Shown here in pieces: positions 1-64,000 of a DNA stretch of 64,000 bases (positions are counted from its first letter, which is position 1; each line of letters starts with the position of its first letter). Location of the stretch: assembly GCF_027052235.1 (NCBI RefSeq), contig NZ_JALUFF010000084.1:1-64000 (forward strand), given 5' to 3'. Under the pieces are notes generated by a model, which ran no database searches, had not been told where the DNA came from, and saw only the letters and a list, made by a program, of their open reading frames with translations. The position numbers and the translations under genes were made by a program. This DNA comes from Thermococcus sp. GTDB lineage: Archaea > Methanobacteriota_B > Thermococci > Thermococcales > Thermococcaceae.

Positions 1-2
1 GC

Positions 3-758
3 GACGTTATGGGCATTGAGAAGGCCCGCCTCAAGAAGTTTCCGAGGATGGTGAAGAGGGAAAACGCACAGGTTTTGGTTGCCAAGGACGTCTCGACGAG
101 AGGAGATGAGCGCTCCCTGGCACTCTATCGGAAGATGGCGGACTACATAGTCGAGGCGGTAAAGATAATCCCCAAAAACGTCGGGGTTTTTGCAGCTTCT
201 TACGAGGTTCTTCGGGGGCTCCTCTCGGCAAACCTGAAGGTTCGCATTGAGGAAACTGGAAAGGCCGTCTTCGTCGAGAAGCAGGGCGCGTCCTCCCGGG
301 AAAACGATCTTTTGGTTGCCCAGTTTAAGGCCCATGCAAAGGCCAACGGTGCTGTCCTCCTCGGGGTCATGGGTGGGAGGAACAGCGAGGGGCAGGACTA
401 CAGCGGGGACGAGATGAACGGGGTGATCCTCGTAGGGATACCCTACGCGAGGCCAACCCCAAGGGTTCAGGCCCAGATAAGGTACTTCGAGAAGAAGTTC
501 CCGGGGAAGGGCCGTTACTACGGCTATTATCTACCAGCCCACAGGAAGCTGGTTCAAGCAGCTGGAAGGGTTCACCGCTCGGCAGAGGAGAGGGGGAGCA
601 TAGTTATCCTTGACTACCGCGTCCTCTGGAGGAGCGTGAGGAAGGACCTGCCCGACTGGATGAGGGAAACCATGAGGGCCGTTGATTTGACCAAGATGAG
701 GCTTCACCTTCGTCGCTTCTGGGCCGAAAGATTTAAAAATACCCTACTGGAGGTATAG
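3..758 (+). CDS. Rad3/XPD-type DNA helicase, C-terminal part (5' end outside window)
   Basis: The reading frame is already open at the first bases of the window, so the gene starts upstream and only about 251 codons are seen. The visible part matches the second helicase domain of Rad3/XPD/DinG-like superfamily 2 helicases. It has a glycine-rich stretch GVMGGRNSEGQDYSG, then VILVGIPYARPTP, and a motif VI of the form QAAGRVHRS followed by ILDYRV. Known members of the family use ATP to unwind DNA 5' to 3' in repair, and many carry an N-terminal iron-sulfur cluster that cannot be checked here. The gene ends 18 bases before tRNA-Met. The family call is strong; the subfamily is uncertain. Confidence 0.82.
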   Translation, partial: DVMGIEKARLKKFPRMVKRENAQVLVAKDVSTRGDERSLALYRKMADYIVEAVKIIPKNVGVFAASYEVLRGLLSANLKVRIEETGKAVFVEKQGASSRENDLLVAQFKAHAKANGAVLLGVMGGRNSEGQDYSGDEMNGVILVGIPYARPTPRVQAQIRYFEKKFPGKGRYYGYYLPAHRKLVQAAGRVHRSAEERGSIVILDYRVLWRSVRKDLPDWMRETMRAVDLTKMRLHLRRFWAERFKNTLLEV

Positions 759-776
759 GTCGAGCGCTCGGGCAGT

Positions 777-884
777 GCCGGGGTAGCTTAGCCTGGTCAG
801 AGCGCTCGGCTCATAGGGCCGCTCCCCTTCGGGGGAGCCTGAGAAACCGAGAGGTCCGGGGTTCAAAGCCCCGCCCCGGCACCA
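777..884 (+). tRNA. tRNA-Met (CAT), elongator, with a 30-base intron, CCA encoded
   Basis: The acceptor arms GCCGGGG (777-783) and CCCCGGC (874-880) pair fully, followed by A881 and an encoded CCA. The T arm is CGGGG-TTCAAAG-CCCCG. The anticodon arm is CTCGG / CCGAG, with CAT at 812-814. About 30 bases (roughly 816-845) lie one base 3' of the anticodon and contain their own GC hairpin. That is the canonical archaeal intron position, cut by the splicing endonuclease at a bulge-helix-bulge. Elongator tRNA-Met carries an intron at this place in Thermococcales. The G-C first pair argues against the initiator tRNA. A tRNA-Ile with modified CAT is the alternative. Confidence 0.92.
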
Positions 885-1079
885 CAGCAAACCTTCCGAT
901 GAAATTTAATCGGGACTTGTGTCTCTTTTGCAGGGCCAATCTCTTGGGAATTGCCCCTATGCGAAACCCTTAAAACGCTCGCTGACAGCTTATTGGCTAT
1001 AAAATCAACTCTTCTTCAGGAATCTCACCTCAGTAAAAATTTAAGGGGTAAAAATCAGCCAGCGCTCGTCCAAACATTA

Positions 1080-2372
1080 TCACGGGTAGAGCCTGCTGGG
1101 GGTCCTCGGGAAGAGCGTCGCCCACCTCACGTGGTCTAGCTTGAGGACCCAGGCAACTAGCCTCTCTAGGCCAAGGCCGAAACCGCTGTGCGGAACCGAG
1201 CCGTACTTCCTTAAATCCAGGTACCACTCGTAGTCCTTCGGGTCCATACCCTCCTCAAGGATTCTCTGCACGAGCTTGTCGTAGCTGTCCTCACGCTGGG
1301 AACCGCCTATTACCTCGCCGTAGCCTTCGGGAGCCAGCATGTCAGCGGCTAAAACCTTCCTTGGGTCGCTTGGGTCTTCCTTCATGTAGAAGGCCTTGAT
1401 GTGCTTTGGATAACCGTAGACGAAGAAGGGGCTCTCGAACTCCTCCGTTAGAACCCTCTCCTCGTCGGTCCCCATGTCCTCGCCCCACTCTATGTTTACC
1501 CCCTTGCTCTGGAGTATGTCTATAGCTTCATCGTAGCTTATCCTCGGGAAAGGCGGAACCGCGTTCTTGAGGGTAGTTAAATCCTTCCTATAAAGCTCAA
1601 TCTCGCTCCTCCTGAGCTCAAGGGCTCTCTGCACCATGTAGCTTACGAGTTCTTCCTCGACCTTCATGATGTCCCAGAGGTCCATCCATGCCGCCTCAAG
1701 CTCAAGGTGCCAGAACTCAGTGAGGTGCCTTCTCGTCCTGCTCTTCTCAGCTCTGAAGCTCGGCGTGAGAGACCAGACCTTTTCGAGGCCGAAGATTGCC
1801 GCCTCAAGGTAGAGCTGTGCTGACTGGCTTAGGTAGGCTGTCTTGTCGAAGTACTTGAGCTTAAAGAGGGTAGCGCCACCTTCAACCGCTCCCGTAACAA
1901 GTATCGGCGGGAAGACCTCGTACCAGCCGTCCTGAAGGAGCCACTCCCTAGCTGCCTGCATCAGCGTGGCCTTAACCTTCATTATGCTCGCCACCTTCGG
2001 CGAGCGGAGGTGGAGGTGCCTCACATCCAGCAGGAATTCCTGGCTCGCGTCCTTTGTAATCGGGAAGAACTCGACGTTCTGGATTACTTCGAGCTTATCC
2101 GCCTGAACCTCCGCGCCAGTAGGAGCGCGCGGGTCGGCCTTAACGGTTCCCTCAATTATCACGCTGGACTCAAGGCCAAGCTTCTTGGCAGTTCTGTAAG
2201 CCCCTTCGTTTCTATCCTTTGAAAAGACGACCTGAACGATTCCGCTCGAATCCCTGAGCACTACGAATACCTTTTTCCCGACTTCCCTCTTCCTGTAAAC
2301 CCATCCGGCGAGCTTAACCCTCTTTCCTTCCATCTCGGGTTTAACATCAGCGCAGTAAACCTTATCTATCAT
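1080..2372 (-). CDS. asnS: asparaginyl-tRNA synthetase
   Basis: Class IIb aminoacyl-tRNA synthetase of 430 aa that charges tRNA-Asn with asparagine using ATP. The N-terminal OB-fold (about residues 1-105, KLAGWVYRKREVGKK) binds the anticodon. Class II motif 2 is visible as PSFRAEKSRTRRHLTEFWHLELE near residues 205-225, and motif 3 as GFGLGLERLVAWV near 400. The sequence is close to what I recall of Pyrococcus AsnRS. It is not AspRS: it keeps the AsnRS-like TEFWHLELEAAW segment and the C-terminal end TLFPRTPSRLYP. The ATG at 2372 has GGAGGTGGTG just upstream, and a TATA-like GTTATAAA lies further up. Confidence 0.93.
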   Translation of the reverse strand: MIDKVYCADVKPEMEGKRVKLAGWVYRKREVGKKVFVVLRDSSGIVQVVFSKDRNEGAYRTAKKLGLESSVIIEGTVKADPRAPTGAEVQADKLEVIQNVEFFPITKDASQEFLLDVRHLHLRSPKVASIMKVKATLMQAAREWLLQDGWYEVFPPILVTGAVEGGATLFKLKYFDKTAYLSQSAQLYLEAAIFGLEKVWSLTPSFRAEKSRTRRHLTEFWHLELEAAWMDLWDIMKVEEELVSYMVQRALELRRSEIELYRKDLTTLKNAVPPFPRISYDEAIDILQSKGVNIEWGEDMGTDEERVLTEEFESPFFVYGYPKHIKAFYMKEDPSDPRKVLAADMLAPEGYGEVIGGSQREDSYDKLVQRILEEGMDPKDYEWYLDLRKYGSVPHSGFGLGLERLVAWVLKLDHVRWATLFPRTPSRLYP

Positions 2373-2588
2373 AACACCACCTCCGAAAACTCGGGCAGGG
2401 GGTTTATAACGCTAACCTCAGAAGGGGCGATTGAACCAGGGTGAGATTGCCCTCAGGCTCTCCTCAATGAGTATCAGGTGTGGCATGGTGTTCGCTACTC
2501 CTTCCACGATTTAAACCCTTTGGGCATTTTGGTGTCAATACGTCAAAACCTTTAAGTATTTACCTGTCATACATCCAGCGGTGAGGGT

Positions 2589-3833
2589 ATGTTCGCTCTC
2601 CTCGGAACGGTCCTCGATTACTTCGGTGTAAGGCCCCGACGTGCAGTTATCGTTGAGGGCGATAGGATAAGGGCCGTTGTTGGGATCGAGGAGTTAGGAG
2701 AGTTTGGGGTCGATGAGACCTATGGGGGTGAGGGTTACCTCATCCTGCCCGGTTTCATAAACGCCCACACTCACGTGGCGATGGCAAAGTTCAGAGGGCT
2801 CGGTGAAGATTTGCCAACGGAAGAGTGGCTGGAAAAGATTATATGGCCTATGGAGCGGGAATGGACTGGGAAGGAGATTAGAAAATGGGCAGAGGTTGGA
2901 ATTGGTGAGGCCATTGCCAACGGCTCGACAACTATAAACGACCACTACTTCTTTGCTGAGGAGATAGCTAAAATCGCCAGAAAGTTCGGGATCAGGGCTT
3001 TTATCGGGCAGACGGTTATGGATGAGGTTGACTTTCCCCACGCAAGCCCCGAGAAGGGCTTTCGCTTTTTCAAACGCTGGAAGGGAAAGGATGGGCTCGT
3101 TAGACCAACCCTAGCACCACACGCAACAAACACGGTCTCCTTTGAACTGTTGAAGGAGCTCGGGGAGTTTGACGATGAGGCGGTGATACACATACACCTC
3201 GCCCAGAGCAGGGCCGAAGTTATGGATGTGAAAAGGCGCTACGGCCTTTCCCCCGTTGAACTGCTCTCCAGGGCAGGAATCCTCGGGAAAAGGCTGATCG
3301 GGGTTCATGGCGTTTATCTGGGAAAAGACGACTTCAAAACGCTTTCAAGGGCCGGCTCAACACTCGTCCACTGTCCGACGAGCAACGCAAAACTTGAAGG
3401 AAAAACCGTTGACCTCAGGGAGCTTCTCGGTATCGGCCTTAACGTCGCTCTGGGCAACGACTCCCCCAACCCGACCGGAATCTTAGATCCCTTCCTTGAG
3501 ATGCGAACTGCCGGAATTGTTGCAAACATAACTACCGGAAGAGCTCACTCGGTTCCTGCCAGGGAGCTATTCGGGATGGCGACTATTTCAGGCGCTAGAG
3601 CCTTGAACATCAAGGCGGGACTCATAAGGCCCGACTACCTGGCTGATCTGGTCCTCTTGAACGCAAAGAGTCCCTGGTTCACCCCACAGGGAAACCTATA
3701 CTCCCACATCGTTTACTCGGCTAGGGGTAGTGACATAGAGCTTGTGGTTGTAAATGGCAGGATTGTGTACGAGAACGGCGTTTTCCCGCTCACTGGAAAA
3801 ACTCTGGAGGAGCTTTCCGGGGTTGGAGCTTGA
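2589..3833 (+). CDS. amidohydrolase of the MTA/SAH deaminase / chlorohydrolase family
   Basis: A 414-aa metal-dependent hydrolase with the subtype III amidohydrolase barrel. Metal ligands can be followed: HTH at residues 60-62, HIHLAQ near 201-206, GVHGVYL near 238, and a catalytic Asp in LGNDSPNPTG near 290. Relatives deaminate S-adenosylhomocysteine, methylthioadenosine or adenosine, or act on guanine and atrazine, so the exact substrate is not fixed. The HPLC-like motif of some members is replaced here by VHCPTSNAKL, typical of the deaminases. The start ATG has GGTGAGG just upstream and the promoter has CTTTAAGTA about 35 bases before. The gene is monocistronic and its stop codon abuts the stop of the NfeD-like gene on the other strand. 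Confidence 0.85.
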   Translation: MFALLGTVLDYFGVRPRRAVIVEGDRIRAVVGIEELGEFGVDETYGGEGYLILPGFINAHTHVAMAKFRGLGEDLPTEEWLEKIIWPMEREWTGKEIRKWAEVGIGEAIANGSTTINDHYFFAEEIAKIARKFGIRAFIGQTVMDEVDFPHASPEKGFRFFKRWKGKDGLVRPTLAPHATNTVSFELLKELGEFDDEAVIHIHLAQSRAEVMDVKRRYGLSPVELLSRAGILGKRLIGVHGVYLGKDDFKTLSRAGSTLVHCPTSNAKLEGKTVDLRELLGIGLNVALGNDSPNPTGILDPFLEMRTAGIVANITTGRAHSVPARELFGMATISGARALNIKAGLIRPDYLADLVLLNAKSPWFTPQGNLYSHIVYSARGSDIELVVVNGRIVYENGVFPLTGKTLEELSGVGA

Positions 3834-4256
3834 TCAGACCTTCCTAACTATCAGCTTCACTCCATCGACGTCAACGACCTCGACTGTATCGTTCACCCTC
3901 AGCTCGCCGTCCTCGGGAATCGCTATCCATTTGTCTCCATCGAGCTCCACGATGTAGTGTTCCTTTCCAATCTCAACGACCCTGCCCCTCTTACCCTTCA
4001 GTTCGAAGGTGTACTTCTTTTTCTCCGCTCCAATGTCCCTGATGTCTCTCCTGATGTAGTGGCCAACAAGGAAATATGCTATAACCGAGGCTATGAGCGA
4101 GAGGACAAAGCTCTCGGTGAAGCCGAGCCCGAATCCGAGGAGGATTCCGAGGGTGGCGAAGGCCACGCCTATCGGCGTTATGAAGGCGGTGACCATCATA
4201 TCAAGGAGAATTATGAGCAGGCCCAGGATTAAAAGGGAAAGGGGGAGAGCTTCCAT
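3834..4256 (-). CDS. NfeD-like membrane protein with OB-fold
   Basis: Short NfeD-family protein of 140 aa. Residues about 5-70 hold two or three membrane segments, and the last 65 residues (KGKRGRVVEIGKEHYIVELDGDKW...) form the small beta-barrel typical of the NfeD C-terminus. The long NfeD form has an N-terminal serine protease domain that cuts stomatin; that domain is absent here. The gene follows the stomatin gene with 5 bases between stop and start, so they are one operon, a pairing conserved in archaea and bacteria. I start at ATG 4256 with GGAGTGAGG before it, rather than the in-frame GTG at 4265. The role in membrane stress is inferred from the family. Confidence 0.82.
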   Translation of the reverse strand: MEALPLSLLILGLLIILLDMMVTAFITPIGVAFATLGILLGFGLGFTESFVLSLIASVIAYFLVGHYIRRDIRDIGAEKKKYTFELKGKRGRVVEIGKEHYIVELDGDKWIAIPEDGELRVNDTVEVVDVDGVKLIVRKV

Positions 4257-4261
4257 AACCC

Positions 4262-5218
4262 TCACTCCATCAGCTTTTTGAGCTTCTTAATGTCTTCGGG
4301 GCTCATATTATCCTCGGCTCCTTGAGGTTCGTTTTTATCACTGGGAGGGGCTGGGGATATGGGCGTCTCCTTAACCTTCTGGAGTATCCTGAGGAGGCCT
4401 ATCAGAGACTCCGTGTCGTAGGGCACGATGAGGTTGCCGTATTTCGCCAGGTCCGGCAGTTTCTCTATGTACTGGAGGGTTAAATACTTCTCGTCGGCCA
4501 TCTTAAGGGCCTCAAGAACCTTCCTGATGGCCTGGGCTTGTCCTTCCGCTATGAGTATCTGCCTCTGCTTTTCACCCTCGGCCCTTAAGATAGCCGCCTG
4601 CTTCTGACCTTCAGCCTCCTTTATGGCGCTCTCCTTCTTGCCCTCAGCGAGGAGTATCATGGCCCTCTTCTCACGCTCAGCGGTCATCTGCTTGGCCATC
4701 GCCTCCTGGATGTCCTTCGGCGGGTCTATGCGCTGTATCTCGACGCGGGTTATCTTGACACCCCAGCGATCGGTTATCTTGTCAAGTTCTTCCCTAAGGC
4801 GGGCGTTGATTATGTCCCTCCCGGAAAGGGTCTCGTCGAGCTCCATCTCGCCGATTATGGCACGGAGGTTCGTCTGGGCGAGCTTGATTATCGCCATCAG
4901 AAAGTTGCTGACGTTGTAAACGGCCTTGACCGGGTCGATTATCTGGTAGTAAACCACTGCATCGACGGTAACGACGACGTTGTCCTTACAGATGACCTCC
5001 TGAGGGGGAACATCAACGACGTGCTCGCGCATGTCCACAACTTTAACGCGTTCCATGAAGGGGATTATGAAGTGGATGCCCGGTTCCAGGATTCTGTTGA
5101 ACTTTCCGAGCCTTTCCACGAGCCCCCTCTGGTATGGTCTTATCACCTTTACGCTCAGGAGGAGCATCACAAGAAGAAAAACCCCGAGGATTAGTATAAC
5201 AGCACCTGCAAAGCTCAT
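4262..5218 (-). CDS. stomatin / prohibitin (SPFH) family membrane protein
   Basis: A 318-aa protein with one N-terminal membrane helix (residues 2-25), an SPFH domain (about 28-185, with YQRGLVERLGKF and ILEPGIHFIIPF), and a long Ala/Glu/Lys-rich coiled coil (about 185-245, repeated AEGEKQ/AEGQKQ). The C-terminal tail is rich in Pro and Asp/Glu. Stomatins oligomerise at the cytoplasmic membrane face and organise membrane domains; archaeal relatives are cut by the NfeD-type protease. The partner gene downstream is the short NfeD. ATG 5218 is preferred because GGGGTGAT sits 6 bases before it; an in-frame GTG at 5227 would add three residues. Confidence 0.9.
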   Translation of the reverse strand: MSFAGAVILILGVFLLVMLLLSVKVIRPYQRGLVERLGKFNRILEPGIHFIIPFMERVKVVDMREHVVDVPPQEVICKDNVVVTVDAVVYYQIIDPVKAVYNVSNFLMAIIKLAQTNLRAIIGEMELDETLSGRDIINARLREELDKITDRWGVKITRVEIQRIDPPKDIQEAMAKQMTAEREKRAMILLAEGKKESAIKEAEGQKQAAILRAEGEKQRQILIAEGQAQAIRKVLEALKMADEKYLTLQYIEKLPDLAKYGNLIVPYDTESLIGLLRILQKVKETPISPAPPSDKNEPQGAEDNMSPEDIKKLKKLME

Positions 5219-5337
5219 TACTATCACCCCAAGGAAATCTCACCTCCAATTGGTGTTTATGCTTATAAACTTTTTCTTGTTTGAAATCGAACCGCCCAAC
5301 TTATAAACCTCCCCTCCATTCACCCTCAGGTGAGAGC

Positions 5338-7233
5338 ATGGGAAGACCGGTTTTCCTCGGTAAAGCCTATATAAACTGGTGCGAGAAGTGCAACGTTCCG
5401 CTCATCGGCGATGCCTGTGCTGTTCATGGGAAAGAGGGTGTTTTTAGGCTCGACATAACTCCACCCGGTGACTTGAGGTTTGCCTTTGAAAAGGACATCG
5501 AGTTCATCCGCTCGGTCTTTAAAAAGCACTTCGGCGTTGATGTAGGCAAGGTTCTCGACGGAAAGATTGTCCTCCTCAACAAGCTTCCGAGTGAGGACGA
5601 TGCCTATGAGATAATCGTTGACGGCTACGTCTTTGGCTACGTGAAGTTCGACCCAATCAAGCTCAGGTGGAGAGCCGGTTTAAAGGTTGAAGGTGCAATA
5701 GCACTCTGGAAGCTCTACGGAAAGAAAATGAAGAAGTGGGTGATCGTCGATAAAGGCGCGGTGGAGCCAATAAAGAAAGGGGCGAACCTTTTGGCTGTGG
5801 GTGTCCTTGAGGCGGACCCCAGTATAAGGGTGAACGACGAGGTGATCCTCGTTTCAGAGGACGGCGAGGTCTTCGCCACTGGAATAGCGAAGAAGGACTA
5901 CGAGGCTTTAATCCGAGGAGAGAGGGGAACTGGGGTTAAACCGAAGAGGCAGAAAACGGTTAGGTACCGCGAGGGCAGAAAGGCCACAATGGAGGACGTT
6001 CTCAGGGCAAACAGTATAGCGCTGGAAGAGAAGGTTATGAAATCTAGAGAGTTCATGAGGCGCGTTGCGAGCAAGTACTCCAACCTTCCCGTGGCGGTTG
6101 CCTTTTCTGGCGGAAAAGACAGCTTAGCCGTTCTCGGGCTGGCTTTGGAGGAGTTTGGGGAGGGCTTTACGGTTTTCTTCAACAACACGGGCATAGAGTT
6201 CTCCGAGACGGTAGAGTACGTAGAGAGGCTTAGGAAGGAGCTTGAGCCAAAGGGAATAAGGTTCATAGTCGCCGATGCTGGAGATGCCTTCTGGAGGGCT
6301 TTATACGTTTTCTCACCGCCAGGTCGCGATTACCGCTGGTGCTGTAAGGTAACGAAGCTCGGCCCGATAACTTTAGCTATAAAGGAGAACTATCCCGAAG
6401 GAGTCCTCATGTTCGTCGGCCAGAGGAAGTACGAGAGCATAAAGCGCTTTAAACAGCCCCGCGTATGGAGGAACGAGTGGGTGCCCAACGAGATTGGGGC
6501 ATCGCCGATATTCCACTGGAGAGCGATAGAGGTCTGGCTCTACATCTTCAGCAGGAAACTCCCGTACAACCCGCTCTACGAGAGGGGCTTTGACAGGATA
6601 GGCTGTTTCCTCTGTCCGAGCGCTTCTCTGGCGGAATTCGAGAGGCTCAAGAGGGAAAAGCCCGAACTGTGGGAGAGGTGGTTTAAGGCCTTGGACTACT
6701 GGAGGAAACGCCTTAACCTTCCCGAGGAGTGGATTACCTACGGCTTCTGGCGCTGGAAGAGGCTGAGCAAAGGCGAGAGGGCCATAGCGAGGAAGCTCGG
6801 CGTTGAAATCCCAGAGGAGCGCTCGTGGGAGCCGGTTAGAGTTGAGATAAGGGAAACACCAGAGGGTTACGAGCTGGAGTTCAACACGGTGCTCAACAGG
6901 AGGCGCCTCCTTGAGGTCGCCCCAATCCTCGGCGAGGTTACCGTTGAGGGGGACGTTATTAAGGCGGGAGGGGTCGAGTTCCTGACCGGAACGAAGAAAG
7001 CCAGAGCACCGAACGAGGAAGAAGCGTGGAACGCTTACTATCTCGTCAAGCGTGCCTACGAGTGCGTCGGCTGTGGCGTCTGTGTCGGGAAGTGCCCTGA
7101 AAACGCGCTGAGCATAGACGAGAGGAGCAAGAAGATAGTGGTGGACTGGGATAGATGCGTTCACTGCCGGGAGTGCATGGAAGTCTGCCCGCTGTTGAAG
7201 ATTAAGAATCCCGAGGAGGGGAGCCAGCTTTGA
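5338..7233 (+). CDS. PUA / PAPS-reductase-like ATP pyrophosphatase / 2x[4Fe-4S] ferredoxin fusion
   Basis: Multi-domain protein of 631 aa. The N-terminus has a cysteine cluster (C15, C18, C27). A PUA-like RNA-binding module lies near residues 130-200. An N-type ATP pyrophosphatase domain has SGGKDS near 255 and conserved cysteines in WCCKVTK and CFLCPSA. The C-terminus ends in a two-cluster ferredoxin module (CVGCGVCVGKC and CVHCRECMEVC). Databases usually name such archaeal proteins PAPS reductases, yet the PUA module suggests an RNA substrate, for example thiolation. That is inference. ATG 5338 with CAGGTGAGAG upstream is the start. It is preceded by TTATAAACC and runs away from the divergent stomatin operon. 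Confidence 0.85.
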   Translation: MGRPVFLGKAYINWCEKCNVPLIGDACAVHGKEGVFRLDITPPGDLRFAFEKDIEFIRSVFKKHFGVDVGKVLDGKIVLLNKLPSEDDAYEIIVDGYVFGYVKFDPIKLRWRAGLKVEGAIALWKLYGKKMKKWVIVDKGAVEPIKKGANLLAVGVLEADPSIRVNDEVILVSEDGEVFATGIAKKDYEALIRGERGTGVKPKRQKTVRYREGRKATMEDVLRANSIALEEKVMKSREFMRRVASKYSNLPVAVAFSGGKDSLAVLGLALEEFGEGFTVFFNNTGIEFSETVEYVERLRKELEPKGIRFIVADAGDAFWRALYVFSPPGRDYRWCCKVTKLGPITLAIKENYPEGVLMFVGQRKYESIKRFKQPRVWRNEWVPNEIGASPIFHWRAIEVWLYIFSRKLPYNPLYERGFDRIGCFLCPSASLAEFERLKREKPELWERWFKALDYWRKRLNLPEEWITYGFWRWKRLSKGERAIARKLGVEIPEERSWEPVRVEIRETPEGYELEFNTVLNRRRLLEVAPILGEVTVEGDVIKAGGVEFLTGTKKARAPNEEEAWNAYYLVKRAYECVGCGVCVGKCPENALSIDERSKKIVVDWDRCVHCRECMEVCPLLKIKNPEEGSQL

Positions 7234-7410
7234 TGAGGCAACTTTGCTCTTCCTTTTACCCTCTCACTTTGTTGATTCCTAATCATACGTAAAGTTCCTT
7301 GAGGGGAAATAATACAATCATGTATAATAAGACTTAGACAATATATACCAAACATAGAGCTTCATAACAAAATCGAAAATTTTAAATACTCTAGCACATC
7401 ATACCCAAGT

Positions 7411-7432
7411 GACCACCCATCTGGGGGGGCGA
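7411..7432 (+). promoter_or_regulatory. shared leader element, copy A (C-rich then G-run before ATG)
   Basis: The bases before the start read CCACCCATCT followed by seven G, then CGA and the ATG. The G run doubles as the ribosome binding site and can pair with the C-rich run just upstream. A TATA-like TTTAAATAC lies near 7381-7389, so transcription probably starts close to the element. Similar elements precede the genes at 11830 and 29559 (minus). Confidence 0.5.
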
Positions 7433-8191
7433 ATGCGACAGAAACTAGCATGGTTTATGGCTCTGCTGTTGGTTGGAGCCATGCTCCATGGAGTGAGTGC
7501 CACCAGCTACAGCAAACAACCTGAAGTCAAAGTCAACACATACACAGTCACAGTGTATGTAAATGGCCAGAAAATCCCAGTGTTTGTGAAGAATGGGGTG
7601 GTGCAAATTCCCAATACTCCTGGAATGGACAGGAAAGAAGTTTTCATGGCAGTTAACAAGTATTTCTCTCTCAGGCACAAACAATCAACTGGGATATCAA
7701 GCCAATTATATGGACCAAACTCTGACTATGAACAGAGAAAGGCTTTCAGCATACCTCATCAAGGAGATGTTTACATCTCCGCGTATGCATATTTAGCCAT
7801 AGAGAATGATCAGTTCTCGGTAGTGACAGTTGGTGGATACTCCTCCGCAGCTTGCTGGATCCAGCCATACGACTATTGGTGGTCCCAAGATTATCCGGCA
7901 GAAGATTTGACCTTGGGAGTTAGGTTAAAGTTCGTTGCCCTCAGCGGTTCCGTATCTGTTTCAATCCCCTTAGGTACCGGTTTTTATGGAACCTCAGATG
8001 AAGCAGAGTACAGTATAACCCTCCACAACACAGACAACGCTGGAGTGAACTTTGACAACATAGAGGCAACTGCAATTTTTGGTATATGGCGTGTGGAGGA
8101 CCACACCACGGGTCAATTTTATTTCGGTGCCGTGGGAGGAAACACAAACTACATACAAGGAGCTAACGTCATCAAAGTCAGGAGGCTGTGA
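7433..8191 (+). CDS. secreted protein of unknown function (signal peptide MRQKLAWF)
   Basis: I do not recognise the family. The 252-aa product begins with a clear signal peptide (basic MRQK, hydrophobic core to about residue 19, GVSA as a likely cleavage site near residue 23). The mature part is rich in Tyr, Ser, Val and Gly with alternating patterns that suggest beta sheets. There are no obvious catalytic motifs. The start is taken as ATG 7433 because of the G-run binding site; an upstream in-frame GTG (7409) would add residues in front of the signal peptide. Base use is AT-richer than the core genes. The stop overlaps the start region of the next gene, so both probably share a transcript. 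Confidence 0.72.
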   Translation: MRQKLAWFMALLLVGAMLHGVSATSYSKQPEVKVNTYTVTVYVNGQKIPVFVKNGVVQIPNTPGMDRKEVFMAVNKYFSLRHKQSTGISSQLYGPNSDYEQRKAFSIPHQGDVYISAYAYLAIENDQFSVVTVGGYSSAACWIQPYDYWWSQDYPAEDLTLGVRLKFVALSGSVSVSIPLGTGFYGTSDEAEYSITLHNTDNAGVNFDNIEATAIFGIWRVEDHTTGQFYFGAVGGNTNYIQGANVIKVRRL

Positions 8192-8193
8192 GA

Positions 8194-10044
8194 ATGAAGA
8201 AAAGGGTTTTCTTCTCTTCTTTTTTAGTTCTAATTTTGTTGTTGGGGGTATTCTGGGAAACATCTCTCAACGGATGGAATACTCACAGAGAGGGCAACTC
8301 TATTGGGAATGAGGAGGTGAAATCCCGGCTTGAGTGTTTTCCAGGGTTTCTTAATCTCTCCACGTTTCTTGCCCAAAAATGGATTAATTACACATCAAAA
8401 AGACTGCATCTTGCTAAATGTCCAGAGGGAGGTTTTACGGAAATCGATGATACAATAACCCCCGATATTGTTTCAACGTACTATTTTGTATCAGCGCTAA
8501 AAATGATAAATCAAACTCCTTACAACAGACTTCAGACTATAAAATGGCTTCACAACAATGAAGGCAATCTCTTCAAAAATACGACGACTGACTATGATGC
8601 GGGTATTACCCCATTCTGGATAGTGTATTATGGAGTTATGACATTGAAAATGCTAAACTCATCCCCAAAGAACCCGAGTAAAATCATGAGATTCATATTA
8701 AATATGAAACAGAAAAATGGCTCTTTTGTGTATGATGGCAGGGACTTTACACCTCAGTCTGTGGAACTCTTACAGGTTCTCGGCTATAACCTGAGCAATC
8801 TCAAAGAAACCCGAGAATATTGCCTAGAAAGGTTTCAAAATCTCACACCACCCTGGGAATACAAAGGGCTTAATTTAATGGGGTTTTTGTTTAACTTTAT
8901 CAGTTATACTAAGTGCTTGAAGAGTATGGGGGTCAGTTATACAAAAACAAAGGAGTATCGGGAAGATGTCGCCTTTATCGAGAACCTGTCCAAAAATATC
9001 GGGAAGATACTTAAGAGCAAACCGCCTCTTTTTATAGTGGCTAAACTTACTCAAGTGCTTAGTGAGTACAATCTCCTGAACAACACCATCTCAGGGGAGA
9101 TTTACAATTATATAATGTCTCAAGAGCTACCTGATGGCGGATTTAACCTTTTTGGAAAGAACTACGGAGAGTTCCAGGGAACGTACTATGCTGTAAAGAC
9201 AATCGCTTTACTCGGCCAAAGACCGGATAAAAAAACAATAGGGTTCATACACAGCTGGGAAAGTCCTCTTGGAGGCTTCGCTTTCACGTTTCAAAAGTCC
9301 TGTGGGCCAATATTGACGTACATGGGAGTCTACGTTGCCAAGAAAATCGGAATACCCCTCAACAGAACAGCAATAGCTAAGTATCTGTCCCGTGCGTTAT
9401 ACAACAGATGGCCTTATTCCAGAGATGATCCAAGCCCATTATACTCAATCTACATGACTTACAGGGCATTAAATATCACCCTGAGTCCTGTAGATAAGGA
9501 CTACCTGAGAAATGAAACAGCTCGGTTAACAGAGTTGTACCTACGCAACAGGACGAACTCCCTCCTAATGGACACGGGCTGGATAGCCCTTCTCCGTTTA
9601 GGTCGAGCAACCGGGGTAAGAATTGGGGAGGACACTAAAAAACGTCTTATCCAAAATGTCTTATCCTTAAAAAATCCCGATGGAACATTTGGACCCCCTT
9701 CTAATAACACGGTACTGGTCCTCTACAGGACAGAGAACGCGGTACTGCTGCTCCATGCGTTGGGATACGATTACACTAATGAGACGACAGCTAAATTCAT
9801 ACTCAGCATGGAGCATGATGGCGGTTGGGGTTATCCAGATCTCTACAACACGTATAGAGCAGTGGGGGCACTAGCCTACATGGGCTACTGTCCAGAAGAC
9901 GTTCAGAGTTTGATAGGTTTTATCCATTCTTTAAAATACAAGTATGGTGGCTTTTTGTTCTATAGGGGAGAGAAAAGCTATGGGGGATTGCAGGAAACCT
10001 ACTATGCCCTTAGAACCTTGGAACTAATAGGAGCTATTAATTGA
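8194..10044 (+). CDS. exported protein with prenyltransferase/terpene-cyclase-type alpha toroid repeats
   Basis: A 616-aa protein with an N-terminal signal or anchor (MKKRVFFSSFLVLILLLGVFW). From about residue 40 to the end it carries repeats of 45-55 residues with the pattern QxxxGGF/GG-W ... TYYAVKTIALLG. Examples are SQELPDGGFNLFG, WESPLGGFAF, MEHDGGWGYPDLYNTYRAVGAL and KYKYGGFLFY...LQETYYALRTL. This is the pattern of (alpha/alpha)6 barrels such as protein prenyltransferase beta subunits and squalene cyclases. I see neither a DXDD cyclase motif nor a convincing zinc site, so catalysis is doubtful; a binding role outside the cell is equally possible. Many N-x-S/T sequons fit N-glycosylation. 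ATG 8194 has GGAGG 8 bases upstream. The AT-rich composition suggests a transferred gene. Confidence 0.72.
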   Translation: MKKRVFFSSFLVLILLLGVFWETSLNGWNTHREGNSIGNEEVKSRLECFPGFLNLSTFLAQKWINYTSKRLHLAKCPEGGFTEIDDTITPDIVSTYYFVSALKMINQTPYNRLQTIKWLHNNEGNLFKNTTTDYDAGITPFWIVYYGVMTLKMLNSSPKNPSKIMRFILNMKQKNGSFVYDGRDFTPQSVELLQVLGYNLSNLKETREYCLERFQNLTPPWEYKGLNLMGFLFNFISYTKCLKSMGVSYTKTKEYREDVAFIENLSKNIGKILKSKPPLFIVAKLTQVLSEYNLLNNTISGEIYNYIMSQELPDGGFNLFGKNYGEFQGTYYAVKTIALLGQRPDKKTIGFIHSWESPLGGFAFTFQKSCGPILTYMGVYVAKKIGIPLNRTAIAKYLSRALYNRWPYSRDDPSPLYSIYMTYRALNITLSPVDKDYLRNETARLTELYLRNRTNSLLMDTGWIALLRLGRATGVRIGEDTKKRLIQNVLSLKNPDGTFGPPSNNTVLVLYRTENAVLLLHALGYDYTNETTAKFILSMEHDGGWGYPDLYNTYRAVGALAYMGYCPEDVQSLIGFIHSLKYKYGGFLFYRGEKSYGGLQETYYALRTLELIGAIN

Positions 10045-10102
10045 ACAGTTTTCACCTTCACCTTTATAAACTCCGTTTCCTTTTCTCCCACCGGTGAGGA
10101 AA

Positions 10103-10726
10103 ATGGAGGAAATCTTCGTATGTCCCGAGTGCGGTAGCGAGAACGTTGAAGTGATAAGGGAGCGCGGGAGGGAACTAACTCTCCGCTGTAACGACTGCGG
10201 CAACGTCTGGCATGTAACCCTTCCGAAGCTGATTAAGGTTCCCCTCATAGTCAGCAAGCATGAGGTCAGCTTCAAAACCTTCGCGGAGCTCCCGGAGGGT
10301 GAGGAAATCCGGGTTGGAGACATCGTTGAGACGGAAGAGGACGAGGTCAGGGTCACTGGAATAGAGCTCGACGAGAACAGGCGCGTTAACCGGGCGAAGG
10401 TCGAGGAAGTCAAAACACTCTGGGGCGAGAGCCTGACATATCCGAAGGTCATCAAGGTGTCCATCTACCTCCCGAAAGGCATAACCCAAGCCTTCCGCGT
10501 TAAGGTTCCCCGGGATGAAGAGTTCGCCGTTGGTGAGGTTGTCGAGGTCGGCGGCTACACCTTCAGGATAGAGAAGATAAAGACCGAGAGAAAAATGCTC
10601 ACTCACGGAAAGGCAAGGGCCGATGAGATAGTGGCCGTAATGGGCCACCACATTCCCAAGGCCAGAGCCCGGAGAAGCCTTGAACTTTACAGGGGCTACC
10701 GAAAGGAGTCGAGTGAAGGCCGGTGA
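10103..10726 (+). CDS. HVO_0476-type zinc finger protein
   Basis: A 207-aa archaeal protein with an N-terminal zinc ribbon (CPECGSENVEV...LRCNDCGNVW, four cysteines) and two related beta-rich modules after it (GEEIRVGDIVETEEDEVRVTGIE and EEFAVGEVVEVGGYTFRIEKI). The C-terminus is basic and may touch nucleic acid. The family is conserved in euryarchaea but its function is unknown. GGTGAGG directly before ATG 10103 supports this start over the GTG at 10094. A TATA-like TTTATAAAC is centred near 10065. Confidence 0.78.
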   Translation: MEEIFVCPECGSENVEVIRERGRELTLRCNDCGNVWHVTLPKLIKVPLIVSKHEVSFKTFAELPEGEEIRVGDIVETEEDEVRVTGIELDENRRVNRAKVEEVKTLWGESLTYPKVIKVSIYLPKGITQAFRVKVPRDEEFAVGEVVEVGGYTFRIEKIKTERKMLTHGKARADEIVAVMGHHIPKARARRSLELYRGYRKESSEGR

Positions 10727-10857
10727 TGAGGCTTTCATCTTTTCCTGACCCCCCGGGATGAGGAGCTTGGCCGCTGCTGATATCGAAACCCTTTTAAATT
10801 CTCCTCCGGATTCGGGCTTGCAAACGGATGAACGATGAGGTTTCGGAGGGATGAAAG

Positions 10858-11229
10858 ATGGCGAAGCCGAGCTACGTGAAATTTGAGGTTCCGCAGGAGC
10901 TTGCCGAGAAGGCCCTTGAGGCCGTTGAGATAGCCAGGGACACCGGAAGGATAAGGAAGGGCACGAACGAGACCACCAAGGCTGTTGAGAGGGGTCAGGC
11001 CAAGCTCGTTATAATTGCCGAGGATGTTGATCCCGAGGAGATAGTTGCCCACCTTCCACCGCTGTGTGAGGAGAAGGAGATCCCGTACATCTACGTTCCG
11101 AGCAAGAAGGAGCTCGGTGCCGCTGCCGGGCTTGAGGTTTCGGCTGCCAGCGTTGCCATAATCGAGCCCGGCAAGGCCCGCGAGCTCGTTGAGGAGATAG
11201 CTATGAAGGTTAGGGAGCTCATGAAGTGA
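10858..11229 (+). CDS. rpl7ae: 50S ribosomal protein L7Ae
   Basis: A 123-aa L7Ae/L30e-fold protein that binds kink-turns in 23S rRNA, in C/D and H/ACA guide RNPs and in archaeal RNase P. The kink-turn binding signature [33 protein letters not shown] is intact at about residues 35-67, and the C-terminal [10 protein letters not shown] is typical. The start ATG follows GGGATGAAAG. It opens the conserved cluster rpl7ae-rps28e-rpl24e, which in relatives runs on to ndk and infB. Confidence 0.97.
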
Positions 11230-11297
11230 GCTCCTTCTCCTCCCTTTCACCCAAAAGGTTTAAGGTCATCCCCGCGAGGTACCAAGGGGTGTGAGAG

Positions 11298-11510
11298 ATG
11301 AGCGACGAAGGCTTTCCCGCTGAGGTTATTGAAATAGTTGGAAGAACAGGCGTCACCGGTGGCGTTACTCAGGTCAAGGTCAGGGTTCTCGAAGGACGCG
11401 ACAAGGGCAGGGTAATAAGAAGAAACGTCAAAGGCCCCGTCCGCGTCGGCGACATAGTCATACTCAGAGAAACCGAGCGTGAGGCAAGAGAAATCAGGAG
11501 GAGGAGATGA
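11298..11510 (+). CDS. rps28e: 30S ribosomal protein S28e
   Basis: A 70-aa protein with the S28e OB-fold: [46 protein letters not shown]. It sits in the small subunit near the mRNA exit. The length is normal for the family. The start has GGGTGTGAG upstream. The stop overlaps the region just before rpl24e, so translation of the two is probably coupled. Confidence 0.97.
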
Positions 11511-11512
11511 GG

Positions 11513-11719
11513 ATGGCCCGCTGGAACGTCTGCTCCTACTGCGGTAGGGAGTTCGAGCCGGGAACTGGAAAGATGTTCGTCAGGAACGACGGCAGAGTGC
11601 TCTTCTTCTGCTCCAGCAAGTGTGAGAAGCTCTACTTCATGGGGCGTAATCCCAGAAAGCTCAAGTGGACCAAGGCCTTCCAGGAGGCCAGACTCCAGAG
11701 GGCCAAGAGGAGGAAGTGA
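11513..11719 (+). CDS. rpl24e: 50S ribosomal protein L24e
   Basis: A 68-aa zinc ribosomal protein. The zinc ligands are visible in [11 protein letters not shown] and CSSKC, followed by the family sequence [17 protein letters not shown] and a basic tail. I start at the ATG at 11513, the form [10 protein letters not shown] known from relatives, because the purine run GGAGGAGGAG ends 6 bases before it. An ATG at 11507 touches that run and overlaps the S28e stop. A T-rich stretch after the stop (about 11720-11745) could end transcription. Confidence 0.97.
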
Positions 11720-11810
11720 TTTCTTTTTTCTTTAGTAATTTTAATTCAATGCATATTTCTACCACCCCTTAATTTTGGAAGAGCGGAAGAATTAAATAGT
11801 TCCTTTAGAT

Positions 11811-11829
11811 GACACCCTTTGGGGGTTGG
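11811..11829 (+). promoter_or_regulatory. shared leader element, copy B
   Basis: Reads GACACCCTTT, then GGGGG, TTGG and ATG. The same order as copy A (CACCC, a few T, a G run, ATG) appears 4.4 kb downstream of A. TATA-like ATTAAATAG is at about 11791-11799. The CCC and GGG can pair across the TTT, which would hide the ribosome binding site. Confidence 0.5.
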
Positions 11830-12990
11830 ATGCGACAGAAAGCGGCATGGGCTATGCTCGGAGTTCTGCTTGGAAGTCTCCTTATTGCTTCAACATACCC
11901 AACGAAGGAGAGCGTCCAGTATGGCACCCCAGCAATACAGAAGGTTGCAGGAGAGAACTACACCGCCTACATCCTCTATCCCAAGAAAGGCCTGCCCATA
12001 AGCACTCAGTTCTTGAAGGAGACTATACCAAAGCTCGTTGAGAAAAGCGCCCCAAACGCCAAGTTATATGCTTATTCGATTCCAGAGCTCCCAGAAGGTT
12101 CAGTCATAACCGGCTACGGAATAAAGGTAACCAATGATGGAAGGGTTGACATTTTCATCACCGCAACAAGAAGTGGAGCCCCAATACTGCCCGACAGAAT
12201 CAGGAGTGAGCTTTTTGAGTGGAGCAAAAGGGCACCGAAGTTCAAGCCTGACGTAATTCCCAGGGAAAAGGTCGGTGTCCTAGAGGGGTGGGAAGTTAAA
12301 ACCGTGGACAGCAACGGGAACGTGAAAGTTTACACCGGAGAAAGTGAACCCTACTGGCACAACTTTGGAAGACAGAGACTTAGATATGATGCTCCCCCCT
12401 ATGGAAAATTTTACGCCGAATTCTACATGTGGGGACTATGGAAAGACAACGACCCGCGCACAGAAACCTTCGCTTGTACCAAAGATCGCAGTGGTCACGG
12501 CATATACAGGATAACCCCAGGAATTCTGTTAAAAAGACAGGGGATCAGTGGGTATGGTGACTACAGAATAAGAAAAATCAAGATAGTTCATGATTGGGGT
12601 ATTAATCCAGCACTCAATGGACACCTGGATGATATGGGCCCTATAGGAGTTATCAATCGCTATCAAACCGTCCCAGTAAGTGTCGGGCCAGTTTCATACT
12701 CACTGGCAGTTGGTGGCTACAAAGTTTACGGAGATTCAATAGACCCTCCGGCAGTATGGACAATAAATACGCTAGGAACTGGGGGAATGTATACTGAAAC
12801 ATCAGAACATGCTGTGGGTATTATGGTGGCATCTAGCGGGGAAGTCCTGGAAAGAGCCCTCCACGATGGGAACTGGCATGCCGTTATTAGAATCAAACTT
12901 TCGGGAGAGTTCTCGGATAATGAATACGCTCTTCCCATAGGAATTCATAAAGAGTGGACAGCCCTTACATGGTACGTTAAGGTCGGCTGA
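11830..12990 (+). CDS. secreted protein of unknown function (signal peptide MRQKAAWAM)
   Basis: I do not recognise the family. The 386-aa product has a signal peptide (MRQKAAWAMLGVLLGSLLIAST) that resembles that of the gene at 7433, including the identical opening codons ATGCGACAGAAA. The mature part has a mixed N-terminal half (to about 130, YPKKGLPISTQFLKETIPKLVEKS...) and a beta-rich second half with many Tyr, Trp and Gly. No catalytic motif is evident. It interrupts the otherwise conserved order rpl24e-ndk-infB, which marks it as an insertion. ATG 11830 is chosen because the G run lies just before it; an upstream ATG at 11809 has no binding site. Confidence 0.72.
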   Translation: MRQKAAWAMLGVLLGSLLIASTYPTKESVQYGTPAIQKVAGENYTAYILYPKKGLPISTQFLKETIPKLVEKSAPNAKLYAYSIPELPEGSVITGYGIKVTNDGRVDIFITATRSGAPILPDRIRSELFEWSKRAPKFKPDVIPREKVGVLEGWEVKTVDSNGNVKVYTGESEPYWHNFGRQRLRYDAPPYGKFYAEFYMWGLWKDNDPRTETFACTKDRSGHGIYRITPGILLKRQGISGYGDYRIRKIKIVHDWGINPALNGHLDDMGPIGVINRYQTVPVSVGPVSYSLAVGGYKVYGDSIDPPAVWTINTLGTGGMYTETSEHAVGIMVASSGEVLERALHDGNWHAVIRIKLSGEFSDNEYALPIGIHKEWTALTWYVKVG

Positions 12991-13070
12991 CCCTGTTTTC
13001 TTTTCATTTTTATGAGGCTTTAGCCCAAAAACCCTTTTAACCTCCAGCCCAACTAACCCCGGTGTTGCCG

Positions 13071-13604
13071 ATGGCAGATAGACAGATTGAAAGAACCCTC
13101 GTTATTCTGAAGCCCGACGCCGTTGTTCGCGGGTTGATGGGGGAAATAATAAGCCGTTTTGAGAGGAGGGGGCTCAAGATAGTCGGAATGAAGATGATAT
13201 GGATTGACAGAAAACTTGCCGAAAAGCACTACGAGGAGCACAAGGGCAAGCCCTTTTTCGAACCGCTGATCGACTACATCACCAAAGCCCCAAGCGTTGT
13301 CATGGTTGTTGAGGGGCGCTACGCCATAAGCGTTGTGAGGAAGATGGCAGGAGCAACAGACCCGAAGGATGCCGAGCCCGGGACGATTAGGGGTGACTAC
13401 GGCCTCGACGTTGGCGATGCTATCTACAACGTCATCCACGCCAGCGACAGCCCCGAAAGTGCTGAGAGGGAGATAAACCTTTACTTCAAGCCGGAGGAGC
13501 TTTTCGAGTACTGGAAGGCCTCCGACTGGTTTTATCATACTCACGCCGAGAGGGGAAAAGAATATATGGACGACATGAGGGGCGAAAAGCCCGCTAGTCA
13601 ATAA
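13071..13604 (+). CDS. ndk: nucleoside diphosphate kinase
   Basis: A 177-aa enzyme that moves the gamma phosphate between nucleoside tri- and diphosphates through a phosphohistidine. The N-terminal [15 protein letters not shown] binds nucleotide, [20 protein letters not shown] is the family core, and the catalytic His sits in NVIHASDS (about residue 125). The C-terminus is somewhat longer than in bacterial Ndk, as is usual in Thermococcales. ATG 13071 with GGTG 7 bases before is used instead of the GTG at 13062. Its 3' end overlaps the convergent broken membrane gene by 11 bases. Confidence 0.97.
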
Positions 13605-14136
13605 CCAAGTCAAGCTTCCCCTTCTTTTTTCTCAGGAACTCCGAATACTCCATAAGCACGCTGGAACACTCCAGAAGGTTTTTTCTGGTTCTCCAAGTGC
13701 TGAACCATCCAAGGAGCACCTGAGTGACTATAACGATCCCTCCGTATGCCAGCACCGCAGGGATTCCCTCTGGTATAGTGAAGAGCGCCAGGGAGGGAAG
13801 AAAGCCAATTGCCAGCAAGAGCATGGCTTCCTGCCTTCCCCTGTCGGGGATTTTAAGGAGGCATTCAGCAAGCTCCTTCCAGGCTGAAAATTCCTTTACT
13901 ACAAGCCCTCCCACGAAGAGCAGGTTTCCGGATTTGAAAGCCATTTTACTTCCCCCGTCCGCGTAGCACTCGGCTTCACCCAGGGTTCCGACCTTCTCAA
14001 CACGGAGGAACCTCAAGGCGATGCCTTCCCTCGGCCAGAGCAGGTAGATGTAGAGTACAAGGCCGGGAAGCAGGAGAAGGGGAGCAGGGTTGCCGAGAGG
14101 GCCACGGAACCGGCACTTACCCCAATCGAAAGGTAC
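13594..14136 (-). pseudogene. membrane protein gene, C-terminal fragment (frameshifted)
   Basis: The stretch to the left of the IS605-type remnant reads as the end of a multi-pass membrane protein (LLLLPGLVLYIYLLW, AMLLLAIGFLPSLALF, PAVLAYGGIVIVTQVLLGW, then a basic tail ending LDLVID). Nearest the remnant the membrane-like sequence continues in another frame (QIQLAYLSIGVSAGSVAL), so a frameshift lies near 14060-14110. The open frame that runs on to the right into EPSPFTAGRRS is remnant sequence, not protein of this gene. Together with 14552-14698 it seems to be one gene split by the insertion. The function of the intact protein is unknown. Confidence 0.6.
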
Positions 14137-14551
14137 GCCAGCTGTATCTGACCTCCTCCCCGCCGTGAACGGCGAGGGTTCCAACGACTTAAACCCCTCG
14201 CTAACGGGCGGTTCGGTTTACGGGCACTCATCTCCTACTCCCGTTGCCGGTTTCAGTTCAGCCCGAGGGCACGGTCTTGTGCCCGTTACCCCTACCGCTG
14301 GGCGGATTGGGGTTATCGCCTTAGAGGCCACTCACGGGTTTCAAACCGCTCGAAGGCGGTTTTAAAAGGACGCCTAACGGCGTCAACCACTCCAAGGCGG
14401 AATGGTAACGTGAAACCCCTCCTCTCATCGGGTTGTCCTTGAGTGGCCTCTCTGAGGTCTTACTACACTCCGAAGTTTAAAATGGTTTCGGTGGTTTAAG
14501 GGTCGTTGGGTGGTTTATTGCATCCCGCCCTAAAGGGCGAGGCTTTCGGGA
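14134..14551 (-). mobile_element. IS200/IS605-type remnant or MITE: left end hairpin, tnpB tail and right end hairpin
   Basis: About 420 bases without an intact gene lie inside a membrane-protein gene. One end (14520-14551) has a hairpin with GCCC-TAAA-GGGC inside CCCG...CGGGAG. The other (14150-14180) has CGCCG-TGAA-CGGCG with flanking CCTCC...GAGGG. These are the hairpin types seen at IS605 family ends. On the minus strand, broken frames between them look like the tail of a TnpB protein (GVTGTRPCPRAELKPATGVG, then EPSPFTAGRRS). No transposase (tnpA) or RuvC domain remains. The minus-strand order would be left end at 14551 and right end near 14134, so the right end keeps the region from which the TnpB guide RNA is made in active elements. 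Confidence 0.6.
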
Positions 14552-14698
14552 GAAAAATGTGAAAGCCGGAACCCCAAAGATTGCCGTAAAAAGCTCGTAG
14601 TTCCTGCCCTTCAGCTTCCCGAGTAAGAGCGCGCTCCCCAAACCGATGATAAGCCCCAGTGCGAGCCCTATCGTCCTACCACCCCGAGGAATTACCAT
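14552..14698 (-). pseudogene. membrane protein gene, N-terminal fragment
   Basis: The minus-strand frame starting at ATG 14698 encodes MVIPRGGRTIGLALGLIIGLGSALLL and then ELFTAIFGVPAFTF, two membrane-helix-like stretches. It then runs straight into the hairpin end of the IS605-type remnant, where the sequence stops looking like membrane protein. The fragment pairs with 13594-14136 as the two halves of one gene. The junction reads ACATTTTT next to CTCCCG. It is divergent from infB with 67 bases between the starts. Confidence 0.55.
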
Positions 14699-14765
14699 GG
14701 AGGTTTTTAATCCTTGTCCCGAACCCTTTAAAAGCACCCGGCTGAGTTAGGCTTAGGTGATGGAA

Positions 14766-17700
14766 ATGACCAAGAGGATTAGACAGCCAATCATAGCGGT
14801 TCTCGGGCATGTGGATCACGGCAAGTGCCTCCTTCCAGAGGAGAGGGTGGTGCTCCCAAGCACTGGAATGGTCACACTCAAAGACCTCTTTGAAAGGGGC
14901 AAAGGCGTCGTTGAAAAGGACGAGGAGAAGGAGGTAAGGCTCCTCGGGGAGAGAGTAATAGGTGCCGTTAGCGACGGAAGACTGGCCCTTCTCAAAAGCC
15001 CGTACGTCTGGAGGGTGAGACACAGGGGCAAAATCGTAAGGGTTAAACTCAAGAACTGGCACAGCGTCGGCGTAACCCCCGAACATCCCTTCCTCACAAC
15101 GAGGGGATGGGTGAGGGCAGACCAGCTCAGGCCCGGAGACTACGTTGCCGTCCCGAGGTTCATCCACGGCAATGAGGATGAGGGGGTCTTTCTCTCCCAC
15201 GTATTTTCGAAGATTTCAAATGAGTGGCTTATAGCAAAGCTCGATAAGGAGGGCCTGAGGAAGGCCAAAGAACTGTTTAAGGGCGAGAAAGCATACAAAG
15301 TGGAGAAAAATGTCTTCCGCGCAGAGGACGTTGAAAGAATAGGCTGGGAACACGTTGAGAAGATAGCCTTTACCCCTAGGATTCACCGCTCAGGAAAGCC
15401 CCTCCACTACGTGAAGCTTCCAAAGACCGATGAGGAGTGGAAGGCCCTCTTTTACTTTGCCGGGGTCATGTTCGGCGACGGAAGCCAAGAGAAGATAGCG
15501 AACAACGACGTCGAGGTGTTTGAAAAACTGAGGAAAATCGAAAGCCTCGGAGTCGAGCTCAGGCGTGTCAGGAGGAAAACATCGTGGGAGATAGAGATAA
15601 GGAAAGGCAAAAACGCCCTTCTGCGCCTTCTCAGGCAGCTCTTCGAGTTTCCAGAGGAGAAGAAGGCCCACAGGATAAGGGTGCCCAACATCCTCTTCAT
15701 GGCACCGAAGGAATACACCGCCGGGTTCCTGAGGGGCTACTTTGACGCCGATGGCCACGTGAGCCTGAAGGATGCGAGAATCGAAGTGACGAGTGCCTCC
15801 AGGGAGTTTATCGAGGATCTCTCGCTCGTTCTCCTTCGCTACGGTATCGTTTCCAAGATATACCGCTCGGAGTACACCACACTGGTAATCTCCGGCAGGA
15901 GGAACCTTATAGCCTTTGAAAAGCACATCGGCTTCACGGTGAAGGAGAAAGCTGAAAGGCTCAGGCGCATCATCGAGAAGAGCAAAAAGAGCGAGCCGTA
16001 TCCAGTCTTTGAGGAACTTAGAAGGCTTAGACTGCTCTTCGGGTTTACAAGGGCGGAGCTCAACTCCTTCGTTCCATTCTACAGCAAATATGAGGGAAGC
16101 CAGGCTCCCAGCTACGAGACGCTGATGAAAATCCTCGATGCTATAGAGAAAGGCTCACCAACACTCCTCCGCAAGCTGGCAGTCCTTGAGGGACGTTCGA
16201 GGGATCACAACTACCTGAAGGCCCTTGAGAAAGACGGCCTGATCAAGGATGGAAGACTAACGGAGCTCGGCAGGGAGCTTCTTGAGGTCTGGCGCAACAG
16301 GGAGTTCGACTCCAGTGATGTGGAATACCTCCGCAACATAGCCGAGAACTTCGTTTTCATACCCGTTGAGGCGATTGAAGAGGAGGAATACGACGGCTAC
16401 GTCTACGATTTAACTACCGAGACCCACAACTTCGTGGCCAACGGAATACTCGTTCACAACACGACGCTCCTCGACAGGATAAGGCACACAAACGTCGCCG
16501 GCAAGGAAGCGGGAGGAATCACCCAGCACATCGGTGCGACCGAGGTTCCGATAGATGTCGTTAAACAGCTCGCCGGCCCGCTCATCAAGCTCTGGAAGGG
16601 CGAGATAAAGCTCCCCGGTTTGCTCTTCATAGACACGCCGGGCCACGAGGCATTCACCAGCTTGCGCGCGAGGGGTGGAAGTTTGGCCGATTTGGCCGTC
16701 CTCGTCGTTGACATTAACGAGGGCTTTCAGCCCCAGACCATAGAGAGCATCGAAATCCTGAGGAGGTACAGGACGCCCTTCATAGTTGCGGCCAACAAGA
16801 TAGACAGGATAAAGGGCTGGAAGGTCGAGGAAGACGAGCCGTTTTTAATCAACATCAAGAAGCAGGATCAGCGCGCCGTTCAGGAGCTTGAGACAAAACT
16901 CTGGGAGCTGATAGGAAAGTTCTACGAGATGGGCTTCCAGGCGAACCGCTTCGACCGCGTTCAGAACTTTACAAGGGAACTCGCCATAGTCCCGATTTCG
17001 GCCAAGTACGGAATAGGCGTTCCGGAACTACTCGTCCTCATAGCTGGCCTTTCCCAGAAGTACCTTGAGGAGAAGCTCAAGATAGAGGTCGAGGGACCGG
17101 CGAGGGGAACGATACTTGAGGTCAGGGAGGAGCTTGGCCTCGGCACAACCATAGACGTCATAATCTACGACGGAACACTCAGAAAGGACGACACGATAGT
17201 GGTTGGCGGAAAGGACAAGGCGATAGTTACCAAAATCCGCGCCCTGCTCAAACCCAAGCCCCTCGACGAGATTAGAGACCCGCGCTTCCGCTTCGATCAT
17301 GTTGATGAAGTTACGGCCGCGGCGGGTGTTAAGATAGCCGCCCCCGGTCTTGAGGAGGCTTTAGCCGGTTCGCCGGTTATAGCCGCCCGCTCAGAGGAGG
17401 AAATAGAGAAAGCCAAGCAAGAAATTCTGAGCCAGATACAGAGCGTCGTCATAAGCACGGGGAAGCTCGGCGTCATAGTCAAGGCCGACACCCTCGGAAG
17501 CCTTGAGGCCCTGAGCAAGGAGCTCCAGGAGAAGGGAATCCCGATAAGAAAGGCCGACGTCGGGAACGTCAGCAAAACAGACGTGATGGAGGCTTTGAGC
17601 GTTAGGGAGGAGGAGCCGAAGTACGGCGTCGTCCTCGGCTTCAACGTCAAGGTGAACGAGGACGCGGAGGAAGTAGCGAAGGCCAAGAGCGTTCCAATCT

Positions 17701-18197
17701 TCGTCGGCAACGTCATCTACAAGCTCATCGAGGACTACGAGGCGTGGGTTAAAGCGGAAGAAGAAAAGCGGAAGCGCGAGCTTTTGAAGAACGTTACCTT
17801 CCCGGGAGTTATCCGTCTCTACCCCGACGAGCGCTACGTCTTCAGGAGGAGCAAGCCGGCTATAGTCGGCGTCGAAGTCCTTGAGGGCAGGATAAGGCCG
17901 GGAGTTACGCTCATCAAAGAAACTGGTGAAAAAGTCGGCGTCGTCAAGTCAATCAAGAACAAGAACGACTTCGTGCAGGAGGCGAAGAAGGGCGACGCTG
18001 TTGCCATAGCGATCGAAGGAGCGATAGTCGGCAGGCACATCCACCCCGGCGAGACGCTCTACGTTGACCTCAGCAAGAACGACGTCATAGTGCTCCTCAA
18101 ACAGCTCAAGGATGAGCTTGACGAAAGCGACCTGAGGGCATTAAAGATGACCGCCAAGGTGAAGGCGAAGCAGGATCCGTTCTGGAGGGCGGTTTGA
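14766..18197 (+). CDS. infB: translation initiation factor aIF5B/IF-2, with intein
   Basis: GTPase that promotes initiator tRNA placement and subunit joining. The precursor is 1143 aa; without the intein it is 598 aa, the usual length in Thermococcales. The host sequence is split inside the P-loop: GHVDHGK (residues 14-20), intein (21-565), then TTLLDRIRHTNVAG. Other G motifs follow: GGITQHIGATEV, DTPGHEAF and NKIDRI. Domain II, the central alpha/beta domain and the C-terminal barrel (FPGVIRLYPDERYVFRRS) are complete. ATG 14766 is chosen because AGGTGA lies 5 bases upstream and the protein then begins like relatives. The 3' end is overlapped by the long minus-strand frame of the next gene. 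Confidence 0.96.
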   Translation: MTKRIRQPIIAVLGHVDHGKCLLPEERVVLPSTGMVTLKDLFERGKGVVEKDEEKEVRLLGERVIGAVSDGRLALLKSPYVWRVRHRGKIVRVKLKNWHSVGVTPEHPFLTTRGWVRADQLRPGDYVAVPRFIHGNEDEGVFLSHVFSKISNEWLIAKLDKEGLRKAKELFKGEKAYKVEKNVFRAEDVERIGWEHVEKIAFTPRIHRSGKPLHYVKLPKTDEEWKALFYFAGVMFGDGSQEKIANNDVEVFEKLRKIESLGVELRRVRRKTSWEIEIRKGKNALLRLLRQLFEFPEEKKAHRIRVPNILFMAPKEYTAGFLRGYFDADGHVSLKDARIEVTSASREFIEDLSLVLLRYGIVSKIYRSEYTTLVISGRRNLIAFEKHIGFTVKEKAERLRRIIEKSKKSEPYPVFEELRRLRLLFGFTRAELNSFVPFYSKYEGSQAPSYETLMKILDAIEKGSPTLLRKLAVLEGRSRDHNYLKALEKDGLIKDGRLTELGRELLEVWRNREFDSSDVEYLRNIAENFVFIPVEAIEEEEYDGYVYDLTTETHNFVANGILVHNTTLLDRIRHTNVAGKEAGGITQHIGATEVPIDVVKQLAGPLIKLWKGEIKLPGLLFIDTPGHEAFTSLRARGGSLADLAVLVVDINEGFQPQTIESIEILRRYRTPFIVAANKIDRIKGWKVEEDEPFLINIKKQDQRAVQELETKLWELIGKFYEMGFQANRFDRVQNFTRELAIVPISAKYGIGVPELLVLIAGLSQKYLEEKLKIEVEGPARGTILEVREELGLGTTIDVIIYDGTLRKDDTIVVGGKDKAIVTKIRALLKPKPLDEIRDPRFRFDHVDEVTAAAGVKIAAPGLEEALAGSPVIAARSEEEIEKAKQEILSQIQSVVISTGKLGVIVKADTLGSLEALSKELQEKGIPIRKADVGNVSKTDVMEALSVREEEPKYGVVLGFNVKVNEDAEEVAKAKSVPIFVGNVIYKLIEDYEAWVKAEEEKRKRELLKNVTFPGVIRLYPDERYVFRRSKPAIVGVEVLEGRIRPGVTLIKETGEKVGVVKSIKNKNDFVQEAKKGDAVAIAIEGAIVGRHIHPGETLYVDLSKNDVIVLLKQLKDELDESDLRALKMTAKVKAKQDPFWRAV
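14826..16460 (+). other. intein in infB with LAGLIDADG homing endonuclease
   Basis: A 545-residue in-frame insert that begins with Cys (CLLPEERVVLPSTG) and ends with VHN before Thr, the classic splice junction. Block B is visible as GVTPEHPFLTTRG near residue 85. The endonuclease has both dodecapeptide motifs, FAGVMFGDGSQ and FLRGYFDADGHV, with their acidic residues intact, so it may still be active. The site inside the P-loop matches the IF2 intein known from several Thermococcales and Methanocaldococcus. Confidence 0.95.
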
Positions 18198-19333
18198 GGT
18201 TTTCTGTTATTCCTCACTTTTAAAAGCCCTACCTCGTTCAAAATCCTCTTCACGTCCTTTGTTTTTATCACCCGTGGATATGAAGAGGTAACTCTGCGTG
18301 AAACCACTCGGAAAATGAGCTCCTCAAGCGTTCTGGATCCATACTTCTCGGAAAGATGCAACGCATGTATGGGAGCTCCTCTCATCACCTCGTCCCATGC
18401 CTTTACCGTCGCTTCCCACACTATTCCGAGGTGTTCCATGTGTTTCTGGCCCTTCCTGAGCTTTGAGTTTATATCCTGAAGCTCTCCGATAGTTATTTGT
18501 TCAGGGTCAATCTTGGTATAACTCTTGATGAGCCCTCTCAGGTTCTCAACCTCCTTAAGAAGGGCATCCCTGAAGAGTTTTGTTAAAAAGAAGTTGTCTT
18601 CATGATTTTTCATCAGGTACCTCGCGGGCATGTATGCGGAGATGTCAATGTTGCCATTGAGTATCATTTGACTTAGTTCAATCAGCCTCTTGAGTTCTTT
18701 AAAGAAGTGTTCTTTGAGGGTTTCCTCTGAAATTTCGAGGATTCCCTCTTCATGATTCCAAATGGGTACGCTGGGTATCTTCAAAAGGAACTCATTCTCC
18801 GGTCGCTTTCCTTCGGCGTAGTATATAACGTGAAGTTCAAGGCTTCCGCAGTGCATTTGGCTACAGATTCTCCTCCGTATCAAAGTTGGCATAGAGTCTC
18901 TCACATCCCAAGGAACGGCCACATTTGTGAAGTCCTCCAGCCTGAACATCGGGAGACACTCATATATCCAGAGTTGCTTAAGTCCAAGGTTTGCTAACTT
19001 ATCGGTGTACCGGTGGATAAAATTCTGAAAATTGAGGCGTTCGGGATATATCTCCTCTCGGTACTCATCCACGAGCTTCAGGATTTTCCATTTGTTTTCT
19101 CTAAGGGCCTTTGTGAAGTTCTGCCATTCCTCCTTAGCTTCTTTGACTTCAAAGGCATGTACGGCGACATCGACGTCCCTTGCTTCAGGTGTTCTCAGGA
19201 CACTTCCTGAGATGTGGATTTCCCTGATTTCGAAAGGAAGGTATTCATCGTTGATATCTTCAACTACCTCAATGAGTTCCTCGATTTTCTTCCCAAGCTT
19301 TTGGGATTTTATTACCTCAAAAACCGTCGGCAT
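18059..19333 (-). CDS. nucleotidyltransferase-like protein, C-terminus overlapping infB on the other strand
   Basis: I recognise only a probable polymerase-beta-type nucleotidyltransferase core near residues 43-58: HISGSVLRTPEARDVDVAV, with GS and paired Asp. The rest (EWQNFTKALRENKWKIL..., MFRLEDFTNVAVPWD, GIVWEATVKAWDEVMRGAP) is mostly helical and unassigned. The frame has 424 codons, but the last 46 lie antisense to the 3' end of infB and are low-complexity (SSSSSLSC). The ancestral stop has probably been lost or the gene was cut by insertion next to infB. The start at ATG 19333 has GGTGTG 4 bases upstream; an ATG at 19351 lacks a site. Confidence 0.6.
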   Translation of the reverse strand: MPTVFEVIKSQKLGKKIEELIEVVEDINDEYLPFEIREIHISGSVLRTPEARDVDVAVHAFEVKEAKEEWQNFTKALRENKWKILKLVDEYREEIYPERLNFQNFIHRYTDKLANLGLKQLWIYECLPMFRLEDFTNVAVPWDVRDSMPTLIRRRICSQMHCGSLELHVIYYAEGKRPENEFLLKIPSVPIWNHEEGILEISEETLKEHFFKELKRLIELSQMILNGNIDISAYMPARYLMKNHEDNFFLTKLFRDALLKEVENLRGLIKSYTKIDPEQITIGELQDINSKLRKGQKHMEHLGIVWEATVKAWDEVMRGAPIHALHLSEKYGSRTLEELIFRVVSRRVTSSYPRVIKTKDVKRILNEVGLLKVRNNRKPQTALQNGSCFAFTLAVIFNALRSLSSSSSLSCLRSTMTSFLLRST

Positions 19334-19404
19334 GAGCACACCACTGGGCATCAGTCCTAATCGGGATTATATCTGGGCACAAGCATAAAAATATAATCCT
19401 GTGC

Positions 19405-19532
19405 CTACTTCAAGCTTTCCAAAAGCCTCTCCGCCTCTTCAAACTTTCCCTTTTTCCATGAGAGTAATGACCGCGAAGTACAGCCCGAGGAGTTCGAGGT
19501 TTTCCTTAGGCCTTTCGAGGAGTAAGTGATCT
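19405..19532 (-). pseudogene. relic: C-terminal end of a small helical protein
   Basis: Across one frameshift in the AAAAAGGG run near 19452-19460 the minus strand reads DHLLLERPKENLELLGLYFAVITLMEKGK, then FEEAERLLESLK and a stop. The pattern of paired amphipathic helices fits a HEPN or TPR-like C-terminus. Nothing upstream on this strand continues the frame beyond a stop near 19535. The fragment lies between the nucleotidyltransferase gene and an ATPase gene, both accessory. Confidence 0.45.
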
Positions 19533-19623
19533 CAGACCTGACGAGAAGGGCAATACCAAAAAGCCATTTAAGTATCGCCCCAATACCTGTATACGGGTGT
19601 TTACGTAGTTCAGCACACGACCC

Positions 19624-20679
19624 GTGAGGAAAGAGGAGGAGCTGTTTGGTGAAGCTCATAGGAGAGCCGTTGAGATGCTCTGGGAGGCCGTTCAGAACGG
19701 GGAGTTCGTGGCGGTTCTCGGGCCAAGAAGGGTAGGAAAGACCAGCGTCATAAACGTTTTCCTGAACAAATACGGTTCGAGATTTTATTACCTACACTAC
19801 GACCTTGCCTTTGGGATGGGACGGGAAGCAATAAGCTATACGGAGCTGACACCGGTCAAACTCAGAATTCCCCCGAGAAAACTTGAGTATTCGGCCTTAT
19901 TGAACTTGAGTATCGTTAAAATGGACATCCATCCAAGGAGCATCGTGGAGTTTCAGAACGCGTTTTCGGGCCTCCTGAAGTCTCTAAACAAAAAAGGAAC
20001 AAAAACTGTAATCGTCTTTGATGAAGCCCAGGTTCTTCCGCGGTTCACGCCCCTAAACATGCTCGGATTGCTCCAGACAATCTCAGACTCATTCGGGAAG
20101 GTTTCCGTTGTTCTCACGGGTTCAATGCCCGGCCTCCTCGAAAGGATGATAAACCCAAGCGGGGAGAAGCCTTTCTTTGCAAGATACGTGGAGAGAATCA
20201 ACATAGAACGCTGGAACGTCGAGGAAGGCTTCGAGTATCTAAGGCGGGGTCTGCCCAACGCAGAACCGGAGGAGCTGAGGGAAGCCGCCAATGAACTTTC
20301 AGGTGTTCCCGGATTTCTCGCGTACTACGGGAAGCTCAGGACAAAGGGCCTGACCCATCCCCGTGCCCTTGAGGAGACCACGAACTACGCGGTCCGGCTT
20401 TGGAGCGAAGACCTGAGGAACTTTATCCGGATATACCATTCCCCAGGCTACATCGTCGCGCTCAAGAGGGTTGCCAAGGGGCCTTCGTCAGGAACGAGCA
20501 CGGAGGAAATAATAACCGAGGTAAAGGCAGTCCTCGGGCTCTCAGAGGTGAGAATAAAGAACATACTGAGAAACCTCGTGGATGCGGGTTTGCTTCTCCG
20601 CCCGAGGAGGGGCCGTTACGTGATTCCTGAGAGACCTCTCAGGAAGGCCGTTCTCAGGTTCAACCTCCGAACCTTTTAA
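19624..20679 (+). CDS. archaeal P-loop ATPase (STAND/MNS-like) with winged helix
   Basis: A 351-aa AAA-type ATPase. Walker A is GPRRVGKTS near residue 35, Walker B is TVIVFDEAQ near 135, and sensor 1 is VVLTGSMPG near 160. A C-terminal winged helix (about 275-345, EVRIKNILRNLVDAGLLLRPRRGRY) would bind DNA or a partner. Such ATPases are numerous in Thermococcales and of unknown role. They are often linked to defence or mobile DNA. The GTG start at 19624 has no clear binding site, and TATA-like ATTTAAGTA is near 19566. It overlaps the convergent next gene by 20 bases. Confidence 0.75.
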   Translation: MRKEEELFGEAHRRAVEMLWEAVQNGEFVAVLGPRRVGKTSVINVFLNKYGSRFYYLHYDLAFGMGREAISYTELTPVKLRIPPRKLEYSALLNLSIVKMDIHPRSIVEFQNAFSGLLKSLNKKGTKTVIVFDEAQVLPRFTPLNMLGLLQTISDSFGKVSVVLTGSMPGLLERMINPSGEKPFFARYVERINIERWNVEEGFEYLRRGLPNAEPEELREAANELSGVPGFLAYYGKLRTKGLTHPRALEETTNYAVRLWSEDLRNFIRIYHSPGYIVALKRVAKGPSSGTSTEEIITEVKAVLGLSEVRIKNILRNLVDAGLLLRPRRGRYVIPERPLRKAVLRFNLRTF

Positions 20680-21660
20680 TTCCCTCCACGTCCTCTTTCT
20701 GGACGAGCCTGAGGAGTTTAACCGCGTGAAACACGGATTGAGTGTTGTTCTCCTCGATGAAACGGTCTATCAGCTTCAGAAGCTCGGTCTCGGCCTTTTT
20801 CATCGCGTCCTCTGAGAAGTCCGAGAACTCAAGGGCCTTAGCTATGGCGAGGACTTCTGGCGGAACTCCGGACTTCACCGGTGTTTGTGGGGGTTTCTCC
20901 CCAATCTTCTTCCCGCTGATCTCCGCCAAGAACTGTCTGAACTCCTCAAGTTCCGGCTCGATGTCGATGCCTGCTTGTTTGAGAAGCACCAACGGATCCT
21001 TCACGTCATAATCCAATGCATCTTGGAGCAGCATTGCGTGTTCTTTGCTATTGTCGGGGAGAAGTTTGTCCACGATTTTAAACGCCTTTGGAAGACCCTG
21101 CTTCAGCTGCTCTCTTAGTTTCTCCTCTACTATCGGGACGTGGTTAAGTTTTGCCATTGTGGTGATGTAATCTATCAACTTGTCCTGCTCTTTCTTCGCA
21201 TCCTCATACGTCTTTCCCATTTGTCCGTAGAACACGTTCAGCGCATCGCTAACCGCCTTTCCTATTGTGCTCGTTTCTGCACCGCTGTGGTGGGATAATA
21301 TCAGCGCAATAAATGGGTGAAGAAGGACGAACTTGACTGCTCGCGGATCCTTAACTTCCATCGCTTTTTCGTGCCACTTTGCGTCCAGGATTGAGGATAT
21401 ATATCATCCCCTCGATCCACGGAGCCCGTTATCTTCATGACGTGGTCCAGATCTTTTTCCGGATGTGCGTGGCGTGCCAGCCTCGGGAGCCCTGCGTTGA
21501 ATACGTATATGTGAGCAAGTTCTTTTACTGTGTCCGCAGGTACCCCAAACCGTTCTTCTGCTTCCTTCAGAACTTCCTCATAGCTCTTTTCCTTTTTCTT
21601 TTCTTTCTTCCCCCCAAATATGAACATCCCCGTCAAAGGTAAGAGCGACAAAGCCACCAC
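20660..21660 (-). pseudogene. frameshifted gene for a membrane-anchored helical protein (about 330 aa)
   Basis: Two frames that fit end to end. The first (from 21660) encodes a hydrophobic N-terminus (MVALSLLPLTGMFIFGG), a lysine run and ...GSVDRGDD. The second (to 20660) encodes ILDAKWHEKAMEVKDPRAVKFVLLHPFIALILSHHSG... to KRFGG. They join at a short TA repeat (21396-21405). Removing one TA unit would give GDDISSILDAKWHEKAMEV in one frame. The gene is therefore either recently inactivated or misread at the repeat. I do not recognise the family. It starts 3 bases after the stop of the ATPase at 21664, so they were probably one operon. Confidence 0.65.
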
Positions 21661-21663
21661 CCG

Positions 21664-23055
21664 CTAAACTTCTTCCTTATGAGAAATAAGCCTTTCGAAA
21701 TCCTCCAAGTCCCAGATCAGCCAGCCTTCAGCTCTCAGCTTATCCTTTTCTTCAACCCTCTTCGCCACCAGCCCACAGCTGTGTTCCCAGCCTTCAAGTC
21801 CAACAAGCTCCGCCTTTCTTTCCAAGTCCCTCAAAATCCTCCTCGCTTCCCTCTCGCTCAGGTCTTTCCACTTGACTTCAACAAAGAGGGCCTTCCCCTC
21901 CCTTTCGTTCAAAGCCACCAAGTCAATCTCTTCGCTCTTGTGCCACCATCTTCCAATTTTTGTGAACCTGAAAGGTAACCTGTTAGCCTTGTTTAGCTCT
22001 ATTAAAAACTGCTTCGCTATTTTCTCGAAAATAAACCCTAAGTAGCGGTTAAAGTTTCTCTTAAAGTTTTCTAAAGGTTCTTCAAGGAGGCCGAGCTCTA
22101 TCTCCTCTTTGAAGGGGTGAACAAAGGTGTAGTAGAACGCGAAGTAGTTGTCCGCTATGAAGTAACGGGCGTTTCTGCTCCTGATTTTTTCTTTTCCCTT
22201 GAGAGTTACTGGAACTTCTTTCCTCAAGATGCCAAGCTCGATGAGGGTTGAGATATAGCGGGGAAGCTTCGAGCCGTCGATGCCCGTAGCGTTCCGTATC
22301 TCTCCAAAAGAGCGGTTTCCGTAACCAACTGCCTCAAGGATTGTGTTGTAGGTGCTCAAATCCCTCAGCTCATAGCGGAGCAGAAACTCAGCCTCGCTGT
22401 AGAGGAAGCCCCTCTCGAAGAACTCCTGCCTAATGTTCTCTTCGGGACTGAGAGCAGGGTCAAAGCGCAGTAAGTACTCGGGAATACCGTCTAAAACTGC
22501 GTAAGTCTTCACGAGCTCCTCAATGCCGTAATCTGGAAAGAACTCGCCGATGTGCCAGAATTTAAGTGGTTCAATCTTGAGCGAAAGGGTTCTCCTTCCA
22601 TAGATTGGACTGCCGTAGCCCGTCAGTTCCTCCATCATCGAGACACTGGAACCGCACAGGACTATCGGGTTCTTCTGGTTGAAATCTAGGTACTCCTGGA
22701 GAACTCCTAGAACCCTTGGATGGTTCCTGACGAGCACCTGAAACTCATCAAGGATCAGAACGACCCCGCTTGGGAGGGCCTCAAGGAATTCCTCAAAAGA
22801 GTTCACTGGCTTTCTTATGAACTCCTCCTTCCCAGTCAGTCGGAAGAGCTTCATAGAGAGTGCTTTAAGCGTCTCGTTTACCTCTTCTTCCTTACAAAGG
22901 TGGTACAGATGGGGGACGTCCTTGACGGCCTCTATGAGGAGTCTGGTTTTTCCAACCCTTCTCCTCCCGTAGACTATCACGAGCGCGTTTTTCTTAAAGG
23001 CATCCCTCAGCCTCGAAAGCTCCTCCTCCCTGTTCACAAACTTTTGAATAATCAT
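21664..23055 (-). CDS. archaeal ATPase with C-terminal DUF234 (nuclease-like) domain
   Basis: A 463-aa protein. Residues 1-200 form a P-loop ATPase (VNREEELSRL, Walker A GRRRVGKTR near 33, Walker B VVLILDEFQ near 103, LCGSSVSMMEEL near 134). A winged-helix part follows (230-290). The C-terminal DUF234 part has the order EIDLVALNEREGKALFVEVKWK, with the D...ExK spacing of PD-(D/E)XK nucleases. The biological role of this large thermococcal family is unknown. It is a tandem relative of the gene at 23185. ATG 23055 opens the family motif. Confidence 0.85.
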   Translation of the reverse strand: MIIQKFVNREEELSRLRDAFKKNALVIVYGRRRVGKTRLLIEAVKDVPHLYHLCKEEEVNETLKALSMKLFRLTGKEEFIRKPVNSFEEFLEALPSGVVLILDEFQVLVRNHPRVLGVLQEYLDFNQKNPIVLCGSSVSMMEELTGYGSPIYGRRTLSLKIEPLKFWHIGEFFPDYGIEELVKTYAVLDGIPEYLLRFDPALSPEENIRQEFFERGFLYSEAEFLLRYELRDLSTYNTILEAVGYGNRSFGEIRNATGIDGSKLPRYISTLIELGILRKEVPVTLKGKEKIRSRNARYFIADNYFAFYYTFVHPFKEEIELGLLEEPLENFKRNFNRYLGFIFEKIAKQFLIELNKANRLPFRFTKIGRWWHKSEEIDLVALNEREGKALFVEVKWKDLSEREARRILRDLERKAELVGLEGWEHSCGLVAKRVEEKDKLRAEGWLIWDLEDFERLISHKEEV

Positions 23056-23108
23056 GATAATATACTCTCGATAATGTTACTTAAATCTTTTGTTCCATTT
23101 TTTGGAAC
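23056..23108 (-). promoter_or_regulatory. promoter with inverted repeat, upstream of the ATPase at 23055
   Basis: The minus strand has GATTTAAGTAAC as a likely TATA box (about 23076-23087). The inverted repeat GTTCCATTTTTTGGAAC (23092-23108) lies just upstream. GATAATATACTC (23056-23067, plus strand) sits between promoter and start. The last resembles the palindrome before the paralogue at 24588 and may be an operator. Confidence 0.4.
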
Positions 23109-23184
23109 TTTGCTCACTTGTGAGCATGATATCCGTGTTTCTGTTTACCTTGCCTCGCTCTTTAGGGAGGGGAAGAGATCATTC

Positions 23185-24588
23185 TCAGCTCAAACTTCTC
23201 AATTCTTTGAAGTCAGCCAAATCCCAGACCAGCAAGCCCTCTCTCCTAAGCCTCTCCTTCCCCTTAACCTCTTTCGCCACCAGTCCGTAAAACTTTTCCC
23301 AATACTCCAATCCTACAAGCTCCGCCTTTCTTTCCAAATCTTTCAAAATTCCCCTCGCTTCCCTCTCGCTCAGGCTTCTCCACTTAACCTCAACAAAGAG
23401 GGCCTTCCCCTCCCTTTCGTTCAAAGCCACCAGATCAATTTCCTCTCCCCTGTGCCACCAGCGGCCGAGCTTGGTGAAACGGAAGCCGGTGAGCCTTAAG
23501 AAGACCTCCGGGTTTCCGATGAGCTTCTCGAAGACGGAACCCAAGTAGGCGTTAAAGTCGTCTTTGGAGCGTTCCCAGACCTCCTCGGCGAGGCCTGCCT
23601 CAAGGTATACCTTGTTCGGCAGCACGTATCGGAACCAGAAGGCGAAGTAGTTATCACTTATCGAGTACAGCCCCCTCTTTCTCGCTTCTTTGATGGTTGC
23701 AGTAACTGGGACTTCCCTCTCCACTATTCTGAGCCTCTGGAGAACTGAGAGGTATTTCGACACGAGGCTCTTATCCAGCCCCGTGGAGCTTACAATCTCC
23801 CCGAATTTGCTCCGTCCGCTGGCTATCGCCTGCAGTATGGCGAAGTAGTTGGCCGGTTCGCGGAGCTCCTCCCTAAGCAGAAACTCCGCCTCCTCGTAGA
23901 GGAAGGCGCCCTTTGAGAGAACGTTTTCAACCACGTTCTCGTCAAAGTCCTTTTTCGGGTCGAACTGGAGCAGATACGCCGGAATACCCCCAACAATGCC
24001 CCAGGTCTTTACGAGGTCCTCGAGTGTGTAGTTTGGCAGGAACTCCCCGATGTGGAAGAACGGGATTTCGGTCAGCTGCCATTGCCCCGTTCTCCTTCCG
24101 TAAAGTGGACTCCTGTAGGCCAGAACCTCGCTCTCCATTGTCGAAACGCTTGAACCGCAGAGGATAAGCATTATCTTCGTCAAGGACAGCTTCAAATCCC
24201 ACGCCTTTTGAAGGAGCGAGAGAACCGGACGATGGTGTTCAACCAGCAGGGGAAACTCGTCGATTATCAGAACTACTCTCCTGTTCTCAATCCTTTCGGC
24301 AAACGCCATAAGAAGCTCGTCTATGTCCTCAAAGGTCACCTTTCCGAAGAGCTCATCGTCGAGAAACTCCGCCAAAAGTCTTTGAAGCTCCCTCAGGTTG
24401 TCTCGGTAGGGTCTCTCCGTTGCCAGGAAGTAGACGTGAGGCTTATCCCTAGCGAAGTGCAGCAGCAGTTCGGTCTTGCCTATTCTCCTCCTGCCGTAGA
24501 TCACGAGGAGCTCCGCTCTCTCGCTCTTGTATGCCCTCTCAAGGAATTTCAGTTCGCGTTTCCTGTCTACGAATCTTTTTCTACTCAT
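23185..24588 (-). CDS. archaeal ATPase with C-terminal DUF234 (nuclease-like) domain, paralogue
   Basis: A 467-aa paralogue of the neighbour at 21664 with the same order: VDRKRELKFLERAY, Walker A GRRRIGKTE near 32, Walker B VVLIIDEFP near 104, LCGSSVSTMES near 142, a winged helix, and DUF234 with EIDLVALNEREGKALFVEVKWR. The DNA coding for the DUF234 core (about 23350-23460) is nearly identical to that in the neighbour (about 21845-21955), while the rest has diverged. That suggests gene conversion. The start is fixed by ATG 24588 and the MSRKRFVDR opening. Confidence 0.85.
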   Translation of the reverse strand: MSRKRFVDRKRELKFLERAYKSERAELLVIYGRRRIGKTELLLHFARDKPHVYFLATERPYRDNLRELQRLLAEFLDDELFGKVTFEDIDELLMAFAERIENRRVVLIIDEFPLLVEHHRPVLSLLQKAWDLKLSLTKIMLILCGSSVSTMESEVLAYRSPLYGRRTGQWQLTEIPFFHIGEFLPNYTLEDLVKTWGIVGGIPAYLLQFDPKKDFDENVVENVLSKGAFLYEEAEFLLREELREPANYFAILQAIASGRSKFGEIVSSTGLDKSLVSKYLSVLQRLRIVEREVPVTATIKEARKRGLYSISDNYFAFWFRYVLPNKVYLEAGLAEEVWERSKDDFNAYLGSVFEKLIGNPEVFLRLTGFRFTKLGRWWHRGEEIDLVALNEREGKALFVEVKWRSLSEREARGILKDLERKAELVGLEYWEKFYGLVAKEVKGKERLRREGLLVWDLADFKELRSLS

Positions 24589-24625
24589 GAGTATAATACT
24601 CGCGTTTCAACTATTTAAAAATTGC
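24589..24625 (-). promoter_or_regulatory. promoter with perfect palindrome next to the start codon
   Basis: GAGTATAATACTC (24589-24601) is a perfect palindrome touching the ATG of the ATPase at 24588. The minus strand has a TATA-like TTTTTAAATAG at about 24611-24621, so the predicted transcription start falls on or beside the palindrome. This is a typical place for a repressor or self-control site. Confidence 0.45.
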
Positions 24626-24646
24626 TGAGGCGGTGCTTACTGGCAC

Positions 24647-25912
24647 TCACTCTTTCCTCACCAGCTCAACCACAGCCTCGACGTGTGGTGTGTGCGGGAA
24701 CATATCGATGAGAACCGCTCCGTCTATGCGGTATGCCTTCTTTAGATGCCTCTCGTAGTCGAGTTTGAACGCTTTGGGGTTGCAGGAGACGTAGACAACC
24801 TTCTCAACCCCGCTTTTCACGAGAAGCTCGGCCGCTTCCTTCAACCCCCTCCTTGGGGGGTCAACGATTACGGTGTCGTAGTCCCCGATGGAAGTCCCCT
24901 CAGCCTTCCCGACCTTAAAAACCGCATTGACACCGTTTATCTGGGCGTTTCTGTTTGCCATTTCAACCGCGAAGGGGTTCATCTCAACGCCCCCAACCTT
25001 AAAGCCCCTCTTCCCGAGCCACACCCCAAAGGTGCCGACGCCGGAGTAGAGGTCGAGAACCCTCTCGCCGTCGGTGAATCGCTCCACAGCCTTCAGAAGG
25101 AGCGGCAAAGCGTAGCTGTTGGTCTGGAAGAAGGAGTTTGGGTGTATGAGGTAGGCGACGTCCTCAACCCGCTCGCGTATATAGGGCTCTCCGGCTACAA
25201 GCCCGGCCTCGCCGCGCGGGTCGTCCCGCTTATCTGCCTTCAGGCTCCAGTAAAGTGAATCTGCGAATGAGAAGTGGCCCTTGAAAGCCTCAAGCACCTC
25301 TCCGGAAGGCTCTACATGCGCTATGAGGTTAACCATAACCTCGCCCGTAAACTTGCCCTCCCTCACCTGGAGGTAGTGGACTTCACCGCTTTTTGCTCTC
25401 AGGTTCCATGGCCTCAGGCCGGTTTCCCTTAGAAAACCCGTGAGGGAGCGGAGGTATTCGGGAGTCCTCTTCGAGAAAACCGGGCACTCCTCCAAGTCCA
25501 CGACGCCAAGGGGGTTTCCGTACTCTTTGAGGCCGATTCCTTTGCTGGTCACGATAAAGTTGCTCACGTTGCGGAAGCCCCACAGCCTCGGCGAGCCTTT
25601 GATTTCTGCCTTTATTCCGGTAACCCTCTCAAAAATATCCTTTTTGAGTTCGAGTTGGGCTTTGTACTTCAGTCCCTGCCAGAGACAACCGCCGCAGGTT
25701 CCGAAGTGGGGACAGCGAGGAGTCTGCCTCAGCGGAGACCACTCGATAAGCTCAAAATCGAGCGCAAGCTTTCTCCCAAACCTTCTCCTCACCTTTCTAG
25801 CCTTTATCACGTCGCCGGGGTAGGCGAAGGGAACGTGGAGCTTCCTGCCGTGGGCTTCGAGCACGCCGAGGCCGTCGTCGCTTATCTTATCCACTCTGCC
25901 CCCTATCTTCAT
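24647..25912 (-). CDS. TrmA/RumA-family RNA (uracil-C5)-methyltransferase
   Basis: A 421-aa SAM-dependent methyltransferase of RNA uracil. The N-terminus (1-60) is TRAM-like (GGRVDKISDDGLGVLE...VPFAYPGDVI). A cysteine cluster for [4Fe-4S] follows in CPHFGTCGGC near 90-99. The SAM site is RVLDLYSGVGTFGVWLG near 290. DPPRRG and the catalytic VSCNPKAF close the active site. Archaeal members make m5U54 in tRNA or m5U in 23S rRNA; which one applies here is not decided. The longer open frame back to 26104 runs through the divergent promoter region, so I start at ATG 25912. Confidence 0.85.
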   Translation of the reverse strand: MKIGGRVDKISDDGLGVLEAHGRKLHVPFAYPGDVIKARKVRRRFGRKLALDFELIEWSPLRQTPRCPHFGTCGGCLWQGLKYKAQLELKKDIFERVTGIKAEIKGSPRLWGFRNVSNFIVTSKGIGLKEYGNPLGVVDLEECPVFSKRTPEYLRSLTGFLRETGLRPWNLRAKSGEVHYLQVREGKFTGEVMVNLIAHVEPSGEVLEAFKGHFSFADSLYWSLKADKRDDPRGEAGLVAGEPYIRERVEDVAYLIHPNSFFQTNSYALPLLLKAVERFTDGERVLDLYSGVGTFGVWLGKRGFKVGGVEMNPFAVEMANRNAQINGVNAVFKVGKAEGTSIGDYDTVIVDPPRRGLKEAAELLVKSGVEKVVYVSCNPKAFKLDYERHLKKAYRIDGAVLIDMFPHTPHVEAVVELVRKE

Positions 25913-26102
25913 GGCATCCGCTTGGTGTGCGCTCTTAAGAATGTTGCCATGGGTTACTCTCGCCTCAGCAGGACGCGGGCAAGCAACACCATGCCAAGGA
26001 GGAGCGCGGGCCTGCAGAGTTTCTTCCCGATATTTTAGCCCGGAAAGGGAAAACACAGACAACTTTTTAAGCTCAAAGACTTCTTGAACCAAGGTGGTAA
26101 CC

Positions 26103-26279
26103 ATGGAGAGGCGTCAGCTCAAGTGTCCCCTCTGTGGGGGCACTGAGTTTCAGGTCGAGGAGGGCAAGCTCGACAGCAAGTGGGGTTTTACGGCCCACAA
26201 GGTCAAGATAGTCATCTGCAAGAACTGCGGCTACGTCATGCTCTTCTACAAGGGGAGGACGATATGGGACTTCGACTGA
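26103..26279 (+). CDS. small zinc-ribbon protein
   Basis: A 58-aa protein with two CxxC pairs (CPLCGGTEF near residue 8 and CKNCGYVML near 40) separated by a beta-rich stretch: a single zinc ribbon and nothing else. Such nucleic-acid-binding-like miniproteins are common in Thermococcales; the function is unknown. AAGGTGGTAACC before ATG 26103 decides the start. It is divergent from the methyltransferase, and TTTTTAAGCTC near 26062 may be its TATA box. Confidence 0.8.
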   Translation: MERRQLKCPLCGGTEFQVEEGKLDSKWGFTAHKVKIVICKNCGYVMLFYKGRTIWDFD

Positions 26280-26551
26280 CGATAGACCCTTAAGTTTCTA
26301 TCTAAATTTCTGGGTACCGTTATGTCAGAGGGTTTATCCCGACGGATTCGGGGGCAGGTGTTGAACCCCCAATGAAACACTTCGAGGTCAGGATCTAGTT
26401 AGTAGAGAGAAATAGCAAACAGTTATCAAAAAGTTCGTCAACTTGACACTCTGGTTACACTGCTCTTTGGCGGCTTCTGAGTTACGTTCTAAAAATCAGA
26501 GAAATGAGAAAACACAGGAAAAGGAACTGTGGAGAAGTCTAAAGTGAATTG
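26280..26551. other. intergenic stretch, no clear gene
   Basis: About 270 AT-rich bases. A short open piece on the plus strand (26318-26400) reads GYRYVRGFIPTDSG and AGVEPPMKHFEVRI before a stop. It could be the last codons of a lost gene, but it has no start or recognisable family. The right part holds the end of the ABC permease operon and its possible terminator. Confidence 0.3.
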
Positions 26552-27229
26552 CTAGGGCCTAAAATCTTTCCTCCTAAAAACATTATAAGAAAATACTAAT
26601 AGGAATAATGAAATAGCGAACGCTATTATGTACCCTGTCTGGGCAGATAGTGTGAGTTTAGCTACTTTTACTGTGGCCCCAATGGGTGCTAGGACGTATG
26701 CAACTAAGGTAACAACTAAACTTGAAGGGTATGGTTTCGATAACAGAATCAGAAGTGCCATCGGAACCGCCGACGTTAGTATATAAAACGAAAGCGTGCC
26801 TCCCAAGAAATCAAGCCAAGTCATTAAGGTCATCATTATGGAAAGGTATGTTGGAATTTTGAGCAGAATCGGAGTTACTAATTCTGAATATCCATGAAAG
26901 TATGAAACAAGGGAGACTAATGAGACTCCAATTAAGAGGCCGAGGAAAGAAGCAGTAAGTCTTCCTACAAAAACATTTTCAGGGCCATTAAACAAAGAAA
27001 GCTCAAACAAAGTTACTCTTGTGCTTCTGAACAGATGAGAGGCTATTAAAACTCCGTAGATAGGGAGAAATATAATCTCCACCACAACCACAAACTCATA
27101 AAGGCCGAACCTTGTGGCATCGGTCAACGTGTACCAAGTCCCTATGATTAAAAGACCCAAAAGTATTTCAGTTACTGGATGGGGAAACATGTTCTTCAGA
27201 TACCATCTAACGGCTTTTGGAGTATACAT
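26552..27229 (-). CDS. ABC transporter permease
   Basis: A 225-aa integral membrane protein with six hydrophobic segments (starting ILLGLLIIGTWYTL, VVVVEIIFLPIYGVLIA, LGLLIGVSLVSLVSYF, then three more). This is the usual ABC-2 type permease size. It lacks a substrate motif. It is the last gene of a four-gene operon and its start lies inside the end of the ATPase gene (23-base overlap). The product probably forms the channel used with that ATPase, for export of or protection against a peptide or protein. ATG 27229 is used; an ATG at 27259 would overlap more. Confidence 0.75.
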   Translation of the reverse strand: MYTPKAVRWYLKNMFPHPVTEILLGLLIIGTWYTLTDATRFGLYEFVVVVEIIFLPIYGVLIASHLFRSTRVTLFELSLFNGPENVFVGRLTASFLGLLIGVSLVSLVSYFHGYSELVTPILLKIPTYLSIMMTLMTWLDFLGGTLSFYILTSAVPMALLILLSKPYPSSLVVTLVAYVLAPIGATVKVAKLTLSAQTGYIIAFAISLFLLVFSYNVFRRKDFRP

Positions 27230-28022
27230 AGCGCAACCCCGCCTTTTTAATTCCAACAACTCTCCCGCCTAGGAACATGCTCACAACTTCCTCACGGCTG
27301 GCCCTAACTATTAGAGTGGAACCGAACCGGTATATGGTCTCCACCTGAGGATTAACGTTGACATCTGCGAGCATTACTTCATAAATCCCTTCCGAGAATA
27401 GCTTTTTTCTATCTCCCTCCCAAACTTTCTGGCCCTCTTTTAAGACTAAAAAGTAATCTGCAATGGATTCCCCCTCTTCAATGTCATGAGTTGCTATTAT
27501 AACACCGTTCTTCTGCGAGATAATATCGTCCACAATACCAGCCCTGTAGGAGTCGAGATGTGCCGTAGGTTCATCGAGTATCAAAACCTCGGACTCACAG
27601 GAGAGAGCCACAAGAAGATTGCATAGTTGTGCTTGACCGCTCGACAGTGAGTTCAGTCTTTCTTCCATAAACCTGTCGATTTCAAAAGCTTCTACTATCT
27701 CGTCAATGTTTGAACAAAGGGGATTTGCTCGAAGAGTTTCCACGAGGTCTTTAACCCTGATGGGAACTCTAAAATCAGGTTTTTCAAAGGAGTACCTAAT
27801 GGCAATCCATTTATCCTTTCTTCTGTATGGTTCCCACCCGTTTATCTCAGCTCTCCCGGTTGTTGGATGCATTATCCCAGAGAGGACGGATAAGAGAGTA
27901 GTTTTTCCACTTCCGTTGTGTCCAATAAGGGCCAGTCTCTCTGTATCGGCCTTGAAAGTTAAATCCCGTATCCCCCATATTTCACCGTACTTAACCCCCA
28001 AGTTCTCTGCCCTAACAATCAT
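27207..28022 (-). CDS. ABC transporter ATP-binding protein
   Basis: A 271-aa ABC ATPase with Walker A GHNGSGKTT near residue 34, signature LNSLSSGQAQ near 127, Walker B VLILDEPTAHLD near 147 and the switch histidine in IIATHD. The Q-loop glutamine is not evident (YSFEKPDFRVPIRV), which is odd. The C-terminal extension (220-271) is of the kind seen in bacteriocin-type or drug-export ATPases. It overlaps the preceding membrane-protein gene by 4 bases and the permease gene by 23, so translation is coupled. Confidence 0.85.
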   Translation of the reverse strand: MIVRAENLGVKYGEIWGIRDLTFKADTERLALIGHNGSGKTTLLSVLSGIMHPTTGRAEINGWEPYRRKDKWIAIRYSFEKPDFRVPIRVKDLVETLRANPLCSNIDEIVEAFEIDRFMEERLNSLSSGQAQLCNLLVALSCESEVLILDEPTAHLDSYRAGIVDDIISQKNGVIIATHDIEEGESIADYFLVLKEGQKVWEGDRKKLFSEGIYEVMLADVNVNPQVETIYRFGSTLIVRASREEVVSMFLGGRVVGIKKAGLRYVYSKSR

Positions 28023-28930
28023 CTTCCCGACCTCCCAGCCAAGATAAGGAGAAATATCCCCGCGAGGATAAAGACATAATCCAGGGGGGCGCTGAACTGA
28101 GTAAAACTGGCCTCAAAAGCACCAAGCCAGTTCTGAGAGGACGGCCGAACGTTTGTTTTCAGAAGGCTCAACACTGTTATTGTGGGAAACCTCTCGACGT
28201 AGCTCCAGCTCTCGTTGGGCACTAGTTCTGCAGGTATAAACTTGGGCATGTCCAGCTGCTCGGGTGTCACCCCAATGGGAACGTGAGTGGGCAGACCACT
28301 AATCATTGAAGGATATCGAAGATGGGCATTCCTACCAATAACGACAAGAGTTCTGGCAAAATATCTGTCGTCTGAACGGTAGTATGCTATCAAGTCAACT
28401 TTTTTGCTGAGATTTCCCTGCAAATCTGGGACATATATTACGGGGAATCCGACAGAATTGGGAGAGAAATCAAATGAAAATGGGTATTTTCGCTCTGTTA
28501 ATTTCACGGTTTTTGAGTAGTTCAGCGCGTGAACTGTTACTTGACCTTGAGGAAATAAAGTTCGTATAAGCGAATCGTTTGTGGGCAAGATAAGGGTCTT
28601 TCTGAAGATGGGACTCAGATTTCCTATTATTTGACCCGACCTGTGGGTGCTATAAAGGGGATAGATAACACTTTCATTACCGCTCTGATCGTAGAGTGTG
28701 AAATTCACTTCGAACTTTCCATTTCCCATATATGTCATGTTGTAAATCATTACCAAGTTGAAAAAAGGATAGTATCCAGCATAAGCAAATCTGTTTCCCG
28801 GTTTTAAAACAATATGAGGGCTTTTGATGTGTATCAGTGAATAGTATCCAACTACTGGATACACCGCAAGAAGCACACCCATGAAGATCAGGATAATGGC
28901 TATTGTGTTGTATATTCTATTTGCACCCAT
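28019..28930 (-). CDS. extracytoplasmic protein with N- and C-terminal membrane anchors
   Basis: I do not recognise the family. The 303-aa product has a membrane helix at each end (IYNTIAIILIFMGVLLAVYPVVGYY and YVFILAGIFLLILAG), with about 240 residues outside between them. That part is beta-rich with several N-x-S/T sequons. This design fits an accessory subunit of the ABC transporter that holds or receives the secreted product of the first gene. GAGGGATGCAGA precedes ATG 28930. The gap to the upstream gene is 50 bases. Confidence 0.65.
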   Translation of the reverse strand: MGANRIYNTIAIILIFMGVLLAVYPVVGYYSLIHIKSPHIVLKPGNRFAYAGYYPFFNLVMIYNMTYMGNGKFEVNFTLYDQSGNESVIYPLYSTHRSGQIIGNLSPIFRKTLILPTNDSLIRTLFPQGQVTVHALNYSKTVKLTERKYPFSFDFSPNSVGFPVIYVPDLQGNLSKKVDLIAYYRSDDRYFARTLVVIGRNAHLRYPSMISGLPTHVPIGVTPEQLDMPKFIPAELVPNESWSYVERFPTITVLSLLKTNVRPSSQNWLGAFEASFTQFSAPLDYVFILAGIFLLILAGRSGR

Positions 28931-28980
28931 TCTGCATCCCTCTCTCGTTTGATGTCTTTTGCGCTAAAAAGAAAGAAAAA

Positions 28981-29559
28981 TCAGCTACCCACCTCAATGG
29001 GTATTTCAAATGAGACCCCAATGTCTCTGAGGAGGTCAACATTCGCTGAGGTTCCTCCCCAGGTGTCTACATAGCCAAAGATGTGGAACTTGAACTGGAC
29101 ATTAACATTGGGCTCCAAACCAGGTTTTTCCTGAGGTGTTATGTTTTTGGAAGTTGGGTTGCCTCCTGAGGCCACTATGTACACTTCAAGTTCACTTGAG
29201 CCATCGTATGAAGCCTTCGTTAGTCCATAATGTGTTAATGTATCAAGATGCCATGTGCCATGACCAACCATCTGGGTGGGGGCAGTGTAGGAGTCATCAT
29301 CGTACCACCATGCATGAGAACCTGTGCCAGAAGATATCCCAAAGTGGAATCTTGTCTGAGGTCCCAAGACGAACCTGCCATTCTGAACTTCATATTGAGC
29401 AGCTATGTATGCTTTGGCCGTTGAGAAGCTTCCATGTAAAACCGCCGAAAGTGTTATAATCCCTGCCCCACTGCTTGTCGCCACTGCAGGGGTTGCCATT
29501 GCCGCAACTAAAAAAACAATCATGCCAAGGGTAATCCCTACCAACTTTCTCTTGTTCAT
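28981..29559 (-). CDS. secreted protein of unknown function, first gene of the ABC operon
   Basis: A 192-aa product with a signal peptide (MNKRKLVGITLGMIVFLVAAMATPAVA, cleavage likely near residue 27). The mature part is small, Gly/Ser/Thr-rich and beta-like (ITLSAVLHGSFSTAKAYIAA, RFHFGISSGTGSHAWWYDDD, NVQFKFHIFGYVDTWGG). No cysteines or catalytic motifs are seen. It could be the substrate or the target of the ABC system encoded after it. ATG 29559 is chosen because the shared G-run leader lies directly upstream. Confidence 0.7.
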   Translation of the reverse strand: MNKRKLVGITLGMIVFLVAAMATPAVATSSGAGIITLSAVLHGSFSTAKAYIAAQYEVQNGRFVLGPQTRFHFGISSGTGSHAWWYDDDSYTAPTQMVGHGTWHLDTLTHYGLTKASYDGSSELEVYIVASGGNPTSKNITPQEKPGLEPNVNVQFKFHIFGYVDTWGGTSANVDLLRDIGVSFEIPIEVGS

Positions 29560-29583
29560 ACGCCCCCCCCACTTGGTGGTGGG
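29560..29583 (-). promoter_or_regulatory. shared leader element, copy C
   Basis: On the minus strand: CCCACCACCAAGT, then eight G, CGT and ATG. CCCAC and GTGGG can form a five-pair stem that takes in the ribosome binding site. A TATA-like CTTATAAATA lies near 29606-29615. It has the same order as copies A and B, although the signal peptide after it differs. Confidence 0.5.
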
Positions 29584-29808
29584 CAATTACAATTTCCCTA
29601 GTTTAATATTTATAAGTTTTGGCTCAATCATCTAATTAACGGAAAAGGTGTTAAAAATAAGTTTTCTTTCCAAACTCCTTAGAGGGTCACAATGATGTTG
29701 TCAGTGCTGAAGAGTATTGACGGGTTCATCGCCAGAACCTCATAACATTTAGGAGTCTCCTTGAGGCTTGTGAGCAGGAGGGTAGTAAAAGGTGAACCGG
29801 GCTTCGAG

Positions 29809-30537
29809 TTATCCCAAGAGCTCCCGCACCATCTTCCTGAACCTCTTGGCGTCCTCGCACATGTTCGAGTTGTTGAAGTAGACGAAGCTCTCCGAGTGGT
29901 TCCATCCAACGACCCTGTCCCTGGCCTTCTTCAGCTCATCCTCGCCGTACTGGTGGACGTAGACAATCCGCCCGTTCTCGTAACGTCCGTGAAGCCGGTA
30001 GTAGTTTATCTCCCCGCGGTGGAGAGGAATCCTTACGAGAGGGTCGGTCACGTCTATGACGTCGAACTCCCTCACGAAGCGCTTGATTCCCATCTCGCTC
30101 CAGCCCCTCAGTTCGACCGCGATTTCAAAGTCGCCCCTCTCTATCATCGAGAAGAACCCCTCGGCGTTGGCGAAGCTCTCCTCCGTCTCCTTAAAGCTCC
30201 TCGGAAGCTGGATGAGTATAAACCTCGCACCCAAAAGCTCGGCCTCCCTGAGGGTCAGCCTCCAGAAGTGGAGAACCTCGCCGTTGGGCCTGAGGAGGCC
30301 GACGTTTTTGCTCGGCTTTACGTTGCTCCTCAGCCATGTCGGACTGTTCGCTGGGTGGGTAACACCCTGAAAGGCTTTGATTGAGAACACAAAACCGTTA
30401 GGGGCTTTTCTTTTCCACCGCTCAAGTGTGGTGTCTCTCAGGATGCGGTAGAACGTTTGCTGAACTTCAACGGTATCGAAGTCCCGGTAGTACTTCGAGT
30501 GCTTCTCGCAAAAGCCGCAGGTTCCGACGTGAATCAT
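29809..30537 (-). CDS. DUF72 (YecE-like) family protein
   Basis: A 242-aa TIM-barrel protein of the DUF72 family. Typical motifs are VGTCGFCEKHSKYYRDFDTVEVQQTFYR at the N-terminus, GFVFSIKAFQGVTH, ILIQLPRSF, AVELRG and YYRLHGRYE...HQYGEDEL. The family is widespread and its reaction is unknown; structural resemblance to sugar isomerases and endonuclease IV has been noted. GGTGG lies 6 bases before ATG 30537. The 220 bases downstream of the stop contain only a short minus-strand open piece (29681-29790) that I cannot assign. Confidence 0.85.
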   Translation of the reverse strand: MIHVGTCGFCEKHSKYYRDFDTVEVQQTFYRILRDTTLERWKRKAPNGFVFSIKAFQGVTHPANSPTWLRSNVKPSKNVGLLRPNGEVLHFWRLTLREAELLGARFILIQLPRSFKETEESFANAEGFFSMIERGDFEIAVELRGWSEMGIKRFVREFDVIDVTDPLVRIPLHRGEINYYRLHGRYENGRIVYVHQYGEDELKKARDRVVGWNHSESFVYFNNSNMCEDAKRFRKMVRELLG

Positions 30538-30674
30538 GCAACCACCAAAAGAACTTTGAGGGGGAGGATAAAAAGCCTGCGAAGCTGTAGCCCAATGGGA
30601 GCTATTCCCGGCTGGGATGTGATAAGTTACCTACCGGCGGAGGGCATTTAAGGGTTAGCTTCCTAAACACCAAC

Positions 30675-32216
30675 ATGCGGAAGCCCGAGAGAATCCTCCT
30701 AGTAACAGGCAGGCTTGCCGAACCGCTCGTGAGAAAGTACGGGAAGGGTTGTGACATCTTCGTGACCCCGGTGAGCGTCGCTGCCTTTCTAACGCCCGAA
30801 CTCATAGTGCGATATCTCAAAAAGGCCGGACTCAACAGTGGGGACTACGACCTCATCCTAATTCCCGGCCTTGTCCGTGGTTCCGCCCGGGTTATAGAGG
30901 AGGAACTCGGAATTCCGGCATTCAAGGGGCCGAGAAACGCGATGGACATACCGCAGGTTCTCAAGGCATTAAGTGAGGGCTTCAAGCTGAGCAGGGAAAT
31001 TCCTGCAGACGACCTCTTTTCGGTCGATGCACTCAAAAGAGTTAAGGACATCCGAAACAGAACGAGGGACAAAAACTACATCGAGAAGGCCCTCAAAAAG
31101 CCGTGGAACGTTCTTATAGGGAACCTCCCGGCGGGAAGGGACTTTCCAGCTAGGATTCTTGGCGAGGTGGTCGATGCTCCAAAGCTTGGTGTTGAGAAGA
31201 CTGTTTGGAAGGCCCTCTACTACCTCCGCGAGGGAGCAGACATTGTGGATCTAGGTATGGTCGCTGGGGAGACCAACCCTGAATTCATTGAGCAAATTCC
31301 TGAAATCCGCGAGAGGCTGGAGGAGAGCGGATTTCAGGTACCGATAAGCTTCGACTCGCTCAACACTGCGGAAATCGAGAAAGCTCTGGACTACGCTGAC
31401 CTCTTCCTCAGCGTTGATGGGGGCAACATTGAAGAACTTGTAACAGAGAAGCCCGTTGTCCTAATCCCAACAAACCAGAAAAGGGGCATCTTCCCCGTTA
31501 AACCGGCGGAGCGCGTCGCGTTTCTCGAAGGGTTAAAGGAAAAAGCGTTAGATTTTGGCTACAAGACAGTCATCCCCGACCTAATCCTTGAGCACGTCCC
31601 CCACCTGGCGCGCTCCATCGCCGCTTTCCAGCTATACCGCGAGCGGAATCGTGATGATGTGCTTTTAGCGGGTGTTGGTAACGTGGTGGAGCTTTACGAT
31701 GCCGACAGCGTCGGGATGAACGCTTTGCTCGCCGGAATTGCTAAAGAACTATCAATAAACCTGCTGCTTACAACCGAGGTCAGTGCAAAGACGAGGGGCT
31801 CGGTGAGGGAACTAAGGAGGGCCATAGACATGAATTTCTTCGAGACACCAAAAGACCTCGGCTTCGACCTCCTAATTCTTAAAGAGAAGCGCACAAGAGA
31901 GTGGAGGTTCAAACCAGCTGAGAACGTCATTGAGGCCGAGGAAAAACCCGTTCAGCTTGAACCGATTTACTTCCGTATCTGGATAGAGAACGGAAAAATC
32001 TGGGCTAATGCCCATCGAGGAACTGAGGTTCTCCTCACCATAGCCGGAAAGGAACCGAACGCGATAATGGACACGATTTTGGAGCACTTCGAGATAAGCC
32101 CGAGGCACGCCTTCTACCTCGGCCGGGAGCTTGAGAGAGCTAAAACAGCTTTGAAGCTGAGGAGAAGTTACGTTCAGGAAGTCGAACTTTTCCGGGAATT
32201 CTACGAGGGAGATTAG
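30675..32216 (+). CDS. dihydropteroate synthase-like archaeal protein
   Basis: A 513-aa protein of the archaeal DHPS-related family (MJ0107-like). The N-terminal part (1-130) has TGRLAEPLVRKYG and LILIPGLVRGSA. The central barrel (about 150-380) resembles pterin-binding enzymes, with ADIVDLGMVAGE, VPISFDSLN and LFLSVDGGN. The last 100 residues are a separate alpha/beta module. It is thought to act in pterin (methanopterin-like or folate) metabolism, but this is not proven. There is no ribosome binding site, and a TATA-like CATTTAAGG lies 25 bases before ATG 30675, so the mRNA is probably leaderless. Confidence 0.83.
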   Translation: MRKPERILLVTGRLAEPLVRKYGKGCDIFVTPVSVAAFLTPELIVRYLKKAGLNSGDYDLILIPGLVRGSARVIEEELGIPAFKGPRNAMDIPQVLKALSEGFKLSREIPADDLFSVDALKRVKDIRNRTRDKNYIEKALKKPWNVLIGNLPAGRDFPARILGEVVDAPKLGVEKTVWKALYYLREGADIVDLGMVAGETNPEFIEQIPEIRERLEESGFQVPISFDSLNTAEIEKALDYADLFLSVDGGNIEELVTEKPVVLIPTNQKRGIFPVKPAERVAFLEGLKEKALDFGYKTVIPDLILEHVPHLARSIAAFQLYRERNRDDVLLAGVGNVVELYDADSVGMNALLAGIAKELSINLLLTTEVSAKTRGSVRELRRAIDMNFFETPKDLGFDLLILKEKRTREWRFKPAENVIEAEEKPVQLEPIYFRIWIENGKIWANAHRGTEVLLTIAGKEPNAIMDTILEHFEISPRHAFYLGRELERAKTALKLRRSYVQEVELFREFYEGD

Positions 32217-32287
32217 GGAGATATGTAAACATACCCGCTTACGCAACCCATTTATAGAAAATCTGCCCCTTTTCTCTGGGTGGTAGA

Positions 32288-33490
32288 ATGGCGTTCCTGA
32301 AGGTCGTTCCGCTTGAGAAAGCTCTCGAGGTCATAAACTCCTTCCCGCTTGAGCCAGAGGTGGAGAGAGTTTCCCTGGAGGATGCCCTCGGCAGGGTTCT
32401 TGCTGATGACATAGTCTCTCCGATAAACGTCCCGCCCTTTGACAGGGCGACGGTCGATGGCTACGCCGTTAGAGCTGAAGACACCTTCATGGCGAGCGAG
32501 AGCGAGCCGGTTAGACTGAAGGTTGTCGGCGAGATAAACGCCGGAGACAGCGCCGACTTCGAGCTTAAGCCCGGTGAAGCCGTCTACGTCTCCACAGGTG
32601 CACCTCTGCCAAGGGGTGCCGACGCAGTGATACAGTTCGAAGACGTCGACAGGGAAGGGGACGAGGTGGTAATCTACAAGCCCGCCTATCCAACACTCGG
32701 CGTCATGAAGGCCGGAACCGACATCCCGAAGGGCAATCCCGTCCTTGAGAGGGGGAGGCGCCTGGGCTTCAAGGAGACTGCCCTTCTTTCTGCCCTTGGA
32801 ATAGCTGAAGTTCCAGTTTTCAGAAAGCCAAAGGTGGCTGTGATAAGCACTGGCAACGAAATCGTCCTCCCCGGGGAGGAACTAAAGCCGGGTCAGATAT
32901 ACGACATCAACGGAAGGGCGATAACCGACGCGGTGAGAGAACTTGGCGGAGAAGCTGTATTTCTGGGGATAGCGAGGGACGACAAGGAGAGCCTTAAGAA
33001 GCTCATAGAAAGGGGCGTCGAGTGCTGTGACATTGTTCTCCTCAGCGGGGGTGCGAGCGGTGGGATACGGGACTTAACGAGCTCTATTATCGAAGAACTC
33101 GGAGAGGTGAAGATACACGGCATAGCCATACAGCCCGGAAAGCCCACGGTTATAGGCTTGGTAAGGGGAAAGCCCGTCTTCGGCCTGCCCGGCTACCCGA
33201 CCAGCTGTCTCACCAACTTCACCCTCCTCGTTGCCCCACTCCTAAGAAAGCTCATCGGAAGGGAGAGCGAGGTCAGGAAGGTCAGGAAAAAGCTCGCCCA
33301 CAAGGTTTTCTCCGTCAAGGGAAGGAGACAGTTTCTTCCAGTTAAGATCGAAGGCGAAAAAGCCGTTCCAATTCTCAAGGGAAGCGGGGCTGTGACGAGC
33401 TTTGTCGAGGCCGACGGCTTCATCGAGGTCCCGGAGAACGTGGAGATACTTGAGGCTGGGGAAGAGGTCGAGGTAACATTCTTTGGCTGA
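32288..33490 (+). CDS. moeA: molybdopterin molybdenumtransferase MoeA
   Basis: A 400-aa enzyme that inserts molybdate or tungstate into adenylylated molybdopterin; tungsten use is expected in Thermococcales. Domain order is normal: MoeA N-terminal (VPPFDRATVDGYAVRAED near 55), the dimer domain with VYVSTGAPLPRGADAVI, the MPT-binding domain (KVAVISTGNEI near 183, LLSGGASGG near 255, GIAIQPGKPTVIG, VFGLPGYPTSC) and the C-terminal barrel. GGGTGGTAGA precedes the ATG. It stands between the DHPS-like gene and serS. Confidence 0.96.
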   Translation: MAFLKVVPLEKALEVINSFPLEPEVERVSLEDALGRVLADDIVSPINVPPFDRATVDGYAVRAEDTFMASESEPVRLKVVGEINAGDSADFELKPGEAVYVSTGAPLPRGADAVIQFEDVDREGDEVVIYKPAYPTLGVMKAGTDIPKGNPVLERGRRLGFKETALLSALGIAEVPVFRKPKVAVISTGNEIVLPGEELKPGQIYDINGRAITDAVRELGGEAVFLGIARDDKESLKKLIERGVECCDIVLLSGGASGGIRDLTSSIIEELGEVKIHGIAIQPGKPTVIGLVRGKPVFGLPGYPTSCLTNFTLLVAPLLRKLIGRESEVRKVRKKLAHKVFSVKGRRQFLPVKIEGEKAVPILKGSGAVTSFVEADGFIEVPENVEILEAGEEVEVTFFG

Positions 33491-33562
33491 CTTTCCATTC
33501 CTCCAATTTCCATCAAAACCTTTTTTAAAGTCCCGCTCGTTTCTCAACCTTAGGTGTTGGCT

Positions 33563-34930
33563 ATGCTCGACATAAAGCTCATCCGCGAAAAGCCGGAGCT
33601 GGTAAAGAAAGACCTCCTCAAGAGGGGCGAAACCGAGAAGGTCAAATGGATTGACGAAATCCTTGAACTGGACAGAAAATGGCGCGAGAACCTGAAGAAG
33701 ATAAACGCCCTGAGAAAGGAGCGCAACCAGCTGGCCATACAGATAGGCAAGCGCAAGAAGGCCGGGGAGCCAATAGACGATTTACTCGCAAGGAGCAACG
33801 AGATAGTGAAGCAGATTGAGGAACTCGAAAAGGAAGTCGAGGAATTGAAGAAGAGAATCGACTACTACCTCTGGAGGCTTCCAAACATCACCCACGAGAG
33901 CGTCCCTGTTGGAGAAAGCGACGAGGACAACGTCCCGATAAGGTTCTGGGGCAAGGCTAAGGTCTGGGAGGGCTTCCTTGAAAGCTTTAAGGAGCAGAGC
34001 CTCGGGAAGATGGAGTACGAGGTCTTAAGCTGGAAACCAAGGCTTCACGTTGACATGCTCGAACTTTTGAGGGGAGCCGACCTTGAGAGGGCCGCGAAGG
34101 TGAGCGGGGCAAGGTTCTACTACCTCCTCAACGAGCTGGTCATCCTCGATTTGGCACTTATTCGCTTCGCCCTGGACAAACTCATAGAGAAGGGCTTTAC
34201 CCCGGTGATACCGCCCTACATGGTCAGGCGCTTCGTGGAAGAGGGAGCAACTACCTTCGAGGACTTCGAGGACGTAATCTACAAGGTTGAGGGCGAAGAC
34301 CTCTACCTCATCCCGACGGCTGAACACCCATTGGCTGGGATGCACGCCAACGAGATACTCGACGGAAAGGACCTGCCGCTCCTCTACGTTGGCGTTTCAC
34401 CCTGCTTCAGGAAGGAAGCTGGCACTGCCGGAAAGGACACCAAGGGAATCTTCCGCGTCCACCAGTTCCACAAGGTCGAGCAGTTCGTCTATTCGCGCCC
34501 GGAGGAGAGCTGGGACTGGCACGAGAAGATCATAGCCAACGCGGAGGAGCTCTTCCAGGCCCTTGAGATTCCCTACCGCGTCGTAAACATCTGCACCGGC
34601 GACCTCGGCTACGTGGCAGCGAAGAAATACGACATCGAGGCTTGGATGGCAGGGCAGGGCAAGTTCAGGGAAGTCGTTTCAGCCAGCAACTGCACCGACT
34701 GGCAGGCGAGACGCTTAAACATCCGCTTTAGGGACAAGACCCACGAGAAGCCGCGCTTCGTCCACACGCTGAACTCGACGGCAATAGCGACCTCAAGGGC
34801 CATCGTCGCTATCCTGGAAAACCACCAGACGGAGGAAGGCGTCGTCAAGCTCCCGAAGGTTCTCTGGAAGTACACGGGCTTCAAGGAGATTTTACCGGCC
34901 AGCATGAAAGGGAAGTGCTGCCAGGGTTGA
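33563..34930 (+). CDS. serS: seryl-tRNA synthetase
   Basis: A 455-aa class II synthetase of the common bacterial/eukaryotic type rather than the rare methanogen type. The N-terminal helical arm (about 30-105) is a coiled coil that contacts the long variable arm of tRNA-Ser. Motif 2 is FRKEAGTAGKDTKGIFRVHQF near 285 and motif 3 is the LNSTAIATSRAIVAILE segment near 410. ATG 33563 with TAGGTG 6 bases before it is used; the GTG at 33554 belongs to that binding site. A TATA-like TTTTTTAAAG is near 33520. Confidence 0.96.
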   Translation: MLDIKLIREKPELVKKDLLKRGETEKVKWIDEILELDRKWRENLKKINALRKERNQLAIQIGKRKKAGEPIDDLLARSNEIVKQIEELEKEVEELKKRIDYYLWRLPNITHESVPVGESDEDNVPIRFWGKAKVWEGFLESFKEQSLGKMEYEVLSWKPRLHVDMLELLRGADLERAAKVSGARFYYLLNELVILDLALIRFALDKLIEKGFTPVIPPYMVRRFVEEGATTFEDFEDVIYKVEGEDLYLIPTAEHPLAGMHANEILDGKDLPLLYVGVSPCFRKEAGTAGKDTKGIFRVHQFHKVEQFVYSRPEESWDWHEKIIANAEELFQALEIPYRVVNICTGDLGYVAAKKYDIEAWMAGQGKFREVVSASNCTDWQARRLNIRFRDKTHEKPRFVHTLNSTAIATSRAIVAILENHQTEEGVVKLPKVLWKYTGFKEILPASMKGKCCQG

Positions 34931-35316
34931 GTTTTAGTCTACTCCTTATTGCTCCATTTTTAAGATTCCCAAGAGAAGTTATTGGTTTGATGTCTTCTTC
35001 TCGCATGTCTCGATAAAATCTGAATTGAGCGTTATAAATACAGAGCATCTGAAAAATCTGCAGTCGCAGGTATAATGATGTCGTTTGGCAGGAGGCTGTA
35101 TTCATCTAGTATTCTCCTCTTTGCTTCCTCAAACATAAACTCGTTTACCCCCAGAAATACGATCTTCTCCATTTGTTTTCTGGCCTTTTATCTGAGACCT
35201 GATAAGACAAAAAGATGAGACAGGATTATATCCTGCTGGATAAAGAATTCTCGATAATATCTGACAACGGAAAAGATTATATTCACAAGGAAAGGAAAGT
35301 AGACTGGTGACCTTCC
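34931..35316. other. intergenic stretch with a PIN-domain relic
   Basis: About 390 AT-rich bases. The only coding-like part is the minus-strand piece at 35032-35172 described separately. The right part (35173-35316) shows no frame of interest. It lies directly before the frameshifted gene at 35317 and must hold its promoter; no strong TATA box was seen. Confidence 0.4.
35032..35172 (-). pseudogene. possible PIN-domain (VapC-like) toxin relic
   Basis: A 46-codon open piece from ATG 35172 reads MEKIVFLGVNEFMFEEAKRR, then ILDEYSLLPNDIIIPATADF and SDALYL. The pattern L-P-x-D-x-I-I-x-A-T-A matches the second half of PIN domains, where an Asp and the following helix build the active site. The first half and the end are missing, and no antitoxin gene is next to it. 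Confidence 0.4.
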
Positions 35317-36818
35317 ATGAATCCCGAAAGAATGAGAAAAACATGGCACGATGTTGTAAAAGAGAGTGTGGTAAACCTCCTTCGTTTCTACGGATTTACC
35401 GCAAGTTCTGAAGCACCAGCCCGCATACCAGAGGGTGGTTGGGGCCGGGCCGATGTCGTCGGAAGGAAAGGAAACACAATTGTTGGTGTTGAGATTGTTG
35501 ATACTGGTGATGTGGCCAGAGATGCAAAAAAACTGGCTATGAACAACTACGATTACAGGTATATCATCGTCCTGAGACACTCAAAAAAGTTGATGAGGTT
35601 GTAGTTGATGGAAAGAGGATAAAAGTACTTGACATAGACTCTTTTGAACACGAACTTCGGAGAGACCTTGGTGTACCATCAGATTACCCCTACTTCTCCA
35701 GGACAAACGAAGAGAAACCACCGGAGGTTTTTGTTGGTGCCTCGGAGAGAGAAATCAACAGTATAATTGAAGAGCTTGAGGAATACGGTCTTGAGAACTT
35801 TGCTGATGATGTTCTGAATGCACTCGGTAAGATCTATATCTCAAGGGACCTCCCCGTGGAAGTCCGCGTTCATTACAATCCAATGACCGGTCCAACGGCT
35901 CCAAATGAGTATGAGAGTGTGAATATAAGACCACAGGTTCTATCTATCCTCCAACGACTCAATTTGGTTGATATCTCAAGGAAAGGAACTGGATACGCCA
36001 GAAAAGCTTTCGCAAGCCCAAGTGAAAGGGGACTGAAAGCTGGACACGAGCTTATTCTCAAACGTATCAGAGAGCACAAGGCGGAGCTTGAGGAACTCGC
36101 CAGAGAATACGGCGATAAGCTATGGATAATACTTTACGGGTCGCTTTGGTATACACTAAACCACTTCTCACTTGAGATTGTTCTCAAAGAATATGGGTAC
36201 ACACCACCAGCAGGCGGTGGATATACCAAAAAGGAAGATCCAATACTCAAGGCGGCAAAGAATGTAAGAGTACTCGGTAGGTACAGCTATTTCGATGTGG
36301 GATACATAGAGCCTCCTGAGAACCCTGCTATCTTGATGTTCTCGAACTTCCTCGTGAAAACAGCGTTGAGAGATGATGCTCTCAGATTCTTCAGCGAACT
36401 TGAAAGATATGGTCTGGCGATCCAGGACACGGAAAGGAATTCCCGTGGTGAGTCAATATATGATGTTTTCAAAGCCCCAATAGAGGTCTTTCAATACTTC
36501 ATGACAAAGACAAAACACCAGGCCAACCTGGGGTATTATGCCCAAAAGTTTGGTGTACTCTACACCATTCTCAGGGTTGGCGAAATATATGACTCTGGTG
36601 TAGCCAGAAAAGTCTATGAGGAGCTTCTACAAAAGCTGGAACTGAGCGATAGTGCGGTCGCGGAAGTACTCGCGGACATGAATAAACGTGGCATCACATC
36701 CCGATTGATAACTGACCCTGAGAAGGCGCCATTCATAATACTGGACAAGAAGGGTTTTGAGGATTATCTCAAGTTCAGTCTCTCAACAATAGCGGGTTAT
36801 TTCAGCTCGAGGGGATGA
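35317..36818 (+). pseudogene. frameshifted gene, nuclease-like N-terminus plus helical C-terminus (about 500 aa)
   Basis: The first frame (from 35317) encodes MNPERMRKTWHDVV...GRADVVGRKGNTIVGVEIVDTGD, which has the D...E spacing of a PD-(D/E)XK-like fold but ends in EIV instead of ExK. It stops at 35602. The second frame continues the same protein from IVPETLKKVDEVVVDGKRIKVLDIDSF through to AGYFSSRG at 36818. One missing base near 35571 (GTCCTGAG in place of GTCCCTGAG) restores one frame. The C-terminal 320 residues contain winged-helix-like and helical stretches of unknown family. It may be a recently broken defence or restriction-type gene, or the base may be a sequence error. Confidence 0.65.
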
Positions 36819-36865
36819 TGGTGTTAAGTGGTTCCTGATTTACATCTTGTCTGTTTTGACGATTT

Positions 36866-37570
36866 CTAAACCCCTCCCCTTTCTCTAACCTTCCTCCTCA
36901 CGTTCGGGTCGCGGTCGGCGATGATTTTCAGGGCCTCTTCAAAGCTCATCCAGTCGGGCACTTCCTCGTTGAGGTAAATTCCCGTTCTCCCGATTCTGTC
37001 CCTTCTCGTGAGGACGTGGACGCGCTCCCTGACTATGTCAACGCTCACCCCAAGGATTTTCGAGACCTCGCTCTCCCTACCGACGACTTCCCTCTCAACG
37101 TGCCCCCTCTCCGTGGGAATTATGAGGATCAGCTTTTTGTTCACCCCGGGGACGCGCTCCCTGGTTTTGACTCCCCACAGGTCAATCGTCCCTCCCCAGC
37201 GGTAGAACTCCAGCTCCCTGTCTGTTGGCTCGATCAGCGGGAAGGTAACGGTCGTTTCCTCGTCTATCTCGATGACGCCCTTGATGAGATGCCAGGGCGT
37301 TGCCATCACTATCTTTCTCCTCCTCACGAGGCCCTCAAGGGCCAGCTCAATCAGGTAGCTCGGAACCTTTAGCGGGATGAAGATGTCTATGTCGCTGTCT
37401 TTTCTCACGTCTCCCCTAGCTACACTGCCGTAGAGCTGTGGGTCGAACTGGGAAAGGCGTTCCATAATCCGGAGTGCCTTCTCGCGCTTCTCCCAGAGGT
37501 AGCGCCATCTTTTCGGCGAATAGACCACTTCCCTCTCATCCCATATCCTGACGACCTTTTCCCTCGGCAT
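36866..37570 (-). CDS. nucleotidyltransferase domain protein
   Basis: A 234-aa protein with a polymerase-beta-like nucleotidyltransferase domain: LYGSVARGDVRKDSDIDIFI near residues 44-64 holds the GS and the paired Asp of the catalytic site, and a third acidic residue may be in VIEIDEETTV near 110. The C-terminal third (EREVVGRESEVSKILGVSVDIVRERVHVLTRRDRIGRTG) looks like a helix-turn-helix. The substrate is unknown. The start has no ribosome binding site. It is divergent from the SecB-like gene. Confidence 0.82.
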   Translation of the reverse strand: MPREKVVRIWDEREVVYSPKRWRYLWEKREKALRIMERLSQFDPQLYGSVARGDVRKDSDIDIFIPLKVPSYLIELALEGLVRRRKIVMATPWHLIKGVIEIDEETTVTFPLIEPTDRELEFYRWGGTIDLWGVKTRERVPGVNKKLILIIPTERGHVEREVVGRESEVSKILGVSVDIVRERVHVLTRRDRIGRTGIYLNEEVPDWMSFEEALKIIADRDPNVRRKVRERGGV

Positions 37571-37650
37571 CGGTGTCTTTTCGTCGAGCCTCCTTAAATC
37601 CCTACCGATAGCGTTTTATATGGGCTCGTGAAGTTGGTGTGGTGAGAAAA

Positions 37651-38073
37651 ATGCCGGTGCTCGGATACAACATTCAGGGCGTCAGCTTTGAAAAGAACGT
37701 CAAGGCCGTCCCGCCGGGGCAGATCGAGGTAAAGATTTCGCCCACCATAAAGGACCTCAGACTTGGAGAGATGATGACCCCCAACGGCAAGGTCTCGGGT
37801 ATAGACGTTCTCTTCGATTTTGAGGTCGAATACAGGCCAGACATTGCGAAGGCCTCGGTTAAAGGCTCGCTCCTCTACATACCTCCCAAAAGGGACAGGA
37901 TTGATGAAATACTCTCACTATGGGAGGATGAGAAGAAGATAGACCCCGTCCTCATGGTCGAGGTCGCGAACTTCCTTACCACGGAGCTGTCCCCGATGCT
38001 CATGATAATAGCAAAGGAGATGAGGGTTCCATACCACGTTCCGCTTCCAAGGGCCGAACTCAGGGGTCAGTAG
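37651..38073 (+). CDS. SecB-like small conserved protein
   Basis: A 140-aa protein. Four beta-strand-like stretches (FEKNVKAVPPGQIEVKISPTI..., VSGIDVLFDFEVEYRPDIAKASVKGSLLYI) are followed by helices and a C-terminal VPYHVPLPRAEL. This order resembles SecB-like chaperones such as the archaeal MJ0357 group and toxin-linked SecB relatives. I infer the fold from the pattern; no toxin-antitoxin genes are adjacent. GTGGTGAG 6 bases before ATG 37651 decides the start. The 3' end overlaps the convergent TPR gene by 7 bases. Confidence 0.6.
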   Translation: MPVLGYNIQGVSFEKNVKAVPPGQIEVKISPTIKDLRLGEMMTPNGKVSGIDVLFDFEVEYRPDIAKASVKGSLLYIPPKRDRIDEILSLWEDEKKIDPVLMVEVANFLTTELSPMLMIIAKEMRVPYHVPLPRAELRGQ

Positions 38074-39251
38074 TAACCCTCCGCCTCCGTGAGAATCCTT
38101 AGGAGATCCCTTATCTCCCCTATCTTCTCCATTGTCCTGTTCGCTATTTCAAGGGCCTTGGCCGGTTTTTTCTTTTTGAGCTGGTATTCAATCAGGTCAA
38201 CCTCATCAAGTATCTCGTTTGATGCCTTTTGAGCGGCGTAGTTCTTAAGGATTGCAAGCCTAACCCTGACCTTGAAGCTGAGGTCGGCCTTGAGGTCGAG
38301 GGCATTCTTGTAGGCCTCAAGCCCTTCCTTCACCTTCCCGATCCCGAGGAGGGCCTCGGCCAGCTCCATTGTCTTGAGCGCCGCAATCCCGTATTCCCCG
38401 CTTCCCTGGTGGGCGCTTATGACCTGATAGAGCATCCTCGCCGTGTTCAGGCCTATGAGCTTCATCCTGTTGAAGTTTCTCGCGAGCATGTATGAGTATT
38501 GGGATTTTACAAGGTAGCTCGTCGTCCCGTCGAGATCCCCAAAGGAGTAGGCCAGTTTGCTGGCCTTTTCAAAGTTTCTAGCTGCTGTATCCATCATCTC
38601 TATGTAGTGGATGTCGTAGCCAAAAATAACACGGGTGTATCGCGCCAGTTCGTAGAAGGCTTCCGCGGCCTCGCTTACACGGTCCTTGGAGAGCATTTCC
38701 TCCGCCAGCTGGCCGTAGAGGGTTATGAGCTTCTCCGCGAGCCTCTTGTAGTTCTCCTCGTCGTCCATCATCTTGTAATACCTGAAGGCCGACTCGTAGG
38801 CTCTTATAGCCATTTTTATGTCGTTGTTTTCCTCATAGGAGGCGCCGAGGTCTTCGTATATCGTGGCGAACTCTCTTGTATACTTTGTTAGGAGTTTTCC
38901 ATCGTTTAGAAACGCAAAAATCTCAAGGACGTTGGAGCAGTAGTCATCTAAAACGTCAACGTCAACCTCGGGCTTAACGATTTCAGCCTCTATGAGGTCT
39001 ATGTAGAGGTAGGATGCCTTCAAAAGGGGGGGTTTGCCCTTCTCTTTACCCGCTCTCTTGGCCAGAACGTAGCCGAAGTACCTGTAGAGTCTCGCGGCGT
39101 CTTCCTTTCGCCCCTTATCCTCATATGCCTTGGCTGCCCGGAGAATAAGCCTGAGGCCCTCCTTCAATTTACCCTCCTTAATATAGCTGAATCCAAGCTC
39201 TTCAAGCTCCTCGGGTGGTGAATCTACGCCGGGTAAAACCAAATTCCTCAC
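38067..39251 (-). CDS. TPR-repeat protein
   Basis: A 394-aa all-helical protein built of repeated helix pairs with the TPR pattern (GFSYIKEGKLKEGLRLILRAAKAYEDKG, IKMAIRAYESAFRYYKMM, VSEAAEAFYELARYTRVI, KVKEGLEAYKNALDL). It should work as a scaffold for other proteins; the partner is unknown. The GTG start at 39251 sits within GGGGTGAGG, and the TTG at 39242 is an alternative start with better spacing. Confidence 0.75.
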   Translation of the reverse strand: MRNLVLPGVDSPPEELEELGFSYIKEGKLKEGLRLILRAAKAYEDKGRKEDAARLYRYFGYVLAKRAGKEKGKPPLLKASYLYIDLIEAEIVKPEVDVDVLDDYCSNVLEIFAFLNDGKLLTKYTREFATIYEDLGASYEENNDIKMAIRAYESAFRYYKMMDDEENYKRLAEKLITLYGQLAEEMLSKDRVSEAAEAFYELARYTRVIFGYDIHYIEMMDTAARNFEKASKLAYSFGDLDGTTSYLVKSQYSYMLARNFNRMKLIGLNTARMLYQVISAHQGSGEYGIAALKTMELAEALLGIGKVKEGLEAYKNALDLKADLSFKVRVRLAILKNYAAQKASNEILDEVDLIEYQLKKKKPAKALEIANRTMEKIGEIRDLLRILTEAEGYY

Positions 39252-39308
39252 CCCTTATACCCACTCGCATCGTTTATTCTTTTCGCCGGCTCGATATTTA
39301 AGCGTTGC

Positions 39309-40328
39309 CTAAACCCTGATCACCCGGTAACCGGAGGCCTTCCTAAGGCGGTTCATCACGGCCAGACCGAGGCCCCTCTCCTCGACCCCCTCGGCTATTA
39401 TGACGTCAACTCCTCTCTTGTCCAGCTCCCTCAGGGCTTTGAAGAGGTTTCTGGCGACCTCTTCCTCGCTCCTCCCGAGGTTGAAGAACTCATCCGCCCC
39501 GTATTCCTCCGTCCCCATGACCCCAACGCGGTAGCCTTTCGAACGGTATTCCTCAACGAGCTGGGCTATCTTTCTCCTGACCCTCTCCCTCTCTCCCTCG
39601 ACCACTATGACCTGGGCCTCCGGTGAGTAGTGCCTGTACTTCATACCCGGCGACCGGGCGACGTCGACCATCTTCCCAATTACCGCCGGGTGTATCTTGA
39701 CCTCTCCGATGACCCTCTCTATCTCCTCCAGTGGCAGGCCACCGGGTCTAAGAAGGATGGGGCTCTCCGAGGTGAGGTCTATCACCGTTGACTCCACCCC
39801 AACCTTTGTCTCGCCGCCGTCGATTATGGCCTCTATGCGCCCGTAGAAGTCGTCCACCACGTGCTCCGCCAGTGTGGGGCTGGGCTTTCCGCTTATGTTC
39901 GCTGAGGGTGCAGCTATCGGCGTGCTGGCCCTTATGAGGGCGAGCGCTATCGGGTGGGCCGGCATTCTCACCGCCACCGTGTCCAGTCCTCCGGTGGTGA
40001 CGTCGGGAACTTCCTCCGCCTTTGGGAGAACCATCGTGAGAGGACCAGGCCAGAACCTCTTGGCCAAAAGCTTTGCCTCCCTAGGGATTTCGCGTGCGAG
40101 CCTCTCAAGGTCGCTGAACTCCGCTATGTGGACTATCAGGGGGTTATCGGCCGGTCTCCCCTTGGCCTCGAATATCCTTCTCACGGCCGAAGCATTGAGG
40201 GCGTCAGCGCCGAGGCCGTAAACGGTCTCGGTCGGGAAGGCCACCAGCTTGCCCTCAAGTATGAACCTCGCGGCCACCTTTATCTTCCTCTCATCGACCC
40301 CGTCTCGCATGTTGATTACAACCGTCAT
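39309..40328 (-). CDS. sua5: threonylcarbamoyl-AMP synthase (Sua5)
   Basis: A 339-aa enzyme that makes threonylcarbamoyl-AMP from Thr, bicarbonate and ATP, the first step to t6A37 in ANN-decoding tRNAs. The YrdC domain (about 10-200) has FPTETVYGLGADA, KGRPADNPLIVHI and the active region PIAAPSANISGKPSPT. A linker with SPGMKYRHYSPEA closes over the active site, and the C-terminal Sua5 domain (about 230-339) ends in the ...GLAVMNRLRKASGYRVIRV motif. GGTGAG before ATG 40328 supports the start. It is followed by the glycosyltransferase on the same strand. Confidence 0.95.
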   Translation of the reverse strand: MTVVINMRDGVDERKIKVAARFILEGKLVAFPTETVYGLGADALNASAVRRIFEAKGRPADNPLIVHIAEFSDLERLAREIPREAKLLAKRFWPGPLTMVLPKAEEVPDVTTGGLDTVAVRMPAHPIALALIRASTPIAAPSANISGKPSPTLAEHVVDDFYGRIEAIIDGGETKVGVESTVIDLTSESPILLRPGGLPLEEIERVIGEVKIHPAVIGKMVDVARSPGMKYRHYSPEAQVIVVEGERERVRRKIAQLVEEYRSKGYRVGVMGTEEYGADEFFNLGRSEEEVARNLFKALRELDKRGVDVIIAEGVEERGLGLAVMNRLRKASGYRVIRV

Positions 40329-40366
40329 GTTCTCACCGGAGATGGCTCTGAAAGGCGGTTAAAAAA

Positions 40367-41392
40367 CTATCTCAAAACGGAGCGGTAGAGGGCCTCAACG
40401 TCCCTCGCGACCCTCTCCCAGGAGTAGAGCTCCGCAACCCTCTTCCCGATTGCACCGCTTTTCCTGTTTGTTTTCGGCTCAAGGAGGGTCTTTACAGCCT
40501 CCACGAGCTCTCCGAAGTCTTCGAACGTCAGGCCATTCTTGCCCTCCCGTATGAGTTCGGGGATTCCGCCGGTTCTCCTCCCCACGGCCGGAACGCCGAG
40601 GGAATTGGCCTCAAGGATGACGAGTCCGAAACCTTCCCGCTTTGAAGGCAGAACAAGGAGGGCGCTCTCCGAGAGAACCCTCCCGACGTCTTTCCTATAA
40701 CCTAAAAATCGGACGTTGGGGGGAGCTTCCCTTTCGAGCTTTCCCCTGAGGGGGCCTTCGCCAACGACCAGAAACTCCCTCCCGGGAAAGTGCTCTGCAA
40801 GCTCAAGGAAGACCTCGGGGGCTTTGTAGTCCCTCAGGGCACCGATGAAGGTCACGTACTTTCTCCTCCCGGGGAAGCCCTCAATCTCGATGCCGTTGGG
40901 TATGACCCTCACTTCTCCGGCCCCAAGCTCGATGGCACGCCTCGCGAGGAAGTGGCTGACCGCTATCACCGCGTCCGCTTCCCTCAGCGTTCTCTCTACG
41001 TAGAACCTCCCGAGGGCCAGTCTGGCTGTATGGACTAGGTCGCTCCCGTGAGCGGTAACCACGAGGGGAAGGCCCGTCTTTTCCTTTGCAAGGACTCCCG
41101 CAAAGCTCGTCGTCCCGACGAAGTGGGCGTGGATTATATCGAAGCCAACCTCCCTATGGAGCTCCGCTATGAGCTTAGAGCCGAGAAAGGCAAAACCCGT
41201 TCCCCTGAGGCCGTAAACGGGTAGAACTCTAACTTGATGCACGAGGTCTCTCTCAAAGTCCCTCGGCTTAACGGGGCCGTAGGTCAAGACGTGAACCTCA
41301 TGCCTCTTCCTCAGGTGCCTGACGAGGTTGTCCACGTGCCTCGCGACGCCTCCCCCGTGCGGGGGGTAGTGGCCCACCATCAGGATTCTCAT
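40367..41392 (-). CDS. glycosyltransferase family 4 protein
   Basis: A 341-aa GT-B fold glycosyltransferase. The N-terminal half opens with MRILMVGHYPPHGGGVARHV, the usual acceptor-domain start. The donor domain (from about 165) has RVIPNGIEIEGF, FIGALRDYKAPEVF and the E-x7-E motif in PSKREGFGLVILEANSLG. Members move sugars onto lipids, proteins or other sugars; the substrate here is unknown. Its start lies 95 bases inside the end of the asparagine synthase frame and has no ribosome binding site, so translation may be coupled. Confidence 0.9.
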   Translation of the reverse strand: MRILMVGHYPPHGGGVARHVDNLVRHLRKRHEVHVLTYGPVKPRDFERDLVHQVRVLPVYGLRGTGFAFLGSKLIAELHREVGFDIIHAHFVGTTSFAGVLAKEKTGLPLVVTAHGSDLVHTARLALGRFYVERTLREADAVIAVSHFLARRAIELGAGEVRVIPNGIEIEGFPGRRKYVTFIGALRDYKAPEVFLELAEHFPGREFLVVGEGPLRGKLEREAPPNVRFLGYRKDVGRVLSESALLVLPSKREGFGLVILEANSLGVPAVGRRTGGIPELIREGKNGLTFEDFGELVEAVKTLLEPKTNRKSGAIGKRVAELYSWERVARDVEALYRSVLR

Positions 41393-42854
41393 GGGGAGGA
41401 GTTGGAGAAGGGATTAAAAAGCGTTTGGAAAGAGCCCCCTCAAAAAGCTCCCGGGCGAATTCCCTGAGGCGGAGCTTTTTCTCTTTGGCAAGCTTTTCCA
41501 GCAACTTCTGGGCTCCGCTACCGTACTGGGCAGCTTTTTTCGGCCTCTCCGCTATCCACTCTGGCAGTCCGAGCTTCCTGGCGAGCTTTCTCAGGATGAG
41601 CTTTCTCCCATTACTCAACTTGAGCTCTGGGGGGACGTTCAGGGCGAGCCTGACAACGGGCAGGGAGAGGAACGGATACCTTCCCTCAACCCCGTTGAGC
41701 ATCGCCACCTTGTCGTCCCTCGCCAGATTCCTCTCGGCAAGGGTGAGCAAATCCTCCCACATGAGCCAAGGCCTCTCAAGGTACTTTGCGTAGCCACCGA
41801 ACAGCTCGTCTGCCCCCTGGCCGGTGAGGATGACCTTCACGCCGTCGTTGCCTGCGAGCCTCGTGGCGAAATAGAGGGGAACTGCTATCGCGAGGTTCAT
41901 CGGGTTCGGCTCCTCTATAGCGAATGCAATCCTCGGAAGCTCCTCCCTGAGAAGTTCGAGGTCAAAGGTCTCCACCCTCAAAGGCAGTCCGAGGTGGTCG
42001 GCAACCCTACCCGCCCATTCAACGTCATGGCTTCCCTCGGTACCGGCCGTATAGAGGACGACATCTGAGTGCCTTGAGGCAAGAAAAGCCACTATCGTGC
42101 TGTCCAGTCCACCGGAGAAAAGGACTCCAGTTTTTCTGGTTGTTCTAACCCTTACCGAGTAGTCGAGGAGCTTTTCCAGCCCTCTGAGGACACTCCCCTC
42201 CGAAAGCCCCCTACCCTTGAGCCTCTCGGGCGAGAAGAGCCTCGCCCTCCTCACAGAGTGCCCGTCGAGGGCTACTATCTCCCCGGGCTCAACGGGAACT
42301 GCCCTCTCCCCAATCGCCCACAGAACCTTCTTCTCGCTCGCGAAGAAGCCCCTCGGTGAGAAGTAGAGGGGCCTTACGCCGATTGGGTCGCGGAAGAGGT
42401 AGAGCCTCCCTCCATCCGAGAAGGCCACGGCGTAGTCACCCTCAAGCCATGACATCAGCTCCCTCACAGCCCTCGGAAAGCTGGCCTCCCGGGAGAGGAA
42501 CTCAAGGAGGCGGAGGATTACCTCGCTGTCAACGTCGCTCTCGAAGGACACGCCCTTACCCTCAAGGTATTCCCTAATGGCGCGGTGATTGTAGACCTCG
42601 CCGTTGTGAACAAGGGCCAGCTCGTTAACGAAGGGCTGAATGAAGGACTTGGAGCCGGTCATTGCGAGCCGGCACTGGAGAATGCCTATCTTCCCCTCGG
42701 GAACTTCTTCAATCCGGGAGAAGTCGCTGGATTTTAGCACGCCTGAGTCCGTCCACACGCCAAAGCCGTCCGGTCCGCGGTGCTTTCCTGCCTCTATCAT
42801 CCCGATGAACTTTTCCCTGAGGTTCTCGCCAATCCCTCCGGCTATGAGGCACAT
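41298..42854 (-). CDS. asnB: glutamine-dependent asparagine synthetase-like protein
   Basis: A 518-aa protein with a class II glutaminase domain (catalytic Cys2 in MCLIAGG, KHRGPDG, LVHNGEVYNH) and an ATP pyrophosphatase domain (FSGGLDSTI near 240, TGQGADELFGGY near 340, NGVEGRYPFL near 390). Family members make Asn from Asp, or amidate other compounds. The last 32 residues are Pro/Arg-rich and antigenically unlike the family; they come from reading into the next gene in another frame, so the native end was probably near residue 485. ATG 42854 is fixed by the catalytic Cys. Confidence 0.85.
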   Translation of the reverse strand: MCLIAGGIGENLREKFIGMIEAGKHRGPDGFGVWTDSGVLKSSDFSRIEEVPEGKIGILQCRLAMTGSKSFIQPFVNELALVHNGEVYNHRAIREYLEGKGVSFESDVDSEVILRLLEFLSREASFPRAVRELMSWLEGDYAVAFSDGGRLYLFRDPIGVRPLYFSPRGFFASEKKVLWAIGERAVPVEPGEIVALDGHSVRRARLFSPERLKGRGLSEGSVLRGLEKLLDYSVRVRTTRKTGVLFSGGLDSTIVAFLASRHSDVVLYTAGTEGSHDVEWAGRVADHLGLPLRVETFDLELLREELPRIAFAIEEPNPMNLAIAVPLYFATRLAGNDGVKVILTGQGADELFGGYAKYLERPWLMWEDLLTLAERNLARDDKVAMLNGVEGRYPFLSLPVVRLALNVPPELKLSNGRKLILRKLARKLGLPEWIAERPKKAAQYGSGAQKLLEKLAKEKKLRLREFARELFEGALSKRFLIPSPTPPHENPDGGPLPPARGRRREARGQPRQAPEEEA

Positions 42855-42951
42855 CTCGCATCCCCTCTGCCGTTAATTGGTCACTGAAAAAGCCTTGTCC
42901 ATTCCCATCTGGAATAGTTTTCCAATTTTACCAGACTTTCTGAACGCCCGT

Positions 42952-43695
42952 TCAGGTCAGGTCACCGCAGGTGCAGTAGTGCTCGTAGGCTACGGTATCG
43001 AGGTCTTCAAAGCCCTCCCTCGTCTTCGCCGAGAGGTATAGAACCCTCGTAGGCGGGGCTATCTCGGGCAAACTGGAGCAGAGCCTGTAAGCCAGAAGCC
43101 CCTGGGTTGAGGACTCGAACTTCAGCCTCGCGGTGAGGTACCCAACGTCGTCGAGGTACTTCCTAATCTCGTCAAGGTCATCGACGGTGTCAACCTTGCT
43201 GAGCGCCGGCACGGTGGTGGTGCCCAGGCGGAGGTCTATCATAAGGCCGAAGAAGAGGGCAAAGCAGAAATCGGCCGGCTTCCTCAGTATCTCGGGGGAG
43301 AAGAGGTAAACGCTTAGGGCATCCGGGAAGTCCTCCATGAGACTGACCCCGAACTCGTGGAAGAGGAAGGTCTCCATCTGGCCGGGCGTGTCTATGAGCA
43401 GATAGTCGCTTCCCTCTGCCAGCCCCCTCATCCTGCGCGAGTAGTCACTTACCTTTGGAACCAGAAGGTCGTAGCTCTTCACTATCGCCCCATTCGGACC
43501 CAATCCCTCCTCCATGAGTTCCCAGGCAGTTACGTCCTCCCTGACGTCAACGCTCGGCCTGTACGGGAGCTTTTTAACGCCCGTGTCGAGGTTGACGTAC
43601 TCCACAGTATAGCCGTTCTCCTCAAGGTATCTGCCGAACTCCGCCGTCAGCGTTGTCTTTCCGCTGCCGGCCGTTCCGACGAAAGCAACTATCAT
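42952..43695 (-). CDS. GPN-loop GTPase
   Basis: A 247-aa P-loop GTPase of the GPN/XAB1 family (PAB0955-like). Walker A is VGTAGSGKTT near residue 7, the GPN motif is in GLGPNGAIV near 69, and Walker B is LLIDTPGQ near 100, followed by SKVDTVDD. GPN proteins form dimers and in eukaryotes help assemble RNA polymerase II; the archaeal role is open. GGGTGATGGG precedes the start. Four bases overlap with the upstream minD-like gene indicate one operon. Confidence 0.93.
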   Translation of the reverse strand: MIVAFVGTAGSGKTTLTAEFGRYLEENGYTVEYVNLDTGVKKLPYRPSVDVREDVTAWELMEEGLGPNGAIVKSYDLLVPKVSDYSRRMRGLAEGSDYLLIDTPGQMETFLFHEFGVSLMEDFPDALSVYLFSPEILRKPADFCFALFFGLMIDLRLGTTTVPALSKVDTVDDLDEIRKYLDDVGYLTARLKFESSTQGLLAYRLCSSLPEIAPPTRVLYLSAKTREGFEDLDTVAYEHYCTCGDLT

Positions 43696-44429
43696 CCCAT
43701 CACCCTTGCCTTGAAGCCGGCTATCTTGGTGACCTTCTCGGCCAGCTCGAAGAAGGCCTTGGCACCATCCGAGTCAGGTGCATATTCAACGACCGGAACC
43801 CCCTCAAGCGTTGCCTCCCTGACCTTCGGGTCCTCCGGGACGACGACGAGGAGGGGAACCTCCATTACCTCTTCCGCGACATCGGGGGGTATGTCGTTCT
43901 CGCTCCTGCCGTAGCGGTTGAGGACGAAGCCGAGGACTGCTAGGCCGGCCTTCTTGAGAACTATTCCCACCTTCATCGTGTCTGTGATGCACGAGATTTC
44001 GGGGTTTGTGACGAGGATTACCTCCTCGCCGCTCATCATGGCGTTCATAGCGTCCATCTGGAGGCCAGCGGGGCAGTCGATGAGAATGAAGTCGAAGTGT
44101 GGCTTGAGGGGCTTTATCGTCCCCGGAAGTCTTCGGGGGTCGGCCCTGAGGACGTGCTCCCAGTCAACCGCTGCCGGCACGAGGTAGACGTTCTCATAGC
44201 TCGTCTGGTAAACAGCCTTGGTAATGTCGGCGCTTCCGGCCAGAACGTCGTGTACTGTCGTCTCGGCGTCGTCTATACCCATCACCAGGCTGAGGTTCGC
44301 CATCGTCAGGTCTGCGTCAATTGCGAGAACCTTATAACCCATCTTCCCGAGGGCTATCGAGAGGTTAGCGGTAGTTGTGGTTTTCCCGGTTCCCCCCTTG
44401 CCGGAGGCTATCGAGATTAAACGGCCCAT
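43692..44429 (-). CDS. minD: MinD/ParA-family ATPase
   Basis: A 245-aa deviant Walker ATPase: ISIASGKGGTGKTTTTANL near residue 5, LAIDADLTMANLSLVMG near 35, and FILIDCPAGLQMDAMNAM near 115. It likely dimerises on ATP and sets protein position; archaeal MinD paralogues act in chemotaxis and archaellum placement rather than Z-ring control. The C-terminal membrane-binding helix typical of bacterial MinD is weak here. GGTGGGAAC before ATG 44429. It shares an operon with the GPN GTPase and is divergent from the PIN-ATPase gene. Confidence 0.92.
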   Translation of the reverse strand: MGRLISIASGKGGTGKTTTTANLSIALGKMGYKVLAIDADLTMANLSLVMGIDDAETTVHDVLAGSADITKAVYQTSYENVYLVPAAVDWEHVLRADPRRLPGTIKPLKPHFDFILIDCPAGLQMDAMNAMMSGEEVILVTNPEISCITDTMKVGIVLKKAGLAVLGFVLNRYGRSENDIPPDVAEEVMEVPLLVVVPEDPKVREATLEGVPVVEYAPDSDGAKAFFELAEKVTKIAGFKARVMG

Positions 44430-44498
44430 GTTCCCACCCGCTCACTTTTCTCCTAAACCTTTATGAACCTTTAGCCGAGGCTCAACTTGGTGAGAGAA

Positions 44499-46307
44499 AT
44501 GAGGGTATTCGTGCCGGACACGAGCGTGATAGTTGACGGAAGGCTGACCCAGTTCCTCTCAACTTTGGGTGAGAAAGTGAAAGTGGTAGTTCCCGAGGCA
44601 GTTATAGCTGAGATAGAGCACCAGGCCAACGAGGGGAAGGCCATAGGCCACGTCGGCCTTGAGGAGCTCAAAAAACTCCGCGACATGGCGGACAGGGGCG
44701 AGATACTCCTTGAATTCTACGGCGAGAGACCCGAGCTCTGGCAGATTAGAAGAGCTAAAGCTGGCGAAATAGACCATATGGTGCGCGAGACCGCTAGGAC
44801 GCTGAGTGCCACCCTGGTGACGGGCGATCAGGTTCAGCGGGACGTCGCGATAGCCAAGGGCATAGACGTAATCTACCTCACGGCCAGAAAAGAGGTGAGG
44901 CACCGCCTTGAGGACTTCTTTGATGAAACAACCATGAGCGTCCACCTGAAGGCCGGCATAAGACCGCTCGCCAAGAAGGGAAAACCCGGCGAGTGGAAGC
45001 TCGTTCCCGTCAGGGATGAGCCTCTAACGGATGAGGAGCTTGAAGAGATAGCCGATGACATCGTCGAGCGCGCCAGGCGCGACCCGGAGAGCTTTATAGA
45101 GATAGACGAACCCGGAGCTACCGTCGTTCAGCTGAGGAACTACCGCATCGTTATAGCCAAGCCACCCTTCGCGGACAGGATTGAGATAACCGCCGTTAGG
45201 CCTGTAACGAAACTCAGCATAGAGGACTACGAGCTGAGCGAGAGGCTCTTGGAGAGGCTCAAGGACAAGGCCCAGGGCATTCTTATAGCGGGCGCTCCGG
45301 GCGAGGGCAAGACGACATTCGCTCAGGCCTTAGCGGAGTGGTACGCGAGTATGGGCAAGATCGTCAAGACCATGGAAAAGCCGAGGGATTTACAGGTTAG
45401 CGAGGAGATAACACAGTACACAGCCTTGAGCGGGAGGATGGAGCTGACGGGGGATATACTCCTACTGGTTAGGCCCGACTACACGATATTCGACGAGATG
45501 AGGAAGACGAGCGACTTCAAGATTTACTCCGACCTAAGGCTGGCCGGAGTCGGAATGGTGGGAGTGGTTCACGCGACCAAGCCCATAGATGCCGTCCAGC
45601 GCTTCATCGGCAGGGTCGAGCTGGGAATGATACCTCAGATAGTCGATACGGTCATCTTCATCAAGGCCGGTAGGGTTGCGAAGGTTCTGACGCTGGAGTA
45701 CCTCGTCAAAGTCCCGAGCGGTATGAAGGAGGAAGACCTAGCGAGGCCTGTAATAGAGGTCAGGGACTTCGAGACCGGCGAACTGGAGTACGAGATATAC
45801 ACCTACGGCGAGGAGGTAAGTGTAGTCCCTGTGAAGAAGGAGGAGAAGGCTCCCGCTTTGAAGCTCGCCGAGAAGAGGCTCAAGCAGGAGATAAAGAAGT
45901 TCCTGCCTGATGTCTATGCCGAGGTCGAGATAGTGAGCCCGCACAAAGCTGTGATATATGCCGATGAGTTCGACATCCCGGCGATAATCGGCAAGAAGGG
46001 CAAGCGCATCACCGAGCTTGAGAAGAAAATAGGGATAAGCATAGACGTCAAGAGCTTCGCCGAGCGCGAGGCTGAGAAGCCGAAGGAGAAGATACCGGTT
46101 GAAGTCGAGGAGAAGAAGAAAACGATCGTCCTCAGAGTCTCGCCTGACTATGCGAAAAAACCGCTTAAGTTCTACGGTGGGGAGCAGTACGTCTTCACGG
46201 CAACGCCGAGCAAGAAGGGCCTCGTCAAGGTCAGCAAGAGCACGCCGATAGGGAAAGAACTGAAGAGGCTCATCGAGGCCGGGATACCGATATGGGCCAG
46301 CACATGA
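44499..46307 (+). CDS. PIN domain / PilT-type ATPase / KH protein (PINA-like)
   Basis: A 602-aa three-domain protein. An N-terminal PIN domain (1-130) has VPDTSVIVDGRL, VVPEAVIAEIEHQ and TGDQVQRDVA with acidic active-site residues. A central VirB11/PilT-like ATPase (about 220-400) has GAPGEGKTT, ...YTIFDEMRK and VGVVHATKPIDAVQRF. A KH domain sits near 465-515 with IIGKKGKRITELEKKIG, and a short C-terminal beta module follows. The Sulfolobus counterpart PINA has been described as a Holliday-junction branch-migration ATPase that works with the resolvase Hjc. ATG 44499 with GGTGAG before it is the start, not the TTG at 44487. Confidence 0.92.
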   Translation: MRVFVPDTSVIVDGRLTQFLSTLGEKVKVVVPEAVIAEIEHQANEGKAIGHVGLEELKKLRDMADRGEILLEFYGERPELWQIRRAKAGEIDHMVRETARTLSATLVTGDQVQRDVAIAKGIDVIYLTARKEVRHRLEDFFDETTMSVHLKAGIRPLAKKGKPGEWKLVPVRDEPLTDEELEEIADDIVERARRDPESFIEIDEPGATVVQLRNYRIVIAKPPFADRIEITAVRPVTKLSIEDYELSERLLERLKDKAQGILIAGAPGEGKTTFAQALAEWYASMGKIVKTMEKPRDLQVSEEITQYTALSGRMELTGDILLLVRPDYTIFDEMRKTSDFKIYSDLRLAGVGMVGVVHATKPIDAVQRFIGRVELGMIPQIVDTVIFIKAGRVAKVLTLEYLVKVPSGMKEEDLARPVIEVRDFETGELEYEIYTYGEEVSVVPVKKEEKAPALKLAEKRLKQEIKKFLPDVYAEVEIVSPHKAVIYADEFDIPAIIGKKGKRITELEKKIGISIDVKSFAEREAEKPKEKIPVEVEEKKKTIVLRVSPDYAKKPLKFYGGEQYVFTATPSKKGLVKVSKSTPIGKELKRLIEAGIPIWAST

Positions 46308-46356
46308 GGGGGCGAAACCCTTTTTACCTCTTTTTCAAACTTAACACGGTGGTTTC

Positions 46357-46530
46357 ATGAAAACCCCGAACGATAGGAACGTTGTCCGTCTGGCCTTTCT
46401 CCTCGGTTTCTTACTCAGCGTTGCGGGGCTTCTGAAGGCAAATCTCCTCTGGATACTCCTCGGGGGAGTCATAATGGCCTCGGCCTTCCTCTACCCCCTC
46501 TACGCCTTCCTTGTAAGGCTCGCCGGCTGA
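46357..46530 (+). CDS. small two-helix membrane protein
   Basis: A 57-aa gene with its own ACGGTGG site 5 bases before ATG 46357. It encodes a short basic start (MKTPNDRNVVR) and two membrane helices (LAFLLGFLLSVAGLLKA and LLWILLGGVIMASAFLYPLY), ending LVRLAG. It lies 49 bases after the PIN-ATPase and 46 bases before the next gene, on the same strand. The function is unknown. The good binding site and clean membrane pattern support it as real. Confidence 0.7.
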   Translation: MKTPNDRNVVRLAFLLGFLLSVAGLLKANLLWILLGGVIMASAFLYPLYAFLVRLAG

Positions 46531-46576
46531 ACAATCAACTTTTTAACGTTCCCACCCTTCTTACCCTGGTGGTTCC

Positions 46577-46948
46577 ATGAGGTACGACGTCGTTGTCATT
46601 CCGGAGAGCTTCCACCCCTTTGGCAAGCACGAGCTTGAGCACGTCTGCGTCCCGCTCATAGTCGGCGACAGGAGCTACGACATAGCGATGGAGATAATCA
46701 ACGGCATCGACAGGGCCCTGAGGGCGAGCTTTAACGTCGAGTCCTACGAAGAGCCTGAGGGGGAGGAGTGTGATGTCCTCTACAGAAAATACACCGTCGA
46801 GAAGGAAGGGAAGAAGGGCATCGTCCACGTTAAGCTCAGGAGGATTGGCGAGGACTGCCCGCCGATAGACGGAAACCGCTGTTCCGTTCTGGAGTTCGAG
46901 AGGGACATCGAGTGCATGATGAAGGGAGTCGAGGAGTGCCTGGCTTAG
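46577..46948 (+). CDS. conserved hypothetical protein with six cysteines
   Basis: I do not recognise the family. The 123-aa product starts MRYDVVVIPESFHPFG and has six cysteines, four of them in the last third (GEDCPPIDGNRCSVLEFERDIECMMKGVEECLA). They could bind a metal or form disulfides. It is intracellular, with no signal peptide. GGTGGTTCC precedes the ATG. It follows the small membrane protein and may share its transcript. Confidence 0.75.
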   Translation: MRYDVVVIPESFHPFGKHELEHVCVPLIVGDRSYDIAMEIINGIDRALRASFNVESYEEPEGEECDVLYRKYTVEKEGKKGIVHVKLRRIGEDCPPIDGNRCSVLEFERDIECMMKGVEECLA

Positions 46949-47003
46949 GCTCGGCTGCGAGGGTAGTCATCACTCCTCAGCTAGCGAAATTCTCGTCATC
47001 GCC
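46949..47003 (-). ncRNA. candidate C/D box guide sRNA
   Basis: On the minus strand: box C ATGACGA (46992-46998), 12 bases, box D' CTGA (46976-46979), 3 bases, box C' GTGATGA (46966-46972), 12 bases, box D CCGA (46950-46953), with GGC and GCC able to pair at the two ends. The 12-3-12 spacing is exactly that of thermococcal 2'-O-methylation guides. Boxes C and D each differ from consensus by one T-to-C change. It abuts the stop of the gene at 46577. The targets are not assigned. Confidence 0.5.
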
Positions 47004-47050
47004 CCCCTACCTTTTGTCTTCCCCTTTAATGCATTTTCGGAGGTTGGGTC

Positions 47051-47611
47051 ATGCTTGTGCTTGCATCCGCATCACCGAGGAGGAGGGAGATACTGGCGAG
47101 GTTCATAAGGGACTTCGCGGTGATACCGAGTAACGCCGACGAGAAGTGCTCCCTCACCGACCCGACGGAGGTTGCGCTCGAACTGGCCAGGAGGAAGGCG
47201 AGGGAGGTCTATTCCAGAGTTGGCGGAACTGTTATTGGAGCCGACACCGTCGTGAGCATAGACGGGAGAATCCTCGGGAAGCCGGGGAACGAGGAAGAGG
47301 CGTACAGGATGCTGAAAACCCTCAGCGGAAGGGTTCACAGGGTTACAACAGGTTACTGTATAATCCACTCCAGCGGGGAACACTGCGGGAAGGTCGTTAC
47401 GGAGGTCAAGTTCAGAGAGCTCGACGACGAGCTGATAAGGGAATACATAAGAACGGGTGAGCCGATGGACAAGGCGGGTGCATATGGAATACAGGGGCTT
47501 GGGGGCCTCTTCATCGAGTGGATAAGGGGAGACTACTACAACGTCGTCGGCTTTCCAATGGAGATAATCTGGAAGCTCAGGGAGCTGGGCTTTGAGGTTA
47601 TATCACGATGA
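47051..47611 (+). CDS. maf: Maf-like nucleoside triphosphate pyrophosphatase
   Basis: A 186-aa Maf/HAM1-like house-cleaning enzyme that hydrolyses dTTP, UTP or modified nucleotides to the monophosphate. The signature LASASPRRREIL is at the N-terminus. ARRKAREV, TVIGADTVVSIDGRILGKPGN near 65-85, and the C-terminal KAGAYGIQGLGGLFIEWIRGDYYNVVGFP are all intact. The start at ATG 47051 has CGGAGGTTGG upstream. It is the last gene before the CRISPR leader. Confidence 0.94.
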   Translation: MLVLASASPRRREILARFIRDFAVIPSNADEKCSLTDPTEVALELARRKAREVYSRVGGTVIGADTVVSIDGRILGKPGNEEEAYRMLKTLSGRVHRVTTGYCIIHSSGEHCGKVVTEVKFRELDDELIREYIRTGEPMDKAGAYGIQGLGGLFIEWIRGDYYNVVGFPMEIIWKLRELGFEVISR

Positions 47612-48069
47612 GCGCTTTCCTTCTGGAATTTAAGGGGTATGTTTTAGGTTTTTAACGGTTTAGTCGGTTTAGCACGCTCTGGAAGTCTTTAGTAACCAGA
47701 AGTTATTATCAAACAAGTTGTAACGTTTGTCCGAAGAATTGTAACGAAATTTTTTCGAAGTTTTAAATGGGGGCTGGAGAGAGGCGGAAGCACAGATTCT
47801 CCTCATGGAAATCCACTCGTTTTTGAATTTAAGGGTTTAAAACGGGTTTTATTCATTTTTAGCCCCTCCAAGTGTCCCGGAAGTCTTGTGAATAGAGATG
47901 TTCATTCGGAAAAATACGCTGGAAAACACCCCCTGCTGCCAAGTTCCCAGCCTCTAACGGACGATAACGCAGGCTTTTCGAGGTTTTTTCAAGTCCCCTT
48001 TGTAGAAAAGCTTATAAAATCCGGGTGTTCTTATTCTTTTATTGGGCGAACGGAGGAAAAAGTCGCCCT
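47612..48069 (+). promoter_or_regulatory. CRISPR leader region, no protein gene
   Basis: About 460 AT-rich bases between maf and the array without a convincing frame. A TATA box CTTATAAAAT lies at 48011-48020, so transcription should start near 48040-48045, about 25-30 bases before the first repeat. Several TTTAA-type tracts and GTAACG/TTGTAACG repeats (near 47718-47750) are typical of thermococcal leaders, where new spacers are added at the leader end. Confidence 0.75.
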
Positions 48070-49508
48070 GTTGCAATAAGACTTTAGGAGAATTGAAACG
48101 GCGCGAGTAGAAGAAGGTGTGCTACTTGTAGTGCCTGCGTTGCAATAAGACTTTAGGAGAATTGAAACCAGTTATTCACTGCGACGGGCCTAAAAGTATC
48201 ATCAAAGTTGCAATAAGACTTTAGGAGAATTGAAACGTGTTTGGGGTTGGTCACACGGGAAAGGTTCTGGAAAAGTTGCAATAAGACTTTAGGAGAATTG
48301 AAACTCTGAGGTATATGCATACACGTCGTTGATTGTCACTTTGTTGCAATAAGACTTTAGGAGAATTGAAACTCTTTGTCCCACCCCAAGAATATAAATC
48401 TCTCCATCTCGTTGCAATAAGACTTTAGGAGAATTGAAACGGTTGTCGGGACGAAGCGAACGGCGAATCCTGTACATGTTGCAATAAGACTTTAGGAGAA
48501 TTGAAACATGGAATCGTCGGGAAGATGGGCGCGCGGTTCAGCCGTTGCAATAAGACTTTAGGAGAATTGAAACCGACTTGATGGCAGCCGTGAAAACCTC
48601 CTCTGCTGCGTTGCAATAAGACTTTAGGAGAATTGAAACTGATGTGCTCGTCGGCGAAGGCCTTTATCTTCCTAAGTTGCAATAAGACTTTAGGAGAATT
48701 GAAACAGAAGCGCGCTTCACAGCGTAAACGTACCGGTGCACTGTTGCAATAAGACTTTAGGAGAATTGAAACAACATGCTCAGAATCTTCTTCATGAGCG
48801 AGCGTATTGTTGCAATAAGACTTTAGGAGAATTGAAACAGTACTGCATCATCAGAGAATCAACGTCTGAAACATAGTTGCAATAAGACTTTAGGAGAATT
48901 GAAACAGCTTTCTTATCCCACCTCGCGTGCGAGAGAGTTCTCAAGTTGCAATAAGACTTTAGGAGAATTGAAACAGTTCTCCGCGAGTTTTCTCGCGACA
49001 GTCCAGTTTAAAGTTGCAATAAGACTTTAGGAGAATTGAAACGATGTCAATCGCTCAAAGCTCAGAACGAACTACGAGGTTGCAATAAGACTTTAGGAGA
49101 ATTGAAACGTTTGGGAAATCGTGACTTTCTTCTCGCTCTCTTCGAGGTTGCAATAAGACTTTAGGAGAATTGAAACACGCAAAGGCAGTCGTGGGATCTA
49201 CGTTGAGGAAATCGTTGCAATAAGACTTTAGGAGAATTGAAACCTATGCTCACATCAACGTCGGTTGGGATGAGATAGGTTGCAATAAGACTTTAGGAGA
49301 ATTGAAACTTGAGGATCAGCTGGTCTTCGTTGATCGCTCACTCCTGTTGCAATAAGACTTTAGGAGAATTGAAACGCAAAGCTCGACGACTTCAGACAGA
49401 TCAACAGCTTCGTTGCAATAAGACTTTAGGAGAATTGAAACCAGAGGTGATCAATATGGAGTCAGTTGAAGGACTTAAGTTGCAATAAGACTTTAGGAGA
49501 ATTGAAAT
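48070..49508 (+). CRISPR. CRISPR array, 22 repeats of 30 bases and 21 spacers of 35-39 bases
   Basis: The repeat begins GTTGCAATAAGACTTTAG and ends GAGAATTGAAAC (30 bases; overlapping quotes). I counted 22 copies, the first at 48070-48099 and the last at 49479-49508. All are identical as read, except that the last ends in T instead of C, the usual decay at the trailer end. That and the leader to the left set transcription on the plus strand. The GAATTGAAA- end leaves an 8-base handle of the type made by Cas6 in Thermococcales (ATTGAAAC here). No cas genes are in the window, so the array depends on a remote cas locus. Confidence 0.98.
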
Positions 49509-49654
49509 ACTGGGTTAGGGAGATCTGGCAAAAAGCAGATTAGGGATATTCCTCTTGCGAAGGTTAGATGCGTACTGTTCAAAGGGGTGTGGTAAACTTC
49601 GATTGAGTTTGAACGCTTAGAAGCGGTGTTTAATCTTCTATTCGTGGTTCGTGC

Positions 49655-49731
49655 TGGTGGGCCCGCGGGGATTCGAACCCCGGACCTCCACCTTGTAAGG
49701 GTGGCGTCATGACCATCTAGACCACGGGCCC
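49655..49731 (-). tRNA. tRNA-Val (TAC), CCA encoded
   Basis: On the minus strand the acceptor GGGCCCG pairs with CGGGCCC, followed by A and an encoded CCA (49655-49657). The anticodon arm is CCACC-CTTACAA-GGTGG with TAC in the loop, reading Val codons. The T arm is CCGGGGTTCGAATCCCCG-like. There is no intron. It ends 150 bases beyond the last CRISPR repeat. Confidence 0.95.
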
Positions 49732-49769
49732 GCCCGGAATAAGGAAAGGGAGGTGGGTTATAAAATTTT

Positions 49770-51509
49770 CTACTTCTCCACTCCCCTCCTCACCTTAACG
49801 GCCAGTCCGCTCTGAAAAACCTTAAGTTCTTCGCCGTTAAGGAGCGTCTGGCCCGTCGCGAGAAGCTCGTCCTTCTCGTTTACTACCAGAACCTCGTCGT
49901 AGGGCCTTATCCCGGGGTCGGCATCCACCACGAACTTCGCGAAGACGTTCTTTCCCTTCCTCGCGAAGGGTTCAGCGTCGCCATTGACCACAACGCGCAT
50001 TCTCGGGAAGGGGAGAACTTCATGGAGCCTCCTCGCCCCCTCAATCCCAAGCGTTAAGAGGCCGTCCTCCGCCCTAAAGGTAGCGAGGTGCTTCCCCTTC
50101 GCCTTAATCTGCCTCGGCATGCCCGTCTTCCTCGACAGCTCGACGAAGGCATCTTTGAAGGCTTCGCCTGCTCCTTCACCGAACTGGTATTCCGCAACGG
50201 CCATGATGTAATTCCTTGCCTCATCCTTCGTGGGCTTCTCTATCTTGAAGTCCACTTCACCCTCGCTCTGGGCGAAGGGGTAGCTCAGGCTCAGGTATTT
50301 TGGAATCTCACCGAATATCGGGTGGTTTATAGTCTCCGGGAATTTTCCTTTGACCCGCTCGGCCCTCTCCCTGGCTCTCACCGCCGTCGGCCACCTCAGG
50401 GATTCCTCGCTCACCTTGAAGAAAGCGGAAGCCTTCGTTACCGGCTCGTTCTTCTCAAGGTAATCCCTGTATTCAAGCAAGCGCTTGTAGGCAGCGAAGA
50501 GCTTCGGATGGCTTCTCGCCCTTTCATCCACCAGCTCCCAGAGGGTTCCCTCCTTTATCGCCTGCTTTACCCTGTTGAGCTCCTCCCTAATAACCCAGAG
50601 GTTGTGGATTGCCAAAAGCCTAGTCCGCTCCTCCTTGGGCATCTCCCTGAGCTCTTGAGGTGTATAGCGGAAACAGACCGGGCAGGAGCAGGGGAAATAC
50701 TCTAGCTCCTCAAGCCTCTTCGTGCCTTCGGGCGTCATGTAGCGGTCGTCCTTTGCGTAGAGGGCGTAGCTAGCAGAATCAAAGAGGTCTATTCCCATGG
50801 CGACAGCCAAGGCAAAAATCATTGGATGACCGGCACCGAAGAGGTGAACCGGCCTGTCAGGCCTAAGGCCAAGCTTAGAGGCGATGACAACATCGACGAG
50901 GTCTTTGTAGCGGTAGCTCTCCATCAGCGGGACGACGGCACCTATTGGGTGGATTTCAAAGTTCATCTCGCTGAGTTTTTTAGCTGCGTGAGTTCTAAGG
51001 TCGGGGTAAGTGGAGCCCTGCACTGCCGCGTTCATCGCTATCTCCTTCATCTCCTCTGCCTCTCTCGCCCTCTCCAGCGTTATCCTGAGGTCTTCCTCCG
51101 CCTTCTCCCGCGGAGCGTCTGGCGGAGTTGGTATGTCGAGGAAAGTGCCTATGTCAACGCCTATTCTCTGCTGAAATTCGATTATTTCTCGGTTGTTGAC
51201 CTCAACGCCACCGTAGCGCATGAGCTGAAAAGAGCCGGAATCAACTTCAATTATCCCATCGTAGTCGAGTAGCTTATGAATTCCCACCTCAAGGGCTCTC
51301 TCCCTCAGCTCGGGCGTCTTGTAGATGATGTATGAGTTGGTGATGATAATGCCGAAGCCCATCTCCTTGAGCTCCCTTGGCGTTACAATGAGCTGTTTTG
51401 GGTTGACAACGGGCATTATGGCAGGCGTCTCTATCGTTTTTCCGTTCACGGTCAGCTTCCCAATCCTTCCGGAGGCGTCCCTCGCCTTAACCTCGAACCT
51501 GAAATCCAT
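49770..51509 (-). CDS. tgtA: archaeosine tRNA-guanine transglycosylase
   Basis: A 579-aa enzyme that swaps guanine 15 of tRNA for preQ0, the first step to archaeosine. The catalytic barrel (1-360) has DSGSFQLMRYGG with the catalytic Asp, PTPPDAPRE, AAVQGSTYPDLR and the zinc site CSCPVC near 279. Domains C1, C2 and a C-terminal PUA domain (about 500-579, KGKNVFAKFVVDADPGIRPYDEVLVVNEKDELLATG) follow, as in the full-length Pyrococcus enzyme. ATG 51509 is set by GGGTGGGAAC. It lies downstream of the phosphate permease on the same strand. Confidence 0.96.
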   Translation of the reverse strand: MDFRFEVKARDASGRIGKLTVNGKTIETPAIMPVVNPKQLIVTPRELKEMGFGIIITNSYIIYKTPELRERALEVGIHKLLDYDGIIEVDSGSFQLMRYGGVEVNNREIIEFQQRIGVDIGTFLDIPTPPDAPREKAEEDLRITLERAREAEEMKEIAMNAAVQGSTYPDLRTHAAKKLSEMNFEIHPIGAVVPLMESYRYKDLVDVVIASKLGLRPDRPVHLFGAGHPMIFALAVAMGIDLFDSASYALYAKDDRYMTPEGTKRLEELEYFPCSCPVCFRYTPQELREMPKEERTRLLAIHNLWVIREELNRVKQAIKEGTLWELVDERARSHPKLFAAYKRLLEYRDYLEKNEPVTKASAFFKVSEESLRWPTAVRARERAERVKGKFPETINHPIFGEIPKYLSLSYPFAQSEGEVDFKIEKPTKDEARNYIMAVAEYQFGEGAGEAFKDAFVELSRKTGMPRQIKAKGKHLATFRAEDGLLTLGIEGARRLHEVLPFPRMRVVVNGDAEPFARKGKNVFAKFVVDADPGIRPYDEVLVVNEKDELLATGQTLLNGEELKVFQSGLAVKVRRGVEK

Positions 51510-51540
51510 GTTCCCACCCATGAAAAGTGAGGGGGGTTGT

Positions 51541-52464
51541 TTAAAAGCCTAAGCCGGAGAAGAGCTTTATGAAAGCAAAGGCCAAGAGACCCGCTATGAC
51601 CGGGGCCCTAATCCAGCTCCTCGCTATGTCTAGGAGCAGCTTTCTGTTGACGTGCTCGCCCTTGTAGAGGCCCAGCCCGCTTATCGCCCCAACTATTGCC
51701 TGACCTGAACTAACAGGAAGACCGAAGAGGTTTGCGACGGTAACAGCCAGGGACGCCCCGAACTGACTGGCGAAGGCCGAGGTCGGCCCGAGGGGAGAGA
51801 TGTCCCTCCCCACCGTCATCATCACCTCGTAGCTGAAGGTTAGAGCCCCTATCGTCAGTGCCGTGGAGAGGAAGAGGTTTGCAAAGGGAAGACCGCCTGA
51901 AAGCCCCATTACGTTGGCCAGCTCGTTCGTCCCGAGGTTGAATGCCGAGTAGGCAGAGGCCAGAAAGACGAGCCACTTCTGGGTGAGTTCGAGGTTCTTG
52001 AGGCACTTTATCCTCCTGAGAACGGGCCGGTAGAGGCGGTAAACGGCTATCGCGAAGAGCCCTGCCACGAGAGGCGAGAGAATCCAAGCTGAGACTATCT
52101 TGATAACCGTCGCCCAGTCAACGGGGAGGCCGAGGGCAAGGGAGGCCCCGACTAGGGCCCCTATTATGGACTGGGTGGTTGAGATGGGCATTCCGAGTAG
52201 GCTCGCCAGCGTAACGGCTAATCCAGCGCTGAAGAGAACGAGAACGACGTTCCCCGCGGACATACCCCGGGCCAGCATTGCGACGGTTGAGGAGACGGCC
52301 GAATGCCCCAAAAGGGTCCCCAGAGTTGTGAAGACGGCTATGACTAATACGGCCCTCCTGAAACCGATTATACCCGAGCCTACCGCCGTCCCAACGGCCT
52401 TGGCGCTGTCATTGGCCCCTATCGCCCATGCCATGAAGAAAGCCGCTGCCACGAGCCCCAGCAT
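51541..52464 (-). CDS. pit: PiT-family inorganic phosphate transporter
   Basis: A 307-aa membrane protein with two PHO4 repeats: the first has WAIGANDSAKAVGTAVGSG near residue 14, the second NLGTNELANVMG near 170, each the conserved GANDxxN-like signature. About ten membrane helices fit the family. It imports phosphate with Na+ or H+. I start at ATG 52464 with GAGGTGAG upstream; the longer frame back to 52617 runs into promoter repeats and the GT2 gene end. A tandem repeat between promoter and start suggests control (see 52476-52493). Confidence 0.9.
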   Translation of the reverse strand: MLGLVAAAFFMAWAIGANDSAKAVGTAVGSGIIGFRRAVLVIAVFTTLGTLLGHSAVSSTVAMLARGMSAGNVVLVLFSAGLAVTLASLLGMPISTTQSIIGALVGASLALGLPVDWATVIKIVSAWILSPLVAGLFAIAVYRLYRPVLRRIKCLKNLELTQKWLVFLASAYSAFNLGTNELANVMGLSGGLPFANLFLSTALTIGALTFSYEVMMTVGRDISPLGPTSAFASQFGASLAVTVANLFGLPVSSGQAIVGAISGLGLYKGEHVNRKLLLDIARSWIRAPVIAGLLAFAFIKLFSGLGF

Positions 52465-52475
52465 CCACTCACCTC

Positions 52476-52493
52476 TATAGTCTATATAGTCTA
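52476..52493 (-). promoter_or_regulatory. tandem 9-base repeat, likely operator of the phosphate permease
   Basis: TATAGTCTA occurs twice in exact tandem, 11 bases before the permease ATG. A TATA box TTTTTAAATAAA on the minus strand is at about 52513-52524, so the repeat falls at or just after the predicted transcription start. That fits a repressor responding to phosphate, but no regulator gene is adjacent. Confidence 0.5.
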
Positions 52494-52513
52494 TGTGGCC
52501 CAAAGCTGTGCAT

Positions 52514-53569
52514 TTATTTAAAAACCTTTTCCCCGAGTAGAGCCGCGTAGCCATAGAGGTGAAGTGATAAGTAAAAGAGGGCCCAGAACCAGAGGTAAAG
52601 CGGAAAAAGAAGGGCATCGGAGATCTTTCCGCCCTCGATGGCCGTCGGGAGAAGCATCGTCACAACTTCAACGCCCCACCAGAGGAGGAAAAGCTCCCAG
52701 AGACCTGAAATGGCCAACAATGGCGGAACGATAACATCTAGGAGAGCCACCAGATCGCCGAGTATAAGAAAGGCCCATTCCTTTGTAAAGCCACCGCCGA
52801 GGTTCCTCAGGTCGCCGAGAAACCAGCGCCTTCTCTGCCTCCATAGGGATGAGAGCTTTCGGGGCATGGAAGTCCACGCCCTAGCTCTCGGAGCATAGAC
52901 GACCTTTCCAAGCCCCTTCAGGGCTTTTGTGGTCGCGTAGTCCTCGACAACATCATCGACAAAACCCCCACTTCCCTCAAGTCCCTCCTTCCTAAAGGCC
53001 GAAACCGGCCCGGGGGCAACGCTCAGGTCGTCCAGCTCTTTAGCTCTTCTGAACATAGCTATCCTGAGGTGCTCAACGTCCTGGGCCCTTTCGAGGAAGG
53101 AACCCCCCAAAACGCGAACCTGACCGCCGACGGCGACGACTTCGCCGGAGTAGAAGCGCCTCACGAGTTCTCTAACGGCGTTTTTTTCAAGGACGCTGTC
53201 AGCGTCGGTGGTGACTATTACCTCGCCCCTCGCCTTTGAGAGACCGAAGTTGAGGGCTTTAGCCTTTCCTTTGTGCTTTACCCTATAAACTCTCAGTCTT
53301 GGATCTTTTATCGAGTTCGCAACCCTGAAGGTATTGTCTTCACTCCCATCGTCGATTAGGAGCACTTCAAAGTCAGGGTAGTCCTGTGATAAGGCCGATT
53401 CTATCGCCTTCAGGATGTTCTTTTCCTCGTTGTACGCGGGGATCAGCACGGAAACTTTGGGAGTCCATTCCTTAGTTTGATAATTCCGGAAAAGGCTAAT
53501 TATGTAATTGAAGAAAAAGTAGCCATCCCAGAGGAGGATGAGAGCGAGCCCGAGATGAAGGAGGTTCAT
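52514..53569 (-). CDS. membrane-bound family 2 glycosyltransferase
   Basis: A 351-aa processive-type GT2 enzyme. One N-terminal membrane helix (3-25), a GT-A domain with VSVLIPAYNEEKNILKAIESAL, LLIDDGSEDNT, TTDADSV (the DxD), FVDDVVEDYATT (catalytic acid) and LWRQRRRWFLGDL (the QxxRW motif). Three or four membrane helices close the protein. Relatives polymerise sugars such as hyaluronan, chitin or cellulose, or glycosylate lipids. The product here is unknown. The 3' end carries the TATA box of the permease gene. Confidence 0.88.
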   Translation of the reverse strand: MNLLHLGLALILLWDGYFFFNYIISLFRNYQTKEWTPKVSVLIPAYNEEKNILKAIESALSQDYPDFEVLLIDDGSEDNTFRVANSIKDPRLRVYRVKHKGKAKALNFGLSKARGEVIVTTDADSVLEKNAVRELVRRFYSGEVVAVGGQVRVLGGSFLERAQDVEHLRIAMFRRAKELDDLSVAPGPVSAFRKEGLEGSGGFVDDVVEDYATTKALKGLGKVVYAPRARAWTSMPRKLSSLWRQRRRWFLGDLRNLGGGFTKEWAFLILGDLVALLDVIVPPLLAISGLWELFLLWWGVEVVTMLLPTAIEGGKISDALLFPLYLWFWALFYLSLHLYGYAALLGEKVFK

Positions 53570-53592
53570 GAGGGAAAATCTTCGCGGGCCTT

Positions 53593-53901
53593 TTAATCCT
53601 TAACGCCCACCCTTAAAGTCGGCTTTCTCCCGAGCTTGTATCTCACCACGTAGCGCCCGTGCTCGAAGTCGTCCTCCTCTGCCTCGATGACCTCCACGGG
53701 CTCAAGCTCAAGGCCTAACTCCATCGCCTCCCACTTGATGTCGTCAAAGTAGTCGTAGAGCCCGCAGGTGGCGCAGAAAGACCCCTCGAATTCGATAATT
53801 ACCTCGTCCCCTCTCATCTCAACTATTCTCGCGTTGGCTTCACTACCGTGAAGCCTGTTGAACTCGGCCAGAACCCTCTCAATCTTTTCTCTCTCCCCCA
53901 T
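53593..53901 (-). CDS. small CxxC protein, possibly NifU-C-like
   Basis: A 102-aa protein. A helix (GEREKIERVLAEFNRLHGSEANARIVEMRGDEVIIEFEG) is followed by CATCGLYDYFDD, a CxxC between a strand and a helix, as in NifU C-terminal Fe-S scaffolds. The acidic tail (EAEEDDFEHGRY) does not match NifU, so the link is weak. ATG 53901 with GGTGGTGCGG before it is the start; the longer frame to 54102 runs antisense to lhr. It is divergent from lhr with 88 bases between. Confidence 0.6.
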   Translation of the reverse strand: MGEREKIERVLAEFNRLHGSEANARIVEMRGDEVIIEFEGSFCATCGLYDYFDDIKWEAMELGLELEPVEVIEAEEDDFEHGRYVVRYKLGRKPTLRVGVKD

Positions 53902-53989
53902 ACCGCACCACCCTAAGTTCAATCCACGACTTAAAAAGTTTGTTAGGGAAACCGAATAGTTTAAAAACCGAAAGGGAAACGATGGCGCG

Positions 53990-56900
53990 ATGGGAGAAGA
54001 GAGGATAAGATGGGCCGAGAGGGAGTACACCGACGAGGAGATATTCTCCATCCTCAGCGAGCCGGTTAGGGAGTGGTTTAGACGAAAGTTCGGAACCTTC
54101 ACCCCTCCCCAGCGCTACGCCGTTCTGGAGATACACAAAGGCGAGAACGTGCTGATTTCTTCCCCCACAGGTTCAGGAAAAACTTTGTCCGCTTTCCTCT
54201 CAGCGATAAACGAGCTGATTTTGCTCGGAAAGGAGGGGAAGCTTGAGGACAAAATCTACGTTCTCTACGTCTCTCCCCTTAGAGCGCTCAACAACGACAT
54301 AAAGCGCAACCTCGAAGGGCCTTTAGCAGAGATTAAGGAAGTCGCTAAAGAGCTCGGCTACGAGTTGCCCGAAATCCGCGTCGGCATAAGGACGAGCGAC
54401 ACCTCAAGCTACGAGAAGAGCAAGATGGTGAGGAAGCCGCCGCACATACTCATAACCACTCCCGAGAGCCTGGCGATAGCTTTAAACGCCCCCAAGTTCC
54501 GCGAGAGGCTGAAGACGGTGAAGTACCTCATAATAGACGAGGTTCACGCTTTAGCTGAGAACAAGCGCGGTTCACACCTCGCGTTAAGCGTTGAAAGACT
54601 CCAGGAGATGGCCGATAATGACTTCGTGAGGATAGGCCTGAGCGCGACGATACACCCCCTTGAGGAGATAGCCAAGTTCATCTTCGGCTTTGACGACGAA
54701 GGAAACCCGAGGCCCGGCCTTATAGTCGATGTGAGCTTTGCCAAGCAGACCGAGATAAAGGTCGAGAGCGTCGTTGAAGATTTGATTTACACCCCGGCGA
54801 ACGTTCTGAGCGACGCCCTCTACTCCCGCTTGGCTGAGCTCATAAGGAATCACAGAACGACGCTCATCTTCACCAACACGAGGAGTGGTGCCGAGAGAGT
54901 CGCTTTCAACCTGAAGAAGCGCTATCCGGAGTTTGAGGGGTTGATAGAGGCCCACCACTCCAGCCTTTCCAGAGAGGTTCGCCTCGATGTCGAGGAGAAG
55001 CTGAAGCGTGGGGAGCTTAAGGCCGTAGTTTGCGTCTCCGGAGACTCGAAGATTCTAACCGAGGGAGGCCCCGTTGAGATTAGGGAGTTAGACGCCTCGG
55101 GAATTACCGGGGTAGACTCCCTCAGGACGAAGTTCGTGAAATTCAAGGAGCCACATAGAGTCCCCTACAACCGCGAAGGCCTCAGGATTAAAACCCGGCT
55201 TGGCTTTGAGGTAGTGGCAACTAGGGAGCACAGGTTCCTCACCGTGAGAGATGGAGAGCTCAAGTGGGTTCAGGCTGGAGAGCTTAGAGAAGGGGACTAC
55301 GTCGCTGTAGTTAGGAGGCTTCCAAGTCCGGAGAGGGAAGTTTCGATTTTTGAAGTCCTTCCCGATTCAGCTTACCTCCACCTCAAGAAGGGCTTTCTTC
55401 AGGAGCTTAAACTCTCGATACGGGCAAAGTTTGGCTCGATTAGGGCCTATGCGCGCCACAGAGGGTGGGGTGCCTCTTACCTCACCAAGCAACTCAACGG
55501 CGTTTATCCCTTCAGATGGAGCAGGTTGAAAGCCCTTCTAAGGGATGCGGGGCTTGAGATAGGTGGAGAAGACGTTGAGAGAATAACCTCCGACAAGGAT
55601 CGTTACACCCTACCTCCCACATTCACCCCCGGGATGGCCAGACTGCTGGGCTTCTGGATGGCCGATGGCTCGTGGAAAAGCGGGACTCTGACCCTGTTCT
55701 CGACTGACAGGAGAATGCTCGAAAAGTACGGGGTGCTGAGTAAAGTAGAATTCGGCGTCGAGGGGATTATAAGGAAGCAGAACGAAAGCACGTGGGCGCT
55801 TGAGATTCCCTTTGTCCTGCTTCCAAGGATTTTCAAGACCCTAACGGGGAACACGGGGAGGAAGTCAAAGAGGGGAGTTTTTCCCTCAATAGTTTATGTC
55901 CTTCCCAAGGAGCACAAGAGGGAGTTCTTGGCAGGTTACTTCGACGGAGACGGCTACCTTGAGGTCAAGGATGGGCGGATCTATTCGGCGGGCTTTTCGA
56001 CGTTCAACAGGGACTTCGCAGAGGGGATTAGAGACGTGCTCCTTCAGCTCGGAATAGTATCTTCCATCAGAGCTAGGGATTACGATGAGGTTCAGCGTTT
56101 CAGGGGCAGAGAAATTGCGAAGAAAGGAATCTCTTATACAGTGGCCGTCATAGGAGGGGAGTACCTCGGACGGTTCTTCGAGAAGATACGACCCTGGAGG
56201 AGCGATCTCTCCAACTGGGAGGAACTCTACTCTGAAGGGTACTCAAACCTCGACGTTATTCCTGGAATCGGGAAGCGCTTGAGAAAACTCCGGAAGAGGC
56301 TTGGGATAAGCTCCTACCGCCTTCAGAAGATGGGACTCTACAACCCAATAAAAGTTGAGCTCGGGACGCGAGAAATCAGCAGGAGAAACCTCCTAAAGCT
56401 CCTTGAGGTGTACGAAAAAGAGGCAAAAGATAAAGGAATGCGTGAGGCCATAAGGGATATTCAGGAACTGAGAAAACTCGCCGAGGGTGACGTATTCTTT
56501 GATAGGATAGCATCACTCGAACCCGCTTACATTGATTACGCCTACGGAGTAATAAACTCCGAGACAGGAAACTATGTCGTGAACGGCTTCGTCTCAAAAA
56601 ACAGCTCTACCAGCTTGGAGTTAGGGATTGACATCGGTACAATAGATCTGGTTGTTCTCATCGGTTCGCCAAAGAGCGTTAATCGAGCCTTGCAGAGGAT
56701 TGGGAGGGCGGGCCACAGGCTCCACGAGGTCAGCAAGGGTGTGATAATAGCCCTCGACAGAGACGACCTCGTCGAGGTTACCGTTTTAGCGCACAACGCC
56801 CGGAACAGGAGGCTCGACAGGGTCAAGATACCGAAGAACCCGCTCGACGTTCTCGTTCAACACCTCCTCGGCATGGCGCTCAACAAAGTTTGGGAGGTTG

Positions 56901-58159
56901 AAGAGGCCTACCGCGTCGTCAGGAGAGCCTATCCCTACCGCGATTTACCCTTTGAGGACTTCATGAGCGTCCTCCGCTATTTGGCTGGAGAATACGCGGG
57001 TTTGGAAGACAGGAAGGTCTACGCCAAGATATGGCTCGAAGACGGTCGCTTCGGAAGGCGTGGCAAGATGACTAGGGCGATATACTACATGAACGTCGGA
57101 ACGATTCCCGACGAAGCGAAAATCCGCGTTTATACAATGGACAAGAAGATGATCGGAACCGTTGAGGAGGAGTTCGCCGAACGGTTAATGCCCGGCGACA
57201 TATTCGTCTTGGCCGGGAGAACCTACGAGTTCGTTAAGAGCAGGGGAAACAAAATATACGTCGTTCCCCGCGAAGGGGCGAAGCCGACCATTCCAGCGTG
57301 GTTCTCTGAGATGCTCCCGCTCAGCTTTGACCTTGCCCTCGACATACAGAGGTTTAGGAGAGAGGTTAAGGGCCTCATGAACAGAAAGGACGCAGTTAGG
57401 AGGCTGATGCGGAAGTATGGAATAGATGAGAGGGCGGCGAGGGCCATCATCGCCTACTTCCGTGAGCAGGCGAGGTATTCAACCGTTCCCGACGATGAGA
57501 CCGTTCTGGTTGAGGAGGTCGAGAAGGAAGAAACCTGGGAGTACTTCTTCCACACCCTTATTGGAAGGCGCGCCAACGACGCCCTGAGCAGGGCCTTCGC
57601 CTACGCGATAAGCAGGTGGAAGGGCTGTAACGTTGGCGTAGCCATAAACGACAACGGCTTCCTCCTCAGGGTTCCGAAGGAAGCAAGGCTCTCGGAGGAT
57701 GAGATAAAGGAGCTGTTCATGATTGAAGACCTCCGCGAGGTTCTCAAGAGGGCTTTAGACAACACCGAGCTCTTGAAGAGGCGCTTCAGGCACGTGGCCA
57801 ACCGTGGACTGCTCATACTGAGGAGGTATGTCGGGAGGAGCAAGAGGCTTGGAAGACAGCAGGTTATGGCGGTTTCCTTACTTAAAGTCCTGAAGGAAAA
57901 CTATCCAGACTTTCCCCTGCTGAGGGAGGTCTACCGCGAGATAATGGAGGACAAAATGGACGTTGAGAACGCGGAGCTCTTCCTGAGCTGGGTTAGAGAA
58001 GGGAAAGTTAAGGTGGTCGTTGAGAGGCATGCAATCCCGAGCCCCTTCGCCTTCAACCTTGAGGCTATAGGGGCGAGTGACGTGGTTCTCATGGAGGACA
58101 GGAGGGAGATGATAAAGCGCCTCCACAGGAAGATAATGGCGATGATAGGCGAGGCCTAA
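53990..58159 (+). CDS. lhr: ATP-dependent helicase Lhr, with intein
   Basis: A 1389-aa precursor; 865 aa after removal of the 524-residue intein. SF2 motifs: Q motif FTPPQRYAVLEI, motif I SSPTGSGKT near 57, motif II IIDEVHAL near 180, motif III LSATIHPL near 215, motif V SSTSLELGIDIG right after the intein, and motif VI QRIGRAGHR. A winged helix and the Lhr core C-terminal domain follow. Lhr unwinds 3' to 5', with preference for RNA:DNA hybrids and forks, in repair. A TATA-like GTTTAAAAACC lies about 30 bases upstream, so the mRNA is probably leaderless. The stop overlaps the convergent CinA-like gene by 4 bases. Confidence 0.95.
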   Translation: MGEERIRWAEREYTDEEIFSILSEPVREWFRRKFGTFTPPQRYAVLEIHKGENVLISSPTGSGKTLSAFLSAINELILLGKEGKLEDKIYVLYVSPLRALNNDIKRNLEGPLAEIKEVAKELGYELPEIRVGIRTSDTSSYEKSKMVRKPPHILITTPESLAIALNAPKFRERLKTVKYLIIDEVHALAENKRGSHLALSVERLQEMADNDFVRIGLSATIHPLEEIAKFIFGFDDEGNPRPGLIVDVSFAKQTEIKVESVVEDLIYTPANVLSDALYSRLAELIRNHRTTLIFTNTRSGAERVAFNLKKRYPEFEGLIEAHHSSLSREVRLDVEEKLKRGELKAVVCVSGDSKILTEGGPVEIRELDASGITGVDSLRTKFVKFKEPHRVPYNREGLRIKTRLGFEVVATREHRFLTVRDGELKWVQAGELREGDYVAVVRRLPSPEREVSIFEVLPDSAYLHLKKGFLQELKLSIRAKFGSIRAYARHRGWGASYLTKQLNGVYPFRWSRLKALLRDAGLEIGGEDVERITSDKDRYTLPPTFTPGMARLLGFWMADGSWKSGTLTLFSTDRRMLEKYGVLSKVEFGVEGIIRKQNESTWALEIPFVLLPRIFKTLTGNTGRKSKRGVFPSIVYVLPKEHKREFLAGYFDGDGYLEVKDGRIYSAGFSTFNRDFAEGIRDVLLQLGIVSSIRARDYDEVQRFRGREIAKKGISYTVAVIGGEYLGRFFEKIRPWRSDLSNWEELYSEGYSNLDVIPGIGKRLRKLRKRLGISSYRLQKMGLYNPIKVELGTREISRRNLLKLLEVYEKEAKDKGMREAIRDIQELRKLAEGDVFFDRIASLEPAYIDYAYGVINSETGNYVVNGFVSKNSSTSLELGIDIGTIDLVVLIGSPKSVNRALQRIGRAGHRLHEVSKGVIIALDRDDLVEVTVLAHNARNRRLDRVKIPKNPLDVLVQHLLGMALNKVWEVEEAYRVVRRAYPYRDLPFEDFMSVLRYLAGEYAGLEDRKVYAKIWLEDGRFGRRGKMTRAIYYMNVGTIPDEAKIRVYTMDKKMIGTVEEEFAERLMPGDIFVLAGRTYEFVKSRGNKIYVVPREGAKPTIPAWFSEMLPLSFDLALDIQRFRREVKGLMNRKDAVRRLMRKYGIDERAARAIIAYFREQARYSTVPDDETVLVEEVEKEETWEYFFHTLIGRRANDALSRAFAYAISRWKGCNVGVAINDNGFLLRVPKEARLSEDEIKELFMIEDLREVLKRALDNTELLKRRFRHVANRGLLILRRYVGRSKRLGRQQVMAVSLLKVLKENYPDFPLLREVYREIMEDKMDVENAELFLSWVREGKVKVVVERHAIPSPFAFNLEAIGASDVVLMEDRREMIKRLHRKIMAMIGEA
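55031..56602 (+). other. intein in lhr with LAGLIDADG homing endonuclease
   Basis: A 524-residue in-frame insert that begins with Cys (CVSGDSKILTEGG) and ends FVSKN before Ser, in helicase motif V. VVATREHRFLTVRDG is block B. Both endonuclease motifs LLGFWMADGSW and FLAGYFDGDGYL keep their acidic residues. Motif V of Lhr is a known intein site in Thermococcales. Confidence 0.94.
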
Positions 58160-58917
58160 ATCTTCATCTCCTCAAGCTTCACGCCCCTGCCCTCTATGAA
58201 TTCCCTGACCTTCTCGGCAACTTCCTCGCTCTCGGCGAAGATTATAACTCCGATGAACTTTCCGAAGCCCTTGGGCGAGGAGTGTATCCTCACCTTAAAT
58301 CTCTCCACGGCTTCGGTGAGAATGGGCGCGAGCTTGCTCTCATCGGTTATCTCCGCCAGAAACTTTTTCTGGACGAACTTCCGCTCTCCAAGCCTCGGAA
58401 GGACTTCCCTCTCAAGCATCGCCTTCATCTCCCTCGGCATTCCGGGGAGGACGAAGACCTTGGTTCCGCCGGCCTCGATGTAAGCCCCCGGGGCCGCGCC
58501 TTCGCTGTTCTCAAGCGGTTCGGCTCCCTCGGGGAGGTAGGCCATCTTCCTTCTCCCCTCGTTCAACTCCGGGTCGTCTATGTAGCCCTCCCTGTAAAGG
58601 CGCTCGTAGAAGGCCTTGATTTTCTCAAGGCATTCCCTGCAGAGAACGAGCTCCCGGTCAAGGGCCCTTGCAACGGCGAGCATTGTTACATCGTCGTGGG
58701 TCGGGCCGAGACCGCCGCTTATGACGAGAACCTCAGGTTTTCTCGCGAGTATTTCCCTCACTGCGCCCTCTATCTCCCCAACGTCGTCGCCGACGGTAGT
58801 TTTCCTCCTCACCCAGTAGCCCCTCTCGGTCAGCTTCTTTCCTATGAAGGCGGAGTTGCTGTCGACGGTGTGGCCGGTTAAGAGCTCATCGCCCACCGTC
58901 AGTATCTCGGCGAACAT
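58156..58917 (-). CDS. CinA-like / molybdopterin-binding domain protein
   Basis: A 253-aa protein with the MoCF-biosynthesis fold: AEILTVGDELLTGHTVDSNSAFIGKKL at the N-terminus, VLVISGGLGPTHDDVTMLAVA near 72 and VFVLPGMPREMKAM near 160, the pattern of CinA N-terminal domains. CinA relatives hydrolyse ADP-ribose-type compounds or NMN; the nicotinamide deamidase domain is absent here. A C-terminal 70-residue alpha/beta part follows. ATG 58917 is chosen because GGTGAG lies 5 bases before it. Confidence 0.85.
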   Translation of the reverse strand: MFAEILTVGDELLTGHTVDSNSAFIGKKLTERGYWVRRKTTVGDDVGEIEGAVREILARKPEVLVISGGLGPTHDDVTMLAVARALDRELVLCRECLEKIKAFYERLYREGYIDDPELNEGRRKMAYLPEGAEPLENSEGAAPGAYIEAGGTKVFVLPGMPREMKAMLEREVLPRLGERKFVQKKFLAEITDESKLAPILTEAVERFKVRIHSSPKGFGKFIGVIIFAESEEVAEKVREFIEGRGVKLEEMKI

Positions 58918-58984
58918 GTTTCTCACCGCCAGAATCATCGGAACCAGCCGATAAAAGGGTTGCCCTCGTGGAGAGGATGCCCAA

Positions 58985-59210
58985 ATAAGGATGAGAGAGG
59001 AGAAACGGAGGGTATTCTTTGTTGCGAACTCGGTGTAAAACCGCCCCGCGTTGAGCTTCAGCCCGCCATATCGGCCAGAAAATAAACGGAGGGCTTACCC
59101 CCAAGACGCCTCACGAGCTCGGTCTTCCCGACTCCCCATCAGAACTTCTTTTTTGCCCGAGGAGTAGAGGGACTCAAGAAGGCCCGCTCGTCCTTTCGAT
59201 TGACAAACAT
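58985..59210 (-). pseudogene. relic of an archaeal ATPase (DUF234-type), N-terminal part
   Basis: From ATG 59210 the minus strand reads MFVNRKDERAFL; with frame changes it goes on as ESLYSSGKKEVL and then GVGKTELVRRLGGKPSVYFLADMAG. These are the opening motif, Walker A and next strand of the ATPase family seen intact at 21664 and 23185. Part of Walker A has been lost and later frames are broken. The rest of the 335-base gap (58939-59273) shows nothing else except the promoter of the aldolase gene. Confidence 0.65.
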
Positions 59211-59273
59211 TATCCTCTCTCCACCACGTCCCGCCGGCACAAACCTTAACTTCCCTCCCGCTTACTTCCTCCG

Positions 59274-60191
59274 ATGCCTATGCTGGAAGGAGTCTTCGTC
59301 CCTCACGTCACACCCTTCGACGGGAAAGAGGAGATAGATGAGCCAGCTCTCAGAGAACTCGTGAATTACGTTATCAACGCAGGTCTAAACGGCCTCGTTT
59401 CCCTCGGGAGCAACGGTGAGTTCCCTTACCTGAGCTTTGGGGAGAAGCTTAAGGTGGTTGAGACTGTTTTGAACGAGGCAAACGGCAGGGTTCCCGTTGT
59501 TGCGGGGGCAACTGAAAACTCAACGAAGGAGACAATCAGGCTCGGCAAAGCGCTCCTCGACCTTGGAGCCGATGCCCTCCTCATCGGCCCGCCCTACTAC
59601 TTCAAGCCTTCCAGCGAAGAGCTCTTCGCCCACTACTCGATCCTAGCGGAGAGGCTCGACGGCGAGATACTCCTCTACAACGTCCCCAAGTTCACGGGGA
59701 TAAACATCCCCATCGACGTCATCGAGCGTCTCGCTAACGAGCATTCCAACATAATCGGTATAAAAGACTCGGGCGGGAGCATGGGAAGGATTACCGAGCT
59801 CGTGAGGCGTCTTGGGGACAGGTTTACCGTTCTAGCTGGAACCGCCGACGTAATGTATCCTTCGTGGATGTTAGGAGCCCCCGGGGCGGTGGTTGCCGTT
59901 GCCAACGTCGCCCCTGAGCTCTGCGCCGAACTCTGGGGGGCCTTCAGGGAAGGAAACCACAGAAAAGCCAGAGAACTTCAGCTCCGCGTCAACCTGATAA
60001 ACGAGGTAGTCGTGAAGAGGTACAACCAGATAAGTGCGATAAAGTCCGCGATGGCTATGAGAGGGCTGAAAGCCGGAAAACCCAGACTTCCATCTCTGCC
60101 CCTCGATGAGAAGGCGCTCGGGGATATAGAAAGAGCCCTCAGGGAGGCGGGGCTCTCTGAGACTCCCGGTTCAGATGAAGTGAAAAGCTAA
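59274..60191 (+). CDS. DapA/N-acetylneuraminate lyase-family aldolase
   Basis: A 305-aa TIM-barrel Schiff-base enzyme. The catalytic Lys is in IIGIKDSGG near residue 163, the Tyr in LLYNVPKFTG near 136, and the substrate carboxylate loop is GSNGEFPYLS near 45. Archaeal relatives include dihydrodipicolinate synthase and 2-keto-3-deoxy sugar-acid aldolases; there is no lysine-pathway neighbour, so the substrate is open. The start may be ATG 59274 or 59280. A CTTAAC-type TATA box 25-30 bases upstream and no binding site suggest a leaderless mRNA. Confidence 0.85.
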   Translation: MPMLEGVFVPHVTPFDGKEEIDEPALRELVNYVINAGLNGLVSLGSNGEFPYLSFGEKLKVVETVLNEANGRVPVVAGATENSTKETIRLGKALLDLGADALLIGPPYYFKPSSEELFAHYSILAERLDGEILLYNVPKFTGINIPIDVIERLANEHSNIIGIKDSGGSMGRITELVRRLGDRFTVLAGTADVMYPSWMLGAPGAVVAVANVAPELCAELWGAFREGNHRKARELQLRVNLINEVVVKRYNQISAIKSAMAMRGLKAGKPRLPSLPLDEKALGDIERALREAGLSETPGSDEVKS

Positions 60192-60205
60192 AGAAAAAAG
60201 CCAGC

Positions 60206-63200
60206 TCAGCGCCTCCTGTAGAGGTAGGCGGCGATGAGCACTATCAAAGCCCCGATGAGGGCGTAGTAGGGCCAGTTTGCTCTTCCTGAGGGGGTTTGCG
60301 TTGCCTGGTTTCCTGTCGTGCTCGTCCCCTGCGTCTCCGTCGGGCTTGGTGTAGTGGTCTCACCCGTCTGGTTGCCGCTTGGCGGGGTCTGGGTCTCCAC
60401 CTTCACCGCCACCGCGAAGAGGGAAAGCCCCGGAACGCTGGCCTTGTAGTAGACGTACCTCAAATCCTCGCCCTCCACGAGCGGTCTGAACTCCTCCCAC
60501 TCTCCCGAATGGCGGAGCAGGAGAACTTCTTCGGGACTAACGTTGTTCTCCTTCAGCCACTCCTTGGGGACGCGGAAGCGCAGGGTTACATCTCTTATCG
60601 ACCAGTTCTCCGGGTGGGTTACGTTGAAGAGGGCGTAGACAGTGTAGCCCTCAACCTCCCCCGGCTTCTCGTAGACGGCCAGCATGCCGTCAACCGGCCC
60701 CTCCGGAAGGAAGTAGACGCGGTAGAGGTCTGTGTTGGTTATTACCCTCACCCACTCGTTGCCTTTGCCGGAGACGATTTCCCCAGAGGCTTTCTTTTCA
60801 ACCACCGGTTTCTTGAGGAGACTGACGCTGAAGTTTCTCTCAACGCTGATGTTTCCGTAGGAGCAGGTGACGGTGAGGGTGTAGTTGCCGGGCTTTAAGC
60901 CCTCCGTCCTAACGGTCAGCCCGCTCCCGCTGAAGTTTGCTAGAGACCACTCAATCGGACAGGGCTTTGATGTCCCGATGAATACTGCCCCTCCCGTGTA
61001 GAGCGTCGTTGGGTTCACGGTTATCTCTGGAAGCCCGGGCGTCCCGTTTTCAGTGCTCACCACAACGAGGCTCCCGTCCCTTGTCCGCCCGGTCAGTGCT
61101 CCGGCGCCTCCCACAGAGGTCTGAACCTTTGACGGGTCGATGCCGAAGGCCGGTTTCAGCTCTATCGCGCCCCTGTAGTTGCCTCTCCGGACTATGGTCG
61201 CGTTCGTGAAAAGCCTCCCGACGCTCATGTTTATCTCCACTTCCCTGTCCTCGGGCAGGGCCGCAAGCTCGCCGGCGGCAGTTATCACCACCGTGCCGTT
61301 CTCTATCTTCGAGCTGAAGGACTCGATTTTCGCCATGTACGGGCTTATGAACGCCCTTGCGAACTCCTCGTTCCTGAAGAGGGCGAAGACCATCGAGGCG
61401 TTCCTCGGGTCGGGTCTTATCTCCATCCTCAGGCTCCCCTCTATGGTACCGTTTCCGCTGCCGCTTATCTCAAGCCTCATGGCCTCAAAGGTGCCGTTGA
61501 AGAGTGGTCCAACGCGCGTCGCCGGCGTTGGGACTATGTATTCCGCGCTGTAAACGTCCGGGTTGCCAAGGGTCAGGCTCACGTTGCCCCAGCCGTCGAG
61601 GCTTCCGCTCTCGCCGCCGAGGACTATCGCCGTGTCCAGTTTCTCAGCCTCCACCGTGTAGTTGGCCGGCGGGTCGAGTACCTGTATGCTCATCGGTGTC
61701 GGCTGGGTGAGGATGGCGTAGACGTTGTAGAACGCCCACTCGCCCATCTTCTCGAAGGTCGTTATCGCGGCAGCTATGCTCTTTCCCGACTTATCGAGCG
61801 CCTTCTTCTGCTCCTTCGGGTCAAGCTCCTGGAAGGACTTCTGCTTCTTTATCTGCTCCTTGAGGTAGTCAACGAGCATCTCCTTGATCTGCTCCTTCAT
61901 CTCGTCGAGGTTCGCGTTCAGCTCATCCTCCGGAGTTGGACCGCCGTTCTGGGCCGTCTTTATGCCCTTGTATATCTCGTTGGCCACGTCGTTGTCGACC
62001 ACCTCAAGGATGGTCTCGATGAGGAGGGTCTGTAAATCCTCGTCCGTGATTATCGCCTTGGCGAGTCTCGTCATGACGCTTATCTTTGCGTCCATCGGGA
62101 TTTCGGTGATGTGCGTGAGGTTGTAGTAGTAGTCCTTCGTCATCCCGTAGTCCTTCTCCCAGCGCGCGAAGTCGTCGAGGGTGAGCGGCACTATCGTCGT
62201 GTTGTCGCTGATCAGCATCGAGTTGACCTGTGGGGCCGAGCTGCTATTCGAGTACTCCTCTATCGTCTCGTCGTCCGGGAAGTCTATGTTCTCAACGATG
62301 TTGGTTATCTTGAGGGCCGCCTTCGTGAGGCCCATCACTATCGTCTCCACGGGCACGTCTATATCCAACACCTTGAGCGCTCCCTCCGCCCCTATCGCGA
62401 CCAGCTGAAGCTCGTTGAAGAGGAGCGAGTACTCGACGCCAACGGTGACGCTGTAGTGCGGTATCACCGTCCCCGGCTCCCTGCTGTGGTCGGCTATCGC
62501 CTTGAACTCGAAGCCGGGAGGAATGACGTGGTACCAGAGGTAGCCCTCGGGGTTCAGGTCGTAGTCACCTTCGGCGTAGTAGCTGTAGTAGACGTTGTCG
62601 TTCGTGTTCTTGAGCCTCATGTAGGTCTTGTTCCCGTTTATTCCCACCACGTCGACCTGAACGGGGCCGACCATCTCCGTGAAGGGCACGAAGGTCTTGT
62701 TGAGGGCCTTAACTGGTGTCTCCTTGTAGTTTATCGAGAAGGTCGTGTAAATCCAGCCGGACTTCCGGCCGTTCTCGTAGGTCCTGTAGGTCACCCTGAC
62801 AGTCGTCATGTAGTTGCCCGAGAAGTTCACGGGCGGTATGTACTCGGGGGGATGGTCGAACCACCAGGGCATCCATGCCCTGTATATCCACTTCAGCTTG
62901 CCGGGTCTGACTAGGCCGGTGATGTTGTTTGAGTTCGCGTCAATAGTGTAAACGTTGTTCTTGCCATCCCATATGGAGATGGAGTTGAACTTCATGTACT
63001 TGTAGTCCATGCGGGGGTTGAGCTCGGGGATGTGCTCCCTGACGCCCACCCCCTCTATGTACGCGCTCCCGTCGCCGACGTTGCGCAGCAGGAGGTCGAA
63101 GTGGTGGCTCTCGGCGGCTTCAAGATCCCCGTCTCCATCGCCGTCGTAGGTTTGTGGTCTGTCCCCGTAGTTCTTGACGTGGCATTTCTTCGGGAATGCA

Positions 63201-64000
63201 TGACACCAGGCGCGGGTGTACACATGGGGCCTGTACTCTTCAATCTTGAAGACAGGCCCGAGGTCGAAGCTTATCTCTACTCTCCTCTCGTCCCTCAGAA
63301 CCCCGTCGGTGTCGTAGACCCTTATGTACATCGGTATCCTGTGGTTCGCGGGCAATTCATCGGGCATAGGGTCCCACTTCAGCTTCAGGAAGTCGTAGAC
63401 GGTTATCGGAATCAGCGCGTGGAACTTTCCGCGCATCCCGGCTGGAACGGCCACGAGCATGCTCACCCTTCCGGTGTGCCTCTCGATGTAGTGCGGCAGG
63501 ACGAGCTCTATCCTCGCCACGCCCATGAGGTCGCCGGAGTTCCAGAGCATTACCGTGACGTTGGCGAAGCGCTCGTCGTAGGGGATGCTCGCCCGGGAGT
63601 CCCCCTCGTGGTAGCGCCTGTAAACGTAGAGCGCCGTCGGATGGTTCACAGAGACGTCGTCTATCTTTATCTCGGCGTTCCCGAAGTAGACCCTCCTGAC
63701 CGCGCTGACCTTCGTTCCCTCCGCGTTCTGGGCGGTAAACCTGAGGAAGCCGAAGCCCGTGAGGTTCTCCGCAACAGTGTCGAGGGTGATGAAGTCGCTG
63801 TATCTGGTGGTGTTCGGTGAGGCGCTCCCGATGAGCTTCTCCGTGCCGTTGTATATCAGAGTGTAGTTCACGCTGACTATCCTGCTCCTCGACCGGGCGC
63901 TTCCGGCGAGGGTGATGACGCCTTTGGCCATTCCCTTATCGAGCGGGTAAACGTTGAGGAAGGCCCCGAGCAAGCTCGAACCCCAGTCGGGGCCGGTCTC
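60206..64000 (-). CDS. large cell-surface protein, C-terminal part (5' end outside window)
   Basis: The minus-strand frame is open from the right edge to the stop at 60206, over 1260 codons. It holds a series of beta-rich, Ig-like or CARDB-like modules (ARIELVLPHYIERHTGRVS..., DNVYYSYYAEGDYDLNPEGYLWY), a helical Lys/Glu/Gln-rich stretch near the middle (PTPEDELNANLDEMKEQIKEM) and PKD-like repeats after that. The end has a Thr/Pro/Ser/Gln linker and a membrane helix YYALIGALIVLIAAYLYRRR. This is the design of archaeal surface proteins anchored by a C-terminal helix. The function is unknown. Many N-x-S/T sequons are present. Confidence 0.8.
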   Translation of the reverse strand, partial: ETGPDWGSSLLGAFLNVYPLDKGMAKGVITLAGSARSRSRIVSVNYTLIYNGTEKLIGSASPNTTRYSDFITLDTVAENLTGFGFLRFTAQNAEGTKVSAVRRVYFGNAEIKIDDVSVNHPTALYVYRRYHEGDSRASIPYDERFANVTVMLWNSGDLMGVARIELVLPHYIERHTGRVSMLVAVPAGMRGKFHALIPITVYDFLKLKWDPMPDELPANHRIPMYIRVYDTDGVLRDERRVEISFDLGPVFKIEEYRPHVYTRAWCHAFPKKCHVKNYGDRPQTYDGDGDGDLEAAESHHFDLLLRNVGDGSAYIEGVGVREHIPELNPRMDYKYMKFNSISIWDGKNNVYTIDANSNNITGLVRPGKLKWIYRAWMPWWFDHPPEYIPPVNFSGNYMTTVRVTYRTYENGRKSGWIYTTFSINYKETPVKALNKTFVPFTEMVGPVQVDVVGINGNKTYMRLKNTNDNVYYSYYAEGDYDLNPEGYLWYHVIPPGFEFKAIADHSREPGTVIPHYSVTVGVEYSLLFNELQLVAIGAEGALKVLDIDVPVETIVMGLTKAALKITNIVENIDFPDDETIEEYSNSSSAPQVNSMLISDNTTIVPLTLDDFARWEKDYGMTKDYYYNLTHITEIPMDAKISVMTRLAKAIITDEDLQTLLIETILEVVDNDVANEIYKGIKTAQNGGPTPEDELNANLDEMKEQIKEMLVDYLKEQIKKQKSFQELDPKEQKKALDKSGKSIAAAITTFEKMGEWAFYNVYAILTQPTPMSIQVLDPPANYTVEAEKLDTAIVLGGESGSLDGWGNVSLTLGNPDVYSAEYIVPTPATRVGPLFNGTFEAMRLEISGSGNGTIEGSLRMEIRPDPRNASMVFALFRNEEFARAFISPYMAKIESFSSKIENGTVVITAAGELAALPEDREVEINMSVGRLFTNATIVRRGNYRGAIELKPAFGIDPSKVQTSVGGAGALTGRTRDGSLVVVSTENGTPGLPEITVNPTTLYTGGAVFIGTSKPCPIEWSLANFSGSGLTVRTEGLKPGNYTLTVTCSYGNISVERNFSVSLLKKPVVEKKASGEIVSGKGNEWVRVITNTDLYRVYFLPEGPVDGMLAVYEKPGEVEGYTVYALFNVTHPENWSIRDVTLRFRVPKEWLKENNVSPEEVLLLRHSGEWEEFRPLVEGEDLRYVYYKASVPGLSLFAVAVKVETQTPPSGNQTGETTTPSPTETQGTSTTGNQATQTPSGRANWPYYALIGALIVLIAAYLYRRR

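Follow-up and report, generated by a model that had tools for sequence, protein, structure and literature searches.

Three genes for exported proteins in one stretch of Thermococcus DNA have the same order of bases directly before their start codons, which raises the question of whether this short leader is an element in its own right, and whether it acts on translation. The stretch (hereafter, the window) comprises positions 1-64,000 of the forward strand of contig NZ_JALUFF010000084.1 from Thermococcus sp. GCF_027052235.1, whose whole genome is 1.89 Mb. The first-pass annotation of this window described a C-rich segment, a few bases, a G run that would serve as ribosome binding site and then the ATG; it proposed that the C and G runs pair and hide the binding site, that slippage in the G run could alter its spacing to the ATG, and that the leader could be a translational switch or a heat- or salt-sensitive hairpin. 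As to their sequences, the three leaders are exactly as claimed, with ATGs at 7433, 11830 and 29559 (minus strand) and G runs of 7, 5 and 8.

The first gene, on the plus strand (7433..8191), encodes a secreted protein of 252 aa (family A) with the signal peptide MRQKLAWFMALLLVGAMLHGVSA and no Pfam or NCBIfam match. Its leader occupies 7410-7435 (TGACCACCCATCTGGGGGGGCGAATG), and the TATA box (TTTAAATA, 7381..7388) lies 28 nt, as measured by script, ahead of a C-rich 5′ arm (GTGACCACCC, 7409..7418), which sits on the expected transcription start and was placed by a sequence-only position model of 57 leaders. The seven Gs at 7423..7429 form both the Shine-Dalgarno sequence and the 3′ arm, and pair with the C arm in the predicted fold. 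The family B gene (11830..12990, plus strand; 386 aa, signal peptide MRQKAAWAMLGVLLGSLLIAS, no family match) has a TATA box at 11791..11798 (ATTAAATA), a leader at 11810-11832 (TGACACCCTTTGGGGGTTGGATG), a 5′ arm at 11809..11818 (ATGACACCCT) that is a shortened form of the TTGACAACCC consensus, and five Gs at 11821..11825, again as Shine-Dalgarno sequence and 3′ arm. On the minus strand, the family C gene (28981..29559; 192 aa, signal peptide MNKRKLVGITLGMIVFLVAAMATPAVA, no family match) follows a TATA box at 29608..29615 (TTATAAAT) and a leader at 29584-29557 (GCCCACCACCAAGTGGGGGGGGCGTATG), in which the 5′ arm (GCCCACCACC) spans 29575..29584 and the eight Gs with the same double role span 29563..29570. 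The product of the second gene in the family A operon (8194-10044, plus strand) is 616 aa long and combines a signal peptide with an alpha-alpha toroid (prenyltransferase-like) domain. Directly 3′ of the family C gene, and apparently in one operon with it, the minus strand (26552-28930) encodes a protein of 303 aa whose N-terminus is hydrophobic, an ABC transporter ATPase and a membrane protein.

The leader pattern is a trait of few genes in this genome. The pattern CACCN{2,9}G5N{2,6}ATG has three matches in the window, whereas 100 dinucleotide shuffles average 0.29 and never exceed 2. Because GGGGGN{2,6}ATG alone is not enriched there (9 vs. 10.2 expected), the distinctive part is the G run joined to a C-rich arm. 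Genome-wide, the full pattern matches 15 times; four matches precede long frames with a start of their own, namely the three leaders and a non-exported protein (L001), and most others fall within genes. Requiring a TATA box, C3 and G5 across the whole genome returned eight matches (none in the reversed control) at six places: the three leaders, an exported-protein gene of family I that lies beyond the window (G000:C30), an AOR-family gene and a non-coding site. Among 49 automatically picked leaders in the window, these three are the only ones with a G run of at least 5 directly before the start; as had been stated of the core genes, the others have GGTGA, GGAGG or similar binding sites, or no clear site. 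Nor is the leader general to exported genes, since the window's other genes with a hydrophobic N-terminus have ordinary binding sites, and the other TATA boxes in the window are without this element.

Protein-similarity searches with the three proteins in 61 genomes of the same genus recovered homologues of family A in 12 genomes and of family C in 8, and matches to family B in 31. Several family B matches span the first 30-50 residues only and represent further families (D and E) that have the same leader and the same signal peptide, MRQKVVWFxLGVLVGSLFVVSAYP. In nearly all A, B and C orthologues with intact starts we find the order TATA box, 5′ arm, loop, G-rich arm and ATG, the 5′ arm being of the TTGACAACCC type in families A and B and of the GCCCACCACC type in family C; this layout is real and conserved in Thermococcus orthologues. 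Across 57 leaders, the TATA box lies 26-28 nt from the 5′ arm with few exceptions, among them the window's family B leader, in which this distance is shorter than in its orthologues; the two arms are separated by anything from 0 to 6 nt. In T. kodakarensis the median distance from TATA box to transcription start is 23 bp (PMC4247193), and the 5′ arm is expected to start at or beside the first base of the mRNA. Protein searches extended the layout to families F and I: all eight family F genes with an intact N-terminus carry TTGAYAACCTCTTTGGGGGG-like leaders, and most of 30 family I leaders, collected across genera, carry AACCCGTTGGGGGGGTCG. In one genus (g4) the family I arms differ yet remain complementary (CCTCA...TGAGG; CCTC/GAGG), and in another (g3) the G-rich site is kept and the C arm is lost.

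To which genes the leader belongs could be asked with a model of the leader only, trained on 38 leaders and run on the 61 genomes at E-values up to 0.1. Because RNAalifold called no pair on the alignment used, this model is sequence-only. It returned 51 matches, 49 of which end at the start codon of a frame with a signal peptide (past which some of the frames are interrupted); the two exceptions have E-values of 0.07-0.08. The proposed tie between the pattern and a set of exported proteins is therefore borne out by these 49 matches, and it extends to families outside the training set: F (MRKWVTMLLLGLLLLS), H (MKKAITWFLVGV) and, in another genus, I (MRRRALLGIFVILLVV). Given that 6.3% of T. kodakarensis proteins are predicted to be secreted (quoted in PMC8416519), the chance that three untrained families are all secreted is about 0.00025, assuming independence. 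Thirty-three genomes of the order's other genera gave two matches, both in family I. By a crude hydropathy test, 64 of the 65 collected proteins pass, and the remaining one also starts like a signal peptide. A scan of the genus for TATA box, C3 and G6 yielded forward matches that far exceed the reversed control; those at gene starts belong to secreted families, with a family J added, except for an acyl-CoA synthetase subunit and the AOR-family gene, and the remaining places checked are within or beside coding frames. The secreted proteins themselves received no function from sequence-based structure searches or family libraries, and the structures predicted from single sequences for the mature B and A proteins had low confidence, with pLDDT values of 35 and 37.

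The AOR-family gene was considered as a cytoplasmic carrier of the leader and rejected: its orthologues share a different element, with no pairing between a C arm and a G run. This gene (L069/L324, near 1800 of G000:C48; orthologues L325-L353) is present in all 61 genomes of the genus, and its element, TAACAC(T/C)(C/T)(G/A)GAGTGATAC, is strongly conserved between the TATA box and a GGGGTGA-type binding site. The CACT-CGG-AGTG within it could form a small hairpin or serve as an operator, and the element has no Rfam match. Some carriers of the secreted-protein leader are broken: a family D gene (L107, G047:C49) has a stop at codon 3, a family C gene (L060, G045:C191) has an in-frame TGA, and the family I gene of the window's own genome (L067, G000:C30) has a frame break. 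Such genes may reflect fast turnover or assembly errors.

The predicted folds of the window's leaders at 37°C have energies of -7.3 (A), -5.3 (B) and -13.0 (C) kcal/mol, compared with a window mean of -5.1. Family C's leader is the most stable in the window and alone stands out from that mean; the A and B leaders do not exceed ordinary ones in stability, and some cytoplasmic genes (32288, 51509) have stronger binding-site hairpins than these two. In predicted folds of most leaders, the Shine-Dalgarno G run is the 3′ arm of the stem. When arms were placed by sequence only in 51 distinct leaders, allowing five outer and three inner pairs, 84.3% of the pair cells were formed, versus 45-63% in slid registers, although the register had been picked from folds of the same sequences, which favors it in this control. 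Covariation was 0.337, versus 0.301 (sd 0.012) after shuffling; none of 500 shuffles reached 0.337. Native arms outperformed swapped arms in families B, D and E combined (p = 0.011 at 37°C and 0.002 at 75°C); at 37°C, families A, C, F and I taken singly gave no significance. Arms that differ can still be complementary, as in one family A leader (L019, GACCACTT/GAGGTGGTC). With most of the family's other 5′ arms, its 3′ arm pairs at least as well, and compensation in this leader and in a close pair (L059/L060) was rejected when arm swaps revealed no specificity. Leaders fold more stably than the 30 nt upstream of them (-8.2 vs. -1.6 kcal/mol), a gap of which base composition explains much. Since these sequences themselves supplied the register, support for the pairing of the arms as RNA is moderate. 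Of the earlier proposal that the C and G runs pair, what stands is predicted pairing in most orthologues, with some covariation; within the window, only the family C fold stands out.

Two DNA-level candidates were also considered. An operator with fixed half-sites is weakened by the 0-6 nt variation of the gap, and because this gap varies while the distance to the TATA box is steady, an RNA hairpin fits better than a DNA operator. SurR-like sites have the form GTTnnnAAC, and such a site was rejected, the leader having the opposite order (AAC...GTT) and varying spacing. The highly conserved bases of the 5′ arm include TTGA and a second A that is unpaired in the model, and therefore promoter or protein contacts are also indicated.

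Predicted folding energies reach zero at about 75-95°C in most leaders, which is the growth range, with energy models that are extrapolated to these temperatures. At 85°C the predicted hairpins are marginal: accessibility of the binding site is about 0.7, compared with 0.85 in shuffled controls, so that shuffled leaders are likewise open. A switch operated by heat or salt is possible on such predicted energies. Among orthologues the G run ranges from 2 to 13 in length (7 vs. 8 in two near-identical cassettes of one genome, G047), and because the spacer from the last G run to the ATG nonetheless stays at 3-4 nt (50 of 62 leaders), a change of spacing by slippage is not supported. Free variation of the G run with no compensating change in the C run, which the first-pass annotation had named as an outcome that would speak against it, is what the orthologues display, the two run lengths having no clear relation (Spearman 0.21, p = 0.09).

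How the leader came to be shared is partly visible in the genes behind it. Families of the MRQK type have promoter, leader and signal peptide in common and differ in their mature parts, so the sharing is in part that of a common or recombining 5′ module. One pair of genes in G047, a family B gene and the family D gene that stops at codon 3, is nearly identical in promoter, leader and signal peptide and completely divergent beyond them. At the DNA level, the signal peptide of family B is conserved at 76%, versus 52-60% for the promoter, leader and mature part. A remote homology links the mature B, D and E proteins, and none was detected between the mature part of family A and that of B or E. 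The arms are also present in C, F, I and J, four families whose signal peptides are of other kinds. Descent or recombination thus accounts for part of the leader sharing, and separate use of the arrangement, in these four families, for another part.

The reading that we favor, with a probability of about 0.5, is that of a lineage-specific 5′-end hairpin leader in Thermococcaceae that damps or gates the translation of a small set of secreted proteins. The untranslated region would be about 24-28 nt long and nearly all one short hairpin, whose C-rich 5′ arm would begin at or beside the first base of the mRNA and whose G-rich 3′ arm would be the Shine-Dalgarno sequence, ending 3-4 nt before the ATG. 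The leader goes with a small number of secreted-protein families whose distribution is patchy, and we infer that it most likely competes with 16S rRNA for the G run, leading to lower or gated initiation. In MRQK-type families, the leader travels with promoter and signal peptide as one conserved module before divergent mature proteins. The partner of the G run is presumably the anti-Shine-Dalgarno sequence; the 3′ end of the 16S rRNA was not matched in the genome by the pattern used. A broader form of this reading, in which 5′-terminal hairpins melting at 75-95°C gate fast-evolving secreted proteins as a heat-responsive regulon, and the unit of promoter, hairpin and signal peptide recombines between genes, seems to us quite unlikely.

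The same leaders could instead consist of a promoter or initiator followed by a strong G-rich binding site, TTGAC being the initiator and CC or CCC a contact for a regulator or RNA polymerase, with complementarity as a by-product. The fixed distance from TATA box to arm would follow naturally, as would the conservation of TTGA and of the second A, to which the model gives no partner; members of a family also have upstream CGAAA-type BRE and further promoter sequence in common, and the hairpins are weak at 85°C. Yet the C arm differs by family (GACAACCC, GCCCACCACC, CCTCA) with complementarity to the G arm kept, the gap between arms varies, and the window's other TATA boxes occur without the element, so that we consider this explanation possible though not probable. 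If the hairpin instead protected the mRNA, its position at the 5′ terminus blocking 5′-3′ decay and so stabilizing the messages of secreted proteins, the binding site would lie in the stem merely because a short leader offers no other room, and the 5′ arm does begin at the expected mRNA 5′ end; however, the predicted hairpins are marginal at growth temperature, and we hold protection to be unlikely.

Shared ancestry might by itself account for the similarity, if a cassette of promoter, leader and signal peptide had been duplicated and recombined with no shared regulation. The B and D genes of G047, with nearly the same 5′ end before different mature parts, are what such a process would leave, and the signal-peptide DNA is the best-conserved part of family B, whose mature protein is distantly homologous to those of D and E. 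Families C, F, I and J, however, keep the arms despite their different signal peptides, and the mature part of A was not detectably related to that of B or E. Sharing and function are mutually compatible. Descent as the whole explanation appears very unlikely, and the hairpin leader acting on translation remains our preferred account.

Hairpins that hide the Shine-Dalgarno sequence include the bacterial RNA thermometers of the FourU and ROSE types. The leader resembles these in that a short stem is predicted immediately ahead of the start codon, its 3′ arm containing the binding site, with melting that extrapolated energy models place within the range of growth temperatures; it differs in being archaeal, in that the hairpin is the whole leader with a G run as binding site, and in being known from predicted folds. 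The fluoride riboswitch of T. kodakarensis is described as the only natural archaeal riboswitch determined by experiment (PMC8241225). It too is a 5′ leader in Thermococcus, where control of translation by the present leader would be a further parallel, but at about 25 nt this leader is too short for a known aptamer and, by that measure, is not a riboswitch. No Rfam family matches it at or near threshold, and the consensus TTGACAACCC...GGGGGGGTCGG, inspected by eye alone, is without the tandem G-A pair beside a 3-nt bulge of an L7Ae-type kink-turn.

Secreted proteins with a conserved signal peptide and a variable mature part include conotoxins and the SVM proteins of phytoplasmas. The present families likewise have a signal peptide better conserved than the mature part; unlike those systems they are archaeal, and the untranslated leader is also common to them. 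VARTIG modules are Thermococcales secreted proteins whose variable parts are spread by recombination (PMC8416519), features that recur here, but in VARTIG the variation affects the C-terminal Ig domain of a large protein, whereas our families vary in the mature protein behind a constant promoter, leader and signal peptide. The collected proteins have no Pfam Ig/CARDB match and no DNNxxxGG tail, and thus are not VARTIG proteins of the arCOG07710 type.

We found no description of this leader in the open-access papers searched. There is hardly any documentation of archaeal translation being controlled by leader structure, and the part that the Shine-Dalgarno site plays in vivo in euryarchaea had not been investigated (PMC7531240). 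A very short conserved leader hairpin, on a defined small gene set in a genetically tractable genus, would make such control directly testable, and the leader marks several unannotated secreted-protein families as one likely co-regulated group.

Elsewhere in the window are two C/D box guide RNAs, sR39 (46949-47003, minus strand) and sR10 (30591-30643, plus strand), and a tRNA (49658-49731, minus strand). The segment GGGGGGCGATG (46997-47007) overlaps sR39 at its edge and does not serve any long frame as leader. A large frame at 14757-18197 (plus strand), the start of which resembles translation initiation factor IF-2, contains an apparent intein right after GHVDHGK.
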